NCBI RefSeq assembly: GCF_000024945.1
Contig: NC_013520.1
Coordinates: forward strand, 1,637,001-1,701,000
Direction: 5' to 3'
Source: Veillonella parvula DSM 2008
Lineage (GTDB): Bacteria > Bacillota > Negativicutes > Veillonellales > Veillonellaceae
Length of the DNA: 64,000 nucleotides
Every line of letters starts with the position of its first letter. Position 1 is the stretch's first letter. Below, piece by piece: positions 1-64,000 of the stretch. The translations under genes and the position numbers were made by a program. A model generated the notes under the pieces. That model did no database searches. It had not been told where the DNA came from and saw only the letters and a list, made by a program, of their open reading frames with translations.

Positions 1-816
1 TGGGTTTTGATTATAGAATTTAAAAGTCTCAATCATCGCTACAACTTCATTTTTTAAATCATACATAATTTCCGAAATAATAGCAGGCTCTTCATCATTA
101 TTTTCCACATACTTTGTAATACATGAGTCATCCTCAGTTTTATAAACCCAAAGCTCTACAAAGGGATTATTAACATTCATATCAAAGTGTAATTTAGCAC
201 GATGCCAATTTAGAGGCATTAATTTATATATATTTTTGGCCACTTTATTATAATGTTTTTCAAGTTCCGATTCTAAGCTTTTATGCTTTAACTTAAACGC
301 CTTATCAATGGCAGTATAATTTTTTGCTAATACACTAGACTCCATATCTTCCAATAATAAAATACCTCGTGGACCTTTTAGCATTTCTTTATATATATCC
401 GGCTCAAATTCATCTTCTCTAGCTAGAACACCAAAATTCTGATATTCCCACTTATATCTATTTTGAAGCCAACAATCGTCAGTTACAGGATCATTATGAA
501 ATTCACAATGGGGCTCATAATCATCGCGTGAAATATACATTGTTCCCCACGTCCATTGTTCTGTAGAAGCTTCATGAAGTAAACGTACATACGTCAAAAT
601 CTCACTAGTCCCAGCTTTTATAGATTTTACTTTTTCATCATTACAATTATATAGCAAATCACCATCAGTAATAATAGAACCGGAAGGGGTCTTAACATTG
701 TAACAGGCTGAACTCATGCCTGATTCTGTACATTCAAAAAACAAATAACACTTATACCAATGTATTGGCATACAATCAATAAGTATATCTCTTATTTTCT
801 TAATATATCTATCCAT
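1..816 (-). CDS. YezG/DUF600-family immunity-like protein, two tandem domains (partial, 3' end outside window)
   Basis: A reading frame of 272 codons without a stop runs off the left edge. Its start has a GTGAGGAT ribosome-binding site 4-5 nt upstream. The N-terminal half has the YezG/DUF600 layout: a helix, then 'MPIHWYKCYLFFE', a Trp-rich middle strand ('EQWTWGTMYIS') and the closing 'WEYQNFGVL' element, which closely resembles the 'WEYKNLGIL' of Bacillus YezG. From about residue 175 a second copy seems to begin ('MPLNWHRAKLHF', 'VELWVYKTED'). YezG-type proteins are antitoxins of LXG/polymorphic toxins, so immunity is the likely role by family. No toxin is visible in the window next to it. 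The tandem domain layout is my reading and the C-terminus is missing. Confidence 0.7.
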   Translation of the reverse strand, partial: MDRYIKKIRDILIDCMPIHWYKCYLFFECTESGMSSACYNVKTPSGSIITDGDLLYNCNDEKVKSIKAGTSEILTYVRLLHEASTEQWTWGTMYISRDDYEPHCEFHNDPVTDDCWLQNRYKWEYQNFGVLAREDEFEPDIYKEMLKGPRGILLLEDMESSVLAKNYTAIDKAFKLKHKSLESELEKHYNKVAKNIYKLMPLNWHRAKLHFDMNVNNPFVELWVYKTEDDSCITKYVENNDEEPAIISEIMYDLKNEVVAMIETFKFYNQNP

Positions 817-819
817 ATA

Positions 820-1057
820 TCCTCACATTAATTATTAGGAATTTCGTCGAAAAATCTTCTATCCCTCTTACATCATCATTAGTAATGATTCGATGTTTAT
901 CTAAATCAAGAAATGTTAGTTCATAACCTAAATAATACCAGCGATTATTGTTAGTATTTAGCACCATGGTCTGAGTTCATTAGCATTTTTCTAACGTTAT
1001 ATAAAGCCTCTTTTGAAAAGTCTTCTAGCTTAGTTTTCTTAAATAATAATCATAAGT
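820..1057 (-). pseudogene. Decayed fragment of a paralogue of the gene at 2331-3083
   Basis: On the minus strand, pieces in different frames read 'KLEDFSKEALYNVRKMLMNS', then after a frameshift 'NNRWYYLGYELTFLDLDKH', then 'IITNDDVRGIE' and 'STKFLIINV'. These match, in order, residues of about 112-185 of the intact 250-residue protein encoded at 2331-3083 ('KLEAFSKETLDNFEKMLMNS', 'NKRWYHSGYEATFLDLDKH', 'IITNDVRGIK', 'PTKILIFNV'). Stops and frame changes rule out function. The end of the homology runs into the ribosome-binding site and start of the YezG-like gene, which suggests that gene was joined to the remnant by recombination. Confidence 0.8.
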
Positions 1058-1086
1058 ATATATACAACTTAAAAATCTTCTAGAAT

Positions 1087-1851
1087 CTATAATCCCAAGT
1101 CTATAAACTTCCCTGAAACTTTGATCTGCCAAAACATCCCTTTAGTGGCTTTTAAATCAATGCCTGTTTCTAACTTGTCAAAACTCACATCATAAAATGG
1201 TAATAATATCTGTAATGATGCTAATTTTGCTTTCATAGTAATTAAATCTTTACTTAATTGCCCGGATATATTAGTATCCGCTATCTCCTGTAAATTGGAA
1301 ATACATGCTTGAAGATCTTCATTCTGAATACGTTCACACGTATATATTTCAGACAAATAGGTCTGTTTAATACAACTTAAGATTGATTCAGAAATGAATT
1401 CAGGTTTTTGTAAGACTTCATACAATCCTAACAAAAACAACGCCCAAAATATCTCCTCTACATAATCGGTAAAGAAATAGATACCGAACTTCTTTTCATC
1501 ATGTGTAGAAATCTTTAACGCTTCAGATAAAGTATTACCCTCTAACTCCCGTTCTATTAAAGCAATCCAACTACTGCATTCAATATCATCTAACGTATCA
1601 TTTAATGCTGGTATAGGGATTCTACGAGCCATCCACTCATCAACATCCTCTAAACTCATCCCATCACCAATTATATTTAACAGTTTATCGGACAGATGTG
1701 CTTTTCTACACATTAATCGAATTAACATACTAAATATGTAATATTCTAAAATGGTCAAGTCAATATAATTTCGTCTATATGCCTTAACAGCACCCAATAT
1801 AAAGACCATTAAAAATGTATCTAAGCTTTTTTTACTTTTAAAATAGATCAT
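1087..1851 (-). CDS. Uncharacterised protein, possibly DUF3969-like
   Basis: Encodes 254 residues from an ATG preceded by AGAGG at 7 nt; an upstream in-frame GTG at 1869 has this ribosome-binding site inside its own codons and is less likely. The N-terminus ('KSLDTFLMVFILGAVKAYRR') and the 'GMSLEDVDEWMARRIPIP' stretch resemble, from memory, DUF3969 proteins, a family often found beside toxin and immunity genes. The assignment is weak. The protein is mostly helical and acidic, with no signal peptide or catalytic motif that I recognise. It sits among other putative immunity genes in AT-rich DNA, so an immunity role is a reasonable guess only. Confidence 0.6.
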   Translation of the reverse strand: MIYFKSKKSLDTFLMVFILGAVKAYRRNYIDLTILEYYIFSMLIRLMCRKAHLSDKLLNIIGDGMSLEDVDEWMARRIPIPALNDTLDDIECSSWIALIERELEGNTLSEALKISTHDEKKFGIYFFTDYVEEIFWALFLLGLYEVLQKPEFISESILSCIKQTYLSEIYTCERIQNEDLQACISNLQEIADTNISGQLSKDLITMKAKLASLQILLPFYDVSFDKLETGIDLKATKGMFWQIKVSGKFIDLGL

Positions 1852-1926
1852 ATTTATACCTCTATCCACTAATTTATTCTAGCTTAAAATCTATACGTTC
1901 ATCATTAACCCGTTTTACTTAGTGAA

Positions 1927-2175
1927 TTATAATAGTCCATTATCCATCAGCAAACCCAACAAAGTAAATATTGCAAAAAATAAGAAGATACTCAAAATAA
2001 TCCTTACTACACATCTCACTATAGGCTTAGCTGAAGTAAAAGATTCTATACTATCATGATTACCAATCAACTCAGGAATACAAATAAATGCAATTAAAAA
2101 TCCTATAGCCTGAATTGTACCTTTAACCTCATAATTTGTATCATATAAATTCAAAAAAGAATCAAAGAACTCCAT
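1927..2175 (-). CDS. Small two-helix membrane protein, unknown function
   Basis: 82 residues with two predicted membrane segments, roughly residues 20-38 ('IQAIGFLIAFICIPELIG') and 55-75 ('VVRIILSIFLFFAIFTLLG'). A GGAG element lies about 13 nt before the ATG, which is longer than ideal. I do not recognise a family. Its place between two putative immunity genes makes a membrane-located immunity protein possible, since immunity proteins to pore-forming toxins are often small and hydrophobic; this is inference from context only. Confidence 0.5.
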   Translation of the reverse strand: MEFFDSFLNLYDTNYEVKGTIQAIGFLIAFICIPELIGNHDSIESFTSAKPIVRCVVRIILSIFLFFAIFTLLGLLMDNGLL

Positions 2176-2330
2176 CGATCTACTAAATCTCCTTATAATT
2201 AAGATAATACATACTAAATAGAATATTTACATTCCTATCTTTTTCAAAACTAACAACTCCATCAAATCAACTCGTTAAAGTACTCTCAATTTTTACTACA
2301 CAATATTATGAATATAAATATAATATATTA

Positions 2331-3083
2331 CTACTTTTTATTAACATAATTATCTCTTAATTGTAACAAGATGGTCCGTTCGTCTTTCCCAATTTCATCA
2401 AGACTATTTAATATGGTTAGATAATCGCCATAGTTATATTTCAACATAGTAATTAAAGAGTCTCTAACCTTTTTACCAGCAATACTTTCATCAAAATATA
2501 CTTGTATATTATTTGTTTCTTTATCAATGATAATAAAACCACTAACATTAAATATTAAGATTTTAGTAGGAGTCTCTTTTATTCCTCTTACGTCATTTGT
2601 AATAATTAGATGCTTATCTAAGTCGAGAAATGTGGCTTCATAGCCTGAATGATACCATCGTTTATTATAATATTTAGCACCACGTTCTGAGTTCATCAGC
2701 ATTTTTTCAAAGTTATCTAAAGTCTCTTTTGAAAAAGCTTCTAACTTAGATTTCTTATTAACAATCATCTTAGATCTTGAATAATTAATTTTATGCTTGC
2801 CAGTCTCATCACCGTAAATTTCAAATTCTAGAACATCTAACATGTGATTTCTAATATCATATCGACCGATTCCATCATAGCCTAAATAATAATAGTAAGG
2901 CTCATCAAGATATACGGCTAAAATACGACTAGAGACGGTTTCTTTAATTGATGTATCTACTAATTCATGGGACTCATCCAGAATAACTATATTATTAGGA
3001 GAACCATCGTGATAATAATACTGATAAATAGTGGTACTAATAATTGCTATAACAATCAGTATTAAAGAACAAATTTTTTTCAT
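2331..3083 (-). CDS. Uncharacterised N-terminally anchored protein
   Basis: 250 residues. Residues 1-20 ('MKKICSLILIVIAIISTTIY') form a signal anchor or uncleaved signal peptide; there is no clear lipobox Cys. The remainder is an extracytoplasmic domain rich in Tyr, Asp and Lys that I cannot assign to a family. A degraded second copy of its central part lies at 820-1057, so the gene has been duplicated in this locus. Promoter-like hexamers lie about 115-145 bp upstream. It is the first gene of the putative immunity cluster read leftwards. Confidence 0.6.
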   Translation of the reverse strand: MKKICSLILIVIAIISTTIYQYYYHDGSPNNIVILDESHELVDTSIKETVSSRILAVYLDEPYYYYLGYDGIGRYDIRNHMLDVLEFEIYGDETGKHKINYSRSKMIVNKKSKLEAFSKETLDNFEKMLMNSERGAKYYNKRWYHSGYEATFLDLDKHLIITNDVRGIKETPTKILIFNVSGFIIIDKETNNIQVYFDESIAGKKVRDSLITMLKYNYGDYLTILNSLDEIGKDERTILLQLRDNYVNKK

Positions 3084-3196
3084 ACCAAACTACCTAAGCT
3101 ATATAATCAAATAGCTTCATACAAAACACCAACATCTTTTAATAATATCAAATATCATATCTAATTAATAAATATTTATTCCCCTTCTATAATTCA

Positions 3197-3226
3197 ATTA
3201 TATGTTAAACTAGCGTATACCACCAA
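3197..3226 (-). promoter_or_regulatory. Putative sigma-A-type promoter for the 2331-3083 gene
   Basis: TTGGTG, an 18-bp spacer and a perfect TATAAT on the minus strand. It would give a leader of about 105 nt before the anchored-protein gene. The -35 is weak, so this is tentative. Confidence 0.4.
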
Positions 3227-3246
3227 AGAATATTTTGTTATATACG

Positions 3247-3318
3247 GCAAAAAAAAGCACCATCTATCTAGGGACGACTTATGTGTCGTTTAGCTCCCCA
3301 AATAGATGGTACTTTTTA
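3247..3318 (-). terminator. Intrinsic terminator after the XRE gene / hem operon
   Basis: A long stem (ACCATCTAT pairing with ATAGATGGT) encloses a smaller hairpin (ACGAC-TTATGT-GTCGT). On the minus strand the stem ends in GGTGC followed by seven T. The plus-strand side also ends in a T run (ACTTTTTAT), so it may work in both directions. Confidence 0.8.
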
Positions 3319-3381
3319 TAATTAAGTTAATTAAATTGTTCAAATAAACATGTCCCACTCGGTCTACAATGTAGTATAGCA

Positions 3382-3843
3382 CTACTTTATATTCCGTCTT
3401 GCCACTAAGCTACCAGCACTGCTAGCTAGTCCAGCCCGATTGATATGTGGGTTCCCATGTTTGTACGTCTTTGGCTTGCTACTTTTATCTTCTACTTTTG
3501 ATTTCTCAAATTTAGTAAATAGATTATCTAGCTCGCGCAAGAGCGCACGTTTTTGTGAGTCTTTCAACTCGAATACATCACCTTTATAGGCGATGTATTT
3601 ATTTTTTAGTACAGGACTGAGATCATAGATGGGCTCGTGTTCTTCTCCATTTACATCCAACAGCTCATCCAAGGTCAATCCATAATAGCGAGACAGGGCA
3701 CAGAGTGTATCTAAATCTGGTTCGCGATACCCTGTTTCGTAATTTGAAAGCGCCGCATTACTGATACCTACGGCCTTTGCTACTTCGATTTGGCTTTTGC
3801 CCATGCGCACGCGAGCACGCTTTAAGTTCTTGTAAAACTGCAT
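3382..3843 (-). CDS. XRE-family helix-turn-helix regulator
   Basis: 153 residues. The N-terminal 60 residues are a classic XRE/Cro-CI DNA-binding domain: 'KSQIEVAKAVGISNAALSNY' followed by 'EPDLDTLCALSRYYGLTLDE', so the recognition helix is around residues 27-40. The C-terminal part is basic, Ser/Lys-rich and unassigned. The ATG chosen has AGGTG 6 nt upstream; two upstream in-frame starts (GTG, ATG) overlap that site. The gene starts about 45 nt after the hemL stop on the same strand and is followed by a strong terminator, so it may be the last gene of the tetrapyrrole operon. Whether it regulates that operon cannot be seen. Confidence 0.85.
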   Translation of the reverse strand: MQFYKNLKRARVRMGKSQIEVAKAVGISNAALSNYETGYREPDLDTLCALSRYYGLTLDELLDVNGEEHEPIYDLSPVLKNKYIAYKGDVFELKDSQKRALLRELDNLFTKFEKSKVEDKSSKPKTYKHGNPHINRAGLASSAGSLVARRNIK

Positions 3844-3889
3844 GTTCATCACCTGTATCGATACATAAACAACTACAAACTATATACTT

Positions 3890-5194
3890 TTATAATAATG
3901 TATCACTGATTTTTTTGAAAGCTTCATCAGCAACGGCTAATGTGCGTTCTACTTCACTGCTCTTATGACAGATAGATACGAAATTACTTTCATAAGGGCT
4001 TGGCGCATAGTAAATACCATGGCTCAAGTTATGGTGGAAGAACATTTTGAATTGTTCTTCGTTGCAAGCTGCTGCATCATCAAAGTTCTTAACTGGTTTA
4101 TCAGTGAAGAAGATGGTGAACATAGAGCCTACCCGCTGTACTACAACAGGTACATTGTATTGTGCTGCCAATCTTTCAAAGCCTTCGCAAAGGGCAATCG
4201 TCGTATCTTCTACTTGTTTAAACACCGTTGGATCACGTTGCAGAATGGAAAGCGTTGCCAAACCAGAGGTAACGGCAATTGGGTTACCACTCAATGTACC
4301 AGCTTGGTAGATAGGACCAGCTGGTGCAATTTGGTTCATAATCTCGCGAGAGCCACCAAACACAGCAAGTGGCATGCCACCACCAACGATTTTACCAAGG
4401 CATGTAAGGTCTGGTTTGATATTGTAACGTTTTTGAGCACCGCCACTACTAGCGCGGAAGCCACACATAACTTCGTCAAAGATCAACACTGCGCCATGAG
4501 CCTTAGTCACTTCTCGCAAGGTTTCGAGGAAACTAGGTACTGGAGGTACGCAACCCATGTTGCCAGCTACAGGTTCAACTATGATTGCCGCAATAGTATC
4601 GCCCATATCGTCGAATAATTTACGAACCGCTTCAGAATCATTGTACGGTAATGTTATGGTATTCTCTGCTACGCCTTGAGGAACGCCAGGGCTATCCGGC
4701 ACGCCAAAGGTAGCAAGGCCAGAGCCAGCTTTCACCAAGAGCGCATCACTATGACCATGGTAACAGCCTACAAATTTTACGATACGATCGCGACCAGTAT
4801 AGCCACGAGCTACGCGCAATGCACTCATGGTAGCCTCTGTACCAGAGTTTACGAGGCGGATAACCTCCATAGATGGCATGAAGGCTTGTATCTTTTTAGC
4901 CAATTCTGTTTCTAGTAGTGTAGGCGCACCATAGCTAGTACCACGAGGAATCGCCTCTTGCAAACTAGCAATAACTTCAGGGTTCGCATGGCCCAAAATC
5001 ATAGGGCCCCAGCTCAACACATAGTCGATGTATTCGTTGTTATCGATATCATAAATACGGCTGCCACTGGCACTGCTGATAAATGGAGGGTTAGATCCTA
5101 CGCTACGGTAGGAACGAACAGGGCTATTTACGCCGCCTGGCATATAACGTTTAGCCTCGTTAAAGGCCTTTTCAGATTTACCGAGTTGGAACAT
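3890..5194 (-). CDS. hemL: Glutamate-1-semialdehyde 2,1-aminomutase
   Basis: 434 residues, the usual length. A PLP-dependent class-III aminotransferase fold that converts glutamate-1-semialdehyde to 5-aminolevulinate, the last step of the C5 route. Visible motifs: 'NSGTEATMSALRVARG' (cofactor phosphate region), 'DEVMCGFR' (PLP ring Asp) and 'LGKIVGGGMP' with the Schiff-base Lys near residue 265. The gene lies 9 nt after hemB and is the last biosynthetic gene of a six-gene operon in the order sirC-like, hemA, hemC, cobA-hemD, hemB, hemL. Nothing is unusual in the sequence. Confidence 0.97.
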   Translation of the reverse strand: MFQLGKSEKAFNEAKRYMPGGVNSPVRSYRSVGSNPPFISSASGSRIYDIDNNEYIDYVLSWGPMILGHANPEVIASLQEAIPRGTSYGAPTLLETELAKKIQAFMPSMEVIRLVNSGTEATMSALRVARGYTGRDRIVKFVGCYHGHSDALLVKAGSGLATFGVPDSPGVPQGVAENTITLPYNDSEAVRKLFDDMGDTIAAIIVEPVAGNMGCVPPVPSFLETLREVTKAHGAVLIFDEVMCGFRASSGGAQKRYNIKPDLTCLGKIVGGGMPLAVFGGSREIMNQIAPAGPIYQAGTLSGNPIAVTSGLATLSILQRDPTVFKQVEDTTIALCEGFERLAAQYNVPVVVQRVGSMFTIFFTDKPVKNFDDAAACNEEQFKMFFHHNLSHGIYYAPSPYESNFVSICHKSSEVERTLAVADEAFKKISDTLL

Positions 5195-5203
5195 AGTTCC
5201 TCC

Positions 5204-6178
5204 TTATTGTTGTAACCATTTAGCAATATCTAAGGCATGGTACGTAATGATGATTTTAGCACCAGCACGCTTCATGGAAAGCATTGTTTCCATAACGAGG
5301 CGTTCTTCGTCGATAAGACCAGCCGCTGCGGCGGATTTAACCATCGCATACTCACCAGATACATTGTATACCGCAACCGGCAATTCATAGCGGTCACGCG
5401 TTTCACGAACGATGTCCAAGTAGGATAACGCCGGTTTAATCATGATAATATCCGCACCTTCAGCGATATCGAGTTCGATTTCTCTGAAAGCTTCTAAACG
5501 ATTAGCCGGGTCCATTTGATAAGATTTGCGGTCACCAAATTTTGGCGCAGAATTAACAGCGCCGCGGAACGGACCATAGTAAGCAGATGCGTATTTTGCC
5601 GCATAGCTCATGATAGATACGTTGGTATAACCTGCCGCATCAAGGGCTTCACGAATAGCACCTACGCGACCGTCCATCATATCGGATGGAGCCACCATAT
5701 GTGCACCAGCTTCTGCTTGGCTTACCGCAACTTTACAAAGCAATGGTAATGTTTCGTCGTTCAATATTTCATGGTCATCGATCATGCCACAGTGACCGGT
5801 AGAGGTATATTGGCACAAGCATACGTCAGAAATAACCAAGAGATTTGGCACGGCTTCGCGGATGGCTTTGATGGCTTGTTGTACTGGTTGGGACATATCC
5901 CAAGCAGAGGAACCTTGCTCATCTTTGTATGTAGGAATACCAAAGATTTCTACACCACGCACACCAAGATCATAAGCCTCTTGAGCTACTTTCACAGCCT
6001 CGTCAACAGACAAGTGATATTGACCTGGCAATGTGTCGATTTCTTTTTTAATACCTTCACCAGGCACGATAAATAATGGATAAATCAAATCAGTTACGTC
6101 GAGTGTCGTTTCGCGTACCAAATCACGCATTTCTGGATTGATACGCAAGCGGCGAGGACGGTATGTTAAATCGTACAT
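5204..6178 (-). CDS. hemB: Delta-aminolevulinic acid dehydratase (porphobilinogen synthase)
   Basis: 324 residues. Condenses two 5-aminolevulinate molecules to porphobilinogen. The zinc-type cysteine cluster is present ('CLCQYTSTGHCG', around residue 120). Both active-site lysines can be placed: one in 'SYAAKYASAYYGPFR' and the Schiff-base Lys in 'IIMIKPALSYLDI'. 'APSDMMDGRVGAIR' is the usual substrate-site segment. Nine nt separate it from cobA-hemD upstream and from hemL downstream. Confidence 0.97.
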   Translation of the reverse strand: MYDLTYRPRRLRINPEMRDLVRETTLDVTDLIYPLFIVPGEGIKKEIDTLPGQYHLSVDEAVKVAQEAYDLGVRGVEIFGIPTYKDEQGSSAWDMSQPVQQAIKAIREAVPNLLVISDVCLCQYTSTGHCGMIDDHEILNDETLPLLCKVAVSQAEAGAHMVAPSDMMDGRVGAIREALDAAGYTNVSIMSYAAKYASAYYGPFRGAVNSAPKFGDRKSYQMDPANRLEAFREIELDIAEGADIIMIKPALSYLDIVRETRDRYELPVAVYNVSGEYAMVKSAAAAGLIDEERLVMETMLSMKRAGAKIIITYHALDIAKWLQQ

Positions 6179-6187
6179 GTAATCCTC

Positions 6188-7696
6188 CTAAATGTCTTTT
6201 ACAATAGCATTTACTAAGCCATCTGTTGTATATGCATCGCTGATGATAGCCGGTTTAAGACCTGCACTCATAGCCGTAGCAGCCGTAATTGGACCGATGC
6301 AAGCCACTTTAGTTTTGCCTAATAACTCTAGTGCATTGTCGCCCAATAATTGGATTGTATTTGTTACAGTAGAGGAGCTTGTGAAGGTAATATAATCTAC
6401 ATTGCCTTCTGTTAACGCTGTTACTAATGCTTCTTGTTGAGATGTATCTTGTGTAGTTTCGTATAAACGCAAGATATCTACATTCATATCGCGGTGACGC
6501 AAGCAACGTGGAATCACATCGCGTGCTACCTTTGGTTGAATCAACAGTACAGAATCCCCTGCATTGAGTTCTTCTTCAAGAGCCTCTACAGCAGATTCAG
6601 CCTTGTAGTCTACAGGAATGATATCCGGTACGATGCCATATTTTTGAAGTTCACGAGCCGTAGCACAGCCGATAGCCGCCACTTTAGAATTACCTAAAGC
6701 ACGTGTATCTTTGCCTTCTTTATATAGAGCATCGAAGAAGTAACGAACCCCTTCACCAGATGTGAATACGATACATTGGTATTCTTTTGTATTGTTGATG
6801 ATGCGTTTATCTTCCTCAAACAATTCCAATGGAGATGTTTTTATGGCTGCTGCTTCCACTACATTAGCACCTTGAGCCGCTAATTTTTCGCGGAATGCAC
6901 TTGCTTGGGAGCGAGCGCGTGTGACTACGACAGTTTTACCGAATAAAGGTTTATTATCGAACCATTGTAATTTTTCACGAAGGTTGACAACATCACCTAC
7001 TACGATGATAGCTGGCGCTTTCAATTGAGCCTTTGCTACATCTTCAACGACATGTTCAAGGGTAGAAACTAATACCTCTTGTACTGTTTTTGTTCCCCAC
7101 CGAACAAGCGCTACTGGTGTAGAGGCTGACCGGCCATGAGCCATCAATTTTTCCGCAATGACTGGCAAGTTACCAACACCCATTACAAAGCAAAGTGTAT
7201 CTACCGCCGTAGCAAGGCCTTCCCAATGGATACCAGATACTGCTTTTGTAGGATCCTCATGACCTGTTACCACCGCAAAGGATGTGGCCATAGCGCGTTG
7301 TGTTACAGGAATCCCTGCATAGGCAGGCGCTGCGATAGGAGATGTTACACCTGGCACGAACTCAAATGGCACACCGGCTTCGCCAAGAGCCATCGCTTCT
7401 TCACCACCACGACCAAATACGAGCGGATCACCGCCTTTTAATCGTGCTACGATTTTGCCTTCTTTACCTTTTTGGACTAATAGCTCATTGATTTCCCATT
7501 GATGCATCGTGTGATCTTTACATTGTTTACCAGCATAAATCAATTCTGCATCGGGATGTGCCCACTCTAACAGATGAGCATCTGCTAAATAATCATATAC
7601 AATTACATCTGCTTTTTCGATACATTCACGACCTTTTACGGTGATGAGTTTAACATCGCCAGGGCCTGCACCGATTAGATATACCATACCTGTCAT
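6188..7696 (-). CDS. cobA-hemD: Fused uroporphyrinogen-III C-methyltransferase / uroporphyrinogen-III synthase
   Basis: 502 residues with two domains. Residues 1-245 are a SUMT (CobA/CysG-A) methyltransferase: 'VYLIGAGPGD' at the N-terminus and 'RLKGGDPLVFGRGGEEA' near residue 85 form the SAM site. Residues 250-502 are HemD ('KTVVVTRARSQASAF', 'VVEAAAIKTSP', 'VFTSGEGVRYFF', 'TFTSSSTVTN'). One chain thus closes the uroporphyrinogen III ring and methylates it at C2 and C7 to precorrin-2, the branch to sirohaem and cobamides. The start overlaps the hemC stop (ATGA), with AAGGA 8 nt upstream. This fusion is known in anaerobic Firmicutes. Confidence 0.95.
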   Translation of the reverse strand: MTGMVYLIGAGPGDVKLITVKGRECIEKADVIVYDYLADAHLLEWAHPDAELIYAGKQCKDHTMHQWEINELLVQKGKEGKIVARLKGGDPLVFGRGGEEAMALGEAGVPFEFVPGVTSPIAAPAYAGIPVTQRAMATSFAVVTGHEDPTKAVSGIHWEGLATAVDTLCFVMGVGNLPVIAEKLMAHGRSASTPVALVRWGTKTVQEVLVSTLEHVVEDVAKAQLKAPAIIVVGDVVNLREKLQWFDNKPLFGKTVVVTRARSQASAFREKLAAQGANVVEAAAIKTSPLELFEEDKRIINNTKEYQCIVFTSGEGVRYFFDALYKEGKDTRALGNSKVAAIGCATARELQKYGIVPDIIPVDYKAESAVEALEEELNAGDSVLLIQPKVARDVIPRCLRHRDMNVDILRLYETTQDTSQQEALVTALTEGNVDYITFTSSSTVTNTIQLLGDNALELLGKTKVACIGPITAATAMSAGLKPAIISDAYTTDGLVNAIVKDI

Positions 7697-8631
7697 TTTA
7701 TGATTCCTTCCTCTATGAGAGCATCCACAATACGTTTGCCCCCTTCTTCATATAAGGCTTTTGCAAGATTTTTACCAAGGATCTCGCCCTTTTTAGCGGG
7801 ACCAGAGATTTCCCCTTCGTACACAGTTTTTCCATCGAGGGATGCAATCATAGCCTTTAAAGTCAATTGACCTTTATTGATGGTGCCATGTACGCCCATT
7901 GGCACTTGACAACCACCATTTAATTGACGCAAGAAACTGCGCTCCCCTTCAACGGCATAACGCGTTGCTTCGTCGTTGATAGGATCCAACATGTCAAGCA
8001 TCTCCGTATCGTCGGCACGACACTCGATAGCGAGTGCCCCTTGTCCAACGGCAGGAATCATTTCGTCGGCCTTGAAGACTTGTGTAATTTGGTCTTCTAA
8101 CCCCAATCGCTTAAGGCCTGCTTGAGCCAAGATAACACCGTCTAGCTTTTCCGTTTCAATTTTGCTCAAACGAGTCTGCACATTACCGCGAATAACCTCT
8201 ACCTTTAGGTCAGGTCGGACATGTAATAGCTGTGCTTGCCGGCGTAAACTACTAGTGCCAACGCGAGCGCCTTGTGGCAATTTGTCCAGTGTTTTATACA
8301 CGGGACTCACTAGTGCATCATACGGCACTTCACGAGCGGAGATGGCACCAAGAGTAAGGCCTTCTGGCAACTCTGTAGGCATATCCTTTAAGCTATGTAC
8401 GGCGATGTCGATGTCGCCTGCATGCATAGCCTCTTCTAATTCAGCAGTAAATAAACCTTTACCACCAACTTGAGCCAGTGGTTTCTCTAAGATACGGTCA
8501 CCTTTTGTATTAAAGTGAACCAACTCTACCGTAATATTTGGGTACAGACGTTGTAATTCTGCACTAATATGTTCAGCCTGCCACAGGGCAAGGGCACTTT
8601 TTCGCGTGCCGATTCGAATATGATCTCTCAT
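7693..8631 (-). CDS. hemC: Hydroxymethylbilane synthase (porphobilinogen deaminase)
   Basis: 312 residues. Polymerises four porphobilinogen units into hydroxymethylbilane. The dipyrromethane cofactor Cys is in 'LNGGCQVPMGVHG' (about residue 240). 'IRIGTRKSALALWQAE' at the N-terminus and 'HSLKDMPTELPEG' are family hallmarks. I start it at the ATG with AAGAAGG 8 nt upstream; an in-frame TTG 21 nt earlier would overlap the hemA end and uses the ribosome-binding site as codons. Four nt follow the hemA stop, and the stop overlaps the cobA-hemD start by 4 nt. Confidence 0.96.
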   Translation of the reverse strand: MRDHIRIGTRKSALALWQAEHISAELQRLYPNITVELVHFNTKGDRILEKPLAQVGGKGLFTAELEEAMHAGDIDIAVHSLKDMPTELPEGLTLGAISAREVPYDALVSPVYKTLDKLPQGARVGTSSLRRQAQLLHVRPDLKVEVIRGNVQTRLSKIETEKLDGVILAQAGLKRLGLEDQITQVFKADEMIPAVGQGALAIECRADDTEMLDMLDPINDEATRYAVEGERSFLRQLNGGCQVPMGVHGTINKGQLTLKAMIASLDGKTVYEGEISGPAKKGEILGKNLAKALYEEGGKRIVDALIEEGIIK

Positions 8632-8635
8632 GGCA

Positions 8636-9907
8636 TTAGCCTTCTTTCTCAAGATTAAACATATCTTTGAATAAATCCCAGTACAAGCCCTCTTCCTCTG
8701 TACCAGCGATTTCGTTGAAGTGAATCATCGGTTCACGCAACATTTTGCGAATGATCATGCGACTCATCGAGTCCATAACACGGCGCTCTTTATCGGAAAT
8801 ATCTGGCAATTTAGCTAATGCGCGATGTAATTCACGACGGCGAATACGCTCCGCTTTTTCTGTAAGCAATGCCATCATCGGACGCACTGTTAAATAGCTT
8901 AATTTATCCAATAACTCTTCAATAGCATCGTGAATAATAGGTTCTGCACGACGAGCTTCCTCTTCTCGTTGTGCCTTGTTTTCTTCTACTACACTTTCAA
9001 GAGAATCAATATTAAATAGATAAATACCGTCCAAATCTGCCACCGCAGGGTCGATATCACGAGGTACCGCAATATCAATCATAACGATTGGTTCACCCTT
9101 ACGAAGAGTCGTAATTTTCTTCGCTTCTTTTTCAGTAATAATATAATGCGGTGCCCCTGTAGATGTAATAAGAATATCCGCATCTTTAGCATACTCTACA
9201 AAGTTATCGAGCTTAACAGCTTTACCATTAAAGCGTTCCGCTAACATTTCAGCCTTAGCAAAGGTTCTATTAGATACGAAAATCGTTTTTACACCCTTCG
9301 CTTGTAAATGAGTAGCTGTCAATTCACTCATCGTACCAGCACCCAAAATAAGTACTGTAGCCTCGGATAATGGCTTATCTAAACTGTCCTCCGCAAGATT
9401 GACCGCCGTGTAACTAACAGATACAGGCGTATTAGCAATGCCCGTATTAGTACGTACCTTCTTACCAACGCTAATAGCCCGTTGGAATAAAATATTAAAA
9501 ATTGTTCCCGTACAGCCTGCGCTATAAGCCTGAATATAAGCCCCTTTTAATTGGCTCAAGATTTGGCCTTCCCCCAACACAAGGGAATCAAGACTAGCAG
9601 AAACACGGAATAGATGCTCAATACAATCTCGTTCTTCGTAGAAGAAGAATGCATCTGCATCGATATGATCTGCTCCTTTTAAATCTTTTAACACTGCCAA
9701 CATGTAATCCTTCGGGAATTCTACACCTTCTAAAGCAGCATAAATTTCCGTTCTATTACAGGTGGATAATATAACGCATTCTGAGATACAGTCAAATTCA
9801 TAGAGGCGATTTAGTGCGGCAACTACCTCGTCTTTATCAAACGAGAAACGTTCACGCACCTCTACAGCGGCACTTCTATGATTTAGACCTAATACCACTA
9901 ATTGCAT
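8636..9907 (-). CDS. hemA: Glutamyl-tRNA reductase
   Basis: 423 residues. Reduces Glu-tRNA to glutamate-1-semialdehyde, the committed step of C5 tetrapyrrole synthesis. The N-terminal catalytic domain shows 'GLNHRSAAVEVRERF' and 'LSTCNRTEIYA' with the nucleophilic Cys near residue 50. A Rossmann domain follows ('LILGAGTMSELTATHL', about residue 187), then a helical dimerisation domain at the C-terminus. The start lies inside the 3' end of the sirC-like gene (32-bp overlap), which suggests tight translational coupling. Confidence 0.97.
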   Translation of the reverse strand: MQLVVLGLNHRSAAVEVRERFSFDKDEVVAALNRLYEFDCISECVILSTCNRTEIYAALEGVEFPKDYMLAVLKDLKGADHIDADAFFFYEERDCIEHLFRVSASLDSLVLGEGQILSQLKGAYIQAYSAGCTGTIFNILFQRAISVGKKVRTNTGIANTPVSVSYTAVNLAEDSLDKPLSEATVLILGAGTMSELTATHLQAKGVKTIFVSNRTFAKAEMLAERFNGKAVKLDNFVEYAKDADILITSTGAPHYIITEKEAKKITTLRKGEPIVMIDIAVPRDIDPAVADLDGIYLFNIDSLESVVEENKAQREEEARRAEPIIHDAIEELLDKLSYLTVRPMMALLTEKAERIRRRELHRALAKLPDISDKERRVMDSMSRMIIRKMLREPMIHFNEIAGTEEEGLYWDLFKDMFNLEKEG

Positions 9908-10523
9908 AGTTTAGTTTCTCCTCTATAATCATCCACTCTCCCTTGAGAATGGCTTCAAATGTTTCTACCGTCAGATTGTCTCGCCAAAATTTCTGTCGAG
10001 CCTCTGGAGTAGGAAGTAGTAACTTTACTTCTTCTCTAAATATTTTAAGTCTAGGCATAGCCTTTTGCAACTGACCATAACGATTCATCATATCTTGTCG
10101 TACGAGACGATTGATACGAGGTCCTACATTATTGGCACTAATAGCAATATGAAGATCGCCGAGTTCAAGGGATGACGGCACAGTAAAGCTACACGCGCTC
10201 GGATCATCACTGCGGTTGGTCCACACGCGATGTTTTTTTCCTAGCTCATACAAGGTATCGTTTAGTTCATGATTATCTGTGCAGATAAACAGCAAACTAC
10301 TCGAAATAATATGCTCTTCGTCGTCCATTGTGAAAGCCCGATCACACCAAGTGATGCGATTTTCCTTTGCCCATTGGCTAATCGTATCCGTCACAGTTGG
10401 AGCAATAACGACAATTTGGCAAGGCTCCTCAATAAAAAGCTGCATCCGTCGTTCCGCTACTTCTCCGCCGCCTACGAATAGGATTATATCTTCAGTTGTA
10501 GGTTGAAATGTTATGGATACCAT
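9876..10523 (-). CDS. Precorrin-2 dehydrogenase / sirohydrochlorin ferrochelatase-like (SirC/Met8/CysG-B type)
   Basis: 215 residues. An NAD-binding motif 'LFVGGGEVAERRMQL' starts near residue 16, followed by the family's 'FICTDNHELND' and 'NRSDDPSACSFTVPSSLELG' with a conserved Asp. It oxidises precorrin-2 to sirohydrochlorin and may also insert metal. Together with cobA-hemD it diverts uroporphyrinogen III to sirohaem or cobamides. It is the first gene of the hem operon, just downstream of the ylmH terminator, and overlaps hemA. The N-terminus is slightly divergent ('MVSITFQPTTEDI'). Confidence 0.9.
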   Translation of the reverse strand: MVSITFQPTTEDIILFVGGGEVAERRMQLFIEEPCQIVVIAPTVTDTISQWAKENRITWCDRAFTMDDEEHIISSSLLFICTDNHELNDTLYELGKKHRVWTNRSDDPSACSFTVPSSLELGDLHIAISANNVGPRINRLVRQDMMNRYGQLQKAMPRLKIFREEVKLLLPTPEARQKFWRDNLTVETFEAILKGEWMIIEEKLNYAISGIRSKS

Positions 10524-10541
10524 GGCTGTCCTACTATATAC

Positions 10542-10575
10542 AAAAAAATCGGCTTGATGGTCAAGCCGATTTTCA
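10542..10575 (-). terminator. Intrinsic terminator after ylmH
   Basis: AAAATCGGCTTGA/TCAAGCCGATTTT stem with a short CCA loop and seven T on the minus strand, placed right after the ylmH stop. It separates the ylm cluster from the hem operon. Confidence 0.9.
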
Positions 10576-10580
10576 ACTGC

Positions 10581-11366
10581 CTACATAAATCGTTTCAGGT
10601 ATACGCCGATACGCCCTTTACGAGAGGTACCTGTAATAGCTTCTACCTTCATTCGGCCACGACCACGCATTGAAATGACATCCCCTTCTTTAACCTCTTG
10701 GGATGCCCCCTTAGCTGGTTGCCAGTTTACTTGTAATAAGCCCGCATTGATAGCACTCACCAATTTAGTGCGAGATACACTAAAGCCAGAGCTTGCTACC
10801 GCATCTAAGCGCAAGGAAGCGACTGTAGTGCGGACTTCTTTAATTTTTTCTTCTTTTGGTGCAATATCTGATAACTCAATAGCCTCTACAGATACAGAAA
10901 CCATAGCAATTTTCGTAAAGTTTTGAATTACGAAATCAGCCACGCTTTCATCCACCATAATCTGAGCGCCCCCTTGCTGGACGATAACGTCCCCAAATTT
11001 GGAGCGATCAATGCCAAGGCCCATCAAGGAGCCCAGCACATCGCGATGGGTAAGCAATCGGAACCGTGGGTCCCAATTTACCTTAAGGGCGCGAATGCCC
11101 ATGTCCACGGTACCGTTAAAGTCGCTATCTACAAAGGCGATACGGATACGTTCCGCCCCTTCATAGCCACCGTCAGTTTTAACAGTTAACTGTGGGTAAT
11201 TAGCCTTGATAGCATCTGCAATAACAAGGCCTGCAGGACTCGTAAAATCCGCCACACGATATGGGCGACCTTTAACAACCTGCTCAGCCAAGTCAAGCAT
11301 GCGACGAGCTTCCTCACCGCTGCCGCTGGCTTCAAAATATCGAATTAATTTACTAGTATCTGCCAA
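10581..11366 (-). CDS. ylmH: S4-domain RNA-binding protein YlmH (RqcP2-like)
   Basis: 261 residues. The C-terminal third (about residues 180-255) is an S4 RNA-binding domain ('RLDAVASSGFSVSRTKLVSA', 'VKEGDVISMRGRGRMKV'). The N-terminal 170 residues match the YlmH family ('LTHRDVLGSLMGLGIDRSKF', 'FGDVIVQ'). YlmH binds 50S ribosomes carrying peptidyl-tRNA and takes part in ribosome-associated quality control in Bacillus; it lies in the ylm division cluster in many Firmicutes, as here next to proC and sepF. It starts 2 nt after the proC stop and ends at a strong terminator. Confidence 0.9.
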   Translation of the reverse strand: MADTSKLIRYFEASGSGEEARRMLDLAEQVVKGRPYRVADFTSPAGLVIADAIKANYPQLTVKTDGGYEGAERIRIAFVDSDFNGTVDMGIRALKVNWDPRFRLLTHRDVLGSLMGLGIDRSKFGDVIVQQGGAQIMVDESVADFVIQNFTKIAMVSVSVEAIELSDIAPKEEKIKEVRTTVASLRLDAVASSGFSVSRTKLVSAINAGLLQVNWQPAKGASQEVKEGDVISMRGRGRMKVEAITGTSRKGRIGVYLKRFM

Positions 11367-11368
11367 AA

Positions 11369-12163
11369 TTATTTCCCCAATTCATTCGACCGAGCAAGAC
11401 ATGCTACTACGCCATCTTGGAGAGCACTGCGAAGTCCACCTTTTTCCATGGCACCAATACCCGCAATGGTGGTGCCCCCAGGGCTAGTCACTTGATCTCG
11501 TAGTACTGCTGGATGATTGCCACTTTCAAGAGCCATCTTACCTGCACCGTACATTGTTTGAGCAGCTGCCTTTATGGCTAGCTGACGTGGTAAACCAATA
11601 CGAACGCCTGCATCAGCTAAAGCATCAAGGATAACGAACATATAGCCAGGGCCCGCGCCAGATAGTGCACCTAAGCGATCTAAATCGGCTTCGCTCACCA
11701 CTGCTACCTCACCTACAGCCTCAAATAAGGCTTGTACAGTACGACCTAGGTCAGTATTCACATCATCTCCAGCAAGTGCCGTCATGCCAGCACCGATAGA
11801 AGCCGGCGTATTTGGCATAGCTCTAAACCAGTTAGCTTGTGGAATCGCCGCATCAAGAGTATCTAAGGTGACACCTGCAGCAACAGAAATCATAACAGTC
11901 CCATAAGGTACTTCTTTTAAAGTCTCTAACACAGATGGTAACACTTGTGGTTTCACAGCCAATAGAATAGTGTTGTACTCGTTTACATTAGGCAATGTAG
12001 TAAAACCTACTACACCAAGCTCCTCTGCAAGAGCCTTACATTGTTCTTCGCGACGCACTAGAATGTGTGTATCACAGGCTTTCAACACACCATGCTGTAA
12101 TGCACCGCGCAATAGAGCGCCCCCCATTGAGCCAACGCCTATACATAGGGTTTTACCTAACAT
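11369..12163 (-). CDS. proC: Pyrroline-5-carboxylate reductase
   Basis: 264 residues. Last step of proline synthesis, reducing pyrroline-5-carboxylate with NAD(P)H. The Rossmann motif 'CIGVGSMGGALLRG' lies at the N-terminus, 'RAMPNTPASIGAGMTAL' is the middle signature, and 'GAGPGYMFVILDALADAGVR' with 'DQVTSPGGTTIAG' complete the family pattern. The chosen ATG has GGTGGTG 6 nt upstream; an ATG 15 nt earlier would use that site as codons. It stands between sepF and ylmH, the place of ylmG in other Firmicutes. Confidence 0.95.
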   Translation of the reverse strand: MLGKTLCIGVGSMGGALLRGALQHGVLKACDTHILVRREEQCKALAEELGVVGFTTLPNVNEYNTILLAVKPQVLPSVLETLKEVPYGTVMISVAAGVTLDTLDAAIPQANWFRAMPNTPASIGAGMTALAGDDVNTDLGRTVQALFEAVGEVAVVSEADLDRLGALSGAGPGYMFVILDALADAGVRIGLPRQLAIKAAAQTMYGAGKMALESGNHPAVLRDQVTSPGGTTIAGIGAMEKGGLRSALQDGVVACLARSNELGK

Positions 12164-12189
12164 AGTTATCACCACCATTTATAGAGAGA

Positions 12190-12687
12190 TTATTTGTTTT
12201 CCCAAGAATATTCGTTTTGCTCAGTTGTGTTGCTTTCATTGTCATTATAATCAATGGAAATATTTACAGGTACACACATGAAAATGTCTTTACCTACTTT
12301 TTCCAATTTGCCATCCAATGCATAGGTCGCACCAGATACGAAATCTACAATACGAGCTGCTTCATGAGGGTCTGTATTTTCAAAATTAATCAATACAGGA
12401 CGCATGTCGCGCAATTGATGTGTAATATTTTCAGAATCTTCAAATACTTTTGGTTCAATTACAACTACTTTCATAGCTGTTGGACGTTGTGTCATCGTAG
12501 ATTGGCCTCCTACCTTGCGTGGATGAAATTCAGATGCACCGGACACGGGAGCCGCTGTTGCTACTGGGGTAGGTTCAGCTTCGTATTCCTCTTCATCTTC
12601 GTATTCGTAATCATCATATTCATAGTCATCATCAGTTCTGCCTAAGAATAAGTTTTTTGCTTTGTCTAAATAATCTCCCAATGCCAT
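12190..12687 (-). CDS. sepF: Cell division protein SepF
   Basis: 165 residues. An N-terminal membrane-binding helix ('MALGDYLDKAKNLFLG') is followed by a long acidic, Tyr-rich linker (residues 18-60) and the SepF fold at about 70-150 ('KVVVIEPKVFEDSENITHQL', 'RPVLINFENTDPHEAARIVD', 'VSGATYALDGKLEKVGKDIF'). SepF polymerises into arcs, anchors FtsZ to the membrane and acts in septum formation. AGGAGG lies 5 nt before the start. Neighbours yggS, proC and ylmH are typical. Confidence 0.96.
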   Translation of the reverse strand: MALGDYLDKAKNLFLGRTDDDYEYDDYEYEDEEEYEAEPTPVATAAPVSGASEFHPRKVGGQSTMTQRPTAMKVVVIEPKVFEDSENITHQLRDMRPVLINFENTDPHEAARIVDFVSGATYALDGKLEKVGKDIFMCVPVNISIDYNDNESNTTEQNEYSWENK

Positions 12688-12740
12688 TTGGATTTCCTCC
12701 TAATACAATTAACGCTTCCGATTATCAGGTAACCCGAACC

Positions 12741-13427
12741 TTAATAATATACACGTTCCCCAAAAATTGCTGTGCCTACACGAACGATGTTAGCCCCTTC
12801 TTCCAAAGCGACCTCAAAGTCGTGAGTCATCCCCATAGATAAATATTGAATCTGCCCTTCTTCAAAGTAGCGTTTCATATCCTCAAACAAGGCATTCGCT
12901 ACGCGAAAGATTGGACGAGCTTCCTGTGGATCATCGAAAAATGGCGCCATACACATCAAGCCCCTTACGCGTACATGAGGCAATGTTTTTGCATAATCTC
13001 GTATTTCTGGAAACTCTTCGACGGTCATTCCCGTTTTAGAAGCTTCGCGGGCCACATTGACTTGCAGTAATACATCTTGCATTTTATCGTGCTTTGCAGC
13101 AACCTTTTCGATTACATCTAATAATTTACGGCTATCCACAGAATGAATTAAATCAAACATAGGAACCGCTTGGCGCACCTTATTGACCTGTAAATGACCA
13201 ATCAAATGCCATGTTAATTGTGGCCCCTTATAGGTTAGCTGCTTTTCTTTGGCCTCTTGTACTCGATTTTCTCCTACATGAGTGACACCGAGCCGTGCGA
13301 CCTCTTCCACAGCCGACACAGGGTGGTTCTTTGTAACCGCCACTAATAATGCTGTATCTACGCGACCAACACGCGCCATAGCATCGGCCATGCGCTGCTG
13401 TATAGCGTGTAGGGATTCTTCAATCAC
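12741..13427 (-). CDS. yggS: YggS/PLPBP-family pyridoxal-phosphate homeostasis protein
   Basis: 228 residues with a GTG start behind GGGGG. A fold-type III PLP-binding barrel without known catalysis. 'LLVAVTKNHPVSAVEE' holds the PLP Lys (about residue 33); 'HVGENRVQEAKEK', 'WHLIGHLQVNK', 'LLQVNVAREASKTG' and 'LSMGMTHDFEVALEEGANIVRVGTAIFG' (here cited in parts) are signatures. It corresponds to ylmE of the Bacillus cluster and starts the yggS-sepF-proC-ylmH run. It buffers PLP and affects amino-acid and keto-acid balance in other bacteria. Confidence 0.95.
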   Translation of the reverse strand: MIEESLHAIQQRMADAMARVGRVDTALLVAVTKNHPVSAVEEVARLGVTHVGENRVQEAKEKQLTYKGPQLTWHLIGHLQVNKVRQAVPMFDLIHSVDSRKLLDVIEKVAAKHDKMQDVLLQVNVAREASKTGMTVEEFPEIRDYAKTLPHVRVRGLMCMAPFFDDPQEARPIFRVANALFEDMKRYFEEGQIQYLSMGMTHDFEVALEEGANIVRVGTAIFGERVYY

Positions 13428-13603
13428 GTGAATGCCCCCTTCAATCTATATATCATAATCATCAAATATATTTGTATAGACTATTTTATTATATAGTATT
13501 TAAGGTCAAATGTACATGATTTAAGGCTTATCCCTTCCACAAATTCAAGCATGTATATATATAAAATATCATACTTTATTATGATTCCTGTGAAAGTCGA
13601 ATT

Positions 13604-14458
13604 TTATCGGTCTTGTAACATCGCAAATAAGGCCATCCGACCTGTTAGGCCTGCCTCTCGACGATAGGAATAACAGTCTACTTCCGTTACACTATCGGTA
13701 CCACCAATCGTGATATTCTCTGAAGGAACTCCATTTACAATGAGATCCTCACCAATAAAGTTCCATAAATTGATATAAGCCTTGTCTAATTTATCACCAG
13801 GATAATTGACAACATCAGATGCATCTCGGTCTGTCATATCTCTCCATGCTAATTCAAAGCGTTTACCTAGTTCTACATCTACTTCAAAGGACTCTGGTCC
13901 AATACTAGGCCCAAGATATATATAGCAATCTTTGAACTCGGTCCCATAAGCCTCTTTCATGGCCTCAATAGTAAGTACTGGTAAGCGGCCAATGGCACCA
14001 CGCCAACCTGCATGTGCCGTTGCAATCGCATGATGTTTGGCATCGTAAATGCCTACGCCAACGCAATCTGCAGTGAACAGAAATAATGGCACATGAGGTA
14101 GATTTGTAAATACCGCATCACAATCATCGATGGCCGTATCTTCTGCAAAAGCACCGGCCCCAATAAGGTCTTCTGTGATTTCTACAGCCTTTAAACCATG
14201 GACTTGATTGCCACAAGAAATACGGTTTGGTTCAACACCTAAATATTTCGCAACAATAGCTCGATTTTCTCGTACACTCTGAGCTTCATCGCCTACATGA
14301 AAAGCTAGATTTAATGATTCATAAGGGGCTTTAGATACGCCACCATGACGATAGGTATCGCCCATAACAATAGGAAATCGCTCACTCCAGCTTGGCGTCT
14401 CATAAGACCATATACCATGAGGACCTTTCACATCTATACGTTTTACAAATTGATTCAT
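13604..14458 (-). CDS. pgeF: PgeF/YfiH/LACC1-family purine nucleoside phosphorylase (laccase-domain protein)
   Basis: 284 residues. The conserved zinc-site residues are visible: the His in 'GNQVHGLKAVEI', the Cys in 'LFTADCVGVGIYD' and the His in 'AHAGWRGAIGRL', plus 'LGPSIGPESFEVD'. Formerly called polyphenol oxidase or multicopper oxidase; family members cleave adenosine or inosine phosphorolytically, and E. coli YfiH/PgeF edits peptidoglycan precursors. It follows the radical SAM gene by 9 nt and corresponds to ylmD of the division cluster. Confidence 0.93.
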   Translation of the reverse strand: MNQFVKRIDVKGPHGIWSYETPSWSERFPIVMGDTYRHGGVSKAPYESLNLAFHVGDEAQSVRENRAIVAKYLGVEPNRISCGNQVHGLKAVEITEDLIGAGAFAEDTAIDDCDAVFTNLPHVPLFLFTADCVGVGIYDAKHHAIATAHAGWRGAIGRLPVLTIEAMKEAYGTEFKDCYIYLGPSIGPESFEVDVELGKRFELAWRDMTDRDASDVVNYPGDKLDKAYINLWNFIGEDLIVNGVPSENITIGGTDSVTEVDCYSYRREAGLTGRMALFAMLQDR

Positions 14459-14467
14459 CTATTACTC

Positions 14468-16195
14468 CTATTTACATACACCACAGCGTTTACAACCTGC
14501 TGCACATGGAGGTGTATATGCTTCATCAAGGGATCTTTGCCATTCCATTTCAAGATAGCCCTCCTGCATACCCATGTCTAAATGACTCCATGGCAAGAAT
14601 TCATCAAAACTGCGTTCACGATAATTCATATTATCCATATCCAGGCCAGCAGCCTTCATTTCGGACTTAAAAGATTTACTGCCCCGATCGGCTGCACATG
14701 CTGCAATAACAGCGCCTAAGCGGCGATCCCCACGAGCAAGAACGCCTTGAATATACGCCTCTTTAGGCGATTCTACGAGAACCTCAATGCGGCGATTCTT
14801 TTGCAACGCTTTTTTTATATATTGTAATTTTTTCTCCACCGTTTTTTGATTGTCCATGGCCATCCATTGGAACGGGGTAAAAGGTTTCGGAATAAACGGA
14901 TTAATGCTGAGCGTTAAACGACCTTTACAACCTACTTTTTCCATATGAGCTTGCGTTCTTTCCGCAAGTCCTACAATAGCCTCAATATCTTCATCGGTTT
15001 CCGTTGGCAGCCCAATCATTATATATAAGCGCATATGCTGAATACCTGACTTTGCAGATAAGGTAGCTGCATTTTGTAAATGCTCTTCACTGATACCCTT
15101 GTTGATGACGCGACGCAAACGTTCACTGCCCGTTTCTGGCGCAATGGTAATAGTCTTTTGTCCACTGTCTGCTAGTCCATCCACCACGGCTTGTGTTAAC
15201 GAATCAGCACGCAAGGATGCACAAGAGTAACGCATATCTTTAGAGCGAATATAATTAACGAGTTCATCTACCTCAGGATAATCCGAGATAGCAGCACCCA
15301 TTAGGCCTACCTTTTTACCTAGTTTTTCTGCGCGCTCTACGCCTTCTTTCAAAATGTCCAAAGGACGTACACGCGGTACGCGGAAGCAATACCCAGCCAT
15401 ACAAAAGCGACAGTGACGACCACAACCACGAGCTACTTCTATGATATACATAGCGCCAAATTCAGTATAGTTCGTAGCCACTACCGTTTCACCACCGCTG
15501 GTGAGCATTTCAAAGTGACGTTTAATCGTCTTAGGTACGCCCTCGACAATATCATAGCCTTTAAATTCACCATCTTCACTGTAAATCGGCACATACAAGG
15601 ATGGTACGTAAACCCCCGATACATCCGCTAATTGACGTAAAATAGCGTGACGATCCAAGCCTTCCATTTTTCCATCTCGAATGATATCTAGTACGCGACT
15701 GACGATACCTTCCCCTTCACCGATGATGAAAGCATCAATAAAGTCGGCAAAAGGCTCAGGGTTAAAGGTCGCACAAGGGCCCCCTGCAATAACGATAGGA
15801 TCAAATTCGGTACGGTCTTTTCCCATGATAGGTACACGGCCATGGCGCAACATCAAAGGAATATGGAAATAATCCATTTCAAAGGTGACATCAAAAGCAA
15901 CTACATCAAATTGATGCATAGGCCTTTGTGTTTCAACGCTCATAAGCGGAGTCTTAGTCTTATCGTAAGCTTCTAATTCCTTTTTCTCAGGCAAGAAGAT
16001 CCGTTCGCAGACGCTATCATTTCGTAAATTGATTTCCTCATAAATGATATGAAGTCCAAGATTACTCATGCCCACAAAGTATGTATTCGGATAAACGATA
16101 GCTACTTTTTGCCCTGCATGAGGATTTACTGTTATCCGACTGTCTTCATCTTTATATAATTCTTGTAATCGATCAATTAAATCTTTACGATTCAC
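14468..16195 (-). CDS. B12-binding-domain radical SAM protein (TIGR03960-type)
   Basis: 575 residues. The N-terminal part resembles a cobalamin-binding-like domain ('VAIVYPNTYFVGMSNLGLHI', 'VAFDVTFEMDY'). The radical SAM cluster motif 'CGRHCRFC' (C-x3-C-x2-C) is near residue 260 with 'MAGYCFRVPR' behind it. 'SIAPETGSERLRRVINKG'-like text ('IAPETGSERLRRVINK') and 'IMIGLPTETDEDI' complete the SAM domain. The C-terminus ends in a Cys cluster ('CAAGCKRCGVC') that could bind another cluster or zinc. The family is often encoded beside a DUF2344 protein, absent here; the substrate is unknown. It is 9 nt upstream of pgeF. Confidence 0.88.
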   Translation of the reverse strand: MNRKDLIDRLQELYKDEDSRITVNPHAGQKVAIVYPNTYFVGMSNLGLHIIYEEINLRNDSVCERIFLPEKKELEAYDKTKTPLMSVETQRPMHQFDVVAFDVTFEMDYFHIPLMLRHGRVPIMGKDRTEFDPIVIAGGPCATFNPEPFADFIDAFIIGEGEGIVSRVLDIIRDGKMEGLDRHAILRQLADVSGVYVPSLYVPIYSEDGEFKGYDIVEGVPKTIKRHFEMLTSGGETVVATNYTEFGAMYIIEVARGCGRHCRFCMAGYCFRVPRVRPLDILKEGVERAEKLGKKVGLMGAAISDYPEVDELVNYIRSKDMRYSCASLRADSLTQAVVDGLADSGQKTITIAPETGSERLRRVINKGISEEHLQNAATLSAKSGIQHMRLYIMIGLPTETDEDIEAIVGLAERTQAHMEKVGCKGRLTLSINPFIPKPFTPFQWMAMDNQKTVEKKLQYIKKALQKNRRIEVLVESPKEAYIQGVLARGDRRLGAVIAACAADRGSKSFKSEMKAAGLDMDNMNYRERSFDEFLPWSHLDMGMQEGYLEMEWQRSLDEAYTPPCAAGCKRCGVCK

Positions 16196-16210
16196 TAATT
16201 TCCTTTCTAT

Positions 16211-16237
16211 ATAAGCCCACTACGAATAGTGGGCTTA
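16211..16237 (-). terminator. Putative hairpin/terminator between DUF421 gene and radical SAM gene
   Basis: AAGCCCACTA-TTCG-TAGTGGGCTT, a perfect 10-bp stem. The T run after it is poor (ATATAG), so it may be a weak terminator for the upstream gene or a leader hairpin of the radical SAM gene, whose start is 16 nt downstream. Confidence 0.55.
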
Positions 16238-16315
16238 ATAACACTTTACATATCATTTGTACATCTATAAAATTAGATAATACTAATTTCGCCTATAATA
16301 AAAAACCAATAGATA

Positions 16316-17035
16316 TTACAATTTAGATTTCAATTTATCCTTAGTATGAGCGGTCTTACTTTTAAGAGTGCTTACAATTTGTGGGCGATGTTTTCTTTCA
16401 TAAGGATATACAACAACTTTTCCATCTTTATATTCTGCAATATATATGTCCTTAACAGAGTATCCTTGAGCTTGGATTTCTTGTTCAAGCCAATCTCTAT
16501 CTTTTTCAATTACATCGAGAGTAAACTGATTAATTTGACCATCATCGATAAGGTCAAATCGAATATTATCTTCACCGAATTGAACTACATTAAGCTGTCC
16601 ATTTTGCTCCAATACGGCACGCTTAACATCCGTAACATATTGAACACCGGCAGCGCGAAGTTTTAATTTAAGTTCAGCCGCTTGTATACCATAACGCATA
16701 CATTCTTCTGTTAGAATATGACCTTTTTCGATTACTATAACTGGATGACCATCAAGAATTGCTTTAAAAATACGAAGATTCCCTTTTAAAAACTTAAGAG
16801 TCATTACGAGGATAGTCCATAAAATAAGAACTAACATAAATTGTAAAATGCCAATTTGATCATTGTAAATAATGGCACCAATAATACCACCAAGTACGTA
16901 GTTTTGCAATTGGTCTAAAGCAGAGGTTGGGGCTAAATTGCCCTTACCCATTAAATTGATTTGTAGAATAATCGCCAAAAGACCGATGGCGAGTTTTGCA
17001 AAGACCATCCCATAGACGGCCATAGCTTCTGTCAT
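16316..17035 (-). CDS. DUF421 (YetF-family) membrane protein
   Basis: 239 residues. Three N-terminal membrane segments (roughly residues 8-28, 40-60, 63-82) precede a cytosolic domain with the DUF421 signatures 'ILDGHPVIVIEKG' and 'LKLKLRAAGV', then a basic tail ('HTKDKLKSKL'). Function of the family is unknown; YetF has been structurally described as a membrane-anchored alpha/beta oligomer. It lies 12 nt after a DUF3290 gene, a pairing common in Firmicutes, so the two products probably act together. Confidence 0.88.
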   Translation of the reverse strand: MTEAMAVYGMVFAKLAIGLLAIILQINLMGKGNLAPTSALDQLQNYVLGGIIGAIIYNDQIGILQFMLVLILWTILVMTLKFLKGNLRIFKAILDGHPVIVIEKGHILTEECMRYGIQAAELKLKLRAAGVQYVTDVKRAVLEQNGQLNVVQFGEDNIRFDLIDDGQINQFTLDVIEKDRDWLEQEIQAQGYSVKDIYIAEYKDGKVVVYPYERKHRPQIVSTLKSKTAHTKDKLKSKL

Positions 17036-17047
17036 ATGTGGTCCTCC

Positions 17048-17509
17048 TTATGGTAATGTGTCCGCTTTATCATGAATTCGATCTATAGGACTTACCTTAT
17101 AAACACGTGTAATAGTATAGGTTGAAAATTCTGGATTAAATTGAACCTCATAGTAAACATCACTTACTTTTAAAATCATACCATTACGAATCTTTAAGGA
17201 GTTAACCGCCAATTGGTCACTCGGCACAGAACGATCCGAACTAAAAGAATGTAAAAATTGGGCCATTCGAGAAGAATCCTCAGAATAGGTTTTCATCCGA
17301 TTATACTCTTGGTATTCAAGCCCTAAGAAGAACACTACGATTAAAGACAATATAATCATCAGGTCACGATAGCGACTAGTAAAACCATTTCGCAATACTT
17401 GTACGCCCAACACGAGTAAGGCTAATAGAACCGCTACAATTATAATAAATCCCCATGTCTGACCAGCCGTAGCCTGACTTTCAACATAGGCTAATGTGTA
17501 AAAATCCAT
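17048..17509 (-). CDS. DUF3290 family membrane protein
   Basis: 153 residues. Two membrane helices ('WGFIIIVAVLLALLVLGVQV', about 20-40, and 'DLMIILSLIVVFFLGLEY', about 48-66) and a soluble C-terminal domain ('MAQFLHSFSSDRS', 'LKVSDVYYEVQFN'). This matches DUF3290, a partner of DUF421 proteins. AAGGAGTG lies 8 nt before the start. Role unknown; co-transcription with the following gene is likely. Confidence 0.85.
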   Translation of the reverse strand: MDFYTLAYVESQATAGQTWGFIIIVAVLLALLVLGVQVLRNGFTSRYRDLMIILSLIVVFFLGLEYQEYNRMKTYSEDSSRMAQFLHSFSSDRSVPSDQLAVNSLKIRNGMILKVSDVYYEVQFNPEFSTYTITRVYKVSPIDRIHDKADTLP

Positions 17510-17537
17510 GCCACACTCCTTTCAAATATTATTTTTT

Positions 17538-17546
17538 ATTATACCA
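17538..17546 (-). promoter_or_regulatory. Putative extended -10 promoter for DUF3290-DUF421
   Basis: TGG followed by TATAAT (the TGnTATAAT pattern) 30 bp before the DUF3290 start. No good -35 lies 16-18 bp upstream, which an extended -10 can tolerate. Confidence 0.45.
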
Positions 17547-17608
17547 TATTTGATTCCAATATTTTCGATGTAATCGTCAAGATGGCCCAAAATAATGTAA
17601 GAAACGAT

Positions 17609-17642
17609 AAAAAATAGCGACCCCTTACGGGGTCGCTTTTAA
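17609..17642 (-). terminator. Intrinsic terminator after ilvC
   Basis: AGCGACCCC-GTAA-GGGGTCGCT, followed by ATTTTTT on the minus strand. Strong GC stem about 40 nt after the ilvC stop. Confidence 0.92.
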
Positions 17643-17682
17643 TAAGCATATAATCTCACAAAAGATTACCTAAGTAATACTC

Positions 17683-18754
<1,072 letters not shown>

Positions 18755-18831
18755 ATTTTTGCAAGATGTGGCGTACATTAATTTAGTATCAGTAAGCCGA
18801 GTTTTAAGCCTCTGATAAAAAAATTTGATAA

Positions 18832-19617
18832 CTACCGAACCATCACCCATGGACGATCATCTTTCCATACAACTTGTACGGAAAGTCCAAAGACATCAGA
18901 TAAAATATCATCAGTTAGTACCTTGTGTTTAGGACCTGCATGAATCATCTTACCCTCTCGCAAGATAGCTACATGAGTAATAAACGATAGTATCTCTTCA
19001 ATTTGATGTGACACATAGATAATCGGTGTCTGCTGCTCAGCTACCAAAGTGGATACGGTGCGTAAAAACTGCTCCCTCGCTGGTAAGTCCAAACCAGAGC
19101 AAGGCTCATCCAAAATCAATAATTCTGGATTTGCCATAATAGACCTCGCTAACAATACCCGGCGCTGTTCGCCAGCAGATAAGGTGCGAAAACGATGACC
19201 TTCCAAATAGTCTAGTCCAAATTCAGATAATAATTGCATACCTCGTTGGCGCACCTCAGGTGCTACCTCTTGGTATATACCAATGCTACTAAATGCACCA
19301 GAAATAACGATATCTTCAACGACTTGTTTATCCAAGGTTGACTGAAATTGTCCAAGCGCAGAGCTAACAAATCCTAGTCTAGCCTTGATTTTAGGCCACG
19401 CATATTTACCAAATTCCTTGCCAAACACACGTAAAGTACCCGTTGTGGGAATTTGATAAGCAGGTATCATGCTGAGTAGCGTTGATTTACCAGCCCCATT
19501 AAGCCCTAATAAGGCCCAATGTTCACCGTCCTCTATATGCCAATTTACATTATCTAAAATAGGTCTACCATCACGGCGAAAGCAGACATTTTCATAATGG
19601 AGTAATTCACGCCCCAC
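18832..19617 (-). CDS. Orphan ABC-type ATPase (YlmA/ModF-like)
   Basis: 261 residues, a complete ATP-binding protein: Walker A 'GLNGAGKST' (about residue 38), signature 'LSAGEQRR', Walker B 'LLILDEPCSGLD' and H-loop 'VSHQ'. 'RPILDNVNWHIEDGEHWALL' is typical of the YlmA/ModF-like group. No permease or binding-protein gene is adjacent. It begins 11 nt after ilvN and so lies in the ilv transcript. Partner and substrate cannot be told from sequence; it could pair with a distant permease or act on a non-transport target. Confidence 0.88.
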   Translation of the reverse strand: MGRELLHYENVCFRRDGRPILDNVNWHIEDGEHWALLGLNGAGKSTLLSMIPAYQIPTTGTLRVFGKEFGKYAWPKIKARLGFVSSALGQFQSTLDKQVVEDIVISGAFSSIGIYQEVAPEVRQRGMQLLSEFGLDYLEGHRFRTLSAGEQRRVLLARSIMANPELLILDEPCSGLDLPAREQFLRTVSTLVAEQQTPIIYVSHQIEEILSFITHVAILREGKMIHAGPKHKVLTDDILSDVFGLSVQVVWKDDRPWVMVR

Positions 19618-19628
19618 GTTATCAGCTC

Positions 19629-20117
19629 CTACATTTTTTCTCCGCGACTCATAGCGGTGATACCTGTTTTGGCAATTTCAAGAATACCATAAGTTTCCAT
19701 AATTTGAATGAAGCCACGTAATTTTTCTACACTGCCAATGACTTCAATGATCATAGATGTAGGAGAAATATCTAACACATTACCACGATATACATCGGCA
19801 ATCTGTACAATTTGTGATCTTGTAGAAGCAGATGCTTTTACCTTGATAAGCATTAACTCACGGCATACCACATCATGATCTTCAAACACTTTAACCTTAA
19901 CAACATCGATAAGCTTGTAGATTTGTTTTTGCACTTGATCGAGAATTCGGTCATCGGCCTCTACAGTAATAGTAATACGTGCATAACCTGGCTGATTTGT
20001 AATGCCAGATGTCATTTTTGTAACGTTAAAGCCACGACGGTTAAAGAGTGCCAAAATACGTGTACCAATACCTGGTGCATTTTTTGCAATGATTAAGACT
20101 TGATGTTCTTTCGCCAT
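19629..20117 (-). CDS. ilvN: Acetolactate synthase small (regulatory) subunit
   Basis: 162 residues. An N-terminal ACT domain ('VLIIAKNAPGIGTRILALFN', 'RRGFNVTKMTSG') and a C-terminal regulatory domain ('ELMLIKVKAS', 'IIEVIGSVEKL') as in IlvN/IlvH. It activates the catalytic subunit and gives valine feedback inhibition. The start overlaps the ilvB stop (TAATG), the usual translational coupling of this pair. Confidence 0.96.
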   Translation of the reverse strand: MAKEHQVLIIAKNAPGIGTRILALFNRRGFNVTKMTSGITNQPGYARITITVEADDRILDQVQKQIYKLIDVVKVKVFEDHDVVCRELMLIKVKASASTRSQIVQIADVYRGNVLDISPTSMIIEVIGSVEKLRGFIQIMETYGILEIAKTGITAMSRGEKM

Positions 20118-21826
20118 TATAGCACCCCTTTCTTACCCATCATACCGCTTATCGTGCCGCCTGCTGGAATCATTGGTAATACATTATCCTCTCGTTCAAC
20201 GCGACAATCCAAGACAATGCTTTCATCCGATGTAATGTATGATTTAAATTCTTTGTTGAAAGTTTCAACATTATCTAGACGCGCTGCTTTCAAGTCAAAT
20301 GCATCTGCGAGTTTCACGAAGTTCGGACTCACTTCCAAATCTACATAGGAGTAGCGTCTATCATTGAAGATTTCTTGCCATTGACGAACCATACCAAGAT
20401 AGCCGTTGTTAATAATAACAATCTTGATTGGCAAATTATATTGGCGAACCATCATGAGCTCTTCACAAGTCATTTGGAACCCGCCATCACCGACAACAAG
20501 GATAACTTGCTTCTTAGGCGCCCCTACTTGAGCCCCAATAGCCGCCGGCAAACCATACCCCATGGTACCCGCACCGCCAGAGGTAACGATAGTATGAGGT
20601 TTTTTATGAGTTAAGAATTGAGCCGCCCACATTTGATGTTGGCCTACATCACTTACGATTATGGCATCATCCTTGGCAATTTTGTTAAGTTCAGATAACA
20701 CATATTGTGCATGCAATACACCATTTTTAGACTCAGGAATTACCATAGGGTATTCCGCTTGCCATTCTCGGATTTGCTCAAGCCACGCTTCATGCGTTGT
20801 AGGTTCTACAAGAGCATTAAGCTCCGTTAATACCTGTTTTAAATCCCCTACGATAGGCACGTTGATTGTAACATTCTTATCAATTTCAGCTGGGTCGATA
20901 TCGATATGAATAATTTTAGCTTTTTTACAGAAGAAATCTGGATGGCCTGTGATGCGGTCATGGAAACGAATCCCTGCAGCAATCACGAGATCTGCCTCAT
21001 CTGTACTATTATTAGCGGCTACAGAACCGTGCATACCAACCATGCCAAGAGCCAATTCGTGATCTCCTGGGAAGCCACCAAGACCAACTAATGTATTCGT
21101 CACCGGGATTTGAGCCTTTTCAGCTAATTCTTTAAGCTCATCCATAGCGCCAGACTTCAATACACCTGCTCCAGCAATGATAAGTGGGCGCTTTGCATTT
21201 TTGATAAGAGTAGCTGCTTTTTTGATTTGACCTTGATGACCTTTATAGGTTGGATCATAGCCTTCAAGATGAATAGGTACTTCGTACAATTTGTTGTATT
21301 CCGCCATGGATATTTTTTCTGTTTGAATATCCTTGGGAATATCGATGAGTACAGGGCCTGGGCGACCTGTGCCAGCAATAAAGTACGCCTCTTTAATGAT
21401 ACGAGGCAAATCATGAATATCTTGAACAAGATAGTTATGCTTGGTTATAGGCATCGTAATACCTTGGATATCCGCCTCTTGAAAGGAGTCCTTACCGATA
21501 AAGGGCCGGCCAACCTGACCTGTAATGGCCACCATAGGTACGGAATCCATGTACGCAGTCATAATACCTGTTACAAGATTCGTTGCACCAGGACCAGACG
21601 TAGCAAGACATACACCTACGCGACCAGATACGCGAGCATAGCCATCTGCTGCATGTGCAGCACCTTGTTCATGACGAACAAAGTAATGTTTAATTTCAGG
21701 GAAGCTATATATTTCATCATAAATTGGAATTACCGCACCACCTGGATAACCGAACATATCGGTTACACCAAGGCGATGCAATGTTTCAAGGACAATGCGT
21801 GCCCCATTGATTGTTTCTGCGCTCAT
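20117..21826 (-). CDS. ilvB: Acetolactate synthase large (catalytic) subunit
   Basis: 569 residues. Thiamine-diphosphate enzyme making acetolactate and acetohydroxybutyrate from pyruvate and 2-ketobutyrate. 'MFGYPGGAVIPIYDEI' and 'RHEQGAAHAADGYAR' (the catalytic Glu) are N-terminal; the ThDP motif 'GDGGFQMTCEELMM...NN' is at about residues 435-465. FAD-domain text is seen in the middle ('LVGLGGFPGDHELALGM'). AAAGGG lies 5 nt before the ATG. Coupled to ilvN. Confidence 0.97.
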   Translation of the reverse strand: MSAETINGARIVLETLHRLGVTDMFGYPGGAVIPIYDEIYSFPEIKHYFVRHEQGAAHAADGYARVSGRVGVCLATSGPGATNLVTGIMTAYMDSVPMVAITGQVGRPFIGKDSFQEADIQGITMPITKHNYLVQDIHDLPRIIKEAYFIAGTGRPGPVLIDIPKDIQTEKISMAEYNKLYEVPIHLEGYDPTYKGHQGQIKKAATLIKNAKRPLIIAGAGVLKSGAMDELKELAEKAQIPVTNTLVGLGGFPGDHELALGMVGMHGSVAANNSTDEADLVIAAGIRFHDRITGHPDFFCKKAKIIHIDIDPAEIDKNVTINVPIVGDLKQVLTELNALVEPTTHEAWLEQIREWQAEYPMVIPESKNGVLHAQYVLSELNKIAKDDAIIVSDVGQHQMWAAQFLTHKKPHTIVTSGGAGTMGYGLPAAIGAQVGAPKKQVILVVGDGGFQMTCEELMMVRQYNLPIKIVIINNGYLGMVRQWQEIFNDRRYSYVDLEVSPNFVKLADAFDLKAARLDNVETFNKEFKSYITSDESIVLDCRVEREDNVLPMIPAGGTISGMMGKKGVL

Positions 21827-21844
21827 AGGAACCCTTTCAACCAG

Positions 21845-23068
21845 CTATTCAGATAAAATCTCGCTGGAATTTAATCGTTTAATAATGTAACCATTATGTT
21901 TGAAAGTATCAATAATGTGTTGGATGTGCTCTTCACCATTTGTTTCTACCGTTACTTGCAATTCCACTTCATGGAAACGGTCAAGGTTTTTGAACTGATT
22001 ATGGTCAAGTTTAATAACATTTGCATCTGCATCGGCTAACATTTGAGATACAGCCACTAACTGGCCTGGTTTATCAGGAAGATTAACGGAGAAGGTAAAG
22101 ATACGACCACGCAATACGAGACCTTTATTAATCATTGACGAAATAGTAAGTACGTCGATATTACCACCGCTGACGATAGCTACCACCTTTTTATCGCGGC
22201 ACTCTAATTTCTTGAGGCCAGCAAGTGGCAAAATACCGGAATTTTCTGCTACTAACTTATGTTTTTCAACAAGCAATAAAAATGCTTCCATCAATTCATA
22301 ATCAGAAACGGTAATAATTTCATCTACGTATTGCTTGATATATTCTAATGTAGTTTCCCCAATTTGACGTACTGCCGTACCATCTGCAATCGTTGCCACT
22401 TCATCGAGAGGTACAGGATGATCAGCCTTTAAGGCAGCTAGGGCACTCGCTGCACCTTCTGGTTCTACACCGATAATCTTAACGCGCGGATTTTTTAATT
22501 TCGCAGCAGCAGCAATACCAGATACGATACCACCGCCCCCAACAGGAACGAGCAAAATATCCGCATCAGGCAATTCATCAAGAACCTCAAGGGCAATTGT
22601 ACCTTGCCCTTCTATTACATCTTCATCATTAAACGGATGAACGAACACATAGCCATGCTCTTTCTGCAACTCCATCGCCTTTTGATAGGCTTCGTCATAA
22701 ATCTCGCCAAATAATACAACATCTGCACCGTATTGTTTTGTTGCATTAACCTTGATAAGAGGGGTATGTTTCGGCATGACAATAGTCGCTTTAATGCCAA
22801 GACGTTTCGCAGCAAGGGCCACGCCTTGTGCATGATTACCGGCAGACGCAGCGATAACACCGCGCGCCTTTTCTTCTTCTGTCAGTTTTGCAATTTTATT
22901 ATAAGCTCCACGAACCTTAAAAGAGCCTGTTATTTGCAAGTTTTCTGGCTTGATATATACATCATTTCCGCACTCGTCAGAAAACACATCACTATGAAGT
23001 AACTTCGTTTTCACAGTGATTGTACTCAAGCGCTCACGAGCCTCCATAAAATCATATAACTTATACAT
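21845..23068 (-). CDS. ilvA: Threonine ammonia-lyase (threonine deaminase), ACT-domain type
   Basis: 407 residues. PLP-dependent; deaminates threonine to 2-ketobutyrate, which enters Ile synthesis. The PLP Lys lies in 'ITGSFKVRGAYNK' (about residue 52), 'AASAGNHAQGVA' and 'PVGGGGIVSGIA' bind the cofactor. The C-terminal 75 residues form one ACT domain ('FSVNLPDKPGQLVAVSQML'), the short form with a single regulatory domain. I choose the ATG 9 nt after AGGAG; a GTG 6 nt earlier is too close to that site. Lies between ilvD and ilvB in the operon. Confidence 0.95.
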   Translation of the reverse strand: MYKLYDFMEARERLSTITVKTKLLHSDVFSDECGNDVYIKPENLQITGSFKVRGAYNKIAKLTEEEKARGVIAASAGNHAQGVALAAKRLGIKATIVMPKHTPLIKVNATKQYGADVVLFGEIYDEAYQKAMELQKEHGYVFVHPFNDEDVIEGQGTIALEVLDELPDADILLVPVGGGGIVSGIAAAAKLKNPRVKIIGVEPEGAASALAALKADHPVPLDEVATIADGTAVRQIGETTLEYIKQYVDEIITVSDYELMEAFLLLVEKHKLVAENSGILPLAGLKKLECRDKKVVAIVSGGNIDVLTISSMINKGLVLRGRIFTFSVNLPDKPGQLVAVSQMLADADANVIKLDHNQFKNLDRFHEVELQVTVETNGEEHIQHIIDTFKHNGYIIKRLNSSEILSE

Positions 23069-23110
23069 ATACACGGTCTCCTCTAGTTAGTATTAAATGA
23101 AAGTCGAGTA

Positions 23111-24781
23111 TTAGTCTTCAAATACTTCGATAGCACCTTGTGCAGCAGAGGATACGTGAAGAGCGTATTTTTTAAGATATCCAGTTACATTGGATTTGAA
23201 CGGTTTCAATGCCGCTTTACGACGAGCGATTTCATCATCAGATACAGCTAGTTCCAATTTACCGTTTGGAATATCGATGTTGATAATATCACCATCTTCA
23301 ACGATGGCAATGGTACCGCCTGCAGCTGCTTCTGGAGATACATGTCCGATGGATGCACCACGAGTAGCACCGGAGAAACGACCATCTGTCAACAAGGCTA
23401 CGTCTTTATCGAGCCCCATACCGGCAATCATAGATGTTGGTGTCAACATTTCCCGCATGCCAGGCCCCCCTTTAGGACCTTCGTAGCGGATAACGACAAC
23501 GTCACCTTTTACGATTTTACCGCCTGTGATAGCTTCAACCGCTTCTTCTTCGCTGTTGAATACTTTAGCTGGACCAGAGTGAACGAGCATATCTGCATCT
23601 ACGGCACCGGCTTTTACAACGGAACCATCTTCAGCGAGATTGCCTTTAAGAACGGCGATACCACCAGTTTCATGAACTGGATTATCCCAAGGATGAATAA
23701 CATCTTCGTCTGCTACGAATGCTGCCTCAGCAATTTCACCTTGTGTTTTAAGAGCAACAGTTTTGCAATCTGTATGAAGGCGACCATTTTCTGCTAAACG
23801 TTTCAACACCGCAGATACACCACCTGCAGCGTACAAGTCTTCGATGAAGTATACACCAGATGGAGATAATTTAGATAATTGAGGTGTATTTTGGGCGATG
23901 CGATCAAAATCGTCTAAGGATAGTGGTACACCTGCTTCGTGAGCAATAGCCGGTAAATGAAGCGCCGTATTAGAGGAGCCACCCAAAGCCATATCAAGAG
24001 CTACCGCATTTTCAAAGGCTTCACGAGTCATAATATCTTTAGGGCGAAGGTTTGCTTTTAATACCTCTACCGCTTGCATACCAGCTAACTTAGCTAAACG
24101 CAAACGTTCAGAATATACCGCTGGGATTGTACCATTGCCAGGAAGGCCCATACCGAGAGCTTCTGTTAAACAGTTCATTGTATTTGCCGTATACATACCA
24201 GAGCAAGAGCCACATGTAGGACATGCTGTATTTTCGATATCAGCTAACTCAGCATCATCCATTTCACCAGTTTGATGTTTGCCTACGGCTTCGAATACGT
24301 CGGACAAGCCAATTTTTTTACCTTTATGTACACCAGCGAGCATGGCCCCACCAGATACGAATACAGATGGGATATTAAGGCGAGCAGCTGCAATCAACAT
24401 GCCTGGCACTACCTTATCGCAATTTGGAATGAATACCATCGCATCAAATGGTGTAGCCATAGCAGTAGCTTCGATAGAATCTGCAATGATATTACGTGTA
24501 ACTAAGGAGTATTTCATGCCGATATGGTTCATTGCCAAACCGTCGCAAATACCGATAGTATTGAACTCGATTGGCACACCACCTGCGTTGCGGATGCCGT
24601 CTTTTACGGCTTGTACAATATTTTTCAGGCCTACGTGACCAGGGATGATTTCATTGAAAGAGTTGGCAATACCGATGACTGGTCTCCCCATTTCTTCATC
24701 AACGAAACCCAGAGCTTTTAGTAAAGATCTGTGTGGTGCACGTGCTACGCCTGTTTTCAAATTGTCACTTCTACAACTCAT
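23111..24781 (-). CDS. ilvD: Dihydroxy-acid dehydratase
   Basis: 556 residues. Fe-S dehydratase producing the 2-keto acids of Val/Leu and Ile. Cluster cysteines can be placed in 'NCDKVVPGM' (about residue 120) and '[18 protein letters not shown]' (about residue 190). '[20 protein letters not shown]' is the C-terminal signature. The start follows GAGGAG by 6 nt; an upstream in-frame extension of 15 codons reads through that site and is rejected. First structural gene after the leader with the attenuator-like terminator. Confidence 0.97.
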
Positions 24782-24835
24782 GTTAATCTCCTCACTTTTG
24801 AAAGCATCCACTTGGACAGCTTTCACGACGCATAA

Positions 24836-24866
24836 AAAAAGACGATTCCAATGAATCGTCTTAAAA
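24836..24866 (-). terminator. Leader terminator (putative attenuator) before ilvD
   Basis: AAGACGATTC-ATTG-GAATCGTCTT then TTTTTATG on the minus strand: a perfect 10-bp stem with a T run, lying about 55 nt before the ilvD ATG and about 105 nt after the leader frame's stop. As it sits between the leader reading frame and ilvD, it should block the operon unless prevented. Confidence 0.85.
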
Positions 24867-24899
24867 GTTTACAAATGATATTCCTTTTGTTTACAGAAT

Positions 24900-24945
24900 T
24901 CCTATATACATAAATAATCCTATGTACCCCTTGGAAAATATACAC
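24900..24945 (-). promoter_or_regulatory. Mutually exclusive pairing elements in the ilv leader
   Basis: On the minus strand TATGTG, TACATA and TATGTA follow one another. TACATA can pair with TATGTG before it (one G-T) or with TATGTA after it, but not with both. Such alternatives are expected in an attenuator; the short 6-bp helices make this tentative. Confidence 0.35.
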
Positions 24946-24972
24946 ATAAGAAACAAACCATATAGTCAAATC

Positions 24973-25104
24973 TTATTGATTGTATATTAAACCATTCGCG
25001 GAACTTCTAAGACAAAAACGTGTTAAGTTGTTGTTCATAATTCGAATGTCATTAATAATCACGACTAGCGCAATAATCAATAAGCTAATGACTAAACCTA
25101 ACAT
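24973..25104 (-). CDS. ilvL: Candidate ilv leader peptide (43 codons)
   Basis: A short frame with a perfect AGGAGG 4 nt before its ATG. Of codons 2-22, 15 encode Leu, Ile or Val ('LGLVISLLIIALVVII' then 'NDIRI'); over the whole peptide 19 of 43 do. It lies between a promoter-like sequence and the terminator preceding ilvD, the position of ilvL/ilvB-type leader peptides whose ribosome stalling on branched-chain codons relieves termination. The tail ('NNNLTRFCLRSSANGLIYNQ') is unusually long for a leader. It could alternatively be a small single-span membrane protein; the location favours regulation. Confidence 0.7.
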   Translation of the reverse strand: MLGLVISLLIIALVVIINDIRIMNNNLTRFCLRSSANGLIYNQ

Positions 25105-25157
25105 GTTTCCTCCTAAAATATTCTGTAATAATAATCACGGAATAATAATAACACGTT

Positions 25158-25185
25158 ATATTATCCCGCGCAAGATAATTCACAA
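25158..25185 (-). promoter_or_regulatory. Putative promoter of the ilv leader operon
   Basis: TTGTGA, 16-bp spacer, TAATAT on the minus strand, about 55 bp before the leader peptide start. The hexamers are only moderate; other registers are possible. The stretch between here and 25284 shows no other feature. Confidence 0.45.
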
Positions 25186-25283
25186 TAAATTCTATAGATT
25201 CATCATAGTTTTTTTATGAAGTTCACCATATCCAAAAACTATAGCAAACCTAGTAAGGTATAAAAAATATAGATATAACAAGA

Positions 25284-25312
25284 AAAATCCCTCACCGTAG
25301 TGAGGGATTGAA
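25284..25312 (-). terminator. Intrinsic terminator after the DASS transporter
   Basis: AATCCCTCAC-TACG-GTGAGGGATT followed by TTTCTTG on the minus strand, directly after the transporter stop. It isolates the ilv leader from upstream transcription. Confidence 0.9.
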
Positions 25313-25316
25313 TATA

Positions 25317-26720
25317 TTATAAAATACCAAAGAGCCACATGCCAAAAGTGCCGCCCCAGAAATGAATGAGGAAACTTACCACAGAAATGGCAAGGCCTAC
25401 GCGCCACCACGTACATTGTGGCACATAACCAGCACCGAAGAAGATCGGTGTTACACCTGAACTATAGTGAGTCAATGTACAACCAGGGCTGTTCATCAAA
25501 CCAAAGAGCAATATCGTAAACGGAATAGGAGCCCCCATCGCCACTAAAATAGCTGCAAAGGCGGAGAATAAAGCTGTAATACGCGCCGTACCACTGGCAA
25601 AGAAGTACTGAGAGTACACAAAGGTAGCGGAAATGATAAAGGATGCCCAGAACCAGTCAAAGCCAGCTAAATGTTGACTTACAAAATCTGCAAAGACAGC
25701 TACTACACCGAGTTTACCAAGCAGTCCAGCCATGCCCACAAGCGTACCCATCCAGATGAGGATATCCCAGCCGGTGCGTTCACCCAAAATATCCTCCCAC
25801 GTAAGGGATCCTGTTACAACACACGCTAGAACCCCCATCATCGCAACAACTGTAGGATGAAGCTTAGTCCAAATTGCTGTAGCCCAAAGCAAGATGCAAA
25901 GTACAAAGATAATAGCAACAGAAATTTCAGCCTTCGTAATAGGTCCAAGAGCCTCTAGTTCTTTTTGAGCCATTGCAGCAGCCTCTGGTGTTTCCTTGAT
26001 TTCTGGTGGATAGATTTTATAGATGAACCAAGGCATCAAAATCATACAAATCACACCAGGAATGACACCTGCTTGGAACCATTCCCACCAAGATATATCA
26101 TAGCCAAACAGTTTAGCACCTAAAGACGTAATAAGCAAATTACCGCTACATGCGGTCAAGAAGATTGTCACAGTAATAGTGTTAATAGTATGTGCTGTCG
26201 TCATCAAGTACGCCCCAATGCGGCGGGCCGTATTACCATAAGGTTCAGAACCAAAAGCTAAGGAAATATTTTGTACGATGGGGAATACAATACCACCTCC
26301 ACGCGCCGTATTAGATGGTGTAGCTGGAGAAATAATCAAGTCCGTACAAGCCAACGCATAGGCAAGCTTTAATGAGCTTGTGCCAAAAGAACGAATCAAG
26401 GTGTACGCAATACGCTTACCAAGACCAGAATTAATAATACCTCGTGAAAAGAATACCGCCGCTACGATAAGCCACACATTCGCCTCTGCATAGCCACCTA
26501 GAGCCTGTACCATAGTGATGGAATTAGTGGCTACGGCTACAACAATACCAAAAAGCGCCATAATGCCCGTTGGCCAGGGACGTAAGATAAAGCCCACAAT
26601 AGTAGCCGTAAAGATAGCTAATAAATGCCAACCTTCAGGCTTGATTGCCTCTGTATGAGGTAAAAACCAAATAACGAGGCCCACTAAAACGGTAAGGGCC
26701 GCTCGTGTAAAAGTATTCAT
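25317..26720 (-). CDS. DASS/SLC13-family anion symporter or antiporter (CitT/DiT1 type)
   Basis: 467 residues with about 12-13 hydrophobic segments. 'SPATPSNTARGGGIVFPIV' (about residue 132) carries the SNT substrate-loop motif and is characteristic of the CitT/TtdT/2-oxoglutarate-malate translocator branch; 'NSPGCTLTHYSSG' is the matching second half. Likely exchanges or imports di- or tricarboxylates such as malate, tartrate, citrate or succinate; the exact substrate is not visible. It follows a cupin gene by 16 nt and ends at a terminator. Dicarboxylate exchange would fit a lactate/malate-fermenting anaerobe (inference). Confidence 0.88.
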   Translation of the reverse strand: MNTFTRAALTVLVGLVIWFLPHTEAIKPEGWHLLAIFTATIVGFILRPWPTGIMALFGIVVAVATNSITMVQALGGYAEANVWLIVAAVFFSRGIINSGLGKRIAYTLIRSFGTSSLKLAYALACTDLIISPATPSNTARGGGIVFPIVQNISLAFGSEPYGNTARRIGAYLMTTAHTINTITVTIFLTACSGNLLITSLGAKLFGYDISWWEWFQAGVIPGVICMILMPWFIYKIYPPEIKETPEAAAMAQKELEALGPITKAEISVAIIFVLCILLWATAIWTKLHPTVVAMMGVLACVVTGSLTWEDILGERTGWDILIWMGTLVGMAGLLGKLGVVAVFADFVSQHLAGFDWFWASFIISATFVYSQYFFASGTARITALFSAFAAILVAMGAPIPFTILLFGLMNSPGCTLTHYSSGVTPIFFGAGYVPQCTWWRVGLAISVVSFLIHFWGGTFGMWLFGIL

Positions 26721-26736
26721 AGAACCTCCATCAGGC

Positions 26737-27180
26737 TTAACAACTTTCCAAGAATTCTTTGATCTTAGGATTTGCTCGTAACATTTCCATCTCTTCAGGG
26801 GATAATAACTTTACCTTATCTCGATCTTGATTTACCAAGCAAAGAAAACCAATATAATCACCCTTATTAGCACGGAACTGATGAATTGTTTTGCCTGGAA
26901 TTTCGATAAAATCACCAGCTTCTACATCGTGGATTTCATCGCCCAATAAGACTTGCCCCTTGCCGCGAAATATCATAACCATATGCGTATGATCGTGATA
27001 CTCCAAGGTAGAATATCCCCCTGGCAAACATTCAAAATAGCGGAATTGACACGGAATATCATAAGCACCATCATATAATACTTGACGTGTTACATCTTTA
27101 AAAGGACTACCATCTTGTTTATATACCAAGGTTTCAATACCATCCCACTTAAAATTTTTAGCATCAAACTTACGTATCAT
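26737..27180 (-). CDS. Cupin-domain protein
   Basis: 147 residues. A single cupin barrel with metal-ligand-like residues: 'GGYSTLEYHDHTHMVMIFRG' (motif 1, His pair, about residues 54-73) and 'DVEAGDFIEIPGKTIHQFRA' (motif 2, His). The substrate is unknown; such small cupins act as isomerases, dioxygenases or sensors. It is 16 nt before the DASS transporter and probably co-transcribed with it, so a link to organic-acid metabolism is possible. Confidence 0.8.
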   Translation of the reverse strand: MIRKFDAKNFKWDGIETLVYKQDGSPFKDVTRQVLYDGAYDIPCQFRYFECLPGGYSTLEYHDHTHMVMIFRGKGQVLLGDEIHDVEAGDFIEIPGKTIHQFRANKGDYIGFLCLVNQDRDKVKLLSPEEMEMLRANPKIKEFLESC

Positions 27181-27198
27181 CGTATTACCTCTTTAAAC

Positions 27199-27242
27199 AA
27201 AAAAGGGCTGCATCGAAACAAGGTTTCAATACAGCTCCATCG
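27199..27242 (-). terminator. Intrinsic terminator after the HMA-domain gene
   Basis: GGAGCTGTATTGAAAC / GTTTCGATGCAGCCC imperfect stem with a CTT loop region, followed by TTTTTTG on the minus strand. Only 18 bp separate it from the cupin start, so that gene needs read-through or a promoter overlapping this hairpin. Confidence 0.8.
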
Positions 27243-27248
27243 GTTCGA

Positions 27249-27557
27249 TTATTTGAAGAGACGTTTCAAAGTGCCTAGTATTCCATGACTATGTTTTTGT
27301 ACACCGTCTGCAACGCCTGTCACTTCAAAGCCAGTTCGTTCAATGGCTTTTGTAATGACTTCTACAGATGCTTTTGTTGGATCAAAAGAAACGGTAGCTG
27401 TCTTTTCTGGCAAATCTACTTCTGCACTTAATACGCCAGGCAAACCTAGAGATGCACCTTCAACTGTTTCTTTACAGTTGTTGCACATCATCCCCGGTAC
27501 AGTAAATACCTTTGTTACAACGCCATTATCTTCGCCACAACCACAATCTTTGCACAT
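27249..27557 (-). CDS. Heavy-metal-associated (HMA) domain protein, CopZ-like
   Basis: 102 residues. A Cys-rich start ('MCKDCGCGED') precedes one HMA ferredoxin-like domain (residues 14-85) with the metal site 'VPGMMCNNCKETVE' (M-x-C-x2-C) and 'GVLSAEVDLPEKTATVSFDP'. The C-terminal tail is basic ('HGILGTLKRLFK'). Likely binds or delivers Cu(I) or a similar soft metal. Longer than a bare CopZ. It follows tatA by 14 nt; no copper ATPase gene is near. Confidence 0.87.
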   Translation of the reverse strand: MCKDCGCGEDNGVVTKVFTVPGMMCNNCKETVEGASLGLPGVLSAEVDLPEKTATVSFDPTKASVEVITKAIERTGFEVTGVADGVQKHSHGILGTLKRLFK

Positions 27558-27571
27558 AGTGTTACCTCCTA

Positions 27572-27814
27572 TTAATCCTTAGCTTCTTTATGTTTATCGT
27601 CGTTCTTAGCCCCTGCTGTCACATCGATAGTAGTCGCTTTCTTAACGGCTTCTTTCGTTTCATCAACAGCCTTTTTAGGCCCCGAAATAGCATCTTTAAA
27701 CTCATTGATGCCTTTACCAATAGCTTTACCGACTTCAGGCAATTTACCAGGTCCGAAGATAACTAGAGCAATCACTAATATAACTATTAATTCAGGTGTT
27801 CCTATAGACCCCAT
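27572..27814 (-). CDS. tatA: Sec-independent translocase subunit TatA/TatE
   Basis: 80 residues. Short N-terminus, one membrane helix (residues 8-22), the '[16 protein letters not shown]' hinge and amphipathic helix, and a charged tail. TatA oligomers form the pore of the twin-arginine export system. GGAG is 7 nt before the start. No tatC lies in the window, so the partner must be elsewhere. Probably co-transcribed with the HMA-domain gene. Confidence 0.93.
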
Positions 27815-27850
27815 ATGTATCTCCTTTATTTTTACTACTACTTATACTCT

Positions 27851-28606
27851 TTAGTGTACATCATCATAGGCTGCCTTGTCCACATACCAGGTCATAGCTT
27901 CTTGTGAAAGCACCGCTCCAGGCAATACACGACCAATGCGTTTTTCCCAAGGTAAATCCTCGTAATCTTCGCGTTGATACAATACCTTTGTCAAAGCAGT
28001 TCGCTTACTTTCACCAGTTACGGTAAACCAAACCGCATCAGATTTTGCTAAGAACGAAAAGGTCATAGAAATACGTTCCCACACCTTTCCATCCTCAACA
28101 GCTACCACCTCTTGATCTGTGACACGCAATGCATGAGAACCTGCAAATAGACCGGCTGTATGACCATCTTCGCCAAGATCGAGCAATGCCAAATCTAGGC
28201 CGCTTTTTTTACAAGCCTTGAGAACATTCTTAACCTCTTTCTCGTATTCCGCTGCCGCTTCTATTACAGTTTTAGAATCTGTATTGATTGGCAAGAAATG
28301 AGCCGCCCCTTTCGCCTTGCACAACAAATAAGGTTTCACGCGATTGAAGTAATTATCCTCATGAGATTGCGGCAAGAATCGCTCATCAGTCCACACAAAG
28401 AATATGCGTTCCCAATTGAGGCGCTCTATATATTCTGGGGAATTAAGCAATTCTAATAAACCATTAATAACAGTCCCGCCCGTAATACCAACAACACACG
28501 TTTCAGTGCGATTGATTTCCTCGTTGGTGAAAGCAATAAAATCCTCTGCCAATGCTTGAACTACATCGCTAGGGCTGTCATAACATTTAATTGTATCTTG
28601 AGCCAT
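27851..28606 (-). CDS. pgl: 6-phosphogluconolactonase
   Basis: 251 residues. Hydrolyses 6-phosphogluconolactone in the oxidative pentose-phosphate route. Family marks: 'VVGITGGTVINGLLELL', 'FFVWTDERFLPQSHEDNYF' and 'LDLGEDGHTAGLFAGS' with the active-site His. The start follows AGGAGG by 10 nt; a longer frame reads back through promoter-like DNA (TATAAT) and is rejected. No glucose-6-phosphate dehydrogenase gene is nearby. GlcN6P-isomerase-like folds are related, but the motif set fits Pgl. Confidence 0.9.
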   Translation of the reverse strand: MAQDTIKCYDSPSDVVQALAEDFIAFTNEEINRTETCVVGITGGTVINGLLELLNSPEYIERLNWERIFFVWTDERFLPQSHEDNYFNRVKPYLLCKAKGAAHFLPINTDSKTVIEAAAEYEKEVKNVLKACKKSGLDLALLDLGEDGHTAGLFAGSHALRVTDQEVVAVEDGKVWERISMTFSFLAKSDAVWFTVTGESKRTALTKVLYQREDYEDLPWEKRIGRVLPGAVLSQEAMTWYVDKAAYDDVH

Positions 28607-28673
28607 GTAATAATGACCTCCTAAAACTATTTCAATAGTTCTATTATATACACTTTTTCTGTGTAATGAAAGC

Positions 28674-28713
28674 AAAACCGATGTAACTCAATAGTTGGAG
28701 CCACATCGGTTCT
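28674..28713 (-). terminator. Putative terminator after the crotonase gene
   Basis: AGAACCGATGT and ACATCGGTTTT pair across an 18-nt loop, then TTGCTTTC on the minus strand. The T run is broken, so moderate strength. Confidence 0.6.
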
Positions 28714-28776
28714 AATTTTATTTGTATTTTCTTATGAATTACAGGAAATTCCATTCCGTATATTCATAAATCAATA

Positions 28777-29568
28777 TTATTGTTGACCAAATTTAGGACG
28801 GCGACGCTCTGTGAAAGCACGTACACCTTCTTTGAAGTCCTCTGAAAGACCTAATGCACATTGGTTTTCTACTTCAAACTTCTTGTACTCTTCCCAACCT
28901 ACTAAGAAGCTATTCCACATCATTTCCTTCATAACGCGGTAAGATTGTGCAGGTCCTTTTGCCAATTTTTCAACAAGGCGTCTTGTAGCGGTCTCTAAAT
29001 CTTCTAATTCACAAACCTTATACACAAAGCCAAGTTCCTTACCCTTTTCAGCAGATACGGCTTCACCGGTCATGACAATATGCATAGCACGGTTCATACC
29101 AATGGAGCGAGTCAATAAGAATAAACCACCCGCATCAGGAGCAAGACCTACATTTACGAAAGCTTGAATAAAGCGTACGTTATTAGCAGCTACAACAAAA
29201 TCTGCCGCTAAAGCCATATTGAAGGCAGCGCCTGCTGCAGCCCCTTGAAGGCTCATAATAACAGGTTTTGGTAACTTCTTCATGGCCATAGAAATCTCAG
29301 CTACCAACTCAACGATTTCAAATAAAGACTCAGTATCCCCTTCGTTTACAGCGCGCTCCATCTCTGTTAAATCGCCACCCGCAGAGAATACTTTACCTTC
29401 TGCATTAATGAGCAATGCACGAACACTTTCATCATTATGAGCCTTATCTAAGACCTCAAGGATCTCCTTGCACATCTCGATATTAAAACCATTGGCTACG
29501 GTTGGACGATTAAAGGTCAACGTACCAATACCGTTATCTACTACGTACTGAATTGTATTATAAATCAT
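28777..29568 (-). CDS. Enoyl-CoA hydratase/isomerase (crotonase) family protein
   Basis: 263 residues. Crotonase fold: 'GTLTFNRPTVANGFNIEM', 'NAEGKVFSAGGDLTEM' (oxyanion hole), 'LQGAAAGAAFNMALAAD'. The two glutamates that define a true hydratase are not at their usual places: the first segment reads 'GAAFNMA' and the second 'FIQAFVNVGLAPDAGG'. The Asp of 'GLAPDAGG' matches the isomerase-type (PaaG-like) members. It is therefore more likely an isomerase or other crotonase activity; the substrate is unknown. Single gene with its own promoter and terminator; no other beta-oxidation gene is near. Confidence 0.85.
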   Translation of the reverse strand: MIYNTIQYVVDNGIGTLTFNRPTVANGFNIEMCKEILEVLDKAHNDESVRALLINAEGKVFSAGGDLTEMERAVNEGDTESLFEIVELVAEISMAMKKLPKPVIMSLQGAAAGAAFNMALAADFVVAANNVRFIQAFVNVGLAPDAGGLFLLTRSIGMNRAMHIVMTGEAVSAEKGKELGFVYKVCELEDLETATRRLVEKLAKGPAQSYRVMKEMMWNSFLVGWEEYKKFEVENQCALGLSEDFKEGVRAFTERRRPKFGQQ

Positions 29569-29623
29569 ATGATTTCTCCTATATAAAAATCTATTTTCGA
29601 AAAAATTCGATTATTATATATCT

Positions 29624-29652
29624 ATTATAGGAGAATTAAATATAGATGTAAA
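29624..29652 (-). promoter_or_regulatory. Promoter of the crotonase gene
   Basis: TTTACA, 17-bp spacer, perfect TATAAT, giving a leader of about 50 nt. A TCGAA-n4-TTCGA inverted repeat (about 29597-29610) lies just downstream in the leader and could be an operator. Confidence 0.65.
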
Positions 29653-29703
29653 TGAAAGAATGAAAATTAAACTGACTTGAGTATTAAAAATTATCTAATA
29701 ATG

Positions 29704-29736
29704 CAAAAACACCTGCAGACATTGTCTGCAGGTGTA
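29704..29736 (-). terminator. Intrinsic terminator after rpsI
   Basis: ACACCTGCAGAC-AAT-GTCTGCAGGTGT, followed by TTTTGC on the minus strand. Perfect 12-bp stem. Confidence 0.92.
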
Positions 29737-29755
29737 ATACCCTGTATTCCAAATA

Positions 29756-30148
29756 TTAACGTTTGGAGAATTGGCTTGCTTTGCGGGCTTTTTTAAGACC
29801 GTATTTTTTACGTTCTTTCATACGTGGGTCACGAGTCAAGAAGCCAGCTTTTTTCAAAGATTGACGAAGTTCACCATCTACGTCCAATAACGCACGGGAA
29901 ATACCGTGACGAATTGCACCAGCTTGACCGGAAGGACCGCCACCAGCTACAGTTGCGATAACATCATATTGTTCAACTGTGTTAGTCAAATTCAAAGGTT
30001 GTTTTACGATCAATTCCAAAGTTTGGCGACCGAAATAATCATTAAGTTCACGTTTATTAACAGTGATTTTACCTGTTCCCGGTACCAGACGAACTCTAGC
30101 AACGGAAGATTTTCTACGACCAGTGCCGTAATATTGTGCTACTGCCAT
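29756..30148 (-). CDS. rpsI: 30S ribosomal protein S9
   Basis: 130 residues, full length. '[20 protein letters not shown]' at the N-terminus and the basic C-terminal tail ending '[12 protein letters not shown]', which reaches the P-site tRNA. Follows rplM by 20 nt in the universal rplM-rpsI pair. In many Firmicutes this pair follows truA; here it stands alone about 13 kb from truA. Confidence 0.98.
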
Positions 30149-30168
30149 TATATATTCCTCCCTCTAGA

Positions 30169-30609
30169 TTATCGTACGGAAATTTCTAACACTTCTGGTT
30201 TTTGAGCTGCATGTGGATGCTCAGGACCAGCGTATACGTTTAATTTGCGGTATTGTTGTGCACCCAATTTATTTTTTGGAAGCATACCACGAACTGCCAT
30301 TTCAACAACACGTTCAGGTTGTTTTTCAAGCATCATGGACAATTTAGTGAAACGGGAACCACCTGGGTAACCAGAGTGACGGAAGTATTCCTTTTGTTCC
30401 AATTTTTTACCAGTTACGCGAATTTTTTCAGCGTTTACAACGATCACATGGTCACCAGTGTCTACGTGTGGTGTGAAAGTTGGTTTATTTTTGCCCCGAA
30501 GAACTTTTGCAACTTCGGCAGCAAGGCGTCCTAAAGTTTTACCTTCAGCGTCAACAACATACCATTTCCGTTCGATTGTGTTCGGATTGGCCATATATGT
30601 AGTTTTCAT
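30169..30609 (-). CDS. rplM: 50S ribosomal protein L13
   Basis: 146 residues. '[20 protein letters not shown]' and '[20 protein letters not shown]' are L13 signatures; '[11 protein letters not shown]' near residue 100. Binds 23S rRNA early in assembly. First gene of the rplM-rpsI operon with a near-consensus promoter about 95 bp upstream. The 90-nt leader could contain an autoregulatory structure of the L13-leader kind, which I cannot confirm by eye. Confidence 0.98.
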
Positions 30610-30705
30610 GCTGCATATCCTCCTAATAACGTCATAATTCTACCAAAATCAGCTTGTCCTTTGCTTCCGGGGCTAATGGAAACACGACTAAAGCTTACTC
30701 AAAAT

Positions 30706-30734
30706 AGTATACAGATTTTATGGGTTTGTGTCAA
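30706..30734 (-). promoter_or_regulatory. rplM-rpsI promoter
   Basis: Perfect TTGACA, 17-bp spacer, TATACT on the minus strand. Predicted leader of about 90 nt containing a GC-rich hairpin-prone segment ('AGCCCCGGAAGC'). Confidence 0.85.
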
Positions 30735-30819
30735 TTAAAAGTTACTATGATTTTTGCCTTTGTAGATGATATATTTTACCTTTATTTTCCATTTAGTAAA
30801 AAAAACTAAATGCTCAATT

Positions 30820-31065
30820 TTAAATGCCAAACCAGGTTCCTGTAACAAGCCGATATAATAAATACAAAACTATTATTAAAAACAACATCCCACTAATAAG
30901 CCTAAAAATAAATATCATACCCGGACTTTCATTATAATTGTTGTCAGGAGAGTATAAACCCAATAACAAAGGATTATATATGCCAATTCCAGTTACAACC
31001 AGACCAAATATACAGGTATAAAACTGTGGATCAATATTCTTAAAAAAAATGAATAAATCTTTCAT
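30820..31065 (-). CDS. Small two-helix membrane protein, putative immunity protein
   Basis: 81 residues with two membrane segments ('FYTCIFGLVVTGIGIYNPLL' about residues 15-34 and 'FIFRLISGMLFLIIVLYLLY' about 52-71). The GGAGG ribosome-binding site is formed by the last Gly-Gly codons and stop region of the toxin-like remnant just upstream, so the two were translationally coupled. I recognise no family. A small membrane protein placed right after a secreted-toxin tip is the usual position of an immunity protein, but that is inference. Confidence 0.6.
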   Translation of the reverse strand: MKDLFIFFKNIDPQFYTCIFGLVVTGIGIYNPLLLGLYSPDNNYNESPGMIFIFRLISGMLFLIIVLYLLYRLVTGTWFGI

Positions 31066-31071
31066 AAAATA

Positions 31072-32065
31072 TTATCCTCCGTAGTTTTTCAGTAAATCAG
31101 ATACTTCATCATAGGCCTTATCTTCTTCAGATTTATCTCCTACAATTGAATTATAAATATTTGTTACATTAAGTCCAGCTTCACCACTACCACCTAATCC
31201 TGCATACCAACCTAGGCCCAAACCTATAGTTGTATCTTTTGATTTACTTCCACTTAATATATTTTTACCAGCTTTAAACCCAATATTACTTTCAGTTGCG
31301 CCAGTTAATGGATTAACTTGATTAGAGACATATGGCCCAAATTCATACCCTGCAACTCGATATTAAGATTCGCTTCTCCCATATCAATTTCTTTACTGGA
31401 ATTAATATATCTCTTAGTACCCGCTTTAACATTGGCTCGCACACTTGCAGGACCAAGTTTAGTCTGAGCACCTATCCCTGGGCCAGCTTCAACAGTAGCA
31501 TAGATATATTTAGTGTTATTATAGTTCTGTTTTGCCTCTGATAAAACCTTTCTTATATTTGCATTAATGCTTAGGTTATTATCATAACTATACTTAAAGC
31601 CTAGCGTATTAGCACTTTTTCAATAGCATTCACTAATCGCCTGTCAATAACATATTGATTTCCGTATTGCTGTAATTCTTTATGTAGTTTTAGTAATGTA
31701 GAAATTGTATTAATATCACTAGCTGAGTTTTGCTTGGCTTTCGATAGTTTATCATATAAGTAATTTACAATATTTTGTTGTTTATACGATGTAAATTCAT
31801 TTGTAACAATCCCTAATGTTGATTGAACAGGTCCCATAATAGAAGGCTTTTGATCAGTTCTTTGAGTATTTCCTGTTATTCGTTCAAACTCCTCCCTAGA
31901 TTTTGTATCTTTAAAGAGCCAAATCCATTCACCAGTATCCTTAGTCCGTCCTTGACCAATTAAAGAACCATAAAAATATGAATCCTTTAGTGGGTGTCCC
32001 GCTCTACCAGTATGATTAATAAGCATTGTATATCCCACGCTACTACCAATACTTTCTTGTACCCA
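31072..32065 (-). pseudogene. 5'-truncated, frame-shifted C-terminal module of a large secreted (toxin-like) protein
   Basis: Three consecutive frames join into one protein of about 330 residues if two single bases are restored. Part 1, to 31601, reads '...IVWVQESIGSSVGYTMLINH' and ends 'VNAIEKVLIR'. One extra A in the A5 run at 31616-31620 changes the end to 'NAIEKSANTLGFKYSYDNN' and continues '...YATVEAGPGIGAQTKLGP'. One extra G near 31348-31350 joins '...NIELQG' to 'YEFGPYVSNQVNPLTG' and on to 'GLGLGWYAGLGGSGEAG' and '...SDLLKNYGG'. No start codon with a ribosome-binding site exists: the frame runs open into the rpsD terminator. The Gly-rich amphipathic end resembles a contact-dependent or hemagglutinin-type C-terminal tip; the family is not identified. 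Confidence 0.65.
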
Positions 32066-32073
32066 TACAATTA

Positions 32074-32108
32074 TAAAAAATCCGCAGTGCGTTGCACTGC
32101 GGATTTTT
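32074..32108 (-). terminator. Intrinsic terminator after rpsD
   Basis: TCCGCAGTGC-AAC-GCACTGCGGA, followed by TTTTTTATAA on the minus strand. The toxin-like remnant begins immediately beyond it. Confidence 0.93.
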
Positions 32109-32116
32109 GCACCAAA

Positions 32117-32704
32117 TTATTTGGAGTACAATTCGACGATAAGTGTTTCGTTAACTTCGATAGGAAGTTCTTCACGTTGAGGAAGACGAGTGAAAGTAGC
32201 TTTGAAGCCTTCCAAGTCTTTTTCAATGTAAGGAAGTTCGAAAGAACGAAGTTCTTGGAAATTAGTTTTGAACATTTCGTTGTCACGAGATGCTTCGCGC
32301 AATTCGATTACATCGCCTGGTTTGCAGGAGAAGGAAGGAATATCTACGCGACGACCGTTTACCAAGATGTGGCCATGGTTTACCATTTGACGAGCTTGAC
32401 GAATGGAGTTACCGAAACCGATGCGATATACAAGGTTGTCAAGACGTTGTTCCAAAAGGATCAACATGTTTTGACCTGTAACACCTTGCATTTTTTTTGC
32501 TTTATCATAATAGCGTACGAACTGGCGTTCTAGCAAGTTGTAGTAAGCTTTAACTTTTTGTTTTTCTAATAATTGTGTGCCATACTCAGACATTTTCTTC
32601 TGACGTTGGTCTTTTTTGACGCGATTCAAGGCTTTTGCGTGACCGAATACGTTCACACCAAAGCGACGACAAAGTTTGAATCGAGCCTCTCTTCTCGTTG
32701 CCAT
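32117..32704 (-). CDS. rpsD: 30S ribosomal protein S4
   Basis: 195 residues. Primary 16S rRNA-binding protein. The S4 domain spans about residues 90-150 ('[20 protein letters not shown]', '[20 protein letters not shown]'). The N-terminus lacks the four-Cys zinc motif (only one Cys, '[13 protein letters not shown]'), so this is the zinc-independent form. It stands alone with its own promoter and terminator, away from rpsK-rpoA where Clostridia keep it. Confidence 0.97.
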
Positions 32705-32763
32705 GTGATTATCACCTCATAAGATTAAAATAAACCTGTACCTACACATAATGGTACCCAAGT

Positions 32764-32792
32764 ATAATATCATTTTCATCTAGTTATGTCAA
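32764..32792 (-). promoter_or_regulatory. rpsD promoter
   Basis: Perfect TTGACA, 17-bp spacer, TATTAT on the minus strand, with a leader of about 55 nt. The rest of the 297-bp divergent space up to the lysR start holds no other feature I can support; a plus-strand TTGTGC-16-TATAGA near 32882-32909 is a weak lysR promoter candidate. Confidence 0.82.
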
Positions 32793-33001
32793 TTATCGAT
32801 ACTTGTGAAAGTCATTGAAATAAGTGCATAATCACAATTTTGAATTACACTTTTTTACGATAATACAACGCACTATATCGATTGTGCATGTTTCATCATA
32901 TTTTATAGATTTAGATGAAAAATCAATTATAGTATGCTACAATATGAATAAGTAAGGTAATAGGTATCATTGGAGTCTTATGTCTAAGTTGGGGGAATAA
33001 C

Positions 33002-33901
33002 ATGAAAGAGTTACCTACAATGCAAGAGCTACAAAGTTTTATTACCTATAATAAAACAGGAAGCTTTACATTAGCTGCACAATCTATGAATATTACACAA
33101 TCAGCTTTCAGCGCTCAAATGAAAAAATTAGAGCGTTTAGTTGGTGTGAAATTAATCTCCCGTTCTACAAGAGGTAGCCGTTTAACACCAGAAGGTGAGT
33201 TATTCCTACCAGAAGCAGAACAAGTTCTCGACACATTGGAACGAGCTATCCAATCCATTCGTTTGGCTAGCAAGGTTGAACGCCCAATTCTAAACATTGG
33301 CGTATTACGTAGTCTTGGGGATATCCGTCTAAACGGTTATGTTTCCCACTTCTTCCAAAACCATCCTGAATTCTCTGTTAGTATTTACGATATGGAAGAA
33401 GAAGAATTGATGCTCGACTTACGCGAAAACCGCATCGACATTGCATTACTCTATTTACCAAATAATAAGGATATGTCCGCATACGAATCCACCGCGCTTA
33501 GAGAAGACGAATTTGTATACTATGCACCAAACTTAGTGAACGGTATGGAAACAGCCAGTTTAAAAGCTATCCAGCAACAACCACTGCTCATGTATCCACC
33601 TAAATACTTTATGTATCGCACATTAAAAAACTATGTTGGGAACGGTCAACAAAACCTACATATCCGCGGTAGCCGTCTATCCAATCCATATACAATGATC
33701 GACTACTGTCAAAAGAATAAATCTGGTTGCATCGTAGCACGCCAAATTTTAAGTTCTTTAAACATCAATGATGGCTTTGTTCCTTTAGAAAAACCATTCA
33801 AACTGCAAGTGTGCTTCGCATTTAAGAAGAATAATTCTAAAACAGAAACTATGCATACCTTTATGGACTACGTGCACAGCGAATCACCACCACGTTTATA
33901 A
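33002..33901 (+). CDS. LysR-family transcriptional regulator
   Basis: 299 residues. The N-terminal winged helix-turn-helix (residues 8-67) reads 'LQSFITYNKTGSFTLAAQSM', 'NITQSAFSAQMKKLERLVGV', 'FSRSTRGSRLTPEG'-like ('ISRSTRGSRLTPEG'). The remainder is a substrate-binding effector domain ('LNIGVLRSLGDIRLNGYV', 'IDIALLYLP'). GGGGGAA lies 5 nt before the ATG. Most LysR regulators control a divergent neighbour, but that neighbour is rpsD, so the target is not evident. One of only two plus-strand genes here. Confidence 0.93.
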   Translation: MKELPTMQELQSFITYNKTGSFTLAAQSMNITQSAFSAQMKKLERLVGVKLISRSTRGSRLTPEGELFLPEAEQVLDTLERAIQSIRLASKVERPILNIGVLRSLGDIRLNGYVSHFFQNHPEFSVSIYDMEEEELMLDLRENRIDIALLYLPNNKDMSAYESTALREDEFVYYAPNLVNGMETASLKAIQQQPLLMYPPKYFMYRTLKNYVGNGQQNLHIRGSRLSNPYTMIDYCQKNKSGCIVARQILSSLNINDGFVPLEKPFKLQVCFAFKKNNSKTETMHTFMDYVHSESPPRL

Positions 33902-33910
33902 TAACGAATA

Positions 33911-33947
33911 GACCCCGTATACCTTTTGGTGTACGGGGTTTTACTAT
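33911..33947 (+). terminator. Intrinsic terminator after the LysR gene
   Basis: GACCCCGTATACC-TTTT-GGTGTACGGGGTTTTACT, one mismatch pair in an otherwise solid stem, immediately after the stop. Confidence 0.9.
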
Positions 33948-34053
33948 AAACAACAAATGACCTAACTATACAAAACAATTGCCCACTCTTGTCCTAAGTT
34001 GTAAAATAGAGAATAGATTTCAATTAATATAGTAAGAATACAGTGAGGTTACT

Positions 34054-34377
34054 ATGCTCTTATCTATTCTATTCTTTATACTAGCAGGACTTGCGGAAAT
34101 CGGCGGCGGCTATCTTGTATGGCTCTATATGCGTGACGATAAAGGTCCGTTATACCTAATTGCAGGTGCTTTTATTTTATTCTTATACGGCATCATCCCC
34201 ACCTTCCAGCCAGAAGCAAGCTTCGGCAAAGTATACGCAGCATACGGCGGGGTGTTCATTGCCCTCTCTATTCTATGGGGCTGGCTTGTGGACGGCTTAC
34301 GACCAGATATGTACGATATCATCGGCGGCCTTGTATGTCTCGTAGGTGTATATATCATCATGTATGCGCCACGTTAA
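34054..34377 (+). CDS. YnfA/UPF0060-family small membrane protein
   Basis: 107 residues, four predicted membrane helices. Signature text: '[20 protein letters not shown]' at the N-terminus, '[19 protein letters not shown]' and the C-terminal '[20 protein letters not shown]'. UPF0060 proteins are similar in size and layout to small multidrug resistance transporters, and YnfA has been linked to efflux in enterobacteria. Monocistronic on the plus strand, followed by a terminator at 34506. Nothing else is supported in the 128 bp between. Confidence 0.92.
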
Positions 34378-34505
34378 ATATGTAGTTTCCAGATGTGACT
34401 ATAATAAAATTTATATTTTTTAGATATAACAATAACTAACTATATATTTTGAAAGTACAACCATAGCAACTATATATTTTTACATAAAACCATATAAACA
34501 TTACA

Positions 34506-34545
34506 ACAAAAGGAGTACAACTATAACAGTTGTACTCCTTTATTT
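34506..34545 (+). terminator. Intrinsic terminator after ynfA homologue
   Basis: AAAGGAGTACAAC-TATAACA-GTTGTACTCCTTT then ATTTAT. Perfect stem; it could act on either strand because A and T runs flank it. The AT-rich DNA before it holds two copies of AACTATATATTTT 32 bp apart with no clear role. Confidence 0.8.
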
Positions 34546-34594
34546 ATCTACATGACCATATGTATTTTTTATATCCATATGTACTTTTTACATA

Positions 34595-34624
34595 CTAAAA
34601 AACGGCTATCCGAAGATAACCGTT
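34595..34624 (-). terminator. Intrinsic terminator of the tRNA operon
   Basis: AACGGTTATC-TTCG-GATAGCCGTT, one G-T pair, followed by TTTTAGT on the minus strand, right after the last tRNA. Confidence 0.92.
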
Positions 34625-34629
34625 TACTT

Positions 34630-34705
<76 letters not shown>

Positions 34706-34708
34706 ATG

Positions 34709-34783
34709 TGGTGACCCGTCCGGGAATCGAACCCGGGATACCGCCGTGAAAGGGCGGTGTCTTAACCGCTTGACCAACGGGCC
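34709..34783 (-). tRNA. tRNA-Glu (UUC), copy 2
   Basis: 75 nt with CCA. Acceptor GGCCCGT/ACGGGTC, anticodon arm CCGCC-CTTTCAC-GGCGG (anticodon TTC), T-arm 'GGGTTCGATTCCC'. Besides translation, Glu-tRNA is the substrate of the hemA product in this window. Identical to 35034-35108. Confidence 0.97.
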
Positions 34784-34791
34784 AATAAAAA

Positions 34792-34867
34792 TGGCTCCTC
34801 GAGTAGGACTCGAACCTACGACCGATCGGTTAACAGCCGATTGCTCTACCGACTGAGCTATCGAGGA
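34792..34867 (-). tRNA. tRNA-Asn (GUU), copy 2
   Basis: 76 nt with CCA. Acceptor TCCTCGA/TCGAGGA, anticodon arm ATCGG-CTGTTAA-CCGAT (anticodon GTT), T-arm 'TAGGTTCGAGTCCTA'. Identical to 35193-35268. Confidence 0.97.
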
Positions 34868-34874
34868 ATGTGTA

Positions 34875-34949
34875 TGGAGCGGGAAACGAGATTCGAACTC
34901 GCGACCCCCGCCTTGGCAAGGCGGTGCTCTACCGCTGAGCTATTCCCGC
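34875..34949 (-). tRNA. tRNA-Gly (GCC), copy 2
   Basis: 75 nt with CCA. Acceptor GCGGGAA/TTCCCGC, anticodon arm CCGCC-TTGCCAA-GGCGG (anticodon GCC), T-arm 'CGAGTTCGAATCTCG'. Identical to 35274-35348. Confidence 0.97.
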
Positions 34950-34952
34950 AAA

Positions 34953-35028
<76 letters not shown>

Positions 35029-35033
35029 ATATG

Positions 35034-35108
35034 TGGTGACCCGTCCGGGAATCGAACCCGGGATACCGCCGTGAAAGGGCGGTGTCTTAACCGCTTGACC
35101 AACGGGCC
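35034..35108 (-). tRNA. tRNA-Glu (UUC), copy 1
   Basis: 75 nt with CCA; same sequence as 34709-34783. Anticodon TTC. Confidence 0.97.
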
Positions 35109-35113
35109 AAAAA

Positions 35114-35189
35114 TGGTGACTCACCCGCGACTCGAACGCGGGACACCCTGATTAAAAGTCAGGTGCTCTGCCAACTGAGCTAGTGAGTC
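35114..35189 (-). tRNA. tRNA-Lys (UUU)
   Basis: 76 nt with CCA. Acceptor GACTCAC/GTGAGTC, anticodon arm CCTGA-CTTTTAA-TCAGG (anticodon TTT), T-arm 'CGCGTTCGAGTCGCG'. The only tRNA in the array present once; the other half of the duplication lacks it. Confidence 0.97.
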
Positions 35190-35192
35190 AAA

Positions 35193-35268
35193 TGGCTCCT
35201 CGAGTAGGACTCGAACCTACGACCGATCGGTTAACAGCCGATTGCTCTACCGACTGAGCTATCGAGGA
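35193..35268 (-). tRNA. tRNA-Asn (GUU), copy 1
   Basis: 76 nt with CCA; same sequence as 34792-34867. Anticodon GTT. Confidence 0.97.
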
Positions 35269-35273
35269 ATGTA

Positions 35274-35348
35274 TGGAGCGGGAAACGAGATTCGAACTCG
35301 CGACCCCCGCCTTGGCAAGGCGGTGCTCTACCGCTGAGCTATTCCCGC
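35274..35348 (-). tRNA. tRNA-Gly (GCC), copy 1
   Basis: 75 nt with CCA; same sequence as 34875-34949. First tRNA of the transcript, about 10 nt downstream of the proximal promoter's expected start point. Confidence 0.97.
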
Positions 35349-35365
35349 ATACAGAACCGATAATT

Positions 35366-35395
35366 ACTATAACATAATTATCAATCTGTCGTCAA
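35366..35395 (-). promoter_or_regulatory. tRNA operon promoter, proximal
   Basis: TTGACG, 18-bp spacer, TATAGT on the minus strand, ending 17 bp before the first tRNA. Confidence 0.7.
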
Positions 35396-35427
35396 GGATG
35401 AATTAAGTCCGTCCTGACTGCCATATA

Positions 35428-35456
35428 ATAATATCAATTTACACATATAGTGTCAA
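35428..35456 (-). promoter_or_regulatory. tRNA operon promoter, distal
   Basis: Perfect TTGACA, 17-bp spacer, TATTAT on the minus strand, about 60 bp upstream of the proximal promoter. Twin promoters are common for stable-RNA operons. Confidence 0.75.
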
Positions 35457-35487
35457 TGGTTTTTCCATAAAATGCTAGTAAATATTG

Positions 35488-35527
35488 GTTTAAAGACCAT
35501 CGCCCACATAAGAAAAAGGGCGATGGT
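35488..35527 (-). terminator. Putative terminator after the second CobT-like gene
   Basis: ACCATCGCCC and GGGCGATGGT pair across a 12-nt loop, then CTTTAAACC on the minus strand. Perfect stem but weak T run. Confidence 0.6.
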
Positions 35528-35548
35528 ACAATCCCCCTTTAAAACGGG

Positions 35549-36667
35549 TTATTCTTTATTCTTTTGTCTACCTTTACCAGCCCCATCTTCGGCTACACTC
35601 ACCTCCGCTTCAACGAAGGTTTTCATGTCATTTAGCATATGCATAGATGCATCGATTATAGATAGACCCATAGTTGACCCTAATGCTTCATCGATTAGCA
35701 GTTTATAGTCTAAATAAGGCTTTACCCCTAAGAAGCGACATTGTTCCTTATGTATAGGTTCATCATGTATAGGCTCATCATAGGCAGCCGACGGGAACAC
35801 ATAGTCCTTAACTAGCGGTTCAATGGTAACCGCCGCTAAAACAGCTGCACCAGTTACTATATTATCAAAGACTACAGCCATGCGATGGCTAGCAGCTCCT
35901 AAGATAAAGGCCGTTAAAAATGCAATATCTAAACCACCCGCTATGTGAAGCAAGTGCAATACTGCATCACGGCGCTCACTTTCACTAATAGTAGACCAAT
36001 CATCCACAGCAATATTAAATCGATCTACAAAAGAATGAATATGAGCAGCGCGTTGCTCTATCGTAGGGCCATATTCATTATGAACGAGAATATCCTCATA
36101 GGCACAACCTGTGATTGTCGCCGTCGTTACAAGAGAGTCCAGAAAGGCCCTCTCCCCTACGTTACCAATCGCCACCACTTGTAGTCCATCTGCATGTAAT
36201 TTGTCTGCATAGGTAAAACCTAGCTCAAGAGCACGCTCTAATTCATCTCGAGAAATAGCAGGTTCTACGCCAAAGAAATGAGACCCTTTTCGAATCACCT
36301 GTTGCTCAATATTTGTTAAATCAGAAGTGTCTTGTTCTAGACCTACATTCACCACATGTGCAACAGCATTTAATTTAGCTGCAGCCCCTTGTGTAGCTGT
36401 TCTTCCCTCATTAAAGCGTTTTATAGCAGCATAACTTTCACTACCATGTTGATCATTTTGCGGTCCATCTACCAAGTGATCAGCTGCCACAACGAGCACA
36501 CCTTGACGCAAATGATTTGGTTTAGGGTCTCCTAAAATTCCTGCAAAACGCTCCGCTATAGTTTCTAACGTAGCCAGACTATAGATAGGCTTTGTCAAAT
36601 TATCAATACGGAATCGACATGTTTCCATTGCTTGTGTATCTAACGGCTCAACTTTGAAAGTTCTCAT
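35549..36667 (-). CDS. CobT-like phosphoribosyltransferase, divergent partner (ArsB-type)
   Basis: 372 residues, homologous in layout to the gene before it but divergent. Segments 'HLLHIAGGLDIAFLTAFILG' and 'KPYLDYKLLIDEALGSTMG' align with CobT's C-terminal region, and the Glu of 'LIDEALG' falls where CobT has its catalytic Glu. The usual 'GEMGIGNTT' nucleotide motif is degraded to 'GNVGERAFLDS'. In Sporomusa ovata two adjacent CobT homologues, ArsA and ArsB, form a heterodimer that attaches phenolic as well as benzimidazole lower ligands to ribose phosphate. The pairing and 4-nt ATGA overlap here fit that arrangement. Alternative: an inactive CobT paralogue. Confidence 0.75.
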   Translation of the reverse strand: MRTFKVEPLDTQAMETCRFRIDNLTKPIYSLATLETIAERFAGILGDPKPNHLRQGVLVVAADHLVDGPQNDQHGSESYAAIKRFNEGRTATQGAAAKLNAVAHVVNVGLEQDTSDLTNIEQQVIRKGSHFFGVEPAISRDELERALELGFTYADKLHADGLQVVAIGNVGERAFLDSLVTTATITGCAYEDILVHNEYGPTIEQRAAHIHSFVDRFNIAVDDWSTISESERRDAVLHLLHIAGGLDIAFLTAFILGAASHRMAVVFDNIVTGAAVLAAVTIEPLVKDYVFPSAAYDEPIHDEPIHKEQCRFLGVKPYLDYKLLIDEALGSTMGLSIIDASMHMLNDMKTFVEAEVSVAEDGAGKGRQKNKE

Positions 36668-37701
36668 TTATTACCTCCTGTAATGGCCATATACATATGC
36701 ACCGCAAGATCTAGCATCCCCATTTGTATGGATCCACCAGAAGCCTCACCTAAACAAAGGCCTAAATCTACATAGGCTTCAAGGCCTAAATTTTCTAAGG
36801 AAGATTTGGCCGCTTTTTCAGCAGATAAATGTGAAGCCATCACATAATCCATCGCTTTTGGAGCCAATGTTTTAGCCACCAATGCACAAGCCGATGTATT
36901 AAATCCATCGATAATAACTAACCCATGATTTGCTGCAGCGCCTAAGATAACACCCACAATACAAGCAAATTCAAAACCGCCTACAGACGATAAAATACCA
37001 AGAGCATCATCCTTACTAATATCCTTATATTTTTCTAGCACATCATGAACAATCCGCTGTTTTAGTTTGAGTCGTTCATCGGAAATATTCGTTCCTCGTC
37101 CCGTCGCCTCTTCCGCTGTAAGTCCTGCAAACTTAGCGGTCATAAGGGCACTAGCTGTCGTATTTGATATACCCATTTCACCTACCAAAAATACGTTAAA
37201 GCCTTCATCGATTTTTTCTTTTACTAGACGAATCCCTGTTTCGATGCCCTCCACGGCTTGTTCGCGCGTCATGGCGGGCTCTTCTACAAAGTTTTTTGTA
37301 CCCATCCCCAGTTTATGACTTCGAAGGCCTGGAACCCAACTCATATCTGCATCGATCCCCATGTCGATAACTTCCATTTGGGCCCCACAATAATTAGCTA
37401 GGGAGTTAGCACCCGCCCCTTTAGGAATTAGATAATTTTGTGTCATTCCAACAGTTGTTTCCTTGGGATACGCACTGACACCCATATCAGCTACGCCATG
37501 ATCCGCAGAAGCAATAATCATACATGGTTTTGGCACGGTTACCTGCTCTTGATTCGTAGCCGCCCCATATTGAGCCACAACATCTACAAGACGACCATAT
37601 AGTTCCACCGGCGATTCTGCATTCCAGCTATTAAATATATGTTGTTCAATCTTTAAGCTGCGACCTGTAATAGCGCCACAAGTTTCTTGTAACAAACTCA
37701 T
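36664..37701 (-). CDS. cobT: Nicotinate-nucleotide-dimethylbenzimidazole phosphoribosyltransferase homologue (CobT; ArsA-type)
   Basis: 345 residues. 'ASADHGVADMGVSAYPKETT' in the N-terminal third, 'LVGEMGISNTTASALMTAKF' (nucleotide-binding, about residue 170) and the C-terminal 'YVDLGLCLGEASGGSIQMGM' with the catalytic Glu are the canonical CobT motifs. It transfers ribose phosphate from nicotinate mononucleotide to the cobamide lower-ligand base. A divergent homologue follows with a 4-nt overlap, so I read the pair as ArsA plus ArsB. Own promoter at 37748. Confidence 0.88.
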   Translation of the reverse strand: MSLLQETCGAITGRSLKIEQHIFNSWNAESPVELYGRLVDVVAQYGAATNQEQVTVPKPCMIIASADHGVADMGVSAYPKETTVGMTQNYLIPKGAGANSLANYCGAQMEVIDMGIDADMSWVPGLRSHKLGMGTKNFVEEPAMTREQAVEGIETGIRLVKEKIDEGFNVFLVGEMGISNTTASALMTAKFAGLTAEEATGRGTNISDERLKLKQRIVHDVLEKYKDISKDDALGILSSVGGFEFACIVGVILGAAANHGLVIIDGFNTSACALVAKTLAPKAMDYVMASHLSAEKAAKSSLENLGLEAYVDLGLCLGEASGGSIQMGMLDLAVHMYMAITGGNK

Positions 37702-37747
37702 AAAAGCTCCCTTAACATAATATATTTACATACTCATATCGATATAT

Positions 37748-37775
37748 AGTATACACGATTCTAGATATATGTCAT
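37748..37775 (-). promoter_or_regulatory. Promoter of the CobT pair
   Basis: ATGACA, 16-bp spacer, TATACT on the minus strand; about 45 bp before the first gene. I see no cobalamin riboswitch in the short leader. Confidence 0.6.
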
Positions 37776-37824
37776 ATTTTTTCAGTTACATTTACTCTCT
37801 TATAGGATACAAAACTACGCCATT

Positions 37825-38711
37825 TTAATTATCCTTGATTTGACCAGTTAAATACGGTAACTTTCCTCGAATCTCGCGACTTCGTTCAAGATAGATTTCT
37901 AATTCTTGACCGTCATCCTCTTGTAAAAGTATCTTTTTTACACGTTGAATTTCTGCTTCAACCTGTGTGAGCCCTTCAATGACATTACGACGATTCCCAT
38001 AAATAATTTCACGCCACATCGATGGTAATCCACCTGCAACACGGGTGCAATCACGGAAACCGCCAGCAGATAACTTCATGCGTAATTCGCCCAATTCATC
38101 GCCTCCCGAAACTTGTGTTAAAATAGAGGCCAATAAGTGAGGCATATGACTAACCATAGCCAGATATGCATCGTGAGCGTAAATATCGACAAACTCGATA
38201 CGAGACCCTAAGGCACGACCCATGTCAGCTAATTCTTGAGCTACTTCTTCACTATATACATCAGATGCCTTATCTTCTAACACAATCCAGCCCATACCTT
38301 TGAATAGGTTTTTATGAGATACTTCATACCCGCCCTTTTCGGATCCTGCATAGGATGGACAGATACGAAAACGGTCCCCTTAGGAATCGATTCATAAACG
38401 GCTCGTACAAAATTTTCCTTCGCACTAGATACATCGGTTACAACTTGTCCCGATCTAAATAGATGAGCCGTTTCAGTAAAAAGTCGTGCATTTGTATCAG
38501 GTGGCAAGGAGAACACAACGATATCTGAGTTCTTAATCAATGGCTCAACTTCAGTCCACGCAGCTTTTACCACACCATCTTGAATGGCCGCATCACAGAC
38601 CTCTTGACGACGTGCATAGCCTACTACCTCATAATCTGTATATTCCTTTAAGGCCTTTGCCAAGGATCCACCTAATAGGCCTAAGCCAATAATGCCTACT
38701 GTCTTACTCAT
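37825..38711 (-). pseudogene. tyrA: Prephenate dehydrogenase, interrupted by a single-base frameshift
   Basis: The first frame (to 38277) starts 'MSKTVGIIGLGLLGGSLAKA' with the NAD-binding motif and reads to 'VSVHPM', then shifts. Restoring one G after the ATG codon at 38349-38351 turns 'HPMQDPKRAG' into 'HPMAGSEKGGYEVSHKNLFK' and joins the second frame, which carries the helical dimerisation domain ('HMPHLLASILTQVSGGDELG', 'GFRDCTRVAGGLPSMW'). The restored protein is about 295 residues, the normal length, and belongs to tyrosine synthesis (prephenate to 4-hydroxyphenylpyruvate). The deletion hits a catalytic-site His motif, so without repair the product is dead. A sequencing error is a real alternative. 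Confidence 0.88.
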
Positions 38712-38818
38712 ATAAACCTACTTTCAAGTAAAACTAGCAATGTCTATTCTCCAATATAATGCTAGTTATATTACATTATTATTTAGCTAATTGTAAATCA
38801 AAATTAGGGAGAATGAAA

Positions 38819-40165
38819 TTAAGCTTCGATAAGATGCTTGTTTCTCCATTTACCGCTATACCAACGATATATAAACAATAAACCTCGCAAGATTTCATCA
38901 GCGGCCATGGCAATCCATATACCAACAAGGCCCCAACCCCAGTAAATACCAAATAGATACGATAATGGCACGGCGCATAACCACATGCCAAAGATTCCCA
39001 CTAGCATAGGCGTACGAATATCACCGGCAGCCTGCAAACAACCAACCATAACGATATTTACTGCACGTCCTAACTCAAGAAAGATCTCAACCAGTAATAC
39101 ATTATGTGCTAACTCTAGGATTTCCGGATCCGAAGTAAACACAGAGACAACAAAATCACTAGTCACATAGAAGAATGTAGCAAGACCTACGTTAATAGCA
39201 ATCGCTAAATACATGGACTTCCATACACGACTAGTAACCTCCTCTTGGCGTTTAGCGCCCATTAGGAAACCTACGATAACTTGTGAAGCATTGGATAGTG
39301 CTATGGTGTATACATAACAAAGCATGGCGATAACAGATACATAAACTTTAGTATTAATAACTGCTAAGCCTAAAATATTGACCATTTTCATAATCGTAGT
39401 TTGAGATAATTGATAGCTCAATGTTTCTCCACCAGAAGGAACACTGATATGCAATAAAGATTTAACCGTATGCCACGGAAATGGTTTTAAGAATGTAAAG
39501 CTCACCTCTAAGGTTAATAATTTCTTAAAAGTATATCCAATAATCACGAGCCCTACCACTTTAGATAGCCACGTAGAAATAGAAACGCCTAATACACCAA
39601 GGCTTGGTATTGGACCATGTCCAAAGATTAATACATAGTTTGTTAGAATATGAATGATATTCATCACAAGGGCAATGTACATGGTAACACGTGTTAATGA
39701 GTGCCCTCTAAATACGGCTACTAACGCATAATACATCGCTTGTATCGGTAGCCCTGCAGCAACGATAGTAGTATATATCGACGTATCACTCATCGTTTCT
39801 GGTGGTATACCTAGCCATGTAAAGATCCATTCATGGCAAGTAATAAAGAATACTGCCGCTATAGATGAAAAGAGAAAATTCATCATTAAGCTGACCGTAC
39901 ATACCTCTGATAGCTTGGACTGGTTTCTCGCTCCTAAATATTGGGCAATCAAAATCGTCGTAGCTGTACTCATGACGATGATGAGCATAATAAAGATATT
40001 TAAAATTTGATTGGCATTAGCTACCGCTGCTACCGCTTGAGGCGAGTAGTGACTCATCATCAATTGGTCTATATTACCTACTAGCATCTGTAGGAACACT
40101 TCAATAAATATAGGCCAACTCAAAGTCCAGATAGATAGACTAATCCCCTTTTCGTATGCTTTCAT
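38819..40165 (-). CDS. MATE-family multidrug/Na+ efflux transporter
   Basis: 448 residues with 12 membrane segments in two six-helix halves. 'LSWPIFIEVFLQMLVGNIDQ' near the N-terminus and 'QYLGARNQSKLSEV' are MATE/NorM marks; the second half repeats with 'SVPSGGETLSYQLSQTTIMK' and 'GFLMGAKRQEEV'. Exports cationic compounds against Na+ or H+. The ATG with GAGG 5 nt upstream is chosen; a frame extension of 16 codons reads through a tandem repeat upstream and is rejected. Substrate unknown. Confidence 0.93.
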   Translation of the reverse strand: MKAYEKGISLSIWTLSWPIFIEVFLQMLVGNIDQLMMSHYSPQAVAAVANANQILNIFIMLIIVMSTATTILIAQYLGARNQSKLSEVCTVSLMMNFLFSSIAAVFFITCHEWIFTWLGIPPETMSDTSIYTTIVAAGLPIQAMYYALVAVFRGHSLTRVTMYIALVMNIIHILTNYVLIFGHGPIPSLGVLGVSISTWLSKVVGLVIIGYTFKKLLTLEVSFTFLKPFPWHTVKSLLHISVPSGGETLSYQLSQTTIMKMVNILGLAVINTKVYVSVIAMLCYVYTIALSNASQVIVGFLMGAKRQEEVTSRVWKSMYLAIAINVGLATFFYVTSDFVVSVFTSDPEILELAHNVLLVEIFLELGRAVNIVMVGCLQAAGDIRTPMLVGIFGMWLCAVPLSYLFGIYWGWGLVGIWIAMAADEILRGLLFIYRWYSGKWRNKHLIEA

Positions 40166-40175
40166 AAAAACCTCT

Positions 40176-40215
40176 GCAATGAATACGATACAATTGCAAT
40201 GAATATCATACAATG
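40176..40215. repeat. Two adjacent 20-bp direct repeats before the MATE gene
   Basis: GCAATGAATACGATACAATT is followed at once by GCAATGAATATCATACAATG (17 of 20 identical). The pair lies between a TATAAT at about 40228-40233 (minus strand) and the MATE start, in the expected leader or operator region. Two helical turns per repeat suggest side-by-side binding of a repressor. Confidence 0.8.
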
Positions 40216-40300
40216 TCCTTATTATATCACGTTATATAACCACATGGGACAAATCGCAGAAAGCAATATACTAAATAGTTTTTCATAAAATAGTACATAC

Positions 40301-40334
40301 AAAAAACGTGCCACCCGAAGGTGACACGTTTCTT
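40301..40334 (-). terminator. Intrinsic terminator after korB
   Basis: AACGTGTCACC-TTCG-GGTGGCACGTT, one G-T pair, followed by TTTTGTATG on the minus strand. Confidence 0.9.
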
Positions 40335-40370
40335 TAATCAGCATCCTACCTAATGGGTACGATACTAATA

Positions 40371-41243
40371 TTATTTAAATTGATTGCAAAGGCTATCAAA
40401 TAATGCTTGGTCAGGTTTTACAACATCTTCAGTCAATGGACGAGGATGTGGTCCGCCATTTGCTGCAGCCATTGCTTTTTCAAAGGAAGGTTTAGATGTA
40501 TTTTGATAGATAAGGCCTGTAACCAAACCATCAGTATCACCCAAAGTTTTAAGCGCTACTGCACGATCTGTTGGGTCATAACCTTCAGGCAATGCTACTA
40601 AATGTTCTTTGAACCAATCATAACTATTGCGTTTGTTGTATGTAACACATGGGCTAAATACATTGATGAAGGAGAAGCCCTCATGATCTATAGCTTGTTG
40701 AATCAAATCAACGAGCTCTTTACGATTCACCATATAGCTTTGCGCTACAAATGTAGCACCTGCTGCAATCGCAGTTTCACAAACGGACAATGGAGACTCA
40801 AACGCACCATGAGGAGTTGTTTTTGTAACAAAACCGATGTCAGAACGAGGGGATGCTTGACCTTTAGTCAAACCATATACATGGTTATCCATTACTACGT
40901 ATGTCATGTTTACATTACGTTTAAAAGCATGAATGGTGTGACCCATACCGATAGCAAACGCATCACCGTCACCGGAAAATGCGATAACTTCTAGGTCTTG
41001 GTTAGCAAGCTTAACGCCTTGCGCATAAGGAAGCGCACGGCCATGAGTTGTATGCGCACCATAAGCGTAGAAATAGCCACCGATACGGCTAGAACAACCA
41101 ATACCGGAAATTACGGCTAATTTTTCTGGTGGAATATTTTTCGCTACTACAGCGTCAGTAATCGCCGCTTGAACCCCATAATGGCCACAGCCTGGACACC
41201 AGTTAGGACGAATATCATTTCTGTAATCTTTAGCTGTTGTCAT
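40371..41243 (-). CDS. korB: 2-oxoacid:ferredoxin oxidoreductase beta subunit (KorB-like)
   Basis: 290 residues. 'RPNWCPGCGHYGVQ' (Cys pair), 'GIGCSSRIGGYF' with a further Cys, and the ThDP-binding segment 'AFSGDGDAFAIGMGHTIHAF...DNHVYGLTKGQASP' (cited in parts) at about residues 90-145. Decarboxylates a 2-oxoacid, probably 2-oxoglutarate, with CoA and ferredoxin. The start follows AAGGAGG by 9 nt and lies 2 nt after the alpha subunit stop. Pyruvate or another 2-oxoacid cannot be excluded. Confidence 0.9.
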   Translation of the reverse strand: MTTAKDYRNDIRPNWCPGCGHYGVQAAITDAVVAKNIPPEKLAVISGIGCSSRIGGYFYAYGAHTTHGRALPYAQGVKLANQDLEVIAFSGDGDAFAIGMGHTIHAFKRNVNMTYVVMDNHVYGLTKGQASPRSDIGFVTKTTPHGAFESPLSVCETAIAAGATFVAQSYMVNRKELVDLIQQAIDHEGFSFINVFSPCVTYNKRNSYDWFKEHLVALPEGYDPTDRAVALKTLGDTDGLVTGLIYQNTSKPSFEKAMAAANGGPHPRPLTEDVVKPDQALFDSLCNQFK

Positions 41244-41244
41244 A

Positions 41245-43005
41245 TTATAGGACCTCCTTAATCGCATTTTTCACATAACTTTTTGTGAATGGATTACCAT
41301 CGTATTTCAAGCAGCTAGAAATCTTATGTTTCTTATGCATGTTGATTTTAAATAAGTTAGCCAATTGACCAGTTTTATTGTGTTCTACAATAACTACTTT
41401 TTTCGCCGCATCAAAGAACGGTTGTAATTGCTTTGCTGGGAATGGTTTAATTAAGCGCAATTGTAAATGGTTAACTTTAACACCTTCTTGATCGAATTCA
41501 GCAACAGCTTCTTCGATAGCACCACGACTAGAAGCCATACCTACAACGAGTACATCCGCTTCATCGTATTTAGCATTGTTCAAGAATGGTTCATAATTGT
41601 CAGCTACAGTTTCCAATTTACGGAAGCGTTTATCAGTTTGCGCTACGTGCATTGTAGGCGCTTCTGCTGGTTTACCTTCTTCATTATGCTCTAAGCCTGT
41701 GGAAAGGAATAGACCATTTTTCATGCCTGGAATTGTACGAGGGGAAATGCCATCTTCAGTCAATTCAAAGCGTTTGAAATAGTTAGGTTGTACCAATTCA
41801 GGAAGCTCAGCTTCTTTCATCATTTTACCTCGATTAATAGGTACGCGGTTCAAATCGAAAGAAGGAACGGATTGTTTATTCAAACCTTGTTGTAAGTCAG
41901 GCATAAAGATAACTGGACATTGGTACATTTCTGCCAAGTTGAAAGCTTTTTGAATTTCATAGAAACATTCTTCAATAGATGTTGGAGAAATTACGATACC
42001 AGAGTAGTCACCATGTGCATTGTAGCAAGCTGCATCAATATCGGATTGTTCAACTTTTGTAGCCATACCAGTGGATGGGCCAGAACGTTGAACGTCAATA
42101 ACAACCATTGGCAATTCAGCCATGGAAGCCATAGACAAGGATTCTGCCATCAAGGAAAGGCCTGGACCAGAAGTACATGTAAAGCCACGAACACCTGCGT
42201 ATACACCACCCATAGCTGTCATACATGCTGCGATTTCGTCTTCTGTTTGAACAACAGTTGAGCCCAACTTATCCATAGTTTTAATCATGTATTCCATAAC
42301 TTCGGATGCTGGCGTAATAGGATATGATGCCATGAAACGGGAGCCCGCAGCAATAGCACCAAGAGCACATGCTTCGTTACCTAATAAGAACATTTGATCT
42401 TTCTTACCAGGCGCTGGCAATGTATCGATTTCAACATCGCCTAATTTTTCCATTACAAGGCTATGACCATCATCGAAAGCAGCCAAGTTTTTATCAATAA
42501 TCTCTTGGGATTTCTTTGCAAATTTCTCAGTAATAGCATCTTTAAACATCTTAGTATCAAAACCAAGAAGCGCTACGGACATTCCAAGTGCTACGATATT
42601 ACGCATCAACAAGGAGCCTTGTTTCATTGCTGTTTCAGAGATAGGCAAAGATAAACAATTAATCTTTGTACCTTCAAATTTAGAAAAGTCTGGATTAACT
42701 TTGCTATCACAGATGATATATCCACCATCACGTACTTCGGAACCGTGCATATCAACGGTTTCTTGATCAAGGGAAAGCAAGAAGTCTACCCCTTCACCGA
42801 TAGACATAATTTGTTCCAATGCTACGCGCAATGCGAATGTAGTATGACCACCTTTGATGCGAGATGCAAATAAACGTTGGCTATACAAAGAGTAGCCTTC
42901 TTTAGCAAGGATTGTAGCCATAATTTCGCCGCAACTCTCGATACCTTCACCTTGTTGGCCGCCCATTTTCCAGATAAAATCTTTACGTTTTTGCAAGAGA
43001 TTCAC
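41245..43005 (-). CDS. korA: 2-oxoacid:ferredoxin oxidoreductase alpha subunit with fused gamma domain (KorA-like)
   Basis: 586 residues. The N-terminal 190 residues are the gamma domain ('KMGGQQGEGIESCGEIMATI', 'SRIKGGHTTFALRV'); residues 200-586 are the alpha domain ('GNEACALGAIAAGSRFMASY', 'PITPASEVMEYM', 'TSGPGLSLMAESLSMA', 'QRSGPSTGMATKVEQSD'). This fused gamma-alpha layout with a separate beta is typical of two-subunit 2-oxoglutarate oxidoreductases. GGAGGGTGAATC precedes the start. Operon korA-korB. Confidence 0.92.
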   Translation of the reverse strand: MNLLQKRKDFIWKMGGQQGEGIESCGEIMATILAKEGYSLYSQRLFASRIKGGHTTFALRVALEQIMSIGEGVDFLLSLDQETVDMHGSEVRDGGYIICDSKVNPDFSKFEGTKINCLSLPISETAMKQGSLLMRNIVALGMSVALLGFDTKMFKDAITEKFAKKSQEIIDKNLAAFDDGHSLVMEKLGDVEIDTLPAPGKKDQMFLLGNEACALGAIAAGSRFMASYPITPASEVMEYMIKTMDKLGSTVVQTEDEIAACMTAMGGVYAGVRGFTCTSGPGLSLMAESLSMASMAELPMVVIDVQRSGPSTGMATKVEQSDIDAACYNAHGDYSGIVISPTSIEECFYEIQKAFNLAEMYQCPVIFMPDLQQGLNKQSVPSFDLNRVPINRGKMMKEAELPELVQPNYFKRFELTEDGISPRTIPGMKNGLFLSTGLEHNEEGKPAEAPTMHVAQTDKRFRKLETVADNYEPFLNNAKYDEADVLVVGMASSRGAIEEAVAEFDQEGVKVNHLQLRLIKPFPAKQLQPFFDAAKKVVIVEHNKTGQLANLFKINMHKKHKISSCLKYDGNPFTKSYVKNAIKEVL

Positions 43006-43090
43006 CCTCCTTAGGATAAAAATTACACTGCTGACAAGAGTCTACCTTACTATGTTAATGTTTTATAGTACGAACCTGTCTTATATCGTC

Positions 43091-43119
43091 ATTGTATCAT
43101 GTATATTTTAGGTTTACAA
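43091..43119 (-). promoter_or_regulatory. Putative korAB promoter
   Basis: TTGTAA, 17-bp spacer, TACAAT on the minus strand, about 85 bp before korA. The leader between contains no further feature I can support. Confidence 0.5.
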
Positions 43120-43177
43120 TGTATCATTTCACATAATAATAGGTATAAATTAAGGTATTATAACTAAAAATTATAAG

Positions 43178-43214
43178 AGAAAAAGGATACTACTTTCTAA
43201 GTAGTATCCTTTTA
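43178..43214 (-). terminator. Intrinsic terminator of the ecf-truA operon
   Basis: AAAAGGATACTAC-TTAGAAA-GTAGTATCCTTTT then TCTC on the minus strand. The flanking A run makes it plausible in both directions. Confidence 0.85.
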
Positions 43215-43273
43215 GTATTTATGCTTATCGTTTTATATTCAGACGGCAAAAAAAGAGTCTATATAAAATTATA

Positions 43274-43311
43274 TAGAATATTTATTCTTAAATTATTTAG
43301 AATATTTATTC
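43274..43311. repeat. 14-bp direct repeat at the 3' end of truA
   Basis: TAGAATATTTATTC occurs twice, 24 bp apart; the second copy encodes the last residues of TruA and the first lies just beyond the stop. The core GAATATTTATTC is itself an imperfect palindrome (GAATA-TT-TATTC). Confidence 0.7.
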
Positions 43312-44078
43312 CGTAACACCTCTTGTTGCCGTTCTTCAGTAAAGAATATTTCTTCTAAACATAAGCCTTGAGCGGGTGCAGTTTTCCCTATAACACGGCG
43401 GTCTTTAGCTGCTAAATACCCTTTAATGTCCTCCACCTTACGGCGACCAAGCCCGACATCTACGAGTAGGCCTGCAATATTACGCACCATATGGTATAAG
43501 AACCCATCACCGACCACAGAAATCGTCACCTGTGAACCTCGGGCCTCAACACGAATTCCCATAATTGTCTTTACAGGATCCGCAGGGGTTGAATTCGTTC
43601 CCTTTAGGGTTGTAAAGTCATGCGTACCTACTAGTTCATTACCTGCGGCCTGCATCCGATCAATATCTAAGGGCTTTTTCACATGCCAATGATACCGCTG
43701 CGTCAAAGGATCTGCAATGAGCTGATTATGAATCGTATATACATACTCTTTACCGTATATATTCCACCGTGGCTTCCAATCTAACGGAATTTCTATCGCT
43801 TCTATAACGACTATATCCTTAGGTATATGAGCTATCATAGCACGAGGAATATTTTCTACTGGTATAGTCCCTGATGTTTGAAAGGTACATACCTGAAATT
43901 TAGCATGCACCCCTGCATCCGTACGAGATGCACCATAAATTTGAATGGGTTCATTACAAATACGTGATAAACCATATTCCAAACATCCTTGTACCGTTAA
44001 GCCTTTATCATTAGGTTGCTTTTGATAACCTGCTAAATCTGTACCATCATAAGCCACTATGATCTGTATGTTTCTCAT
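43293..44078 (-). CDS. truA: tRNA pseudouridine(38-40) synthase
   Basis: 261 residues. 'IIVAYDGTDLAGYQKQPN' at the N-terminus, the catalytic Asp in 'GASRTDAGVHAKFQ' (about residue 53) and 'GDGFLYHMVRNIAGLLVDVG' near the C-terminus are TruA hallmarks. The start is the ATG sharing ATGA with the ecfT stop, with GGTGG 8 nt upstream. Last gene of the ecfA1-ecfA2-ecfT-truA run, an arrangement conserved in Firmicutes, where rplM-rpsI usually follow; here they do not. Confidence 0.95.
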   Translation of the reverse strand: MRNIQIIVAYDGTDLAGYQKQPNDKGLTVQGCLEYGLSRICNEPIQIYGASRTDAGVHAKFQVCTFQTSGTIPVENIPRAMIAHIPKDIVVIEAIEIPLDWKPRWNIYGKEYVYTIHNQLIADPLTQRYHWHVKKPLDIDRMQAAGNELVGTHDFTTLKGTNSTPADPVKTIMGIRVEARGSQVTISVVGDGFLYHMVRNIAGLLVDVGLGRRKVEDIKGYLAAKDRRVIGKTAPAQGLCLEEIFFTEERQQEVLRNKYSK

Positions 44079-44878
44079 AGATCTAACCACCACAATGCGA
44101 CAAGTACAATAGTTACCAAAACAACAGCGCCAACACCAATATAATCGACATAGGTAACTTGTAATTCCTTCATACGCGTACGGTTGACGCCACCTCTATA
44201 GCAACGCGCTTCCATAGCGATAGCTAATTCATCGGCCCGTCGAAACGCACTGATAAATAATGGCACTAAAAGTGGCACCATGTTTTTCGCTCGTTGAATA
44301 ATAGAGCCTGTCACAAAGTCTGCACCACGAGCAGATTGTGCTTTCATAATACGATCTGTCTCATCCAATAAGGTAGGGATGAAACGCAAGGCAATAGTCA
44401 TCATCATGGCGAGCTCATGAGCAGGAACACCTATGCGACGGAACGGATTGAGCAAGTGCTCGATGCCATCAGTTAAGCGAATTGGTGATGTGGTATAGGT
44501 CAACAAAGAAGAAAACAAGATTAAGAAGATTAATCGTGCCGCCATTTGAAGGCCCATTGCCACGCCATGGTCGGTAATATTAATAATCCCCCATTGAAAA
44601 ATTGGATTCCCTGGTGTCGTAAAAATGTGAATCCCCATAGTAAATACGATGATAATCCAAAGCGGTTTAATAGCAGACCACATCAGACGTAATGGCAAAC
44701 GCGATAATAGCATTGCAAAGATGGTGAAACCACCTACTATGCCATAGGCTAGTGGAGAATTTGCCAAGAAGATAGCCACTACGAAGATGGTAGTAGCAAT
44801 AATCTTTGCTCGCGGATCCATGCGATGCAAGAAGGAATTCCCTGGGAAGTATTGACCAATAGTAATGTTATTTAACAT
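44075..44878 (-). CDS. ecfT: Energy-coupling factor transporter transmembrane protein EcfT
   Basis: 267 residues with about five membrane segments. The two cytoplasmic coupling motifs with Ala-Arg-Gly character are seen as 'AQSARGADF' (about residue 182) and 'EARCYRGG' (about 225). With EcfA1 and EcfA2 it forms the shared module that drives vitamin-specific S components encoded elsewhere (riboflavin, cobalamin precursors, biotin and others by family). Overlaps ecfA2 by 11 nt and truA by 4 nt. Confidence 0.94.
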   Translation of the reverse strand: MLNNITIGQYFPGNSFLHRMDPRAKIIATTIFVVAIFLANSPLAYGIVGGFTIFAMLLSRLPLRLMWSAIKPLWIIIVFTMGIHIFTTPGNPIFQWGIINITDHGVAMGLQMAARLIFLILFSSLLTYTTSPIRLTDGIEHLLNPFRRIGVPAHELAMMMTIALRFIPTLLDETDRIMKAQSARGADFVTGSIIQRAKNMVPLLVPLFISAFRRADELAIAMEARCYRGGVNRTRMKELQVTYVDYIGVGAVVLVTIVLVALWWLDL

Positions 44879-45728
44879 GGCTACCTCCCTCTAGAATTGC
44901 TTGTACCGCATCATCTACAGATAGTACGCGATTAGACACATCAAGGCCTTGTTCACGCAAATATTCCATAGTAACGGACACTGGCGGTACATCTACACCG
45001 ACAGCCTGTAATTCATCACGATGATTATTAAAGATGTCCATCGGTTCACCATCGAGAACGATACGCCCTTTATCGAGTACTACAAGACGAGAGGCCATGC
45101 GAGAAATATCTTCCATATTGTGAGATACAAGAATTACAGTTATTCCCTTTTCTTTATGTAGTCGAATGATTTCTTCAAAGATTTCTTCCCGTCCAAATGG
45201 ATCAAGACCAGCAGATGGTTCATCGAGCACGAGAAAATCTGGGTCCATAGCCACTACGCCAGCAATAGCCACGCGACGCATTTGACCACCAGATAAATGG
45301 AATGGAGAACGTTCTGCATACGTGTCGTAATCGAGCCCTACGAACTTCATCGCATCTCGCACACGCTCATCTACATCATCAGCACTAAGACCTAAATTTT
45401 TAGGGCCAAAGGCGATATCTTGCGCAATGGTTTCTTCAAACAATTGATGCTCTGGGTATTGGAATACCATACCAACCTTATGGCGCATTTTTTTAGCTTC
45501 CTCTGTGGAGGCGCTAATATCTACACCATTGACCGTAACGGTACCAGTTGTAGGATGTAATAGACCATTTAGATGCTGTACAAAGGTAGATTTACCGGAA
45601 CCAGTATGACCGATAACACCTAAAAACTCCCCATTTTCAATGGTAAGAGATACACCACGAAGTGCAGTCTTTTCAAAAGGAGTACCCATGCCGTAAGTAT
45701 ATGTAATATTATCTAATACGATCGCCAT
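44868..45728 (-). CDS. ecfA2: Energy-coupling factor ATPase EcfA2
   Basis: 286 residues. Walker A 'GHTGSGKST', Q-loop 'MVFQYPEHQLFEETI', signature 'LSGGQMRR' and Walker B 'FLVLDEPSAGLDPFGR'. The sequence before it ('KTALRGVSLTIENGEFLGVI') and the C-terminal extension fit the second ATPase of the ECF module. The start shares one base with the ecfA1 stop (TAATG). Confidence 0.95.
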   Translation of the reverse strand: MAIVLDNITYTYGMGTPFEKTALRGVSLTIENGEFLGVIGHTGSGKSTFVQHLNGLLHPTTGTVTVNGVDISASTEEAKKMRHKVGMVFQYPEHQLFEETIAQDIAFGPKNLGLSADDVDERVRDAMKFVGLDYDTYAERSPFHLSGGQMRRVAIAGVVAMDPDFLVLDEPSAGLDPFGREEIFEEIIRLHKEKGITVILVSHNMEDISRMASRLVVLDKGRIVLDGEPMDIFNNHRDELQAVGVDVPPVSVTMEYLREQGLDVSNRVLSVDDAVQAILEGGSHVK

Positions 45729-46636
45729 TAGTGGGTTGCCTCCCCTCTTGGAGCATCTGTTGAGTGTATAGCGGATAATTGCTTGCCTAACTTTGAGCCT
45801 TTAAGGCCCTTTGCTAACTCTTCATTATTAATGATACTCTTACCCACTTCATAACCTTTAGCATTCAATTTGAAAGCAATCTCAGAGGCTACTGGTACAT
45901 CGAGGCCCAGCCCTTTTAAAGTATCTACATGGCTAAAAATTTCACGAGGCATACCATCATGTAATTTCACACCATTTTTCATCACCACAACTCGGTCTGC
46001 CGTAACAGCTTCCTCCATGAAGTGCGTAATATATACAATCGTAATGCCCTCTTCCTTATTGAGCTTGTGAACCGTTTCAAGCACTTCGCGGCGACCTTTT
46101 GGATCGAGCATCGCTGTTGGTTCATCAAGAACGATACAATCAGGCTTCATCGCTAATACACCTGCGATAGCAATACGTTGTTTTTGTCCGCCCGATAATA
46201 AATGGGGACCATGTTCTCTATATTCAGTCATATTAACAGCGGCTAACGCTGCATCAACACGTTGTCTAATTTCTGCACTAGGAATACCTAAGTTTTCTGG
46301 ACCAAAGGCAACGTCCTCCTCTACAACGGCCGCTACGATTTGGTTATCAGGATTTTGGAATACCATTCCTACATGTTGGCGAATATTCCAAATATGCGCT
46401 TCATCCCGCGTATCAAAGCCACATACATTGATATGACCTTCACTAGGTTGTAATAACACATTAAAATGCTTGGCAAGCGTACTTTTACCACTGCCATTAG
46501 TTCCAATGATACAAACAAATTCACCGCGCTTAATGGATAGATTCACATCATCCAAGGCACGTACATCATTGCCGTTTTCATCAGTATAAATATGACTCAT
46601 ATGATTGACCTCAATCATAATGTCTTGTTCATTCAT
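45728..46636 (-). CDS. ecfA1: Energy-coupling factor ATPase EcfA1
   Basis: 302 residues. Walker A 'GTNGSGKST', Q-loop 'MVFQNPDNQIVAAVVEEDVA', signature 'LSGGQKQR', Walker B 'CIVLDEPTAMLDPKGR'. The 'FQNPDNQ' text marks EcfA1/CbiO. Starts at the ATG 6 nt after GAGG. The 235 bp between this gene and the rplQ terminator must hold its promoter, but I find no convincing -35/-10 pair there. Confidence 0.95.
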   Translation of the reverse strand: MNEQDIMIEVNHMSHIYTDENGNDVRALDDVNLSIKRGEFVCIIGTNGSGKSTLAKHFNVLLQPSEGHINVCGFDTRDEAHIWNIRQHVGMVFQNPDNQIVAAVVEEDVAFGPENLGIPSAEIRQRVDAALAAVNMTEYREHGPHLLSGGQKQRIAIAGVLAMKPDCIVLDEPTAMLDPKGRREVLETVHKLNKEEGITIVYITHFMEEAVTADRVVVMKNGVKLHDGMPREIFSHVDTLKGLGLDVPVASEIAFKLNAKGYEVGKSIINNEELAKGLKGSKLGKQLSAIHSTDAPRGEATH

Positions 46637-46873
46637 GGATAACCTCATATCTTTCTAGTCAATTTCGTTTCTATGAAAGTAGAACCATTTGCATCATCTA
46701 TCATACTCATGTGGTGCATAATCCCCATATTTCAATTTATCCTATTTAATAGAACTTGAATTTAATAATCTCTTAGATATTATGCAAAAGGTTGACAATA
46801 CATATTCATCCTTTACGATAACTGCTAACATATTACGATATTATACTAGTCGATTGTACCATAAAATTGACAA

Positions 46874-46912
46874 TAAAAAAACGGTGCTGCAACATAAGTT
46901 ACAACACCGTAT
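46874..46912 (-). terminator. Intrinsic terminator after rplQ
   Basis: ACGGTGTTGTAAC and GTTGCAGCACCGT pair (one bulged position), followed by TTTTTTATTG on the minus strand. End of the ribosomal superoperon. Confidence 0.9.
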
Positions 46913-46920
46913 GAGTTTGA

Positions 46921-47256
46921 TTAAACTAACTCGATAATAGCCAAAGGTGCAGCGTCACCTTTGCGAAGACCAGTTTTGATTACACGAGTGTAACCACCTT
47001 GGCGGTCTGCATATTTTGGAGCAATTGTATCAAACAATTTTTTTACTACACTTTCATCCATGAGGTATGCAAGAACTTGGCGACGTGCATGAAGATCACC
47101 ACGTTTAGCCAAAGTTACCATTTGATCAGCTAAAGAACGAAGTTCTTTCGCTTTAGCTTCAGTCGTTTCAATACGCTCATATTGGAAGAAAGATGTTAAC
47201 ATGCTACGGAACAACGCTTTACGAGCGGAGCTGTCGCGGCCTAATTTTCTGTACAT
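46921..47256 (-). CDS. rplQ: 50S ribosomal protein L17
   Basis: 111 residues, the short Firmicute form. '[20 protein letters not shown]' at the N-terminus, '[20 protein letters not shown]' and the C-terminal '[12 protein letters not shown]'. Lines the exit side of the 50S subunit. Last gene of the S10-spc-alpha run, 12 nt after rpoA. Confidence 0.98.
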
Positions 47257-47268
47257 TCGTCTTCCTCC

Positions 47269-48273
47269 TTATTCGCCTTTTTGTTTAAGTTGAAAACCAC
47301 CTGGGTGATTATTGAGTTTTTCCTCAATTTCATCGATAGATTTTTTACCTAAGTTGCGAACTTTTCCTAAGTCATCAATGGTTTTGTCTAGCAAGTCTGC
47401 AATTGTATTAATGCCAGCACGTTTCAAGCAGTTATACGCACGAACAGAGAGTTCCAACTCGTCGATGGAAATCTTTGCTGGGCCGTCATCTACAGCTGGT
47501 TCTTCATTATCGGAACCTACTGGATCTATAACGATACCGCCTTCACCAGTGTTTACATCTACAACATCTGCAGAATGCGCTAATTTAGTGAAGTTCCCTA
47601 AATAACCAATCATAATGGCAGCAGATTTTGCCACTGCATCAGCAGCAGTAATGGAGCCATCAGTCCAAACTTCTAATGTAAGCTTGTCGAAGTCCATTTC
47701 ATTGCCTACACGAACATCACTCACTTCGTATTTAGCACGAAGAATTGGAGAGAAGATGGAATCGATTGGAATACAACCAATAACATCAGTATCTTTTTTA
47801 TTCTTCGTTGAAGGAACATAGCCTTTACCTCGTTCGATTACTACGTCCATTACGAGATGAGCTGTCTCATCCATTGTCGCAATCACGAGTTCAGGATTCA
47901 ATACTTCTACCTCTGGCGGGAATTGTTCAGCTAAATCAGTAGCTGTCAATATTCCATCCTTTTGGAAGTCGAAATGAACTTCCAAAGGTAATTGTGCTTC
48001 TTCTTCAACTTTGATGCACAATTGCTTTAAGTTAAGGATAATATCCGTAACGTCTTCGCGAATACCAGGAATAGTAGAGAATTCATGAAGAACTCCATCA
48101 ATTTTGATAGAGGTGATAGCTGCCCCATCCAAGGATGAAAGCAAAATTCTGCGTAAGCTATTACCGAGAGTGATCCCATAACCACGATCTAATGGTTCAC
48201 ATACGAACTTACCATAACGACCGCCATCGGCGATGTCCACTTTCTCGATTTTAAGTTTCTTTTCTTCGCTCAT
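47269..48273 (-). CDS. rpoA: RNA polymerase alpha subunit
   Basis: 334 residues. N-terminal domain (assembly; 'EPLDRGYGITLGNSLRRILL', 'GAAITSIKIDGVLHEFSTIP') and C-terminal domain from about residue 255 ('ISIDELELSVRAYNCLKRAG', 'LGKKSIDEIEEKL') that contacts UP elements and activators. Start chosen at the ATG 9 nt after AGGAGG; an in-frame TTG 24 nt upstream overlaps that site. Note the usual rpsD gene between rpsK and rpoA is missing here. Confidence 0.98.
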   Translation of the reverse strand: MSEEKKLKIEKVDIADGGRYGKFVCEPLDRGYGITLGNSLRRILLSSLDGAAITSIKIDGVLHEFSTIPGIREDVTDIILNLKQLCIKVEEEAQLPLEVHFDFQKDGILTATDLAEQFPPEVEVLNPELVIATMDETAHLVMDVVIERGKGYVPSTKNKKDTDVIGCIPIDSIFSPILRAKYEVSDVRVGNEMDFDKLTLEVWTDGSITAADAVAKSAAIMIGYLGNFTKLAHSADVVDVNTGEGGIVIDPVGSDNEEPAVDDGPAKISIDELELSVRAYNCLKRAGINTIADLLDKTIDDLGKVRNLGKKSIDEIEEKLNNHPGGFQLKQKGE

Positions 48274-48343
48274 CAGGAACATCCTCCTATATAACACACG
48301 TTCATAGTTAATTATAGCACCGTATCATATCGGTCACTATAAA

Positions 48344-48733
48344 TTATACACGACGGCGTTTTGGAGGGCGACAACCATTGTGAGGAATTGGAGTTACGTC
48401 TTTAATGGAAGTAACTTCAAGACCTGCAGCTTGTAAAGCACGGATTGCAGCTTCACGGCCGGATCCAGGACCTTTTACGAATACTTCAACAGTGCGAAGA
48501 CCATGTTCCATTGCAGCTTTAGCAGCTTGTTCAGCAGCCATTTGAGCAGCAAATGGAGTGGATTTACGAGAACCACGGAAGCCCAAGCCACCAGCGGAAG
48601 CCCAAGACAACGCATTACCGTTTGTATCTGTCAAAGTTACGATAGTGTTATTGAATGTAGAACGAATATGAGCCGCACCGGATTCAATATGTTTCTTTTC
48701 TTTTCTTTTAGTTCTAACAACTTTTTTAGCCAC
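48344..48733 (-). CDS. rpsK: 30S ribosomal protein S11
   Basis: 129 residues. '[20 protein letters not shown]', '[18 protein letters not shown]' and the C-terminal '[16 protein letters not shown]' are conserved. Sits on the 30S platform near the mRNA exit. Between rpsM and rpoA, with a 70-bp gap before rpoA where rpsD is normally found. Confidence 0.98.
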
Positions 48734-48752
48734 GCTTTATCCCTCCTTTATC

Positions 48753-49121
48753 TTATTTCTTTTTACCAGCAATTGCTTTTCTAGGACCTTTGCGAGTACG
48801 TGCATTCGTTTTAGTACGTTGACCACGAAGTGGTAAACCCATACGATGACGTTTGCCTCGATAGGAGTTGATTTCAATTAAGCGTTTAATGTTAAGAGCT
48901 TCTTCACGACGAAGGTCACCTTCTACTTTGTAATCAGCATCTAACAATTCACGGATTTTCGCTACTTCATCTTCAGAAAGATCGCGAACGCGTGTGTCAG
49001 GATTGATGCCAGTTTTAGCAATAATTTCAGATGCTAAAGTTGGACCAATACCATAAATATAAGTTAAACCAATTTCCACTCGTTTATCACGAGGTAAATC
49101 TACACCGGCGATACGTGCCAT
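48753..49121 (-). CDS. rpsM: 30S ribosomal protein S13
   Basis: 122 residues. '[20 protein letters not shown]', '[13 protein letters not shown]' and the basic tail '[18 protein letters not shown]' that contacts tRNA in the P site. 23 nt after rpmJ. Confidence 0.98.
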
Positions 49122-49144
49122 CTAATCATCCACCTCCTATCAGA

Positions 49145-49258
49145 TTATCCTTGTTTTTGTTTATGTTTTGGATTTTCGCAAATAACCATTACACGGCCTT
49201 TGCGTTTAATGATTTTACATTTTTCGCATATCTTTTTAACTGATGGTTGAACCTTCAT
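49145..49258 (-). CDS. rpmJ: 50S ribosomal protein L36
   Basis: 37 residues, too short for many gene callers. '[20 protein letters not shown]' with '[11 protein letters not shown]' at the end: the zinc-binding (C+) form, with Cys-x2-Cys, a third Cys and a His. Lies between infA and rpsM as in most Firmicutes. A GGAGG site precedes it. Confidence 0.97.
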
Positions 49259-49284
49259 TAGTACCTCCTTTGTGGACCCTATGC

Positions 49285-49503
49285 TTATTTAAAGCGATAG
49301 GTGATGCGACCACGATTTAAGTCATACGGTGTCAGTTCCATAGTAACTTTATCACCAGGAAGAATACGGATAAAATTCATACGCATTTTACCTGACACAT
49401 GAGCCAATACGATATGACCATTTTCCAATTCAACTTGGAACATGGCATTCGGTAATGCCTCAACGACCGTACCTTCCACCTCAATAACGTCTTCTTTTGA
49501 CAT
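49285..49503 (-). CDS. infA: Translation initiation factor IF-1
   Basis: 72 residues, a single OB fold: '[20 protein letters not shown]', '[20 protein letters not shown]', '[19 protein letters not shown]'. Binds the A site of the 30S subunit during initiation. 22 nt after map. Confidence 0.98.
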
Positions 49504-49525
49504 ATCTTTTCCTCCGGTTACCTGT

Positions 49526-50296
49526 TTATTTAATTAACCGCGGTTCTTCCCGCATAGTTAATATTTCAGGGCCGTTTTCTGTAACAACCACTGTATGTTC
49601 GAAATGAGCAGCAGGTTTACCATCTACTGTAACTGCTGTCCAGTCATCCCCTAATACACGAACACGATGTGTCCCTAGAGTTATCATCGGTTCAATACAC
49701 AATACCATACCTGGTTTCATAAGAGGTCCTTGATCAGGACTACCATAGTTTGGTATTTGCGGATCTTCATGCATTTCGCGGCCTAAACCATGACCTACGA
49801 AGTCGCGTACGACACCGTAACCATGTTTCTCACAATACGTTTGAACAGCGTGACCGATAGCACCAATACGGTTACCGACTTTCACTTGTTCAATTCCCTT
49901 GAACAGACTTTCCTCTGTAACTTTTAACAATTTCATCACATCGGGTTTGACGTGACCAATAGGAATCGTCACAGCCGAATCGCCGTGATATCCATCAATA
50001 GATGATACGAGATCAATACTGAGGACATCGCCGTTTTTAAGCTTACGCTTAGCGCTCGGAATACCATGAACGACTTCTTCGTTAATAGAAGCACAGATTG
50101 TAGCGGGGAATCCATAGTACCCTTTACAACTTGGTATACCACCGTGGCTGCGAATATATTCTTCGGCAATTGTATCTAACTCAAGCGTCGTGATGCCAGG
50201 TTTAGCCTTTTTTACTAACAAGGACAACGTGTCTGCTGTAAGCTTACTTGCCTTGCGGATACATTCAATCTCATGGGGCGATTTTAAAATAATCAT
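49526..50296 (-). CDS. map: Methionine aminopeptidase, type I
   Basis: 256 residues. Removes N-terminal Met from new proteins. Metal ligands can be placed: His in 'VVHGIPS' region, Asp in '[18 protein letters not shown]', His in '[15 protein letters not shown]', Glu in 'LCIEPMIT' and Glu in '[16 protein letters not shown]'. Follows adk by 3 nt, the common secY-adk-map-infA order. Confidence 0.97.
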
Positions 50297-50299
50297 AGA

Positions 50300-50863
50300 T
50301 TATTTCTCCAACGCCTTAATGATGTCAGCAAATACTGCGTCTACATCTTGTAAACCATTGATTTCTTGATACAATCCGCTATTGCGATAGTAATCAATTA
50401 ATGGTTTAGTAGATTCTTCGTACACAGCTAGACGTTTCTGTACTGTTTCAGGGTTATCATCAGCACGATTTTCTAGAACAGCTCGTTCGCTAATACGTTT
50501 AACCAATTCCTCGGAAGGAACATTTAAGTTAAGTACAGCGTCCAAAGAAATTCCTAATTCTTTAAGGATTGCATCCAAGGACACAGCTTGTGCTGTAGTT
50601 CTTGGGAATCCATCAAGAATAAATCCAGATTTGCAGTCATCTTTCACCAAGCGATCACGTACGATACCAACAGTTACACTGTCTGGTACCAATTGACCAG
50701 CATCGATGTATTTCTTAGCCTCAACTCCAAGAGGTGTTTCGTTCTTAATCGCAGCGCGGAACATATCACCTGTTGAAATTTGGGGAATACCGTATTTTTC
50801 AATAAGTCGAGCTGCCTGAGTGCCTTTACCAGCACCAGGAGGTCCCATTAATAGAATATACAT
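50300..50863 (-). CDS. adk: Adenylate kinase
   Basis: 187 residues, the short form without the zinc LID of many Gram-positive enzymes. P-loop '[20 protein letters not shown]', NMP site '[18 protein letters not shown]', '[14 protein letters not shown]'. The LID segment is reduced ('[19 protein letters not shown]'). Balances AMP, ADP and ATP. Between secY and map. Confidence 0.97.
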
Positions 50864-50875
50864 ATTGTTTCCCTC

Positions 50876-52138
50876 CTATTTCACAAAGCCTTTATAGTGG
50901 CGTGTTACCATGAGCGACTCAATTTGTTGCATTGTATCAAGTGCTACACCTACAACGATGAGAAGAGCCGTACCACCAAAGTATACGCCTTGGACGCCGG
51001 TTATACTACCGAGGAAATTCGGTATAATAGCAACGACAGCTAAGAATACAGCGCCAGCCAAAGTGATCTTGGTCATCACGTTATCCACATAATCAGCAGT
51101 TGGTTTACCCGCACGAATACCTGGGATAAAACCACCGTATTTTTTCATATTATCTGCCATATCTGTAATGTTGATAGAGATTGCAGTATAGAAATACGTA
51201 AAGATAAAGATCAATATCGCATACAATGCCGTTTGTAACGGCGTCCCCCATGTAAATAAATCAGCAACTTTATGAACAAATTCATTGTCAATAAATTGTG
51301 CAATTGTTACAGGGAACATCAACACAGATGACGCAAAGATAATTGGGATTACACCTGCCTGATTGACTTTCAACGGCAAGAATGTAGAGTGACCACCGTA
51401 CATTTTACGCCCTACTACGCGTTTTGCGTATTGGATAGGAATGCGACGTTGGCCTTGTGTAACTGCCACTACGACAGCGATCATCGCAAGTGCAATTACA
51501 GCAAATAAGAATGCTTGGAACATGTTAATGGTTCCGTTTTGGATATATTGATAAATAGTTTCGAGACCATCTGGCAATCGAGCTACGATACCAGCAAAGA
51601 TGATCAAGGAAATACCATTACCTATACCATATGCTGTGATTTGCTCACCAATCCACATCAACAAACATGTGCCTGCTGTGAGGATGATGGCCACAACGAA
51701 TACGCTAAGGAAATCATTATTTACCAAAGCGTTGTTTGCTCTAAGAGCAAATGCCATACCAGCGGCTTGTACAAAGCCAAGGACTACGGTGCCATAACGA
51801 GTTACCTTCGCTATTTTCTTACGCCCGTCTTCACCATCTTTACTCCATGCTTCAAACTGAGGAACTACAGACTGAAGCAGTTGCATGATGATGGAAGCAT
51901 TAATGTAAGGGGTAATACTCATCGCAAAGATAGAGAACTTACTTAGCGCACCACCAGCAAACAAGTCTAATAGACCAAATAGGTTACCGGATGTAAACAA
52001 GGATTCGATAACAGATGCATCTACACCTGGTACTGGGATGTGAATGCCGGCTCTAAACACAGCAAACATCATCAATGTGTACAAGATCTTGTTACGTAAC
52101 TCAGTAATCTTAAAGATGTTCGAGAGGCTATCTAGCAC
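50876..52138 (-). CDS. secY: Preprotein translocase subunit SecY
   Basis: 420 residues, ten membrane helices. 'RAGIHIPVPGVD', 'GGALSKFSIFAMSITPYINA', 'GIGNGISLIIFAGIV' and the loop 'RIPIQYAKRVVGRKMYGG' that meets SecA and the ribosome. Forms the Sec channel with SecE and SecG. Start lies 1 nt after the rplO stop. Confidence 0.98.
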   Translation of the reverse strand: MLDSLSNIFKITELRNKILYTLMMFAVFRAGIHIPVPGVDASVIESLFTSGNLFGLLDLFAGGALSKFSIFAMSITPYINASIIMQLLQSVVPQFEAWSKDGEDGRKKIAKVTRYGTVVLGFVQAAGMAFALRANNALVNNDFLSVFVVAIILTAGTCLLMWIGEQITAYGIGNGISLIIFAGIVARLPDGLETIYQYIQNGTINMFQAFLFAVIALAMIAVVVAVTQGQRRIPIQYAKRVVGRKMYGGHSTFLPLKVNQAGVIPIIFASSVLMFPVTIAQFIDNEFVHKVADLFTWGTPLQTALYAILIFIFTYFYTAISINITDMADNMKKYGGFIPGIRAGKPTADYVDNVMTKITLAGAVFLAVVAIIPNFLGSITGVQGVYFGGTALLIVVGVALDTMQQIESLMVTRHYKGFVK

Positions 52139-52139
52139 C

Positions 52140-52586
52140 CTAGATCACCTCAACTTTTCCGCCTGCTGCTGTGATTTTTTCTTCAGCAGCTTTAGTGAAG
52201 CCATTAGCGATAACAGTCAAGTTTTTAGTTTCCAATGTACCGTTACCTAAAATACGAATACCATCGCGTACATTTTTCAAAATGCCAGCTTCAATAAGAG
52301 CTACTGGATCAACTGTTGCACCATCTTCAAAGCGATTTAATTGTGCTACGTTAACTTCAGCATATTGTTTAGCAAAAACGCTGTTGTTGAAACCGCGTTT
52401 TGGTAAACGACGATAAAGAGGCATTTGGCCGCCTTCAAAACCGGAGCGAACGCCACCGCCAGAACGGGAGTTTTGACCTTTTTGACCACGACCAGATGTT
52501 TTACCCAAGCCAGAACCTAAACCACGGCCTACACGAGTACGAGTTTTTTTAGAACCAGCTGCTGGTTGTAATTCATGAAGTTTCAT
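52140..52586 (-). CDS. rplO: 50S ribosomal protein L15
   Basis: 148 residues. N-terminal basic extension '[20 protein letters not shown]' with '[20 protein letters not shown]' and C-terminal 'VEVI' domain. 22 nt after rpmD. Confidence 0.98.
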
Positions 52587-52608
52587 TCAGTGCACCTCCT
52601 TATCAGTA

Positions 52609-52788
52609 TTAAACTTCTTCAACTTTTACTAAATGTCTAACTTTATGAAGCATACCTTCGATTTGAGGTGTTACTTCTTTTACGACTTGAGAATTAGTTT
52701 TTTTCAAGCCCAAAGCTTTAACTGTCGCGCGTTGATCTTCAGGACGACCGATTAAGCTTCTTGTTAATGTTACTTTAACTTGTGCCAT
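52609..52788 (-). CDS. rpmD: 50S ribosomal protein L30
   Basis: 59 residues, short enough to be missed by size cut-offs. '[20 protein letters not shown]' and '[20 protein letters not shown]', then '[15 protein letters not shown]'. Occupies the conserved place between rpsE and rplO. A GGAG-type site precedes the ATG by about 8 nt. Confidence 0.97.
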
Positions 52789-52802
52789 TTCTTGTCTCCT
52801 TA

Positions 52803-53306
52803 TTACGCGTTATAGATTTCTTCAACGGTTTTACCACGAAGCTCAGCAACTTCGCTAGCGCGTTTCAAATCTTTCAAACCTTCAATTGTAGCGCGAACCA
52901 TATTGTTAGGGTTAGAAGAGCCCAAAGATTTAGTCAAGATGTTACGAACACCTACTAATTCCAATACGGCACGAACAGGGCCACCAGCGATAACGCCAGT
53001 ACCTTCAGCAGCTGGTTTCAAGAATACGCGGCCTGCACCGAATACGCCTGTTACGCTGTGAGGGATTGTACCATTTTTAATAGCTACGTTTACAATATTT
53101 TTCTTAGCATCATCGATACCTTTGCGAATTGCTTCTGGTACTTCCGCTGCTTTACCTAAGCCAACGCCTACATAACCGTTGCCATCACCAACAACTACAA
53201 GAGCGCTGAAGGAAAAACGACGACCGCCTTTAACTACTTTGGCTACGCGGTTGATGAATACTACTCTTTCTTTAAGATCAAGACTGGTGTAGTCAATTCT
53301 CGCCAT
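52803..53306 (-). CDS. rpsE: 30S ribosomal protein S5
   Basis: 167 residues. Double-stranded-RNA-binding-like N-domain ('[20 protein letters not shown]', '[20 protein letters not shown]') and a ribosomal S5 fold at the C-terminus ('[18 protein letters not shown]'). Involved in accuracy and mRNA unwinding. 18 nt after rplR. Confidence 0.98.
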
Positions 53307-53324
53307 GTCTATAGTTCCTCCTTC

Positions 53325-53687
53325 TTAGAATTTTAAGCCTGCTTCACGAGCACCTTCTGCAAGGGCTGCTACGCGGCCGTGGTAAATGTAACCACCACGG
53401 TCAAACACTACAGTGTCAATGCCTTTAGCGATAGCTTTTTTAGCAACTGCTTCACCAACAGCTTTAGCAGCAGCTACGTTACCACCATAGGATAAGTTCA
53501 AATCTTTATCTAAAGAGCTAGCAGCAACCAAAGTTGTACCTGCTACGTCATCGATTACTTGTGCGTAAATGTTGCTCAAAGAACGGTAAACGTTCAAACG
53601 TGGGCAAGTTGCCGTACCAGAGATGTGACGGCGGATACGAAGATGACGTTTTGCTCGAGCGATATTTCTACTAGATTTACGAGGCAA
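53325..53687 (-). CDS. rplR: 50S ribosomal protein L18 (TTG start)
   Basis: 120 residues, the usual length, if started at the TTG that follows AAAGGAG by 8 nt. The ATG 18 nt upstream would give six extra residues ('MKGVNI') encoded by the ribosome-binding site itself and has no site of its own, so TTG is preferred. '[20 protein letters not shown]', '[14 protein letters not shown]' and '[20 protein letters not shown]' are L18 marks. Binds 5S rRNA. Confidence 0.95.
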
Positions 53688-53722
53688 GATATTCACTCCT
53701 TTCATTCATATAGATGATATTA

Positions 53723-54268
53723 CTATTTACCTTTTGCACCAGCTTTACCAGCTTTGCGACGAACAACTTCGCCTTCATAGCGGATACCTTTACCTTTGTA
53801 AGGTTCAGGTTTTCTCCATTTACGGATATCAGCTGCTACTGCACCTACAACTTCTTTGTCTGCACCAGACACAACGATTTTGTTAGGAGCTGGAACGTCG
53901 ATTGTAATACCAGCTGGAGCTTCCATTTCTACTGGATGAGAGAAGCCAAGTGTAAGAGCTAATTTATTGCCTTGTTTAGCCGCTCTGTAACCAACACCGT
54001 TGATTTCAAGAGTTTTTGTAAATCCTTCAGATACGCCTGTTACCATATTAGCAACAAGAGCGCGAGTCAAACCGTGAAGGGAACGATGGTTTTTATCGTC
54101 GGAAGGACGAGTTACTGTGATTGTGTTACCTTCTACAGTGATATTCATATCTGGATGCAAATCGCGAGATAATTCACCTTTAGGGCCTTTTACGTTCATA
54201 TGATGGTTATCATATGTAACAGTAACGCCTGCAGGGATCTCGATAGGCATTCTACCGATACGTGACAT
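53723..54268 (-). CDS. rplF: 50S ribosomal protein L6
   Basis: 181 residues. Two alpha/beta repeats; '[16 protein letters not shown]' at the start and the C-terminal signature '[20 protein letters not shown]'. Near the factor-binding site of 50S. 24 nt after rpsH. Confidence 0.98.
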
Positions 54269-54292
54269 TATTTCTACCTCCTATTGCTACTA

Positions 54293-54679
54293 TTACCAAA
54301 CGTATGCGATTACTTCGCCACCAAGACCTTCTTTACGAGCTTGTTTGTCGCTCATAACGCCTTTGGACGTAGAAATAACTGCGATACCCAAACCACCAAG
54401 TACACGAGGAAGTTCTTCCTTTTTCGCGTAAACACGTAAACCTGGTTTGGAAATACGTTTAATTCCTGTAATAACTTTCTCGTTATTGGAACCATATTTC
54501 AAAGTTACTTTTAAAGTGTTTTCTTCTTTTTCAACGTTCTTTACAAAGCCTTCTTGTAAAAGGATGTCAAGAACGGCTGCTTTCATTCTAGATGCAGGAA
54601 TGTTTACCGTTTCATGAAGTGCAGCGTTTGCATTACGGATGCGCGTAAGCATATCCGCGATAGGATCGGTCATTACCAT
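54293..54679 (-). CDS. rpsH: 30S ribosomal protein S8
   Basis: 128 residues. '[20 protein letters not shown]' at the N-terminus, '[20 protein letters not shown]' and the C-terminal '[20 protein letters not shown]'. Binds the central domain of 16S rRNA. The start may be either of two nearby codons ('MVM'). Confidence 0.98.
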
Positions 54680-54706
54680 AATCTAAAAACCTCCTCTCGT
54701 CTAATA

Positions 54707-54976
54707 TTACCAGCTGGCTTTTTTAACACCAGGAATTTGTCCTTTGTACGCCAATTCACGGAACGCAATACGGCTGATACCGAATTTACGCATATAGCCG
54801 TGAGGACGACCAGTTAAGTTGCAACGGTTGTGCAAGCGTGTTGGGGATGCATTTGCTGGTAATTTGGATAAGCCTTCATAATCACCTGCTGCTTTTAACG
54901 CTTCACGTTTAGCTGCATATTTTTCAACGATTTTAGCGCGTTTCTTTTCGCGTTCAATCATAGATTTTTTAGCCAT
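54707..54976 (-). CDS. rpsN: 30S ribosomal protein S14, zinc-independent form
   Basis: 89 residues, the longer C-minus type: no Cys-x2-Cys pair, only one Cys in '[20 protein letters not shown]'. Clostridia and Bacilli usually keep a 61-residue zinc form in this operon position, so the long form here is a mild oddity. Between rplE and rpsH. Confidence 0.97.
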
Positions 54977-54992
54977 CTATATGTTCCTCCTA

Positions 54993-55532
54993 TTATTTTT
55001 CAAAAGGCATACCGAATTGAGTCAACAATTCACGAGCTTCTTCATCTGTCTTAGCACTTGTTACGATAATGATGTCCATACCAGTAACACGTTCTACCTG
55101 ATCATATTCGATTTCAGGGAAGATGAGCTGTTCTTTAAGACCCAAAGCGTAGTTACCACGGCCATCGAATGCAGTAGCGCTGATACCGCGGAAGTCACGT
55201 ACACGAGGTAATGCCGCATTGATCAATCTATCAAGGAATTCATACATGCGTTCGCCACGAAGAGTAACTTTTGTACCCAACGCCATGCCTTCACGAACTT
55301 TGAAGTTCGCAATGGATTTTTTAGCTTTTGTGATGACAGGTTTTTGACCAGCAATGATAGTCAAATCATTAACTGCTGCTTCCAATGCTTTTGCATTGCC
55401 TACTGCATCACCTACGCCGATGTTGATAACGATTTTTTCCAATTTAGGAATTTCCATTACATTGCCGTATTGGAATTTTTCTTGCATACTCTTTTTAATT
55501 TCAGAGTTGTATTGTTCAAACAAACGAGACAT
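54993..55532 (-). CDS. rplE: 50S ribosomal protein L5
   Basis: 179 residues. '[20 protein letters not shown]', '[20 protein letters not shown]', '[19 protein letters not shown]'. Binds 5S rRNA and contacts P-site tRNA. 16 nt before rpsN. Confidence 0.98.
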
Positions 55533-55555
55533 TTATGTAGCTCCTCCTTTCCTGA

Positions 55556-55876
55556 TTATTTAAGTACTGTACCGGATTTAACAGTAGCGCGAACGAATTT
55601 ACCGTCCTTGCCTTCTACCTTTTTGATACGAGTAGCTGTTTTAGTTTCTGGGTCGACAACCATTACGTTAGAAACATGAATGCCAGCTTCTTTAGTAACG
55701 ATGCCGCCTTGTGGGTTAGCTTGGGAAGGTTTTGTGTGACGTTTTACAGTATTAACGCCTTCAACAAATACGCGTTCTTTTTTAGGTTCAGTTGCAATAA
55801 CTGTACCTTGCTTACCTTTATCTTTACCGGAGATAACAACAACTGTATCGCCTTTTTTGATTTGTAGCTTAGCCAT
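55556..55876 (-). CDS. rplX: 50S ribosomal protein L24
   Basis: 106 residues. KOW motif at the N-terminus ('[20 protein letters not shown]'), then '[20 protein letters not shown]'. Early assembly protein at the exit tunnel. 18 nt after rplN. Confidence 0.98.
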
Positions 55877-55894
55877 ATGCTGCGTTCCTCCTTC

Positions 55895-56263
55895 TTATAA
55901 TACTTCTGGAGCCAAAGAAACGATTTTCATGAAGTCTTTTTCACGAAGTTCTCTAGCTACAGGTCCAAAGATACGAGTACCACGAGGGGTCTTGTCATCT
56001 TTAATAACTACTGCTGCGTTTTCATCGAAACGAATATAGGAACCGTCTTGACGGCGGATACCTTTTTTAGAACGAACAATAACAGCTTTAACTACGTCGC
56101 CTTTCTTGACAACGCCACCGGGTGATGCATCTTTTACAGAAGCAACGATTACGTCACCGATATTGCCGAATTTGCGATAAGAACCGCCCATGACTTGGAT
56201 GCACATAATACGTTTAGCACCAGTGTTGTCGGCAACATTCAAAATTGTTTGTTGCTGGATCAT
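55895..56263 (-). CDS. rplN: 50S ribosomal protein L14
   Basis: 122 residues. '[20 protein letters not shown]', '[20 protein letters not shown]', '[20 protein letters not shown]'. Contacts the 30S subunit at a bridge. 24 nt after rpsQ. Confidence 0.98.
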
Positions 56264-56287
56264 CGTCTATTCCTCCTTACATCACTC

Positions 56288-56548
56288 TTATTTTTGTCTT
56301 TCAAGAATTTCAACAACTCTCCAACATTTATCTTTAGAAAGTGGACGAGTTTCTACAATTTTAACTGTATCGCCAATTTGACACTCATTATTTTCATCAT
56401 GAGCTTTGAAGCGTTTTGTGCTAACCATTGGCTTGTTATATAATGCGTGAGGTACTTTACGTTCCACAGCAACAACAACAGTTTTATTCATTTTGTCGCT
56501 TACAACTTTACCTACGCGGACTTTACGTACGTTTCTTTCTTCTGCCAC
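56288..56548 (-). CDS. rpsQ: 30S ribosomal protein S17 (GTG start)
   Basis: 86 residues from a GTG that follows AAAGGAGG by 9 nt ('[20 protein letters not shown]'). A TTG 21 nt upstream is in frame but its codons are the ribosome-binding site. '[20 protein letters not shown]' and '[20 protein letters not shown]' identify S17. Confidence 0.96.
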
Positions 56549-56587
56549 GATTTTAAGCCTCCTTTTCAACCATTAACAAATCTGTTA

Positions 56588-56791
56588 TTATGCGTTTTCA
56601 GATTTAAGTTCAACTTCACGTTGTACAGTTTTAATACGAGCGATTGTCTTCTTAACTTCACGAATGCGCATAGGATTTTCTAATTGACCTGTTGCAAGCT
56701 GAAAACGGAGGTTAAATAACTCTTCCTTAAGACCGGAAACTTTTTGTTCCATTTCGGCAGCGCTCATATTGCGAATGTCATTAACCTTCAT
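56588..56791 (-). CDS. rpmC: 50S ribosomal protein L29
   Basis: 67 residues, two helices. '[20 protein letters not shown]', '[20 protein letters not shown]'. Sits at the exit tunnel, near trigger factor and SRP contacts. Its start lies inside the rplP end (11-nt overlap). Confidence 0.98.
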
Positions 56792-57218
56792 TTACGTCAC
56801 CACCCAATTCTTTACCCTTAACAACAAATTTGCATTTGATTGGAAGTTTATGGCTTGCAAGACGCATAGCTTCACGAGCTGTAGCTTCTGGCACACCGTC
56901 CATTTCAAACATTACACGACCTGGTTTAACCACTGCTACCCAGTATTCAGGAGAACCTTTACCGGAACCCATACGAGTACCAGCTGGTTTAGCTGTGATT
57001 GGTTTGTCAGGGAAAATTTTAATCCATACTTTACCACCACGTTTGATATAACGAGTCATAGCAATACGGGCAGCTTCGATTTGACGGTTAGTGATCCAAG
57101 ATGGTTCGCATGCTACCAAGCCAAACTCACCATGAGACACTGTATTACCGCGCATAGCACGACCTTTCATACGGCCGCGGAATTGCTTACGATGTTTTAC
57201 GCGCTTTGGAATAAGCAT
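56781..57218 (-). CDS. rplP: 50S ribosomal protein L16
   Basis: 145 residues. '[20 protein letters not shown]', '[20 protein letters not shown]', '[20 protein letters not shown]'. Organises the A-site tRNA elbow. The start shares one base with the rpsC stop (TAATG). Confidence 0.98.
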
Positions 57219-57886
57219 TACTTGCCACCTTCTTCCTTCTTAGCAGGTGCTTGTTTTGCTTCTGGCAAAACTTCACCTTTGTAAATCCATACTTTAATGC
57301 CGATACAACCATATGTTGTATGAGCTTCAGCAGTACCGTAGTCAATGTCTGCACGAAGTGTATGCAAAGGAATAGAACCTTCACGGTAGGATTCGCTACG
57401 AGCGATTTCAGCACCGCCAAGACGACCGCTTACCATGATTTTAATACCTTTTGCACCTAAGCGCATTGTACGACCTACAGCTTGTTTCATTGCACGGCGG
57501 AAGCCGATACGACGTTCCAATTGGCCCGCAATGTTTTCAGCAACTAATGTTGCATCCATATCTGCTTGTTTAATTTCTGCAATGTTAACATCCACTTGTT
57601 TATCAGTGAAACGAGTCATTGCTTTTTTGATATCTTCGATACCAGCACCACCACGACCGATAACCATACCTGGTTTCGCAGTGTGGATAGTCAATTTAAT
57701 ACGTTTATTTGTACGCTCGATTTCAATGCGGGAAATACCAGCAATGAAAAGGGTTTCTTTCAAGAAGTTACGAATTTTTACGTCTTCATGAAGATTAGCA
57801 GCGAAATCTTTATCTGCATACCATTTTGCGTCCCAATCTTTTACGATACCGACACGCAAACCGTGTGGATTAACTTTTTGACCCAC
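57218..57886 (-). CDS. rpsC: 30S ribosomal protein S3
   Basis: 222 residues. KH domain ('[20 protein letters not shown]', about residues 72-90), '[20 protein letters not shown]' and the C-terminal '[20 protein letters not shown]'. Part of the mRNA entry helicase. 16 nt after rplV. Confidence 0.98.
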
Positions 57887-57902
57887 TCTGTTTCCCTCCT
57901 TC

Positions 57903-58238
57903 TTAAGCTCTTTCTTTAACTACTACTGTTACGTGGCTAGTACGTTTCAAAATTTTGAAAGCTTGACCACGGGAACGAGGATGAATGCGTTTTAATGTAG
58001 GGCCTTGATCAACGAAGATCTCGGATACGTAAAGATTGTCAACATTCATATCGAAATTATGTTCAGCGTTTGCGATTGCAGAACGCATAACTTTTTCTAC
58101 TACATCAGCGCCAACTTTCGGAGTGAACTTCAAGATGGCAAATGCTTCGCCGATGTTTTTACCGCGCACTAAATCTGCAACGATACGGATTTTACGAGGC
58201 GCGATTCGGATATGTCTAGCGATTGCTTTTGCTTCCAT
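57903..58238 (-). CDS. rplV: 50S ribosomal protein L22
   Basis: 111 residues. '[20 protein letters not shown]', '[20 protein letters not shown]', '[20 protein letters not shown]'. Its hairpin narrows the exit tunnel and is a site of macrolide resistance in other bacteria. Confidence 0.98.
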
Positions 58239-58251
58239 GTATTATTTCCTC

Positions 58252-58533
58252 CTATTTTTTGCCTGTAGATTTTTCGTCCTTACCATGACCTCTATAAGTA
58301 CGTGTAGGAGCGAACTCACCTAATTTATGACCTACCATATCTTCTGTAATGAATACAGGTACATGTTTGCGACCATCATGCACAGCAATTGTGTGGCCTA
58401 CAAAACTTGGGATAATAGTAGAGGCACGGGACCAGGTTTTTACAACTTTCTTTTCGTTAGTTTCGTTTAAAGCTTCAACTTTCTTAAGCAAATGATCTGC
58501 TACGAAAGGGCCTTTTTTAATAGATCTGGACAC
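58252..58533 (-). CDS. rpsS: 30S ribosomal protein S19
   Basis: 93 residues. '[20 protein letters not shown]', '[20 protein letters not shown]', '[19 protein letters not shown]'. Binds with S13 on the 30S head. 23 nt after rplB. Confidence 0.98.
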
Positions 58534-58556
58534 TATTTTATCTCCTTTCCTTTATC

Positions 58557-59387
58557 CTATTTTGTACGACGTTTAATGATTAAGCTGTTAGAAGCTTTTT
58601 TCTTGTCGCGAGTTTTAACACCATGTGCTGGTTTGCCCCAAGGTGTAACAGGATGTTTACGACCAACAGGAGATTTACCTTCACCACCACCATGTGGATG
58701 GTCACAAGGGTTCATTACAACACCACGGTTGCCAGGGCGAACACCCATCCAACGATGACGACCAGCTTTACCGATTACAAGGTTGCTGTGGTCAGCGTTA
58801 CCAACAACACCAATTGTTGCACGGCACTCTTGACGAACACGACGCATTTCACCAGATGGTAAACGAAGAATAGCGTAGCCATTATCTTTACCCATCAATT
58901 GAGCAGATGTACCAGCGGAACGAACGATTTGACCACCTTTACCGATTTTCAATTCGATATTGTGGATTTGTGTATCGTCTGGAATATTAGCCAATGGTAA
59001 GCAGTTACCAGGTTTAATATCGGACTCAGGACCGGAGAATACAACGTCACCAACTTTTAGACCGTTAGGAGCTAAAATGTAGCGTTTTTCACCATCAGCG
59101 TAGTTAAGCAAAGCGATGCGAGAAGAACGGTTAGGATCATACTCGATTGTTGCTACTTTAGCTGGAATATTATCTTTAGTACGTTTGAAGTCAATAATAC
59201 GGTATTGACGTTTGTGACCGCCACCTTGGTGACGAACTGTCATTTTACCAGTATTGTTACGACCACCTTTTTGAGAAATCTTAGCGAGCAAAGATTTTTC
59301 TGGTTTGCTTGCTGTGATTTCGTCGAAGGCGGATACTGTCATAAACCGGCGACCAGCGGAGTACGGTTTAAATGATTTAATTGCCAT
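58557..59387 (-). CDS. rplB: 50S ribosomal protein L2
   Basis: 276 residues. '[20 protein letters not shown]', '[20 protein letters not shown]' and the functional loop '[20 protein letters not shown]' with the conserved His near residue 230. Needed for subunit association and peptidyl transfer. Confidence 0.98.
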
Positions 59388-59413
59388 TAGTGGGCCTCCT
59401 TACAACTAGACTC

Positions 59414-59698
59414 TTAGACACCTTCAAAGAATTCAATGGATTCGCCAGCTTTTAAGGTTACGATAGCTTTTTTGTAATCGCTACGTTTACCTTGTGTACG
59501 ACCCATGCGTTTAGTCTTACCTAAAACACGAATAGTAGCTACTTTTTCTACTTTTACATTGAAGATTTTTTCAACTGCTTGACGGATTTGCACTTTATTT
59601 GCAGTCAAAGGCACACGGAAAGTGTATTTGCCTTCTTCCATAAGCATAGTGGATTTTTCGGTAATAACCGGGCGGATTAGTACATCATGTAATTGCAT
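59414..59698 (-). CDS. rplW: 50S ribosomal protein L23
   Basis: 94 residues. '[20 protein letters not shown]', '[20 protein letters not shown]'. Docking point for trigger factor at the tunnel exit. Start shares one base with the rplD stop. Confidence 0.98.
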
Positions 59699-60321
59699 TA
59701 TCCGAGCACCTCCTCGATTTTTGCGACAGCGCCTTTAGTAATGAAGAGCTTATCGTAATGAAGAAGATCGAAAATGTTCATACCTTCGCAAGCCAAAGCT
59801 TTAACACCTTGGATGTTACGAGCGGAACGTTCAACATTTACATCACCTTCAGTGATGAACAATACTTTTGCATCACCAACGTTGAAGCTGTTAATAATGT
59901 TCAACACTTCTTTTGTTTTAGGAGCTGCTAATGTGATTTCTTCCAAAACGTATAATTCGCTATTATTCACTTTATCGCTAAGAGCAGATTTAACTGCTAA
60001 ACGTCTAGCCTTACGAGGCATAGCTTTGTAATAGCTGCGAGGTTGTGGGCCAAATGTAGTACCGCCACCGATCCAGATTGGGGAGCGGCTGGAGCCTGCA
60101 CGAGCACGGCCAGTACCTTTTTGTTTCCAAGGTTTGCGGCCACCGCCACGAACCATACCTCTAGTTTTTGTTGCATGTGTGCCGAGACGTTCGTTAGACA
60201 ATTGACGAACTACGGCTTGATGCATTACGGCTTCGTTAACTTCAACGCCGAATACTGCATCGTTTAACTGTATTTCACCGACTTTAACGCCGGATTGATT
60301 ATATGTTGCTACTGTAGGCAT
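59698..60321 (-). CDS. rplD: 50S ribosomal protein L4
   Basis: 207 residues. The tunnel loop '[20 protein letters not shown]' is near residues 55-75, then '[20 protein letters not shown]'. L4 autoregulates the S10 operon in enterobacteria; no such evidence here. 26 nt after rplC. Confidence 0.98.
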
Positions 60322-60347
60322 TACATAATCCTCCTTTCGACAAATGA

Positions 60348-60989
60348 TTATTTAACAGGTTTAACCGTGTTGCGAACCATAACCAAGCTACCTTTAGCGC
60401 CTGGGATACCACCTTTAACCAATAAAAGGTTACGTTCAGCATCAACTTTCACAACGGATAAGCGTTGTACGGTAACTCTGTAACCACCCATTTGTCCAGG
60501 GAGTTTTTTACCTTTGTATACCTTACCGCCGCCACCGGAGATCATAGGACCGATGGAACCAGGTTCACGGTGAGATTTGGAGCCATGAGTTTCAGGACCA
60601 CGGGAGAAGTTATGGCGTTTAATTGTGCCAGCAAAACCCTTACCTTTACCTGTACCCACTACGTCCACCAATTCACCTTCTGCGAAGATATCAGCTGCCA
60701 GAGTTTGGCCTACTGTGTAGTCAGCTGCATTAGCTACGCGAACTTCGCGAAGATATTTCACTGGAGCTACGCCAGCTTTGTCGAACTGACCTTTTACAGG
60801 TTTTGTTAAATGTTTTTCTTTAATGGAACCGTAACCAATTTGTACTGCTTCGTAGCCGTCTGTTTCTACAGTCTTTACGCGCACTACAACGCTTGGGGTA
60901 GTTTCCACTACTGTTACAGGAACTAATTGGCCTTCAGCTGTGAAGACTTGTGTCATTCCTAATTTTTTACCCAAAATAGCTTTAGACAT
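60348..60989 (-). CDS. rplC: 50S ribosomal protein L3
   Basis: 213 residues. 'AILGKKLGMTQVFTAEGQLV', 'GKGKGFAGTIKRHNFSRGPE', 'THGSKSHREPGSIGPM'. Reaches the peptidyl-transferase centre. 12 nt after rpsJ. Confidence 0.98.
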   Translation of the reverse strand: MSKAILGKKLGMTQVFTAEGQLVPVTVVETTPSVVVRVKTVETDGYEAVQIGYGSIKEKHLTKPVKGQFDKAGVAPVKYLREVRVANAADYTVGQTLAADIFAEGELVDVVGTGKGKGFAGTIKRHNFSRGPETHGSKSHREPGSIGPMISGGGGKVYKGKKLPGQMGGYRVTVQRLSVVKVDAERNLLLVKGGIPGAKGSLVMVRNTVKPVK

Positions 60990-61001
60990 TATCGCACCTC
61001 C

Positions 61002-61313
61002 TTATAGTTTTATTTCAATAGATACACCAGCTGGTAAATCTAAACGAGTGATAGCATCTACTGTTTTCGAATTTGGTTCAAGAATATCGATTAAGCGTTT
61101 ATGTGTACGCATTTCGAATTGTTCACGAGAATCTTTGTTTACGTGTACAGAACGAAGAATTGTGAAGATATTCTTTTCTGTTGGCAATGGAATCGGACCA
61201 GATACCATAGCGCCATTTCTTTTTGCAGTGTCTACGATCTTAGCAGCGCTTTGATCGAGAGCTTTGTGGTCGTATGCCTTAAGGCGAATACGGATTTTTT
61301 GCTGTTTAGCCAT
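61002..61313 (-). CDS. rpsJ: 30S ribosomal protein S10
   Basis: 103 residues. '[20 protein letters not shown]', '[20 protein letters not shown]', '[20 protein letters not shown]'. Also the NusE antitermination factor. Its AGGAGG ribosome-binding site forms two Arg codons of a 14-codon frame that ends 2 nt before this start. Confidence 0.98.
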
Positions 61314-61315
61314 TA

Positions 61316-61360
61316 TTAATAATTCCTCCTGTCGTCCATTTCGTGAATGGGCTGCTCCAT
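61316..61360 (-). CDS. Candidate 14-residue upstream peptide coupled to rpsJ
   Basis: An ATG preceded by GGAGGAG at 8 nt opens a short frame, '[14 protein letters not shown]', that stops 2 nt before the rpsJ start. Its 'RR' codons are the AGGAGG of rpsJ, so ribosomes translating it would open or occupy the rpsJ start. A CCTC-TGCG-GAGG hairpin could mask the upstream site. No family is known to me. It could be a chance frame in a strong leader; the good ribosome-binding site argues against that. Confidence 0.45.
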
Positions 61361-61403
61361 AGAAATTCTCCTCCGCAGAGGCAACCTTCTACTTCATAGT
61401 TTA

Positions 61404-61439
61404 AAAACACAACACGAGAGCGGCATTATCTGCCGCTCT
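61404..61439 (-). terminator. Putative terminator or attenuator after tuf
   Basis: AGAGCGGCA-GATAA-TGCCGCTCT on the minus strand, with GTTTTT only after 8 nt more. Stable stem, imperfect T run. It may lower transcription from tuf into the S10 cluster. No clear promoter is visible between it and rpsJ. Confidence 0.6.
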
Positions 61440-61493
61440 GAGTGCTGCATGTATTGTGCTCAACGCATTCTACGATGAGCATAAAAGGTTAAA

Positions 61494-62681
61494 TTAACCT
61501 TCGATTTCTGTTACTACGCCAGCGCCTACTGTATGGCCACCTTCGCGGATCGCAAAACGAAGACCTTCTTCGATAGCGATTGGAGTAATCAATTCGATTT
61601 CCATTGTTACGTTATCGCCAGGCATACACATTTCTACACCTTCAGGAAGGTTTACAACACCTGTTACGTCTGTTGTACGGAAGTAGAATTGTGGACGGTA
61701 GTTGGAGAAGAATGGAGTATGACGACCACCTTCTTCTTTAGTCAATACGTATACTTCTGCTTTGAATTTTGTGTGTGGGTTGATGGAACCTGGTTTAGCC
61801 AATACTTGACCACGTTCGATGTCTTTACGATCAACACCACGAAGCAATGCACCTACGTTGTCACCTGCTACTGCAGAATCCAACACTTTACGGAACATTT
61901 CAAGACCTGTTACTACGTATTGTTCAGCTTTTTCTTTCAAGCCTACTACTTCAACAGTATCACCAACGTTTACTTGACCACGTTCAACACGGCCAGTTGC
62001 TACTGTACCACGACCAGTGATTGTGAAAACATCTTCCACAGGCATCAAGAATGGTTTATCAGTGTCACGAACTGGTGTTGGGATGTAGGAGTCTACAGCG
62101 TCCATCAATTCGTCAATTTTAGCTACATATTGAGCATCGCCTTCCAAAGCTTTCAACGCGGAACCTACAACGATAGGTACTTCGTCGCCAGGGAATTCGT
62201 AGGAAGAAAGAAGTTCACGAACTTCCATTTCTACCAATTCGATCAATTCTTCATCGTCAACCATGTCAGCTTTGTTCAAGAATACTACGATTGCAGGAAC
62301 ACCAACTTGGCGAGCCAACAAGATGTGTTCGCGAGTTTGAGGCATAGGGCCGTCAGCTGCGGATACAACCAAGATAGCGCCGTCCATTTGAGCCGCACCA
62401 GTAATCATGTTTTTAACATAGTCAGCATGGCCTGGGCAGTCAACGTGTGCATAGTGACGGTTAGCAGTTTCATACTCAACGTGTGCAGTATTAATTGTGA
62501 TACCGCGTTCACGTTCTTCTGGAGCTTTATCAATCATGCTGTAATCTTGGAAGTCAGCTTGACCTTTTTCAGCCAATACTTTAGTGATTGCAGCAGTCAA
62601 AGTAGTTTTACCATGGTCAACGTGACCGATTGTACCGATGTTAACATGCGGTTTCGTACGTTCAAATTTTTCTTTTGCCAT
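61494..62681 (-). CDS. tuf: Elongation factor Tu
   Basis: 395 residues. GTPase motifs 'GHVDHGKTT' (P loop), '[12 protein letters not shown]' (switch II) and 'NKADMVDD' (NKxD). Domain II starts near residue 205 ('[20 protein letters not shown]') and the C-terminus ends '[11 protein letters not shown]'. Delivers aminoacyl-tRNA to the ribosome. 50 nt after fusA, the usual str-operon order; GAGG precedes the start. Confidence 0.99.
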
Positions 62682-62731
62682 TTTAAATTATCCTCCGAGG
62701 AAAATAGTAATTCTATTAATCTAATATGAGA

Positions 62732-64000
62732 TTAACCGTTTTTCTTTGCTTGAATTTCTTCAGCAATTTTCTTAGGAACTTCTTCGTAATGATCGAATGT
62801 CATAGAGTAGTTACCACGGCCTTGCGTTTTGGAACGAAGGTCAGTTGCGTAACCGAACATTTCACTCAATGGAACATATGCTTTGATATGTTGGGAACCA
62901 TTACGAGCTTCCATGCCGTCCATGCGACCACGACGAGAGTTCAAGTCACCGATAACGTCGCCCATGTATTCTTCAGGAACGTCTACTTCTACAGCCATAT
63001 ATGGTTCAAGCAATGCAGGGTCTGCTTTGCGAGCACCTTCTTTGAAGCCCATAGAACCAGCAATTTTGAAGGCCATTTCGTTGGAGTCAACGTCATGGTA
63101 AGAACCATCAAATACGATAACTTTAACATCAACCATAGGGTACCCAGCGATAACACCGGATTCCATAGCTTCTTTAACACCGCTTTCAACAGGTCCGATG
63201 TATTCACGAGGAATCGCACCACCTACAACCTTGTTTTCAAACTCGAAGCCAGCACCTGGTTCTTGAGGAATCAATTCCAACCAGCAGTGACCATATTGAC
63301 CACGACCACCAGATTGACGTACGAATTTACCTTCAGCCTTAACAGCTTTACGGATAGTTTCGCGGTATGCTACTTGAGGTTTACCTACGTTACAATCTAC
63401 TTTGAATTCACGGTTCATACGGTCAACGATGATATCCAAGTGAAGTTCGCCCATACCAGAGATAATAGTTTGACCTGTTTCTTCATCAGTACGAACTTTG
63501 AAAGTAGGATCTTCTTCTGCCAAACGAGCAAGAGCTGTACCCATTTTTTCTTGGTCAGCTTTTGTTTTAGGTTCAACAGCAACGGAGATAACTGGTTCAG
63601 GGAATTCCATGGACTCAAGGATTACAGGAGATTTTTCATCACACAATGTGTCGCCTGTAGTAGTATCCTTTAAGCCAACCGCCGCAGCGATGTCACCAGA
63701 ATATACGCGTTCGATTTCTTTACGGGAGTTAGCGTGCATTTGAAGAATACGACCGATACGTTCTTTTTTACCTTTAGTGGAGTTGAAAACGTAGGAGCCA
63801 GATTCCAATGTACCGGAGTACACACGGAAGAACGCTAATTTACCAACATAAGGGTCAGCCATGATTTTGAATGCCAATGCAGAGAATGGCTCTTCATCGG
63901 AAGAAGGACGAGTTGTTTCTTCTTCAGTACCAGGAACAACACCTTTAATAGGTGGGATGTCGATTGGAGCTGGCATGTAATCGATAACAGCATCCAATAA
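62732..64000 (-). CDS. fusA: Elongation factor G (partial, 5' end outside window)
   Basis: The last 422 codons of EF-G; the frame continues past the right edge and the GTPase domain is missing. Visible are domain II ('[20 protein letters not shown]', '[16 protein letters not shown]'), domain III ('[20 protein letters not shown]'), domain IV ('[17 protein letters not shown]') and domain V ('[20 protein letters not shown]', '[19 protein letters not shown]'). Drives translocation. Upstream of tuf in the same transcript. Confidence 0.98.

Follow-up and report, generated by a model that had tools for sequence, protein, structure and literature searches.

The question raised by this locus is how transcription of the Veillonella ilvDABN operon is controlled. 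The T-box riboswitch (RF00230), which reads tRNA charging, precedes ilv operons in related Negativicutes; the Veillonella element is a leader reading frame instead. A preliminary description of the DNA had proposed classical translation-coupled attenuation at this site. On the sequence comparisons given here, it is very likely that a ribosome-mediated transcription attenuator controls ilvDABN, and the mechanism would be of a known kind, well supported by comparison. The window (the whole stretch of 64,000 nucleotides that was analyzed) is part of a 2.13 Mb Veillonella genome (G000), and 13 other genomes of the genus were compared with it.

Layout of the ilvDABN locus

The leader elements and the ilv genes all lie on the minus strand of the window. 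Promoter, AGGAGG, 43-codon frame, 10-bp terminator and ilvD, as listed in the preliminary description, were each confirmed in the sequence. The leader promoter reads TTGCGC-17-TATTAT (25145-25173), its spacer ending in TGT, with TG at the extended -10 place; a consensus promoter scan of the window did not list this site. Judging from the -10, transcription would begin some 34 nt upstream of the leader ATG. The leader Shine-Dalgarno (SD) sequence AGGAGG (25109-25114) was identified from the sequence and the Veillonella alignment, and the leader peptide ORF (24973-25104; MLGLVISLLIIALVVIINDIRIMNNNLTRFCLRSSANGLIYNQ), 43 codons and a stop, from its open frame and its relatives. A 110-nt spacer separates the leader stop from the intrinsic terminator stem-loop (24839-24862), which has a perfect 10-bp stem and a run of 7 T (24840-24834).

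The first operon gene, ilvD (23111-24781), was assigned from Pfam ILVD_EDD_N and C matches on a longer ORF (23111-24826), and its start was set at ATG 24781 by its own SD (GAGGAG) and by alignment. It is followed by a gene at 21845-23074 which we take to be an ilvA-like threonine dehydratase, a PLP enzyme with an ACT domain (computed domains: PALP over cut-off, ACT below cut-off). Next come ilvB (acetolactate synthase large subunit, 20117-21826, TIGR00118 over cut-off) and ilvN (small subunit, 19629-20117, TIGR00119 over cut-off), and the downstream order is ilvD, ilvA, ilvB, ilvN, ABC ATPase, ilvC. The ABC-transporter ATPase ORF between ilvN and ilvC (18832-19617) was under cut-off in each of the best 25 of 187 NCBIfam matches, and a 55% relative of it stands after ilvN in a record (L095) resembling the uncultured family genus g2. 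Upstream, likewise on the minus strand, lies a gene of the sodium:sulfate symporter family (25286-26720). A 10-bp terminator of its own closes it, which makes the ilv leader probably an independent unit.

At gathering score, Rfam matched tRNAs only in the window and no family at the leader. A relaxed search of 24700-25400 (E<=1) returned one chance-level lncRNA match and no T-box, in agreement with the T-box-free reading of the preliminary description. Elsewhere on the minus strand (34633-35348) nine tRNA genes form an array in which members of equal score recur, as a partial duplication might leave them. Short matches to the terminator stretch (33 bases, 88%) were seen at other loci in two Veillonella genomes (L016, L017).

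The leader peptide and its conservation

The earlier count of 15 Ile/Leu/Val among leader codons 2-22 was exact (15/21; 25039-25101), and this stretch is the predicted stall region. As a control, ORFs were collected from the window and 20 further stretches of this genome, 464 kb in all. Among those of at least 25 codons with an SD-like motif, 2 of 683 reached 12/15 Ile/Leu/Val near the start; the second (L176) was rejected because a 298-aa open frame encloses it in another reading frame. Of 493 ORFs with at least 40 codons, the leader alone reached 14 Ile/Leu/Val in codons 2-22. Control ORFs with a hydrophobic N-terminus (n = 36) carried a mean of 8.6 there (maximum 13), and the 19 distinct family leaders 13-17 (mean 15.2). 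The Ile/Leu/Val share among hydrophobic residues was 0.89 in the leaders vs. 0.51 in the 36 control N-termini. By count and by share, therefore, the run is unlike the ordinary membrane helices of this genome.

A peptide profile from a 7-row leader alignment matched 14 of 28 Veillonellaceae genomes, all Veillonella, and ilvD was therefore used as the search anchor. The gene was found in 28/28 family genomes, which span four genera. One locus (L073) was dropped because a contig end leaves just 263 nt upstream of ilvD, and 27 were assessable. The search required an SD-like motif and a run with 11 or more Ile/Leu/Val in 15, and no row failed; an SD-preceded ATG leader with 12-13 of 15 Ile/Leu/Val, followed by a terminator, was present in 27/27. 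The preliminary description had called for relatives to be compared for codon bias and hairpins, and had held that homologous loci without the terminator would count against attenuation: codon bias, SD and terminator were found at every assessable locus. Within Veillonella, the RNA directly upstream of ilvD is conserved and followed by a terminator in 14/14 genomes, 13/14 of which were aligned; V. parvula SKV38 IlvD is 99% identical to the window IlvD. The promoter pattern TTGCNN-17-TATNAT was present in 13/14 Veillonella rows. The g2 row has it too, and L067 and the rows of genera g3 and g4 gave no match to it.

The leader peptides differ between genera: MLGLVISLLIIALVVIIND... in g1 (Veillonella), MVLLAILVLVLFLVVNVIR... 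in g3, MLGLVVVIISLLIIIDIIV... in g4 and MLLLLALIIIISLISLYVVV... in g2. Identical leaders in named records suggest that g3 includes strains VA142, VA137 and 3310, that g4 includes V. ratti, V. seminalis and V. intestinalis, and that g2 includes an uncultured Veillonellaceae MAG. Besides the Ile/Leu/Val run, leaders of different genera have little sequence in common.

Substitutions were counted in 12 of 14 Veillonella rows (9 distinct leader DNAs; L067 and L068 omitted; codons of L038 past its stop included in the tail). Codons 2-18 had 4 synonymous-only and 2 nonsynonymous columns, codons 19-29 had 0 and 2 among 11 columns, and codons 30-43 had 1 and 12. With the frame-shifted L038 and L064 set aside (10 rows), nonsynonymous change touched 3/14 tail codons. 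The tail frame is shifted in 3/14 Veillonella rows (L038, L064, L067), where the peptide becomes VLEVP..., and strand 2, the RNA segment encoded there, is kept.

These counts bear on a reading in which the ORF product is itself functional, a small membrane protein expressed along with the operon, and the terminator only adjusts expression. The hydrophobic character of the peptide, the four synonymous-only columns among six variable ones in codons 2-18 and the small tail change in the ten unshifted rows would suit such a protein, although constraint on the RNA would also give the last of these. Against it, the tail that the preliminary description would have expected a membrane protein to preserve is not preserved in the three shifted rows while strand 2 stays, the genera share little beyond the Ile/Leu/Val run, and the hydrophobic part is almost only Ile/Leu/Val, as control N-termini are not. 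A Pfam search with 5 leaders gave no match in 3 and one each in 2 (E 0.03 and 0.05), far below cut-off. We regard a small membrane protein as extremely improbable. The C-terminal half, noted earlier as poor in branched-chain residues, proved to encode the antiterminator strand; with strand 2 inside the reading frame, the tail would be RNA first and peptide second.

The conserved RNA has been seen before. A 2021 survey (PMC8632094) lists an 'ilvD motif' (WRC-18-2) with 73 representatives, in Veillonella only and always before ilvD, as a weak riboswitch candidate. The position upstream of ilvD, the genus, the long stems and the terminator, reported for some representatives, are as in the window, and the window element is very probably this motif. 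The published treatment differs in its restriction to Veillonella and in that the ilvD-motif section names no leader frame, although attenuators with upstream ORFs (uORFs) are recognized elsewhere in the paper. A literature search for 'ilvD motif' returned PMC8632094 alone, and no named leader peptide for the Veillonella ilvD region was found in the open-access literature searched.

If the motif were a metabolite-binding riboswitch, helix 1:2 (strand 1 paired with strand 2) would be its aptamer stem, and termination would depend on a ligand, which might be a branched-chain intermediate or ppGpp. The published listing and the strongly conserved nucleotides of codons 19-29 speak for a riboswitch. 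However, the survey itself reports little covariation in the long stems, no Rfam family matches at gathering score, codons 2-18 hold four synonymous-only columns, and the conserved part is the SD and frame, the Ile/Leu/Val run being kept over four genera while other sequence diverges. A riboswitch is on these grounds very unlikely, and the attenuator remains the preferred reading.

Alternative pairings and ribosome position

The 'alternative short helices' of the preliminary description can now be specified. Strand 1 (25118-25095) holds the leader SD and start codon. Strand 2 (25029-25002) covers leader codons 26-35. Strand 3 (24869-24856), 14 nt long, takes in most of the 5' arm of the terminator, which is itself formed by strands 3:4. 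Strand 1 pairs with 25029-25005 of strand 2 in the window minimum free energy (MFE) structure, and does so as a duplex in the other genera; in V. montpellierensis (L068), altered bases preserve helix 1:2, as judged by eye. The antiterminator part of strand 2 (25015-25002, codons 30-35) pairs with strand 3 over 14 bp. Folding of the 311-nt RNA, proposed earlier as a check, gave z = -2.73, with 1/100 shuffles as good. Comparison between genomes supports each predicted part: leader, codon bias, terminator, antiterminator and helix 1:2.

The 2:3 duplex was found in 27/27 rows, at -13.5 to -22.6 kcal/mol and starting at codons 25-32. Shuffled leaders matched its energy in 0-14 of 200 trials; the g2 duplex is the weak one (14/200). 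Pairs were counted over 16 distinct rows, 14 from the family and 2 from Fusobacteriota, with the g2 row left out. L077 was left out as well, since its best register without gaps is not the register of its duplex. Paired cells made up 87.5% vs. 81.5% after shuffling (0/500), and 11 cells were changed on both sides vs. 3.4 (0/500); in slid registers pairing fell to 36-54% of cells. Two further pair measures lay within the shuffles (45/500 and 54/500). Exchanging strands between g1 and g3 weakened the duplex from its own -16.7 and -14.7 to about -7 kcal/mol (-6.7 vs. -16.7), and g1 and g4 strands were exchangeable without loss. Own pairing beat all cross-genus partners in only 7/20 rows for 2:3 and 11/21 for 1:2, because g1 and g4 share strands. 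The antiterminator recurs across the family with compensatory changes, covarying on most measures.

Ribosome position was modeled in two ways. For helix 1:2, the RNA was ended before strand 3 and means were taken over 26 distinct rows. The 1:2 pairing probability was 0.60 on ribosome-free RNA. One ribosome gave 0.07 at codon 3, 0.41 at codon 6, about 0.67 (not blocked) at codons 9-15, 0.51 at codon 18 and 0.70 at the stop. With a second ribosome queued at the start it was at most 0.01. A single ribosome at codons 9-15 leaves helix 1:2 in place, so a queued second one must be assumed.

In the second model, the RNA was ended in the terminator 5' arm and the ribosome placed at varied codons. The antiterminator probability without any ribosome was 0.88-0.96 in 11/14 Veillonella rows. 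With the ribosome at the stop it was 0.9 in the window and most of those 11 rows. Both results run against expectation. The window antiterminator was lost only with the P-site on codons 27-39. A ribosome at the stop removed it in L038, L068 and 5/7 g4 rows. Stalls at codons 11-18 brought it to 0.00 in L068, L069, L040 and L078. For the g2 row, every stall position short of codon 45 failed to yield it. The models went in the expected direction when the ribosome stalled early or stood on strand 2. Equilibrium folding was also tried as a switch test and was uninformative: in 10 modeled rows the terminator won or nearly won in most states, so the switch must be kinetic.

The interpretation in the preliminary description is supported, though less strongly than its word 'classical' implies. 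The comparative tests favor it; in the Veillonella model, however, an absent ribosome or one at the stop codon leaves the antiterminator forming. An off state after smooth or absent translation would rely on helix 1:2 forming first, during transcription of the spacer between strands 2 and 3.

The proposed sequence of events is as follows. Under a shortage of charged Ile, Leu or Val tRNA, the ribosome would starve within codons 2-17 and, with a queued ribosome, cover strand 1. Strand 2 would then be free to pair with strand 3 as it emerges, no terminator would form, and ilvD would be transcribed. Under smooth translation, the ribosome would pass strand 2 and leave, and helix 1:2 would re-pair before strand 3 is made, hiding the SD. 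Strand 3 would then pair with strand 4 and transcription would stop some 50 nt short of ilvD. If the leader is not translated, termination would follow in this way only if helix 1:2 forms first and holds. Stalling, kinetics and direction of response are inferences. Because the antiterminator strand is encoded within the leader frame, with the leader SD as the competing strand, each transcript is proposed to be read about once.

The content of strand 1 admits another logic, in which the leader would work mainly through opening its own SD-sequestering helix and would read general translation capacity, not branched-chain aminoacyl-tRNA. Strand 1 does contain the SD and start codon, and in the model a ribosome near the start suffices to free strand 2. 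Such a sensor would need no conserved Ile/Leu/Val run, yet the run is present in 27/27 family rows and at 6/10 Fusobacteriota loci, which makes general sensing quite unlikely beside stalling on branched-chain codons.

Origin of the operon and comparison with known systems

Among the best 80 named-genome matches, relatives of the window IlvD included Leptotrichia hongkongensis and Fusobacterium gastrosuis (79%) and three Fusobacteriota MAGs (77-79%); Negativicutes outside the family reached 63% at best. Those five Fusobacteriota carry ilvD-ilvA followed by ilvB or ilvN-ilvB, with IlvA 69.5-76% identical; in L086, 1.3 kb lie between ilvD and ilvA. In an IlvD tree of 98 rows (quick method), the family nested among Fusobacteriota (SH-aLRT 100), and a careful 30-row tree agreed (100/100). 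The sample consisted of the best 80 matches to the window IlvD and chosen loci, and is biased towards close relatives. A single IlvD clade of Veillonellaceae and other Negativicutes was rejected (log-likelihood difference 152, p-AU 7e-63). An IlvB tree of 15 rows placed Veillonellaceae and Fusobacteriota together vs. f2, another family of the same order (100/100); in it the Veillonellaceae were not one clade (2 changes), and f2 alone stood outside.

Similar leaders occur in Fusobacteriota. An Ile/Leu/Val-rich leader was present at 6/10 Fusobacteriota ilvD loci among the best 80 matches. The antiterminator was strong in 4 of the six (0-1/200 shuffles as good) and weak in 1 (15/200). In F. gastrosuis leader and terminator were present and the antiterminator was not found (191/200 shuffles as good). 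Terminators of L094 and L096 were assigned by visual inspection, and 18 flanking bases, not the usual 12, were allowed in their duplex search. No leader was found at L100 and L102, and L103 offers only 152 nt upstream of ilvD. In Cetobacterium (L158), an SD-preceded 20-aa ORF with five Ile in a row lies about 206 nt upstream of ilvD, with a terminator before ilvD; it is possibly a further attenuator, found under looser criteria only.

Among class-level ilvD loci outside the family (L043-L061), the ilvD start was recognized in 5/19. L043 had a 24-aa ORF with 9/15 Ile/Leu/Val without a terminator, L054 and L057 a terminator without a leader, and L058 and L060 neither. No T-box at gathering score was found in 20 short-flanked ilvD loci (16 from L043-L061). 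In f2, a T-box lies 3-5 kb upstream of ilvD in 5/6 genomes with ilvD; in the three loci opened it stands directly before ilvC, followed by ilvB, ilvN and ilvD. By a hand count from best matches, at least 13 class genomes outside the family, the five from f2 included, have a T-box on the ilvD strand no more than 5 kb upstream of the gene, and none was found at that distance in the four family genomes examined. The window genome itself has six T-box matches (L181-L186), three of them over the family cut-off, before cysS, thrS, leuA, glyQ, trpE and ileS, which places leuA and ileS under T-boxes and ilvDABN not.

Taken together, the IlvD grouping with Fusobacteriota, the similar leaders there and the T-box in a related family indicate that the attenuator-controlled ilv operon probably entered the Veillonellaceae ancestor by horizontal transfer from Fusobacteriota. 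The direction depends on taking the rows outside the Fusobacteriota-Veillonellaceae group as outgroup. We lean towards a wider reading, in which the ilvD motif is a self-limiting attenuator that moved with ilvDAB(N) from Fusobacteriota to Veillonellaceae, so that one sensor of tRNA charging took the place of another through gene transfer.

An orphan RNA motif that the literature carries as a weak riboswitch candidate thereby gains a testable mechanism, which may save a ligand search, and the element is extended from Veillonella to four family genera and some Fusobacteriota. T-box and leader peptide would be two sensors of tRNA charging before the ilv operons of related diderm Firmicutes, the change between them being tied to operon transfer. 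With T-boxes retained ahead of leuA and ileS in the window genome, both kinds of sensor could be compared in one cell.

The enterobacterial ilvGMEDA, ilvBN and trp leaders combine codons for the end product, alternative 1:2, 2:3 and 3:4 pairings and an intrinsic terminator, and the Veillonella element has these features in common with them. The trp leader stop lies before strand 2; in the Veillonella family, unlike trp, the frame continues across strand 2 and ends 4-18 codons past it (g2 row aside).

Within Firmicutes, predictions of histidine leader attenuators exist for three other lineages (PMC9413887). The Corynebacterium ilvB-II, ilvB-OMG and Leptospira ilvB motifs were re-read in 2023 as uORFs (PMC10272879). 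They resemble the Veillonella element in that a branched-chain-rich uORF, first described as an orphan RNA motif, precedes an ilv gene, in ilvB-II with a terminator. They differ in gene and taxon, and the ilvB-II uORF usually has 15-17 codons; that paper makes no mention of ilvD, Veillonella or Negativicutes. Another Firmicute case is the ilvD leader of S. aureus, with an Ile/Leu-rich 26-aa peptide, a ribosome-binding site and a terminator 52 nt past the leader stop, where selected mutants in leader, structure or terminator raise operon expression (PMC5794164). The antiterminator proposed there pairs with the poly-U tail and leaves the terminator stem intact, whereas in Veillonella strand 2, inside the leader frame, is predicted to pair with the 5' arm of the terminator, and the role of strand 1 falls to the leader SD. 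As read from the sequence, this layout is unusual in both respects: the putative antiterminator strand lies inside the leader frame, and the leader SD is the competing strand.
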